23,381 nt of DNA from NCBI RefSeq assembly GCF_000341285.1, contig NW_005178448.1:1-23381 (forward strand), in the 5' to 3' direction. A program made the position numbers and the translations under genes. Below, piece by piece: positions 1-23,381 of this stretch. Numbering within the stretch: position 1 is the stretch's first letter; each line of letters starts with the position of its first letter. Below the pieces are notes generated by a model, which was given only the letters and a program-made list of their open reading frames with translations, had not been told where the DNA came from and made no database searches. The DNA comes from Galdieria sulphuraria (taxonomy: Eukaryota > Rhodophyta > Bangiophyceae > Galdieriales > Galdieriaceae).

Positions 1-1126
1 TTGTCTCAAGCCGTTATCGGTGAAAATTTATCTTAATCATGAAGAAGTATTTGATTCTTCTCAAAATAGTTACAACGTTTCTCAGAAAAGTTACCATCGA
101 CTAGACTATGTATGCAACGAATGGAAGACTATGCAAATTCCAATTCCCAGCAAGGAAAAGAAAGACAAAGAACACTTCGAATTTTCATTTCCGCATATTC
201 CTGATATGTTACATATAACTCAGGATGAAACTGATTATATGTGGTATACAGGCGTTGGTACCATTTATTGCCCGTTTAAAGGAGAAAATACGCCCCATTG
301 TCTGAAAATCCATATGGAATTGGAAGCTGCTGACTATGTTCACGTCTTTTTAAACCGTAAATATGTAGGATCTTGTAGGAGTCCATGCTATGATGAGAGA
401 TTTACAGGAAGAAGGTCTGGATTTTCCAAATCCTTCGATTTAGAAGATTTCGCCCCCATGCAAATTGCAGCGGACAAGGATGGAACTTACAAATTCGAGC
501 TTGCTATTTTGGTTTGCTCTCTTGGTCTTATTAAGGGAGAGTTTCAGCTATGGGAAAATGGCAGAATGGAACAGGAAAGAAAAGGAATTTTTTCTCATCC
601 CATAATGTGTTTCCAGTTGTTAAGTCCCAGTGGCAAACTCGAAACTGTTCATGCTGCATTCGACTCCAAGTGGAGTAGTATACCTTTGTACATCAGCAAA
701 GAGAATAGTCCAAGTATTTCATTTCCAATTACAAGTCAGCCACGGGTGGGACCCCAACTTTGGCAAGCGAAGGTTCATCTCAAAGCAAACGAACTTCAAC
801 AGGTAAATATTATTTTGTGTTGACATTGCTACAGAAACTCAAAAATTTTCTTATAGATGAAATATGGATTATTGTTGGATATGAAATGTATGTCTAAAGG
901 ACTTGTGTATTGGAACAACTTTTGTTTGGGTCGATACTGGATCATAGATTATATAGAGAAGGATACAAGCCTCCATCGATCTCCGATTGTTGAGGAACAT
1001 AGTAGCTTTTATAGTCAGCAGTATTACTTTGTTCCTATAGCACTTGTTTCCAATAGTAATGACATTTGTATCTTTGAAGAACTTTGCGGTGACCCCACTA
1101 AGATTCAGTTGTTGTCAATTCAGTGA
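1..1126 (+). CDS. Beta-galactosidase, plant-type GH35, C-terminal part (5' truncated by window edge)
   Basis: C-terminal portion of a glycoside hydrolase family 35 beta-galactosidase, which removes terminal beta-galactose from glycans, usually in the wall, vacuole or secretory route. Two exons: the reading frame enters at base 2 and runs to 802, a 54-nt GT-AG intron covers 803-856, and the last exon is 857-1126. The GH35 catalytic barrel would lie upstream of the window. What remains is the beta-sandwich half: the motif DYMWYTGVG matches the plant 'DYLWY' signature, and the second exon has the jelly-roll signature GLVYWNNFCLGRYW (plant consensus G-VWVNG--LGRYW), then YYFVPIAL and FEELCGDPTKI, matching the plant 'Y-VP--L...FEE-GGDP--I' ending. 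AATAAA at 1138-1143, 12 nt past the stop, is a plausible poly(A) signal. Family assignment is firm; substrate and location are not visible here. Confidence 0.85.
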
Positions 1127-3618
1127 TTGCGCTCTACAATAAATACATTTGTTGCGATACGTGGTCTTTCTATACATTTTCTTGGTCACTCAATACGAAT
1201 ACAAACAAAATAATGATAGTGTTGGAACTTGTATGATTTCTGCGTTTGGCTAGAAAATTGCCAAAGAGACAATCGACACCAATCTAGTTTCCCTAAAGAT
1301 TTTGATAAGAAGAGCAGGAGATCCGAGATAGTAAACCTTCTAAGAAAAACAAGGGTGAATATTGTTGATTTTAGAAACACAATTCAAGCAGTTTTAACGG
1401 AGTAAGAGTTCAACTGCGAAGTGTGCAAACTGGAATTTCAAAATGGACTCTGAATACAATCTATACTCTCTGAGAAATAGACTTTACCTCCGTTGAAATT
1501 CAACGACAAAAGGAAAAGTGTCACGGTGGGTAAGAAGCAAATATTTCCCCCAATAAATAAAGATATGCGTCTTTCTTTTGCCTTTCTAAAAACCTTGGTT
1601 GACGTTGGCAGTCATTTGGGCGTGACTCGCATCATATGTAGTCTGTATTCCTTGACTCTTTTTCGGAAACATGAACACTTTCCTGTGGTTTTTCGAAATA
1701 GTTGCTGATGCCGCTATACAAAGCAGTCTTGTCATTTGGACTTGAGGATCGCTAAGATGCTATGAATTTGCAGCAAAAAAATTGTTGACAATATGGAATT
1801 GTGATTGATGTGTATCAAGGTCATTAGAACGTACTTTTTCTTTCTTTGAACGACACTGTCTCAATGGAAGAATGATTATGTAAGTATGCTTTCTCAATAC
1901 TAATTCTGCCAACAACCAACATTTCGTATGCTATACTTTTATTTGGATTTTCACTTGTTCCTGTACTTATTGCTCTCAATTTTTCAAGTTGAACTCTTGG
2001 GATAAGCTTGTAGTAAATGGAAAATAATTGGTTGGTTGGTCAAAATACGAATAGGGAGAGCTCCAATGAGAAATTCAGACCATCTCAAAGTTACTTTCGT
2101 AAAGCAGTACCGATATCGGATTATTCTAGACACCCATTTATTACTCAGTAGTTTTTGACAAAGGTTGCTATTTTTTATTTCAAAATATACAGTTTGAACT
2201 AAATGTATTGAAACCATTCAAATGAGAGAAGGAGTGAACCTTTGTTTAAGCTCTTATGAAATAACTATCTGTCATTGTAGGCCTCGAAGGCATTGTAGAA
2301 TCAATTATTTGCTATCCGTAGTAAAAGAAAAGAACGCCAAAACTTGAAAGTCTAGAGTTGCCTACAATGAATGCTTTGTCTAAACTAAATAAAAGAGACA
2401 AAATGAAAAGGAATATTCAAAATGAAACCATAACCAAAAAGGAGTGCTTTCATTTAAGTTTTGAGTATGATAACATTTACTTTGCAACAGATTGACATGA
2501 AATCCTTTCCATTTCTTATGATATAGCTGATTCTGCAGCAAACACTCTTCCAACATGTTTCATGGCTCGTATTCACATAACTTGTCCTTGAAATTTTTTA
2601 GGAACAGTGAGTTGTTAGTTTTCTAGATGCAACTTGATTTCCTCCTTCGATGCAAACAAAGGAGTTGTACGTGTTTACAAGACGACACTGTTACAAGAGT
2701 ATCTTCGAAAAACTCTGTTCTTTCCAAACTCAACTGTGGCCCATTTATAGTCACAAAGTCACACACTCTCCTTAGTTGGACTTTCTCTTGTTGTCATGTT
2801 TCCTTGCAAAACTGGTCTTTGGTTCGACCTAGTGGCGCTGCTTGGCTTTTGGTCATACAGGTATTCCACGAGTAATCAATGAAGAGTCGTTTCCTTTGAA
2901 AAGGAAATATTTTTCGCTGTTATCCTCGTACTGTACAACTACTTTTGGTGACTGTTTCGCAATTTCTTCTCCTTCTCAATGTGTGGTGGTACTAGTTGGT
3001 TCCATCGAAAAGCTAGTTTGGTTTGTATGTTTTAGTTGTTTAGGAAAGCAGCAGTGATAAAACGTCGTCAAGAACAGGAGTTATCGTTCATATACTGTTT
3101 CATCTCGACAAGTATTATTAAAATGTTTGAATAATGTCTTGGGAAAAGTCGATATTGTTGCTCCAAGTTGTCGTATACTTGTCAACCTGAAACTGTATCC
3201 GAGGATCTCTGGTTGTGAACTTTAATCTGTTTTAAACTTTCAGAGAGTTGGCTATATGATTTTATCATTTTTGTTTCTGTAAGTTAGAAGAAGCAAACCT
3301 AAAACTCCTTGTCTTGGTCTGTAATTACTGGGAGAGATACTGAAATATTTGTCACGATGTTTTCAGCCTCAGTTACCCATTTGCATTATAGTTTCAGTTG
3401 TATAGTTATTTTTTTCTACATATATATATATATGTGTGTGTGTGTGTCAATCGGGAAACCATTTCCCACAGTTATTTATCCTTACACGCACATGAAAATT
3501 GATTCGACTTTCAACTCGATATTATATTCCACAGCTTGATGAGAATTCAATTATGTTTGGTAATTGTGTTTTCACAATTTCAAAATTTGTATATTCGATT
3601 AATGTTTGGCACCACGCG
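1127..3618. other. Gene-poor interval of about 2.5 kb
   Basis: I find no gene I can support here. Open frames on either strand are under about 85 codons, have low-complexity or Cys/Ser/Phe-rich translations, resemble no family I know, and could not be linked by splice sites into a recognisable protein. I looked for U1, U4, U5, U6, RNase P, SRP and tRNA signatures and saw none convincing. Contents noted are the beta-galactosidase poly(A)-like AATAAA at 1138, perfect short palindromes at 1491-1505, 2890-2907 and 3453-3467, and an alternating TA/TG microsatellite at 3418-3447. The right part must hold the promoter of the ELG1-like gene and could hide a 5' exon of it. An undetected non-coding RNA remains possible. 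Confidence 0.5.
3418..3447. repeat. (TA)n(TG)n microsatellite
   Basis: Thirty bases of strictly alternating purine and pyrimidine: a TA run changing into a TG run. It lies about 170 bp upstream of the chosen start of the ELG1-like gene. Such tracts can adopt Z-DNA and vary in length between strains; any role in the promoter is speculation. Confidence 0.9.
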
Positions 3619-5176
3619 ATGAGTGGAAAGAACGCAAATTGTAAAGGAAAGAAGAGAAAGCCTTCCTTATTAGAGTATTCAAAGTTACCTGATTTTTTGG
3701 TTGGGCACGATCAACAAATTGTAAAACTTTACGAGAGGGTATGCGGTTGGTTACTGGCACAAAGGCGAATAGCTTCGAATCTTCTTGAGTTGCCCGAAGA
3801 AAAGAATCCAAGACGCTCGGTTGCGGTAAGTTGTCCATCTCAATCCGATGTTTCTGTTCCAAAGTGTAAAGGTCCTCGTGGGTCCGTCAGGAGCAGGCAA
3901 AACTACACTTTTGCTAGCAGCTTTGAAGTCTTGTCAATACAGTTGGATAGAATTCAACACGCACACTGATTGGTAATTGTTTACATTTAAGCTCCGATTT
4001 CTTGTTTATCTAGATTTACCAGGAACAATTCGAGGGTGTTGCAAACTGTCAAAAATGCGGAAGAGAACAATTCTTTGGTGCGAGACACAAGGTGATTTCC
4101 GATCATTTACGGTTTCTTTGTATTCCTTTTAACCATTTTTGTAGTCATGTAGCATTTATCTTTGAGGAACTTGATATTATATTGGATATGGAGCCTCTTT
4201 GTAGCGCAAATTTTGCAACCCTTTCCTCCAAATGCAAGTTTCCAATACTAGTGACTTGTAATAACTTCCGAAAGCTTCATTCCAAATTTTCGAAACTTTT
4301 TTCGTTCGAGATATTTGATTTTACGTTGTTATATGAAAAAGACAATTATGAGAGAAATCTTCTTCTCTATATTACAGGGATAGGAGATAGAAGACGTGTA
4401 GAATATACTACTCAATTTTACAGCAGTAAATCCAATCAAGATTTGGAACGAATGATGATTTGTCATTTATCAGGGATATGGAATGAGAAATTATTATCTT
4501 GGTTATCTAATCTTTGTAGGGATCAATATCAAGTTGAGGAAGCAGAATGCTATGATGGACCTTTGTTTTCCTCCACTTTGGCTGTTGCTTGGTATCGGTA
4601 CACGTTTTACAAACTAACTGTTGATGCACAACAACACATGGGAAGTCGTTTTTCATATTTGATGGATAATCTTGTGACAGGTAGGAAAGTCCTGAAGCCA
4701 TTGCTCATCTCATTGTTTTCCATTATACAGCAAGTCAGACGTATTGTACCTTTGGAAATCTGATCGGAGCTCAAGCACTCAAGTTGGTAATAAAACCTTG
4801 GTTTGTTACTTTCCAAGGTTATCTGAAAGATGAAGAAGATGACAGTCTGATACAAGAGGTTGTCTCGGATAGACGTCTTTTTTGTAGACGACGTTGGATG
4901 GAAGAAATGAAATACAAAATACCAAACTTGCTCAATTGTTTGGCATCATCGCGAATAGTGTTCACAGAGCTATTGCCAAGTGCTTTATCTATTTTTGATT
5001 CTGAGCGCAAGTATATCAAGAGGCAATGCAAGTGAGTCGAAATATATTGAATAAGTTGAAATATACATATCTATGTGTGTTTATCTCTCTATAGATTTCG
5101 AAAAAGCTATTTAGAACGTTGGGAAATGGATACCCTTGTTCCTTTACTTCATTCTTTGATAGAGGAACGGGAGTGA
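3619..5176 (+). CDS. ELG1/ATAD5-like AAA+ clamp-loader ATPase (short form)
   Basis: Probable large subunit of the alternative RFC complex that unloads PCNA from chromatin in the nucleus. Exons: 3619-3825, 3872-3972, 4023-4091, 4145-4680, 4731-5031, 5095-5176, giving 431 residues; all joins keep frame. Residues 73-80 are a Walker A loop (GPSGAGKT). It is followed by WIEFNTHTDWNNSRVLQTVK, resembling the ELG1 'EvNas..RsGrqvl..lkeA' segment. Residues 128-136 (VAFIFEELD) are a Walker B-like strand of the ELG1 'LILFEDVD' type, followed by a KFPILVTCNN sensor-like strand. The C-terminal third is helical and ends near TELLPSALSIF, like the C-terminus of ELG1/ATAD5. It is far shorter than yeast Elg1 (about 790) or human ATAD5 (about 1,840). 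The start is the first ATG giving a compact protein; an in-frame ATG at 3553 or extra upstream exons are possible. RAD17 and ORC subunits were considered and fit less well. Confidence 0.6.
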
Positions 5177-5674
5177 ATGAGATTGAAAATTCCCGTCTTG
5201 ACGAAATCTCAAGAAAGAGAAAATCTCATAACAGAAATGTCCAACGCTGGTTCACCACTGAGGACCACTGGTGGTTCCAACTTTTTATATCAAGAACCTT
5301 GTTCACCGCGAACAAGTCTTGAGATATTCTTGCGTAATAGTCATCCTCATGATATGGGTTTAACCTTTCCCCCTCAGTCAGATAGTTGTTCTGCTGTGCA
5401 CGTCAAGTTGGAAACGAGCACTATCAACGAATCAGTATTAGAAGCTGTTGTTGCTAGAGCATATATTTGCCTTCGAAACAAAGGTATTCTATGCATTACT
5501 TTACCAAAGTACCAAGGAACCAGTACTACTACTGCAGAAAGCCAAAGTATGCTTATCAATAAGTCTGTGCTCCATCCCCATGAGGTTCTTCTTTTATGCA
5601 AAATGGCAGGTTTCGTGCCTATACAAATAGATGAGAATGACGAAGAATATGTAATAAGTTGTTCAAAAGTCTAG
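5177..5674 (+). CDS. Hypothetical protein, 165 aa, possible methyltransferase-like C-terminal half
   Basis: I do not recognise this protein. It is a single open frame whose first ATG directly abuts the TGA of the ELG1-like gene (no spacer); a second in-frame ATG at 5237 would leave 60 nt. The first 60 residues are polar, Ser/Thr/Pro-rich and likely disordered. The rest looks folded: a helix (residues about 90-105), a strand GILCITLP, then HPHEVLLLCKMAGFVPIQI. That order, 'helix, G-strand, later helix, GF', resembles the last strands of class I SAM methyltransferases and the degenerate methyltransferase domain of anamorsin, but no SAM-binding glycine loop and no anamorsin cysteine motifs are seen. 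It ends 97 bp from the convergent Rgp1 stop. It could be an independent gene with its promoter inside the ELG1-like gene, or the second cistron of one transcript. Confidence 0.5.
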   Translation: MRLKIPVLTKSQERENLITEMSNAGSPLRTTGGSNFLYQEPCSPRTSLEIFLRNSHPHDMGLTFPPQSDSCSAVHVKLETSTINESVLEAVVARAYICLRNKGILCITLPKYQGTSTTTAESQSMLINKSVLHPHEVLLLCKMAGFVPIQIDENDEEYVISCSKV

Positions 5675-5771
5675 TTTTAGGAAGAAAAATGGTATACTGT
5701 ATGTATATAATGAGTATTGAAGTGATAGTATGGAAAATGACTCGTAAATTGGTTTTCTCTATGTTCCATTC

Positions 5772-7430
5772 TCACGTATCGTACAACAAATCAAGACCCA
5801 TGACAGTGTTCGGTACAAATGCAAATCTATCTCCACCATAAACAACAAGAGGAAGACACCAGTTGAGTAGTTTCGTATTTCTTTGTAAAAGATAGTCAAC
5901 TTCCGATAATGGAGTCCCTAACAACTCATGATACTTCATATCTTGTGCATCAACTGGACCATCTGGTATTTCAAAGACAAAGCGCAGTAACCATACAAAA
6001 GACACTGCAGTAGTCTCAAAACTTACTGGTGCATCCAAAGGAATACTTAACATGAATTCGGTGTTCTGCTCGAAACTCGGATATTCCATTCGCTCCCCAT
6101 AAGTCTTTCGAAATATAAGTGGCATTTTAGAAGACCGATTGCATGCTCTCGGATGTACTCGTTCTTCCGTCTCTAACTTGATAGTCATTCGATAGCAAGG
6201 AATCTTACTTTGGGAAAACTCTACAAACCCGACAATGGAATCTCCACAACGAAATGCTCGCTTTAATACATATATACGACAAACAATATCGGAACCTTGT
6301 TTGATTTGATAGATGCTCTGTATGTTATCGTCTGTAGAATATATATCCTTCTGCGAAAGATAGGGAAATGTATGGGGACCTTGAATATCGTCGTCTTGCA
6401 GAACTAAAGCTCCTCTATCTGTAGTTTGCTCTTCCTTACAGTCAAATATCGTCTCTTCGGAAACAGGATACGAGACGGCAAATTGTCTTGGGTCTTCATC
6501 TCTCTTATCAAAAGGGGTAATTCTTCCATTTGGAGATAACGCAATCATTCTCTGAATGTTATCGCGACTAGGCATTATGCAAGCATGCACTCGAAAACTA
6601 CCATTTTTGGACTTGAATGAACATTGTTTATAATCGGGTCTCATTGTCCAAGGAATATAAATAGGTCGAACTACACTAGTTGCTTGACTGGTAGTAAATA
6701 TCAAAGGAATGCGTAACACTTGCGGCTTATGAATACGACTAGCATCAGCAGCTACAATAGCTAATAGATATTGGTATTTCATACTAGTCCCTCGAAAGCT
6801 TGGAGGAATATAATCTGGAAGTCGGCAAGATAAATGAACGACCAGGGCATGTTCTGCGTTTATGTTTTGATTCGTAAGAATAACTTGAGGAGGATATCTA
6901 AAAATAAAACCTGAATATCCTTCCACTCCACTAATACCCCAATGTAAGGCGTCTTCCAAAGCCGCTTTGCACACTGAAGGAATATCCAAGTCAGCCTTTT
7001 CACAACTACCCCCATCTTCCGACGACTGAAGATTCATAGAGTCAAATCCAGTAGCTTGCCAATCGGAAGCATCATGAATAGGACTACTGCTGCTATCCAA
7101 GACAAATTGACCGTCGTTATCTACAGATAAACAACCCTCGTCTTGACAGTTGTATACAAAAGGAATGATCCAATTCCTTTCAGCAACCCACCTTCCGGCC
7201 AATTGACAAACCACATAAGCCAGTTTTCTATCACCTCTTCTTCCAGAGATGTGACGTGGCGAAGTTTCACGGCTCGAAACAGGAGACAGCTTCCTTATAA
7301 CCTTGTGTTGATTTCTCCATAGTTGTTGTTTCTCTTTGTGTTGATTAAGGGAAGCTATCAAATCTGCTCTCAATTCTGAACTAGGTGTGAAACCAGCTGC
7401 TTGCAACTTGACATCGAGTCGAATGTTCAT
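5772..7430 (-). CDS. RGP1: Rgp1 homologue, subunit of the Ric1-Rgp1 Rab6/Ypt6 guanine-nucleotide exchange factor
   Basis: Rgp1 pairs with Ric1 on Golgi membranes to activate Rab6/Ypt6 in endosome-to-Golgi retrograde transport. The 552-residue frame starts at an ATG at 7430 and has no introns, unlike nearly every other gene here. Recognisable parts of the Rgp1/arrestin-like fold: PDYIPPSFRGTSMKYQYLL (residues about 208-226; family pattern 'lPPSFrG...rY.Y.L'), then QVLRIPLIF ('LLRIPfrv'). The C-terminal half has VYVLKRAFRCGDSIVGFVEF followed by KIPCYRMTIKLETEERVHP, the hallmark 'G..IvG..dFs...ipC.q.sv.LqtEErv' of the family. Length is within the family range. A central polar stretch (about residues 110-150, rich in Ser and Asp) looks like a disordered insertion. 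It is divergent from LSm7, with only 52 bp between the two start codons. Confidence 0.82.
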   Translation of the reverse strand: MNIRLDVKLQAAGFTPSSELRADLIASLNQHKEKQQLWRNQHKVIRKLSPVSSRETSPRHISGRRGDRKLAYVVCQLAGRWVAERNWIIPFVYNCQDEGCLSVDNDGQFVLDSSSSPIHDASDWQATGFDSMNLQSSEDGGSCEKADLDIPSVCKAALEDALHWGISGVEGYSGFIFRYPPQVILTNQNINAEHALVVHLSCRLPDYIPPSFRGTSMKYQYLLAIVAADASRIHKPQVLRIPLIFTTSQATSVVRPIYIPWTMRPDYKQCSFKSKNGSFRVHACIMPSRDNIQRMIALSPNGRITPFDKRDEDPRQFAVSYPVSEETIFDCKEEQTTDRGALVLQDDDIQGPHTFPYLSQKDIYSTDDNIQSIYQIKQGSDIVCRIYVLKRAFRCGDSIVGFVEFSQSKIPCYRMTIKLETEERVHPRACNRSSKMPLIFRKTYGERMEYPSFEQNTEFMLSIPLDAPVSFETTAVSFVWLLRFVFEIPDGPVDAQDMKYHELLGTPLSEVDYLLQRNTKLLNWCLPLVVYGGDRFAFVPNTVMGLDLLYDT

Positions 7431-7482
7431 TCAACTGATAATCCCACAAACGAAAACCACTTTAGCGTAGAAAAGTCGGCTA
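7431..7482. promoter_or_regulatory. Short divergent promoter region, Rgp1 / LSm7
   Basis: Only 52 bp separate the start codons of two divergently read genes, so both 5' UTRs and at least part of both core promoters must lie here or inside the neighbouring coding sequences. No TATA box is seen. The function is inferred from position alone. Confidence 0.5.
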
Positions 7483-7863
7483 ATGACTAGTCAATCCAGA
7501 ACCGGTGGTCATTCCACTTCTGGACGCTCAGGTGCGATAGACGTTTCCAAGTATCTGGACGTAAGAGTATACGTCAGGTTGTTAGGAGGAAGACAAGTAT
7601 CGGGAATTTTAAGGGGATGGGATCCTCTCGTAAACCTGGTACTGGATGAAGCAGTTGAACAGCTTCGAGGTCTGTATTCCATTAGTTCTTCTTTTATAAA
7701 CTCCAGTTGACTGGATTGAATAGATCCGGAAGATCCGTATAAAACAACGGATAAAGAGAGAAAGTTAGGACTTGTGGTCATTAGAGGTACCTCGTTGGTG
7801 AGTGTGTATCCAGTGGAAGGAGCTGAAGAAATAGTCAATCCGTTTGAAACGGCTTCCAGTTAA
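7483..7863 (+). CDS. LSM7: U6 snRNA-associated Sm-like protein LSm7
   Basis: LSm7 is one of seven Sm-fold subunits of the LSm2-8 ring, which binds the U-rich 3' end of U6 snRNA in the nucleus, and of the LSm1-7 ring of cytoplasmic mRNA decay. Two exons, 7483-7669 and 7724-7863, around a 54-nt intron that starts with the unusual donor GTCTGT; 108 residues, close to the roughly 100 usual for the family. The Sm1 motif is clear: DVSKYLDVRVYVRLLGGRQV, then SGILRGWDPLVNLVLDEAVE. After the splice comes the LSm7-type insertion DPEDPYKTTDKERKLGLVVI and the Sm2 motif with RGTSLVSV. The first 20 residues, rich in Ser, Thr and Gly, are probably disordered. The U2 snRNA gene lies downstream on the same strand. 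Confidence 0.93.
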
Positions 7864-8230
7864 CTTTTTCAATTTCTTTTTTTATACGTTAAATAAAACA
7901 ATCGCAACTCGAAACTTTCAACAACCCATAGCTTATGTACTATTTATGTATCTACTACAAATTGTTCGAGTAAAGGATTCACTTAGTTGCATATCTCTAC
8001 ATGAAATGTATTATCTTTCTTCACTATTTGTTTTTGTTTATTTTGGTTTCGTTGCAACCATCACTATCTTTCTTTAGCGATGAGCACAAAGCATTTCAGT
8101 GTCCATACACTCATGAACAATATCTCTTCTCCCAACATCAAAAAAACCGAATCCCCATTATCCCAACATCAAAAAAAATTAGGATTGCTGCTTTATATAT
8201 CCTGGCCTGTCCATAACAGATTCTTTAATG
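7864..8230 (+). promoter_or_regulatory. Upstream region of the U2 snRNA gene: TATA-like box and duplicated 17-bp element
   Basis: The LSm7-U2 spacer is 367 bp. A 17-base element, TCCCAACATCAAAAAAA, occurs twice in the same orientation at 8130-8146 and 8161-8177, offset by 31 bp. A TATA-like box, TTTATATAT, lies at 8192-8200, about 31-39 bp before the inferred U2 5' end. From memory, the plant snRNA upstream sequence element is RTCCCACATCG; the repeat core differs mainly by one extra A. This suggests snRNA promoter elements of the plant type. I see nothing else supportable in 7864-8129. Confidence 0.6.
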
Positions 8231-8417
8231 ATCTTCTCGAGTCTATTGGCTCAGATCAAGTGTAGTATCTGTTCTATCAAGTGTAACAACTTGATTGGGG
8301 TCCACTTGGGCTCCCGTTGTTACAAGTATTTTTCGAGAGGGGGTAGGTTAGTTACTGCTTGCAGTAACACTATCCAAGCTTTGCCCTAGTCTTGCACTGC
8401 ACTAGGAGCAGAGCACC
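8231..8417 (+). ncRNA. U2 spliceosomal snRNA
   Basis: U2 snRNA base-pairs with the intron branch site and with U6 in the spliceosome. The 5' third is nearly identical to U2 of other eukaryotes, including GATCAAGTGTAGTATCTGTT; the branch-site pairing GTAGTA is at 8262-8267. Stem I is GAGTC/GGCTC around TATT. Stem IIa is TCAAGT/ACTTGA (8277-8294) with loop GTAACA. The alternative stem IIc is visible because GTAACAAC (8283-8290) is complementary to GTTGTTAC (8316-8323). Stem IIb is GGGGTCC/GGGCTCC. An Sm-like site ATTTTTCG is at 8328-8335. Stem III is GTTACTG/CAGTAAC (8351-8368). Stem IV (8378-8414) is 13 bp with one bulged A and a loop containing TTGCAC, like the U1A/U2B'' recognition loops. 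Length of about 187 nt equals the usual 185-190. The exact 3' end is uncertain by a few bases. Confidence 0.93.
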
Positions 8418-8456
8418 TCTTTTCTCCTTTTAAATTGGGTTTTTATCAGTTGAGTT

Positions 8457-10157
8457 TTATATTTTTATAAATAATTTTTTTCTATAAAGTATCCAAGCTA
8501 TGACTACCCAGAATAACGTGAACACACTGGCAAAGGAAAGACTCGCAAACTCAGTATCACCCAACAAAGTTACTGCCGAGTGTCGATAGAGCCACTGCTT
8601 CAAAGGCATATGAGAAACCTATCCACAATATCGTTCACTTATTTTCACTACAAATACCTTCTCTAAAATTCTCACTTGTATACTTAATAACGCTGCGTAA
8701 TCCAGTAAAAACGAAGCTGCGAAGAGAAAAAAACTATTTCTTCCAACCCAAAGACAAGGTTGTACTAATCCTGGATATCTACCGTAAACCAAAACCCACA
8801 ATAACAATATGCAATTCTTCCTATACTCACTTGGAGTAACTTTTGCCCATAAGCCACAGAATGAAAGACACCAGAATGAGCAACCAACAGTTAAGAATAG
8901 AAAACTATATGAATAAGTTTTTCTTGTTCTTGCAAGCAACAACCTTTGATACCTTGCAGTCCATAGCGGTTTGCTAATAGGAACACTATCTGGAAAGCAG
9001 TCAACCAAAAGTATTTCTATCCCAACGAATGAACTTCCTATTAAGAAACACCACAAGATACGTTGATTAACATATCTCAAAGATGAGGTTAGTCTAGCCT
9101 AATCATAACGCAGTGATATGTCAAATAACGGTAAGACCACTATTTCTATGATCAGCATTACCGCTTCCAAACCAGCAAATGTATTGATGGTGGCCATCAA
9201 AGTGGATAGGATTCCTTCAGGATCATATTCTAAATGAAAATAAAGATGTTTGCCTCCCAATATCATCTAAACTTGTTCTATATCATTATTATACACACAA
9301 TGGAAAGGATGGACTAACCGTATCTAGATAAGATTGTGCACTAGTTGACGTGAGATATGAGACTCTGTGGCAAGATATAGATAGGGGTGCTTACCTACAA
9401 GCTCTCGTTAACCTTTCGGAAATAAGACAATTGGGAACTATTAGACCATACAACAAACTGGTGTGTAATAAAAACAACACTAGAGAGAATACATCAATAT
9501 ACATAAATGTAGAGTAACAACCTTTACCTGAAACCAACGCATATTGTATCACTCTGCTGTTGACAAATAGAAACAAAAACGCCACACATCCATAACATAT
9601 CGCAATACGCTGCAATATTCCCATCCAACGCAATGTTTCCCATCGAAAACCGGATAAAGGAACGTTCAATAATACACCAACTAGAAACAGCTTGATGGTA
9701 CGACTTGTGACACCTGTAACCAAAACTCAGAAACAACACAAGGTGAAATATCTCTCACACTCAACTACGCAGTGCTTTGTCTTTTTCCTCCGAATTCTCA
9801 ACTTCTCTTGGTACCTTGCGAAAGGCAAAATAGATGGAAGAACCCACCATAAACAAAAAAAAGGGAAATATAAGATCTGCCATATGCCAAGAAAACCAAG
9901 ACTCGTGTTTAAAAACGGAATACATTTTATCAAAGTTTCCTGACATTCCAACTTCAACTCAAGTCTTGGTCACGTAACCATCAGTTACCTTGATCCTTTC
10001 CTAGAATCATAAGGATGATGCAAAGACCCCGAAACACATCGAGACCAACATCTCTTTCTACGGCTTTTGTATTGAGTTGATCGACCCATATGTGTGACCT
10101 TTCTTGTTTTGAATATCGGTGGTGGTCTAACAAAGGTTGGGTTTCTTGCTTCGCCAT
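8457..10157 (-). CDS. HGSNAT-family multispanning acetyltransferase (heparan-alpha-glucosaminide N-acetyltransferase-like)
   Basis: Integral membrane protein of the family that in animals transfers acetyl from cytosolic acetyl-CoA to glucosamine in the lysosome; the algal substrate is unknown. Exons in order: 10157-9989, 9939-9769, 9713-9528, 9479-9395, 9340-9319 (22 nt), 9266-9162, 9098-8953, 8904-8658, 8618-8457; about 430 residues. After a 40-residue polar N-terminus come the signature VGLDVFRGLCIILMIL, WHMADLIFPFFLFMVGSSIY, RWMGILQRIAICYG, LTRACSAQSYLDTMILGGKH, YDPEGILSTL and PISKPLWTASFLFLT. It ends with YRKKLFIKI, typical of the family. About ten hydrophobic segments are present. It lacks the lumenal N-terminal domain of the human enzyme and so resembles the short bacterial/plant form. 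Uncertain points: a 60-nt in-frame segment (8771-8830) with a perfect GTGAGT donor may be a ninth intron, and the last acceptor could be 24 nt further on. Confidence 0.85.
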
Positions 10158-10196
10158 CCCCACAAACAACAATAAATAATCTTTTTCTAGTTATTA
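10158..10196. promoter_or_regulatory. 39-bp divergent region between HGSNAT-like gene and thiamine-phosphate synthase
   Basis: Only 39 bp lie between the two start codons. At least one transcript must begin inside the other gene's first exon, or both have almost no 5' UTR. The segment is A/T-rich with a TAATCTTTTTCTAG stretch and no clear TATA box. Shared promoter function is inferred from geometry. Confidence 0.45.
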
Positions 10197-11222
10197 ATGG
10201 ATCGTCAAAGAGGCTATTTATTATCGATCATCAGTTTTCTCCATCCTATTTCTTTGTTTTCACCAAAAAGTTTCAAGTTTTTAGAAACAAGGAATCCATT
10301 CCGACGAACACAGTATTCTCATTCTCCTCTCTATCCAAGGAAGGAAGCAAGAGCTTTGCCGATCAAAGCAACCCAAGACTCAGTCGATTACTCCTTATAT
10401 TTGGTTACTAGTGGCACAGATAAAGATATTGATTGTCTATTGGAGGTAAGGAATCACTCCTAAGAGTTTTCAATAGGAAGCAACTTTATTCAGAAGGTCA
10501 AAGCAGCTTTGAGTGGAGGAGTAACTATTCTGCAGTTGGTGATATCTTTGGAATATTTGTTTCATGATCTACTCAACTCTATTTAGATATCGAGATAAAC
10601 ACAACTCTACTCGAGATATGATTCGAATGGGAAAGGAACTTTTACATTTGGCTCATTCCTTTCAAGTTCCATTGTTATTGAATGATAGAGTAGACGTTGC
10701 TTTAGCTATCGATGCGGATGGAGTTCATATTGGTCAAGTAATGTAGACATATATATATATATAATCGTATTTATGTCTTCATTTTGTGCTTATGAATAGG
10801 ATGATATGCCACTCGTTATGGCCAGAAGGTTATTAGGATATGGAAAGATAATTGGAGTATCAGTTGGAAATGAAGAAGAAGCAATAGTTGCCGAACAACA
10901 AGGAGCCAATTATGTGGGAGGTATAGATAAGAAAACTTTTCTCAGAATCATTTTGTGTGTGAATGTATTTCTAGTTGGTTCTATTTTTGCTACTTTTAGT
11001 AAAGCAGATGCTGGAGAGCCCATAGGGTTACAAGCTTTGAGAAGTATTGCTAGTGCAGTTTCTTCTATTCCTGTAATTGCAATTGGCGGTATCAATGAAC
11101 AAAATGCAAGTCAGTGTATACAAAATGGAGCCAAAGGAGTTGCTGTTATTTCTGCAATCTTATCCTCCAATGACCCTCAACAGGCAGCAATAAATCTCAA
11201 AAAACAAATTGTCCACTTGTAA
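10197..11222 (+). CDS. Thiamine-phosphate synthase (ThiE-type), probably plastid-targeted
   Basis: Joins hydroxymethylpyrimidine diphosphate to the thiazole phosphate to make thiamine phosphate. Exons 10197-10445, 10494-10534, 10587-10737, 10800-10920, 10975-11222; 269 residues. The first 65 residues are basic and Ser-rich (MDRQRGYLLSIISFLHPISL...), typical of an organelle transit peptide. The TIM barrel follows: LYLVTSG, ALSGGVTILQYRDK (pyrimidine-site Q and K), PLLLNDRVDVALAIDADGVH, then across the last splice NYVGVGSIFATFSKADAG, the ThiE 'GP-F-T-TK' phosphate loop with Phe-Ser in place of Pro-Thr, and IPVIAIGGI near the C-terminus. The second donor (GTTGGT) is chosen because only it restores QYRDK. 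The fourth intron is 54 nt and open in frame, so retention would add 18 residues. It is a stand-alone ThiE, whereas land plants fuse ThiD and ThiE. AATAAA starts 7 nt after the stop. Confidence 0.9.
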
Positions 11223-11236
11223 CAACAAAATAAATG

Positions 11237-13171
11237 TCAAGTTGAACCCGTCGACTCTACCGATATATTTGTGTTCACATGACTAGTCTTTGCTTCTTGA
11301 GAACTATCAACTAGATGCGATGTCTTATGTGAAGGAAACAACTGATTCGCCATCGTTCGTAATGCATATAAACCTCTAATTTCTCTATCAAAACACTAAA
11401 AAATAAATTCTCTCTCATTCATCATTTGGTTACTTAAAAACTCATCACATTACCTGCACGGGAGTAATTCTTAAGCCTTGAAATTGTTCTCGAATATACT
11501 GCAAGTTGGCTTTGTGTTCCTTATATCGAGCACAACAAAAGGAACAGTGATTGTTCTCAACTTGAACTTGATTCACGAATAAATGACGCACAGGAATTCT
11601 TTCCTTGTACAGTTCTTTTACTAAACGTACACTTTCCGAGATGGCCATCATATTCTCGCAAACTCAAATGAATAAAGGCAAATTGAAGGATGCATCTAAG
11701 CTTACCGGTATAGTTGCAACAATAAATTCCGTTTGTTCCTCATCTCGAAATAAATCCCTCACAACTTTCATGGAATTCTTCAACTCTTGCAAGTCTCCAG
11801 AATCTAAATCTTTTTCTTGTTTATAAAGGATATTTCGATTGCAACTCTGATGATTCACTTACTATCGTTCTCTTGACCTCCAAACATGCCTTTAAATGAA
11901 TTCATTACATTCGAAAACTTGTTCTTCATTGACAAAAATTTGCCAACAAAACCATCCAAAAAGTCAGGTAATGAAAGAAGACGAAGTGTATGACCTGTCG
12001 GGGCAGTATCAAAGATAATCTTTTCATATTTTGCATATTGAGGGTCTCCCTAATGAATTAAAGTAAACTATTCTGCCAACATCATCTATAAAAGAAATCA
12101 ACCTGAATCAGACGAATGATTTCCACCAAAGCTACTGCTTCATCAAATCCTGGAGGAAGTGTTTCAAAGAGACTATCCAACTCATCCAAACCCATATCTC
12201 CCATTCCTAAAAGTTCGTTTCTTTGGTTGGCAGGCAACAATCTAGAAAAGTAAGAAATCAGTTGTTCCTCATCCAATTACTTCACCCTACTTGAAAGTAT
12301 CTTTCAAATCATTCGGATTTACTTCCATTGCAAATAAATTGTCTATTCCTATCACTTGAATTGCTTCTCCACGTGAAAGATTCTGATCAAATACATCAGA
12401 TAAAGAATGTGCAGGGTCAGTTGAAATAATAAGAGTCTTTTTCCCAGCATCTGCAAATCTATTCGGTGCCACTATGAGTAAAAAAAGGTTGTTGCCCATA
12501 CAAACATAAAACAACATACTTTGTAGCTAAAGCTGAGGACATACTAGTTTTCCCAACTCCTCCTTTACCACCCACGATGATAAACTTTTTTCGATTATCT
12601 TCCAACATATCCAAAGCATCATCACTAGTAACAGCTGGAGCAGGAATGGCTCTGAAACTTTCTAGCCTTGTTGGGTTATTATTTGTTTCTTTGATGGGGT
12701 CTAGTAAAGACTTTGTTGAACGTTGAACAGAAGAAGAAATCCCCGTCACTCTTTTTTCTTTTTTGGAAGAAGGTTTAGGACGCAACACCATCGATATTAT
12801 GATTACCACGAAACCTATTAGAGCAAAAGGAGAATTGATCTTTCGTTTCAACCACAACCACTGTTGGTTGGGTGTTGTTGTTTGTATAGCAATTTGTTCT
12901 TGACTTTTGTTATTCTCTCCTGAAACGGTTTGTTTTATCCTCTTTACATCGGTTGCTCGTGCAATCTATGACCAGTCTTAGGCTATAAGAACAAAGGACA
13001 TATTCTACACTTTACCCAACACCTATTTCTCCTACTAATGGAACAATGCCGAGATATTGACCACCTACAAGGTGAATAATATTTTGTCAACAACTCTTGA
13101 GGACTAGACAAGAACAAGGCCATTATTGGGAAGGGATGCATCATCATCACAACACAAGAATCATATTCCAT
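11237..13171 (-). CDS. Get3/ArsA-type ATPase with targeting-like N-terminus and a predicted membrane span
   Basis: Get3 is the ATPase that carries tail-anchored proteins to a membrane; plants also have plastid and mitochondrial paralogues. Exons: 13171-13016, 12965-12520, 12458-12291, 12241-12103, 12049-11863, 11815-11706, 11654-11454, 11395-11237; 521 residues. Residues 1-52 are basic, Ser/Cys-rich and hydroxylated, like a transit peptide. A hydrophobic stretch at about 97-113 (SPFALIGFVVIIISMVL) is flanked by Lys/Arg, so it looks like one membrane helix. The P-loop GGKGGVGKT is at 184-192, then STDPAHSLSDVF (switch I), a Met-rich helical region (GMGDMGLDELD, KNKFSNVMNSFKGMFGG) of the client-binding kind, and IIFDTAPTGHTLRLL (switch II). 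A CSFC motif matches the CxxC zinc site of Get3 dimers. Canonical Get3 is about 350 residues; the surplus is N-terminal. Its stop is 14 bp from the stop of the convergent thiamine gene. Confidence 0.85.
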
Positions 13172-13188
13172 TACCTTTATTCATCTCT

Positions 13189-15592
13189 TCAAGAACATTT
13201 CTATAAATAAATAAATATATATAAATATATAATTATATATTAAGTTATCAAACTTACCATCGAATAACAACGTCCATGAACATTATGTAACTTGGTTACG
13301 ACAGGTTCCGTTATCATCCATTCATACCATATTCGTTTCCCTGGTATTGTCTTTCTCCAAATATGCAATGTGATTCTACAACTTTTATCACCGCAATAAC
13401 TAGAAAGAGTATCAAAATATTTCTGTTGGTGGGATGGCTTTTTCTTACATTGGATAACAAAGTGGAAACATGAATGGAAACCAACTCAACATGCCATGCG
13501 ACAATGTTCGAGGATGAGTCGATATATATATAGTGTCATATAATTGAGCTTCAAAAAAGCCTGCAAATCCATGAAGCATGATAGGTCCATTCACTTCAAA
13601 AGACAAACGTCGATATCGAAAATGATGATAGGGCTGATCCTCAAGATGAGTAACTCTATATATAGACACATCCATTTATAGCTACAAACCTTTTGGGATA
13701 AAAATGAAGAATTATTGCCACGATGTTCAAAACGAAAACAGCATTGAGACTCTGCTAAATATTGGCCTTGATGAATACGAACAACATAAGGAACCTCTAA
13801 AGAAGAGGATACATTTCCTCCATCTCTATGATGATAAGATAATGACCGAATCTAATACAAGCCTTGGAAAACAACTACAACCAGTCCACTATGATACTAA
13901 TACCTCTTGATATAACTTGGGAGAGGAAAGGGGACATAAATAACTGGTATATTCACTGGGAATGCTAATGCCATCCGGTTGAAGAAAGCGTTGTGCTGCA
14001 TCTAAACATTCCGGACTCAACTCATTGTCACCAAAACTACCTAGTAACTCTGAAACTATCACATCCGCTTGCTCTGGTGCATTCCAATATCTCATATCCT
14101 CGGCAATAATCTGAAAAAGGATAACAATAACAACATCAATCAAACCAAAACAAATACAAACCTCAACTATTTTCCAACTGGGCTCCCTTTGGTGAATGCT
14201 TCTCAGTGTCCATACAGCATGAGGATTCTTTTCAATGGCATAGATACGAACTATTATTCCAACTTGTTCAGAAGCACGAATAGTTGCATTCACCAATGGG
14301 CCTCTTCCAGCACCCAACACCATAACTACTAGTGGGACTCGTCGACCTTGCAGCGAAAGACGATCCTTAAAACATCGTATCAACGCTTCTTCATATTTAC
14401 AATATTTGACAGGATCCTTTTCAAAGATTTCATAGGTTTGACTATCCAAATGATCCGACAAAGGCTGTAAAGGAGTCTATCCAAAAATATAAAATGACAT
14501 ATAAACTATCACCATGATTGCAATTCTTACCTGTAAATAATCAAAATAAGGCATCTCTAATCGATATGACTCTTCAACAGTCGGTTGCTTAGTGTAAAGA
14601 TATCCAAGATATTGCAAATAAGATGAGTATCCATTCGGATGCAATGCTTCCCCTCGAATCAGAATATCCACTGAATACGGAAAAAATTTTTGCAACCATT
14701 CTTGAAATGCTTTGGAAAGAACAGGATAACCTTGTCGATTCTTTAAAAATACTTTGGTGTCTAAAATGACATAGCGCACAGGTTCGCTGAGCCATCGTTG
14801 AAAAAAGGATGAAGATAGCGATGGATGTACAATATCTTTACATTCCAACGCAACACTTAGATTGGAATGATAATGACAGCATTGTCGATACAAATTCCAA
14901 ATATTCCAACTATCCATATAATCTTTTTGCTTATCATTCTCTGAATGGGAAAGTTTCAACTGATCATCGATACACACTCGAATACATATCGATTCCCGTG
15001 GAAACTCATATAGCGCGTTGCACACCATATTTGCTAACGCAATGTGTTGCTCTTCTGTTAATTGGCCATCCACGACAACAAAACTTGTCCGAAGACTAAG
15101 GTGCTGTGCCCATGAAAGTTGCTACAAGTACGACCAAGTTTATACAAACAACCTTTGGATACACTGCACTTACTTGATGGAAATAATTTTCAAGTCTAGG
15201 CAAATCTAATCCATCGCTCAACTTGTAACAACTCAAATTACCTAAAACAACCGAGTTCCAAGTATTTCCACTGAGTTCCAGATCCGAAGAAACGCTAGGT
15301 TCAAAATCGAGTATATTCGATATGACTCCATTATCTTCGTTCTATACTACTGAATAAGAAAGAAACGTTAGTATGGCATTCTTACTTTGGAACTTTGTCT
15401 AGGCTTCGCCAAGGGAATCAAAAAGAAATCAAAACCCGTAGTCTTGTCTTGTCGTTCAACAAAAAAAGGTTAAAATATACAGCATGAAATAGTTACCTCT
15501 ACTAGATTCAAGCACGCTTTGATATCCGACACAATATCAAACTCCAAACCTACATACAAGTAGGTCCCGTTGGTAGGGTGCACAATCACCAT
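13189..15592 (-). CDS. PRMT5: Protein arginine N-methyltransferase 5 (type II, symmetric dimethylation)
   Basis: PRMT5 makes symmetric dimethylarginine on histones and Sm/LSm proteins, so it links to snRNP assembly. Exons: 15592-15497, 15442-15386, 15341-15174, 15121-14531, 14476-14162, 14110-13904, 13851-13690, 13639-13449, 13399-13258, and probably 13200-13189; about 646 residues (human 637). The N-terminal TIM barrel includes TTGFDFFLIPLAKP, SEPVRYVILDTKVFL and GYPVLSKAFQEWL. The catalytic domain has YEIFEKDPVKYCKYEEA, the SAM loop VMVLGAGRGPLVNA, EKNPHAV, the double-E loop VSELLGSFGDNELSPE, then SIPSEYTSYLCP and LHGFAGFFEAQLYD of the C-terminal barrel. A 51-nt intron (14111-14161) is open in frame. 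The 3' end is ambiguous: with the perfect GTAAGT...TTTATAG intron 13201-13257 spliced, the protein ends CYSMKCS; unspliced it ends CYSMVSLIT at 13240. Confidence 0.93.
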
Positions 15593-15824
15593 ACTAAAGA
15601 GAGAAAAAGAAAAGGATTGTTGGGTTATTCCTCCCAATTCCATTATTTGAAATAAAATGCCTCCCTATTTTATTTTTCTCTCTTTTTCTATTTTCCATCT
15701 CCCCTTTATTTTTCTTTCTCTTCCTTCTTAGATGATTTCGAAGAACGCACCTTCATGATACGCGCCTTTAAGGATCGTGGATAAAAGCCATTCCCCATGT
15801 CATTTTGTGTTGTTGGAGTGGGCG
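15593..15824. promoter_or_regulatory. Divergent promoter region with pyrimidine-rich tract, PRMT5 / DUF1838 fusion gene
   Basis: 232 bp between divergent start codons. About 70 bases (15659-15729) are almost wholly C and T on the + strand, broken by only a few A. That makes the strand read toward PRMT5 a GA tract. It may be a core promoter initiator/GA element. No TATA box or other gene seen. Confidence 0.4.
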
Positions 15825-17619
15825 ATGACTATGGATAGCGGTATGCTTTATATTCACTGTCCATTTTTATCACAATATAAAAACCAAAGAAGTTTGGCTA
15901 CCCATGAAGTTTTTGCCTGGTTTTTGAAACAAAGACGTTGTCCTGTGGCTAGAAAGACTCCCTGTCGTTTTGTTATTTCGTCTCGTTTTGTAGAACAAGA
16001 AGAACAGACAGAGAGGAACAAACGAGTTGAAAACTTTTCCGTACAAACAAACCTCTTAGAAACTGATTCCAGTGAGAATTTAAAAGGTTTTATCAAAACC
16101 AGAGGATGTTTGATACCCGATATTCCATTTGTGTTTTGGTGGTAAGGGCGTGATTCCTTCTGTGGGTTTGTTCATTAGTTGAATTGGTAAATACAAGGTC
16201 AGGAGATATCTACTCTCTGATAGAAGATGAGCCCAGCAGGTGGGTGCAATGAGTTGTGGGTTATAGCGATTATCGACCATCTTTTATCTTAGACATTTAT
16301 TCGAATTTGAAGGATTCAATATTGGACGGATGAAACGAGTGGATGGTGGTTGGAGATTGCTTACCAGAGAGTTGGCTGTTTACAAGGATCCCAATACTCA
16401 CGAAATTTTGGAACAATGGAAGAATCCCTTTACTGAAGAGATTTGTGAAGTGGTCCATGTGCTGAACGATCCCGTGAATCAAGAGTTTCTATTGAAAGGA
16501 CCAAGAGGAACATTTAAAGTATGCATAGTTTGGGTAATGGGAAGCGTCTTACTTTCTTATAGGCACCGATTGTGCGCAATGGTTCGGATATTTTTTGGCA
16601 TGCAGAGATATTTTTGAAGTATCCTTCACCTTTGAAAAGAGAAATGTTTCCACAAGGCATACAGAACGATGAATATCAAAGTGCTGAATTGTTTCAGTTT
16701 TATACCAAAGAAGAGGATTTGAAGAGAGTTGATTGTCCTTATTCACCTTCACAAGTACGTATATCACTTATTTGTACTTGAATGATGGATTATCATCACT
16801 CGAAATATTTAGTTTTCTTGGGTACGCATAGGACAATGGTTGCCTTTTATGAAAATGGGTGACAAGTCAGGAAGACTTTTGTATCATTGCAGAGGTAAAA
16901 GACTAGAAAAGGGATACCAGGACTTGAGTGAGCAGGTAATATTCGTCCCAATCTTATAATGTTTGGTTTTGACAGCGTTTAAGATTCGAACATTTGTTGA
17001 GCGATATTATCCGGAGTATATGGATGCACCAACCAATTATTCAACACCAAATGAAACTTCATGGACATACTTTAAAAAGTATGGAATGTCCTATATATCG
17101 AAGAACGAAATATGAAAACGTAACTCTAGGTTGTTGAGTAGAAGAGGATTTCCAAGAGCAGATGGTACGAGAGCACATGAAACTGATTGTGAATCACCTG
17201 CGACAGTTTCAACAAATGACTCAAAGATATTTACCTTGGAACAGTTGAATGAATTGGACGGAAGTGATCCCAATAAGCCAATCTACATTTCTATTTGTGG
17301 TATAGTTTTTGATGTTACCAAAGTAAGTCATCGTTGAATAAGATTGAATAGAGTATATTTATAACAGAGTTGATAGGGGAGAAGACATTATCGTAAAGGT
17401 GAAACTTATCACAATTTGGTTGGAAGAGAAGCAAGTCGAGCATTTCTTACTGGTGACTTGAGTGAAAGTGGTTTATCAGATGAGAGCATTGATTTGAATA
17501 GCTTGACAGAGGAACAACGTCTAGACTTGCAACATTGGGTAGAATATTTCCAAAGTGAATATCCACAAGTTGGCTTTCTAGACAATTGGCAAAGTCATTT
17601 CAGTGGACGACGAAAGTAG
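15825..17619 (+). CDS. DUF1838 protein fused to a neuferricin/MAPR-like cytochrome b5 domain
   Basis: Exons 15825-16141, 16198-16239, 16293-16518, 16563-16754, 16813-16935, 16984-17078, 17130-17322, 17377-17619; 476 residues. The first 75 residues are basic and may be a transit peptide. Residues about 83-332 match DUF1838 (function unknown): NLKGFIKTRG, FWWSGDIYSLIEDEPSRHLF, VDGGWRLLTRELAVYKDP, VVHVLNDPVNQEF, SWVRIGQWLPFMKMGDKSG, PNETSWTYFKKLLSRRG. The last 120 residues are a MAPR/CYB5D2-type haem-binding domain: FTLEQLNELDG, IYISICGIVFDVTKG, YHNLVGREASRAFLTGD (Tyr of YHNLVG is the expected haem ligand), then a CYB5D2-like SLTEEQRLDLQHWVEYF tail. The fusion rests on a 51-nt intron (17079-17129, GTATGG...CTCTAG) that joins both frames exactly, and on the b5 frame lacking any Met. 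Without that splice the DUF1838 frame ends at 17115 and the b5 exon has no start. Individual domain calls are firmer than the fusion. Confidence 0.7.
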
Positions 17620-17649
17620 CATAGGAACAAATATTTTAGATTCTTTTAC

Positions 17650-19740
17650 CTAACGATGCAAAGGCATCGAAGTGTGAATAGCACTCTGTACTTTTTCATC
17701 CCATCGAGTGATGACTGTTTTTGGACGAGTATAAAACTCGAACCCTGTGGAGCCATAGAATGGTAAATCTCCCCACATAGAATCTTTGGATCCTGTGAAC
17801 CCAAAGGGTGGAGCAGGGACTGGAATGGGCAAATTAATTCCAATTTGTCCTACTTGAATATTGCTCTGAAACATTCTTGCAACTACACCCGACTGAGTGA
17901 ATATACTTGTGCCATTTCCATATGGATTGTTGTTGATGAGTTGAATAGCATCATCCAAAGTCTCCACATGTATGCACGAAAGAACGGGTCCAAATATTTC
18001 TAAGCAACAATATAAGAGCTTTGTAAGGGTTAGAATAGGTAGACTCACCTTGTTGATAGACATCCATATGTGGCTTTACTTGAGAAATGATAGTAGGACC
18101 CACCCAGTTACCTTTAGAAGAGGGAACAGAAGCTCTATATTCGATTTTTGCACCTTGTGATTCTGCTGATTGTATCAACTTTTCAACTCTTTGCTTTGCC
18201 TTTTCAGTAACGAGTGGACCCAAGTCACTTCCTTCTGCAGTACCTAATACTAAGGACTGCGTTCTCTTTACGAGTTCTGAAATCCAATTTCCAGCCTCTC
18301 CAACCTATATATATTTAGAAATGCATCAATGCATTTTCTAAAAGTTGTAGGATACATACAAATACACCCACGGATATTGCCATACATCTTTGACCACTTG
18401 CTCCAAATGCAGCTCCTATGAGAGCATTCAATGCAGTGTCTTTGGCAGCGTCAGGCATAATGACGGCATGATTCTTAGCTCCCTTTACAAGAGTCCATAT
18501 TTATGACAAAATGTGAAAGATGAACTATGCACTCACCATGTTACATTGTGCTCGGATTCCCCTTTCACTAGCCTTTCTATAAATATGACGACCCACCGGT
18601 GTGCTTCCAACAAAGCTTACTGCCTTCAAACCAGGATGTTCCAACAGACAATCGACTGTCTCTTTCCCTCCCTAATAAAACCAAACCCAATATTCATTCA
18701 CCATACTTGAAATGCTGTTGTCAACACTGACTTGAACCACATTAAATACACCAGGTGGAAACTGTGCTTCATCTACAACTTGAGCAATCAGTTCTACTGC
18801 CCCTGGTACCAACTCTGAAGGCTTCAAGACAATTGTATTGCCAACTACAGTGGACATGGGAAGCATCCATAATGGAATCATAGCAGGAAAACTGCGACTC
18901 TCAATAACCAGAAACAACAATGACTAATGCTTTACTTACTTGAAAGGACAAACTCCCAAACAGACACCTAAAGGTTCTCTCATCTATTATTCCCAATCAT
19001 ACCAAACCTCAGTACATCATTTTATCACCCAACCATTCATCCACTTTACCTGCATCATATCCACATTGGTTGCAACATTCTTTTGAAACATTCCTTCCAA
19101 TTTGCCTGCCTTTCATAGTACAAGTTGATATTATTATCTTTGCAGCATACAATTACTACTTACAGCTCCACAAGAATACTCCACAATTTCCAATCCACGG
19201 GCAACATCACCTTGAGCATCAGCAGGAGTCTTTCCCAACTCTCGGGTTATCACTTGGGCTATATCTTTGGATCTCTTCTTAATTCCCTGGAAACGAACGT
19301 CAATCTCTGCCTGTGAAAAATTCTCATCAACTCCCTCGTACCTCACGCAATTGAAAGATATAATTCAAGCGTCTTCCAATAGGCGTAGTTGACCAGCTTC
19401 CAAACGCCTCCTGTGCTATCTGCATGACTTGGTCCACCTTGGAAAGTTTACGTGGACCCAGTTATGAATTTCAACGTTTCTTACCTCCTGCCTGGTTGTT
19501 CCTGGAACCTTTTGTAGAGTTTCTCCAGTAGCAGGATTGGTTACTGTGTGAATGATGGGACCATTACTGAAGTACACGGTTGCGCAAACAACACACCGTC
19601 GAAATTGAAGCACCAGCTTACCTTGTTACAAATTTTCCCCCAACAAAGTTATGTACGGTTGGTAACAGTCCCACATCTTCTTTTTTGGCGGAAGTTTGTA
19701 CCAACCTTTTAGGATAATATTTCCAAAGCTTCGTAGCCAT
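17650..19740 (-). CDS. Methylmalonate-semialdehyde dehydrogenase (acylating), mitochondrial (ALDH6 family)
   Basis: Converts methylmalonate semialdehyde to propionyl-CoA and CO2, with NAD and CoA, in valine and pyrimidine breakdown in mitochondria. Eleven exons: 19740-19622, 19566-19485, 19437-19342, 19286-19164, 19109-19050, 18983-18940, 18891-18732, 18671-18537, 18482-18360, 18304-18049, 17999-17650; 515 residues, normal for the family. The N-terminus [18 protein letters not shown] is a basic amphipathic mitochondrial presequence. Family landmarks: [121 protein letters not shown], the catalytic Cys in [34 protein letters not shown], and the ALDH6-type end [19 protein letters not shown]. The third intron acceptor was placed at 19287 because it gives a normal 55-nt intron and the best family match. 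Its stop is 30 bp from the stop of the convergent fusion gene. Confidence 0.95.
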
Positions 19741-19840
19741 TTAGTAAAGTTTTTGTACAAGGGATTGACCAATCGAATGGACTCTGAAGAAATGAAACTT
19801 GGCATTCATCAAATCAGATTTTCATTGGCTTCTGGAAATT

Positions 19841-19869
19841 CAAACACACACAAACACAAACACACACTA
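19841..19869. repeat. CA-rich simple repeat (CACAAA/CACA)
   Basis: A run of CAAACACACACAAACACAAA followed by CACACACTA in the 201-bp gap between the dehydrogenase start and the ascorbate peroxidase stop. It is imperfect low-complexity DNA upstream of the dehydrogenase; no function can be read from it. Confidence 0.8.
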
Positions 19870-19941
19870 ATCACTATCATCCCTCATATTCAAACACATA
19901 TCGTTCTATTTATCCAACCATAGATATGCATATCAAATGGT

Positions 19942-21076
19942 TCAATATTCCCATACAGCTCCAAGTTCACTTAGCTTGTGATGCGACTCGGTATAGTCTT
20001 TGAAAAATATATCCTTATTTGCCGCATAAGTCTCAACCAAATTACGAGTGTAACTATCTTCCAACAAAGATAAATCAGAAGCCAAGCGAAGCAAACCTGG
20101 ATCTGGATCCTTTTTCCAATAAAAAACAAATAAAACTAACTCCAAACATATCCACTATTACTTACCGGTTTCAAAATTTCAACGAAATAAGAATTATCAA
20201 ATTCCAAAGGCTGGTGTGTCCAAGGACCTTCGTAACCTGAACGCTCCTAAAGAGAACCGTCAACCACTTAACATTCTCAACGACGATACAATCCAACCTT
20301 GTGACAACGACCCAAGGTATGTGCGCCACTCAGCACAGTGATATCTTTATCTGTTAAACCCATTCGATGAAAGGTTCTTCGTAACTGTGATAAGTGATCT
20401 TCTGCATTAGGAAGCCTTCCCTCCTCTGGACAAGAATCGGGTCCAGTGGCATCCTTGCGACCCATTCGGAAAGGAATCTTGGGACCTTTGGCAAATTCAA
20501 TAGCAGTTACACTAGCCAGTTGAAAAAGATCAGCATAGCCTATATCTGGGTATTCCTATCAATCCGATATTACATGAACCAATATAAACTACTTGTGTTC
20601 CTCTGATCTCAGTGAAACTGACTCACCTTTTTGATAGGCTCCAGTAAATCAAACGCTATTTTCAATCCATTGTTTGCCCCGTGTTTCAATTCCGGTTCGA
20701 ATCGAATGGATCCGTTCACTCCACCAGTACCCGTTTGTGCATCATAGGTTCCCGCATCGTGCCACGCTAGTCTCACCATAATGGGCATACAAGGAGTTTG
20801 CTCAAACAGCTTTATAAGCCTTGTTCTCACTCTTTGTTCCAAGTCTGTCTTAGAAGCAACCATGTAGGGACCTCCCCTCATCTTATGACCTGGAGCACCG
20901 TCCTGTTTGCTCCAAGAAGAAGTAGGGCATGATCTACAACTCAAATATGTTCTTCCCATAAAAGTAGTAGATTTTGCAAACTTTGTAGGGGTATTATTAC
21001 AACAAACATTTTTATGAGATACAGGATAAAGTCCTATGGAAGGGGCGAAACCTACGACCTGATCTGAATAACCCAT
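19942..21076 (-). CDS. Ascorbate peroxidase, probably plastid-targeted
   Basis: Class I haem peroxidase that reduces hydrogen peroxide with ascorbate (water-water cycle). Exons 21076-20627, 20555-20298, 20246-20166, 20109-19942; 318 residues. The start is the first ATG, giving about 70 residues rich in Ser, Thr, Cys and basic residues (a targeting peptide) before the enzyme proper, which begins near [15 protein letters not shown]. The distal haem motif is [16 protein letters not shown] (Arg, Trp, His), followed by [13 protein letters not shown]; the proximal motif [20 protein letters not shown] carries the haem-ligand His and the ascorbate-contacting Arg. [54 protein letters not shown] and [18 protein letters not shown] are further family blocks. 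The proximal Trp region is replaced by family-typical residues around LEFDNSYF. A cytochrome c peroxidase identity is less likely but the two families are close. Confidence 0.93.
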
Positions 21077-21260
21077 TTTCTGATTCACAATTCAGCGGAA
21101 TGGAATTCAATTCTTTCTTGTAATAGAAATAACACACAAATGGTCTCAACTCACTCTTTTTTCAAATATAAGAATTTGTGACATTTTTTATCGTTCTTAT
21201 TGAATAGAAATGAGACAAAAATATCCCATATGCCTTGTAGAATAGACAATATATCCCTTC

Positions 21261-23380
21261 TTATAACGTTAGTTCCTGAGGATTTTCTTCCAACAAAGTA
21301 CTAAAATCCTTTAAAAAGCTAGCTGCTTGGGCTCCATAAATATGTCGGTGATCACAAGTAATGGTCATCTGCATTTGTTTTGAAACACCAATAAAGCCTA
21401 TAAGATAGCATAAATCGAGTAGTTACCGAACAATTAATCAGAGAGAAAAAACTTCCTGTTGCTCACCATTAGGTTGCATTCCTACTACAGGTTTTGAAGC
21501 AGCTACTGCCAAAATAGCTCCTGCACCAGGTGGCAAAATGGCATCAAAACTAGTAACACCGAACATGCCTAGATTACTTATAAAGAAAGTACCAGTCGAA
21601 TATTCATCAGGACTCAATTTCTTCATGAGAGCTCGCTTCACCAAATCCTAAAGTTTCAAGAAATGAGTATACTTTTGATTTCTTTCCATGCTGCGACGTA
21701 CTCTCCAAGACTTGGATAACGTGTAAATGTCTTCTTGGTCAGCATTCTTCAATACAGGAGTAATCAAACCTGATAAAAAAAAGGTCAAAACGATTGAATA
21801 ACAAATGCATTGAAGATACCTCCATCCGGTAATGCCACAGCCATGGCAATATGAATATCATTACGGTAAATAATAGAGTCCTTTCCATAACTCGCGTTCA
21901 TCACGGAATGTTTCCTTAAAGTCAATGCAGCTGCCTTGGCCAATATCGTTGACATAGACACTCCTGTATTGATTGATTTCGTTTTTGTAGTTTTCAGTAT
22001 TCCATCTTACCTTTTTCACTAAGCTTCTTGTACAAGGCTTCTACCGCATCCATATTAACTGTGTAGGTTACTCGAAATACTGGAACTTGAAGCGATGCAT
22101 TCATATTCTGCACTACTGCCTTTTGCATGGAATTCATGGCTACTTCACCTTTGGGCATCATACTCGAAGAAGTTTCGGTTGAACGGCTCCTGTTATCCTT
22201 ACTCACTCGGCCGGGTGCTACCGACGAATCACCATTTTTGGATGACTTTGTTGCTTGAAAGTCTACTAAATGGGGTGGTGGTGGAGGTGGGCCTTTACCA
22301 GCTGCTTTGTACACGTCTGCTGGTATGATTCGTCCATAGGGACCGGAACCTACTGATATGGAATCCAATGATATTCCAAATGACTCTGCCAATTTCTTGG
22401 CTTGCGGGGTTGCCATTACCAGAGTAGGTTTCTCTTGGTTCACGTTAGAGGAAGCTCCTTTTTCTGAGGCTTCCAATACATCTTTAGCAACAATACGACC
22501 ACCTTCTCCAGAACCCTTCAGGCCAGACAACGAAATATTTTTCTCCGATGCTATCTTTCGAGCATAAGGAGACGCAATGACACGTGATGACGATCCTTGC
22601 AAGGAAGTTGACGGAATAGTTGATGCCGACAGTTCCACCGATGGGGAGGCTTCTTGGGTGGATTTATGTGTTGGAGCAGTTGACCTATTCTTGCTTTCAC
22701 TTGCCCACTGTTTCATCTGAGGAATATCCGCAGCATTGCTTACTAAATAAGCAACTGTAGTACCAACTGGGCAACTACTTTCGTTTGGATAAAGCACATG
22801 TGCTAAATAACCTTCATCAAACGATTCTACTTCCATATCTGCCTTGTCTGATTCTACGACCATTATCATTTCGCCACTTTTCACATAATCTCCTTCTTTC
22901 TTTAGCCACTGTACTATCTTTCCTTCTGTCATGGTTGAGCTTAGTGTTGGCATCAATATCGGAACGTGTTCGGGTAGTTTCATAGCGTTCTGCTCTGCAG
23001 AGCCATTCGAAGAAAACCTTTGCTCAAAGTCAGAATCTTCTTTCGAGTCAAAGAACTCTACTGTTTCCAAAGCAGTTGTTCCGTCATGTCTTGAAGATGA
23101 ACCTGAGTCAATACAGTCCAAGCCACATTGTTTTACTTTTTCAATGTCTTCCAACTTTTCTGCCACTAAACCAACAGTCTTGCCAACTGGAGCACTGCCT
23201 CCTTCATCCACTAAAATAGCTGCCAAATAACCAGGATCAAAAGCTTCCACTTCCATGTCAGCTTTATCCGATTCTACCACCATGACAATGTCCCCAGTTT
23301 CAATCTAACTACTCTTAAGTATATACAAAAACCAAACAATAATAACATACCTTTTCTCCTACTTTCTTCAGCCACTTGAC
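21261..23380 (-). CDS. Pyruvate dehydrogenase E2 (dihydrolipoamide acetyltransferase), plastid-type, N-terminus cut by window edge
   Basis: Core subunit of the pyruvate dehydrogenase complex; transfers acetyl from lipoate to CoA for plastid fatty-acid synthesis. Exons seen: 23380-23351 (partial), 23304-22011, 21963-21820, 21769-21702, 21647-21467, 21397-21261. Domain order: end of a first lipoyl domain with the lipoylation motif ESDKADMEVEAF; a Ser/Asp-rich linker; a second lipoyl domain (PILMPTLSSTMTEGKIVQWL ... ESDKADMEVESF); a first E3/E1-binding-like domain (SPYARKIASEKNISL...GGRIVAKDV); a second (TPQAKKLAESFGISL...YGRIIPADV); a linker with KGPPPPPP, as in plant plastid E2; then the catalytic domain (MQKAVVQNMNASLQVPVFRV, SNLGMFGVTSFDAILPPGAG). 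The active-site His is in DHRHIYG near the C-terminus. The catalytic sequence resembles plant plastid LTA2 more than mitochondrial E2. Ser/Thr-rich linkers are likely flexible. Upstream exons lie outside the window. Confidence 0.93.
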
Positions 23381-23381
23381 A

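Follow-up and report, generated by a model that had tools for sequence, protein, structure and literature searches.

A DUF1838 domain joined to a MAPR-type cytochrome b5 domain in Galdieria sulphuraria and other red algae

The red alga Galdieria sulphuraria encodes a protein in which a DUF1838 domain is fused to a cytochrome b5 domain of the MAPR type, and the fusion recurs in red algae that are only distantly related, such as Galdieria, Porphyridium and Gracilaria. The gene lies in a window of 23,381 nucleotides (the whole stretch of DNA analysed, belonging to a genome of 12.0 Mb in 102 contigs), with the following features:

15825..17619, plus strand: whole gene, eight coding exons, 476 aa; the spliced model is identical to the public protein P0001 at 475 of 476 positions
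15825-16141, 16198-16239, 16293-16518, 16563-16754, 16813-16935, 16984-17078, 17130-17322 and 17377-17619, plus strand: coding exons of the spliced model
15825..16079, plus strand: N-terminal extension, residues 1-85, with a PFL motif of putative red-algal transit-peptide type (rationale from the available part of PMC2222254)
16131..17133, plus strand: DUF1838 domain, residues 103-333 (Pfam PF08894, E 2.1e-73), with six introns within
17079..17129, plus strand: 51-nt intron, GTATGG...CTCTAG, joining the DUF1838 and b5 frames (from the sequence and its agreement with P0001 and orthologues)
17134..17235, plus strand: linker, residues 334-367, a conserved RxDG segment followed by a stretch of low model confidence (341-357)
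17236..17577, plus strand: MAPR-type cytochrome b5 domain, about residues 368-463 (Pfam stretch 368-427), containing the intron 17323-17376
17323..17376, plus strand: 54-nt intron within the b5 domain

A first-pass annotation had proposed that removal of the 51 nt at 17079-17129 joins the two frames, and its frames, coordinates and splice signals (GTATGG and CTCTAG) are present in the sequence as described. The spliced protein differs from the public entry 'Neuferricin [Galdieria sulphuraria]' (P0001) only by T193S, and because it equals that entry bar one residue the 51-nt intron is correct. The gene requires seven short introns of 44-58 nt, all of them GT..AG; a placement of intron 5 at 16928-16975 was ruled out by the public protein and the orthologues, which give 16936-16983. 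The Pfam and homologue searches were made with a query carrying TFK for SEQ at residues 298-300, the effect of which is expected to be slight, while the alignments and the first structure model are based on P0001, with the correct letters.

Without splicing, the DUF1838 frame runs through SWTYFKKYGMSYISKNEI to its own stop (TGA, 17113-17115), which speaks for two neighbouring genes wrongly joined by annotation. Such an error is nevertheless extremely improbable. Beyond that TGA the b5 frame has no methionine ahead of its next stop and, as the first-pass annotation had argued, cannot start alone. Moreover, the same junction was found in all 38 fusion proteins aligned, which come from genomes, metagenomes and transcriptomes: it is continuous, and PNETxWxY upstream and RxDGxxA downstream are each invariant (38/38). 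Judged on the aligned sequences, this conserved chain across the junction is far beyond chance. The public gene model, the red-algal orthologues (at least four of them transcriptome-derived) and Pfam all support the proposed fusion.

Aldehyde-dehydrogenase-like exons on the minus strand of the window (17650-18923) face the fusion gene tail to tail, about 30 nt past the stop of the latter; by eye, this gene resembles methylmalonate-semialdehyde dehydrogenase.

About 5.8 billion proteins were searched for homologues, with 126 matches at E <=0.001; among the best 120 of these, 38 contain both domains by alignment. Both domains are flagged by the database in 31 of the 38, and the remaining seven align through the b5 domain, among them Pyropia vietnamensis P0036, where this domain scores 20.9 bits, under the Pfam cut-off. 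Ten carriers are named: G. sulphuraria, G. phlegrea (as we read 'Galph1'), Gracilaria domingensis, Agarophyton chilense, Erythrolobus, Timspurckia, Porphyridium aerugineum, P. purpureum, Cyanidiococcus and Pyropia vietnamensis. All ten are red algae, three of them confirmed by look-up. The 28 fusion proteins without an organism name, mostly metagenomic, would be red algal judging by their two-domain build and tree position, and another host is possible for some. Two of the fusion proteins, P0020 and P0027, are from MMETSP transcriptomes, and the accessions of P0007 and P0019 are presumably transcriptome shotgun entries; at least four fusion orthologues thus derive from transcriptome sources, which implies one mRNA for these relatives. 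Of the best 120 matches, 81 have DUF1838 alone and are bacterial where named. A profile search with all 38 fusions gave 132 matches, with no further fusion among the best 120, and no cryptophyte, glaucophyte, diatom or green plant appeared among the named matches from sources that include EukProt and MMETSP. The one other protein among the best 120, the Pyropia yezoensis model P0083 (I4F81_001827), is without the first part of DUF1838 and without most of b5, the last residues of which are kept; this truncation is probably a gene-model error.

A quick IQ-TREE analysis of 144 DUF1838 domains places 37 of the 38 fusion proteins in a single clade (SH-aLRT 99). The other, P0042, has a long branch and adjoins the main clade, grouped with the DUF1838-only P0058 in a join that the program flagged as possibly false. 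The sequences of Cyanidiococcus, Galdieria, the porphyridialean algae, Pyropia, and Gracilaria with Agarophyton fall into separate subgroups, as expected if the fusion is older than their split. The nearest bacterial relatives are attached by weak or open forks, with Chloroflexota among the nearby rows. Most likely, the two domains were joined once, before the Cyanidiophyceae and the other red algae separated, and have been kept together since.

The N-terminal half matches Pfam PF08894 over profile positions 5-231 of 232 (247.4 bits against a cut-off of 25) and is probably a calycin-like beta-barrel; where its known stand-alone relatives carry an organism name, they are bacterial. These DUF1838-only proteins, such as Dehalococcoidia P0038 (54% identity over the domain), share its invariant residues, some barrel positions being invariant in both groups, but they stand alone, whereas in red algae the domain is fused to b5; a search of the best 80 of 325 bacterial DUF1838 loci turned up nothing related to this b5 domain. 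Identity to the calycin-type barrels nitrobindin, DUF3598/BFA1 and the CpcS/CpeS phycobilin lyases is only 3-11%, and DUF1838 differs from them in extra C-terminal helices, which bear the PNETSWTYF motif. A sequence search of the PDB with the DUF1838 alignment gave no match.

The C-terminal half is nearer PGRMC1 than classical cytochrome b5 in both fold and sequence, and Pfam Cyt-b5 recognises it at residues 368-427 (E 1.4e-5, 25.4 bits against a cut-off of 23.7). Classical cytochrome b5 has an HPGG haem motif and bis-His ligation; this motif is absent from P0001, where the site reads RRHYRKGETYH. Fold and haem-pocket tyrosines are held in common with PGRMC1, Dap1, neuferricin/CYB5D2 and Arabidopsis At2g24940 (1t0g, 1j03), and the tyrosines Y401, Y407 and Y458, as in PGRMC1 and Dap1, are each present in 38/38 fusion proteins. 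This half is a MAPR-type b5 domain, expected to bind haem through tyrosine. At the site of PGRMC1 D120 and CYB5D2 D86, 35 of the 38 have Asp and three Galdieria-group proteins (P0001-P0003; residue 414 of P0001) have Glu; to our knowledge this Asp is a functional residue, not one that defines the MAPR family. The exchange feeds a further suspicion, that the b5-like domain is haemless in Galdieria and only a binding module, since the Gly substitution D86G abolishes haem binding in CYB5D2. Asp to Glu is, however, a conservative change and the three pocket tyrosines are invariant, which makes a haemless domain very unlikely.

The MAPR b5 proteins known to us have b5 as their only domain, in many cases behind a membrane anchor at the N-terminus. 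The b5 domain of the fusion is soluble and placed after DUF1838, the maximal 19-residue hydropathy of P0001 (1.06) indicating no membrane anchor. According to the available part of PMC3899279, CYB5D2 has an N-terminal transmembrane segment, which a strict orthologue would be expected to carry directly ahead of b5; the fusion has no such segment and DUF1838 precedes b5. As the anchor is missing and a separate PGRMC-like gene is apparently present in the same genome, the fusion is not a strict neuferricin orthologue. The apparent second MAPR-like gene (locus L093, G000 C6:133000-136500) was matched at C6:134669-134839 on the minus strand with a weak E of 0.0086, and by eye a hydrophobic stretch lies ahead of its PGRMC-like b5 domain. 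Searching with the b5 part alone recovered only four proteins, of which three are Galdieria-type fusions and the fourth is a b5 protein from a fungus.

With respect to location, residues 1-56 are disordered in the structure model, and the extension was analysed in the 28 fusion proteins where it reaches at least 80 aa, ten shorter starts being left out as probably incomplete. A Phe occurs within the first 25 residues in 26 of the 28 (mean in shuffled extensions 18.0; 0/2000 as high). The pattern [AST]F[VLAI] or PFL occurs there in 18 of the 28 (shuffled mean 1.8; 0/2000), with the reservation that the motif was chosen after looking and that the sequences are related. In the available part of PMC2222254, an N-terminal Phe of this type is described as needed by proteins that are to enter cyanelles or plastids of red-algal origin; Porphyra precursors are said there to resemble the Phe-bearing type, and red-algal import experiments to have been lacking. 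The fusion protein is probably imported into the plastid, the Phe motif being support and not proof.

Bacterial context was studied in the best 80 of 325 DUF1838 loci, each with at most about 10 kb on either side; neighbour profiles were built from neighbour clusters and locus groups assigned from record titles. The 20 Bacteroidota loci contain a TonB receptor (20), LeuC-like (17) and LeuD-like (15) proteins, MFS (14), HMG-CoA-lyase-like proteins (13), aldehyde dehydrogenase (13), DUF3598 (11) and CpeT (9), and also an FAD oxidase, enone-reductase-like genes and CoA-transferase III. A solute-binding protein (8) and DUF3598 (3) are found in the 12 Chloroflexota loci, and DUF3598 (3) in the six other Actinomycetota loci; DUF3598 was present in none of the 31 Streptomyces, nine Cloacimonadota, single Eremiobacterota and single Hyd24-12 loci of this set. 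In locus L015 (about 8825-10287), from an Actinomycetota MAG, the end of a DUF3598-like gene, recognised by the neighbour-cluster profile and not by Pfam, overlaps the DUF1838 start, which suggests translational coupling; a DUF3598-DUF1838 fusion was rejected there, as Pfam finds DUF1838 only and the frames show two genes with overlapping ends.

Among seven genomes with DUF1838, DUF3598 occurs in five (in four near DUF1838, in G001 on another contig) and CpeT in two; in 14 control genomes either was matched only in Synechococcus elongatus. Across 248 genomes of one Bacteroidota order, that of G006, DUF1838 is present in six and DUF3598 in five, all within those six (G006, G217, G294, G310 and G318); in four of the five, DUF1838 lies 2.2-3.2 kb away on the same contig, and in the fifth the two are on different contigs. 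Without the centre genome, which had been chosen for DUF1838, 4/4 DUF3598 genomes fall among 5/247 (hypergeometric 3e-8, relatedness ignored). This co-occurrence offers a second, independent route to the substrate of DUF1838 and, together with the catabolic-cluster context, a functional hint beyond what the window sequence could give. CpeT was dropped as a phycobilin clue and is given no weight because, being present in 56/248 genomes of the order, it is not specific. In Chloroflexota, DUF1838 is rare (2/101 genomes, one being the centre genome). Plasmid matches comprise 13 records, from Novosphingobium (7), Streptomyces (2), Embleya (2), Nonomuraea (1) and Calothrix (1); the last, on plasmid2 of Calothrix sp. 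NIES-4101 (L095, 45732-46298), is a partial cyanobacterial DUF1838 near transposase genes and looks like a remnant.

Taken together, the nuclear gene encodes a soluble two-domain protein, probably plastid-imported, in which the DUF1838 barrel may hold or convert a small hydrophobic ligand and the tethered MAPR domain may deliver haem or electrons to it. With location, ligand and chemistry all conditional, we tentatively propose that the protein works in the plastid and that its haem domain serves a barrel which binds a ligand, perhaps a tetrapyrrole, or acts on it as a catalyst. Phycobilins are made from haem in red plastids, and barrels that bind haem or bilins are among the nearest folds; for these two reasons a tetrapyrrole, either haem or a bilin, is the leading candidate, only slightly favoured over a lipid. 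The narrower form of the proposal, that the protein takes part in haem or bilin handling in the red-algal plastid, with the barrel acting on a tetrapyrrole and the MAPR domain supplying haem or electrons, is by itself unlikely. That the Bacteroidota cluster, with its LeuC/LeuD-like hydratase, HMG-CoA-lyase-like protein and CoA-transferase III, serves tetrapyrrole catabolism is speculation; literature searches on this reading, and on haem chaperones and phycobilins, gave nothing bearing on it.

The redox, monooxygenase-partner or haem-transfer role advanced by the first-pass annotation fits MAPR biology, as an unproven suggestion. In one form of it the MAPR domain, like Dap1 and PGRMC1, would donate electrons to a cytochrome P450 or a similar oxygenase, or regulate it, with DUF1838 bringing a lipid or isoprenoid substrate. 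MAPR proteins do act with P450s (PMC9449707 and PMC5366339, in their available parts), and the FAD oxidase, aldehyde dehydrogenase and enone-reductase-like genes of the Bacteroidota clusters would suit such a function; the fused protein, however, has no anchor and a plastid-directed-looking N-terminus, and the genome apparently has another MAPR-like gene with a hydrophobic stretch, so that we regard P450 partnership as rather unlikely. Alternatively, the protein may be a haem carrier or buffer, b5 carrying haem and the barrel providing another pocket for haem or porphyrin without itself catalysing a reaction; this is doubtful, as bacterial DUF1838 occurs without a relative of this b5 in the 80 loci and, in Bacteroidota, sits among catabolic genes, which suggests a substrate.

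The sequence itself is not new, the fused protein being already public as 'Neuferricin', 'Neuferricin-like' and 'Cytochrome b5-like Heme/Steroid binding'. Such names, as for P0001 and its orthologue 'Neuferricin-like [Porphyridium purpureum]' (P0035), which has the same two domains, derive from the b5 end only and leave DUF1838 unnamed. The first-pass annotation knew of no described fusion of this kind; although the protein was in public databases, no paper describing it, nor any on 'Neuferricin' in red algae, was found in the open-access literature, where the architecture seems undescribed; the single neuferricin paper matched for algae in general concerns a mosquito transcriptome. The only mention of DUF1838 found there, in the available part of the source, is ArtU of the cluster for the antibiotic aurantimycin, in a table without function, and PMC13155568, in its available part, deals with a different plant b5-like protein.

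Several bacterial phyla, as well as red algae, have DUF1838, and its conserved fusion to a haem domain links the family to haem chemistry and opens its role to testing. That the fusion occurs both in Cyanidiophyceae and in the remaining red algae suggests a single ancient gene kept by both. If the reading as a haem- or bilin-handling protein were true, the fusion would represent a step that has so far escaped notice, either on the red plastid's route from haem to phycobilins or in its haem homeostasis, and in bacteria DUF1838 would form a pair with DUF3598, the two acting on related molecules.
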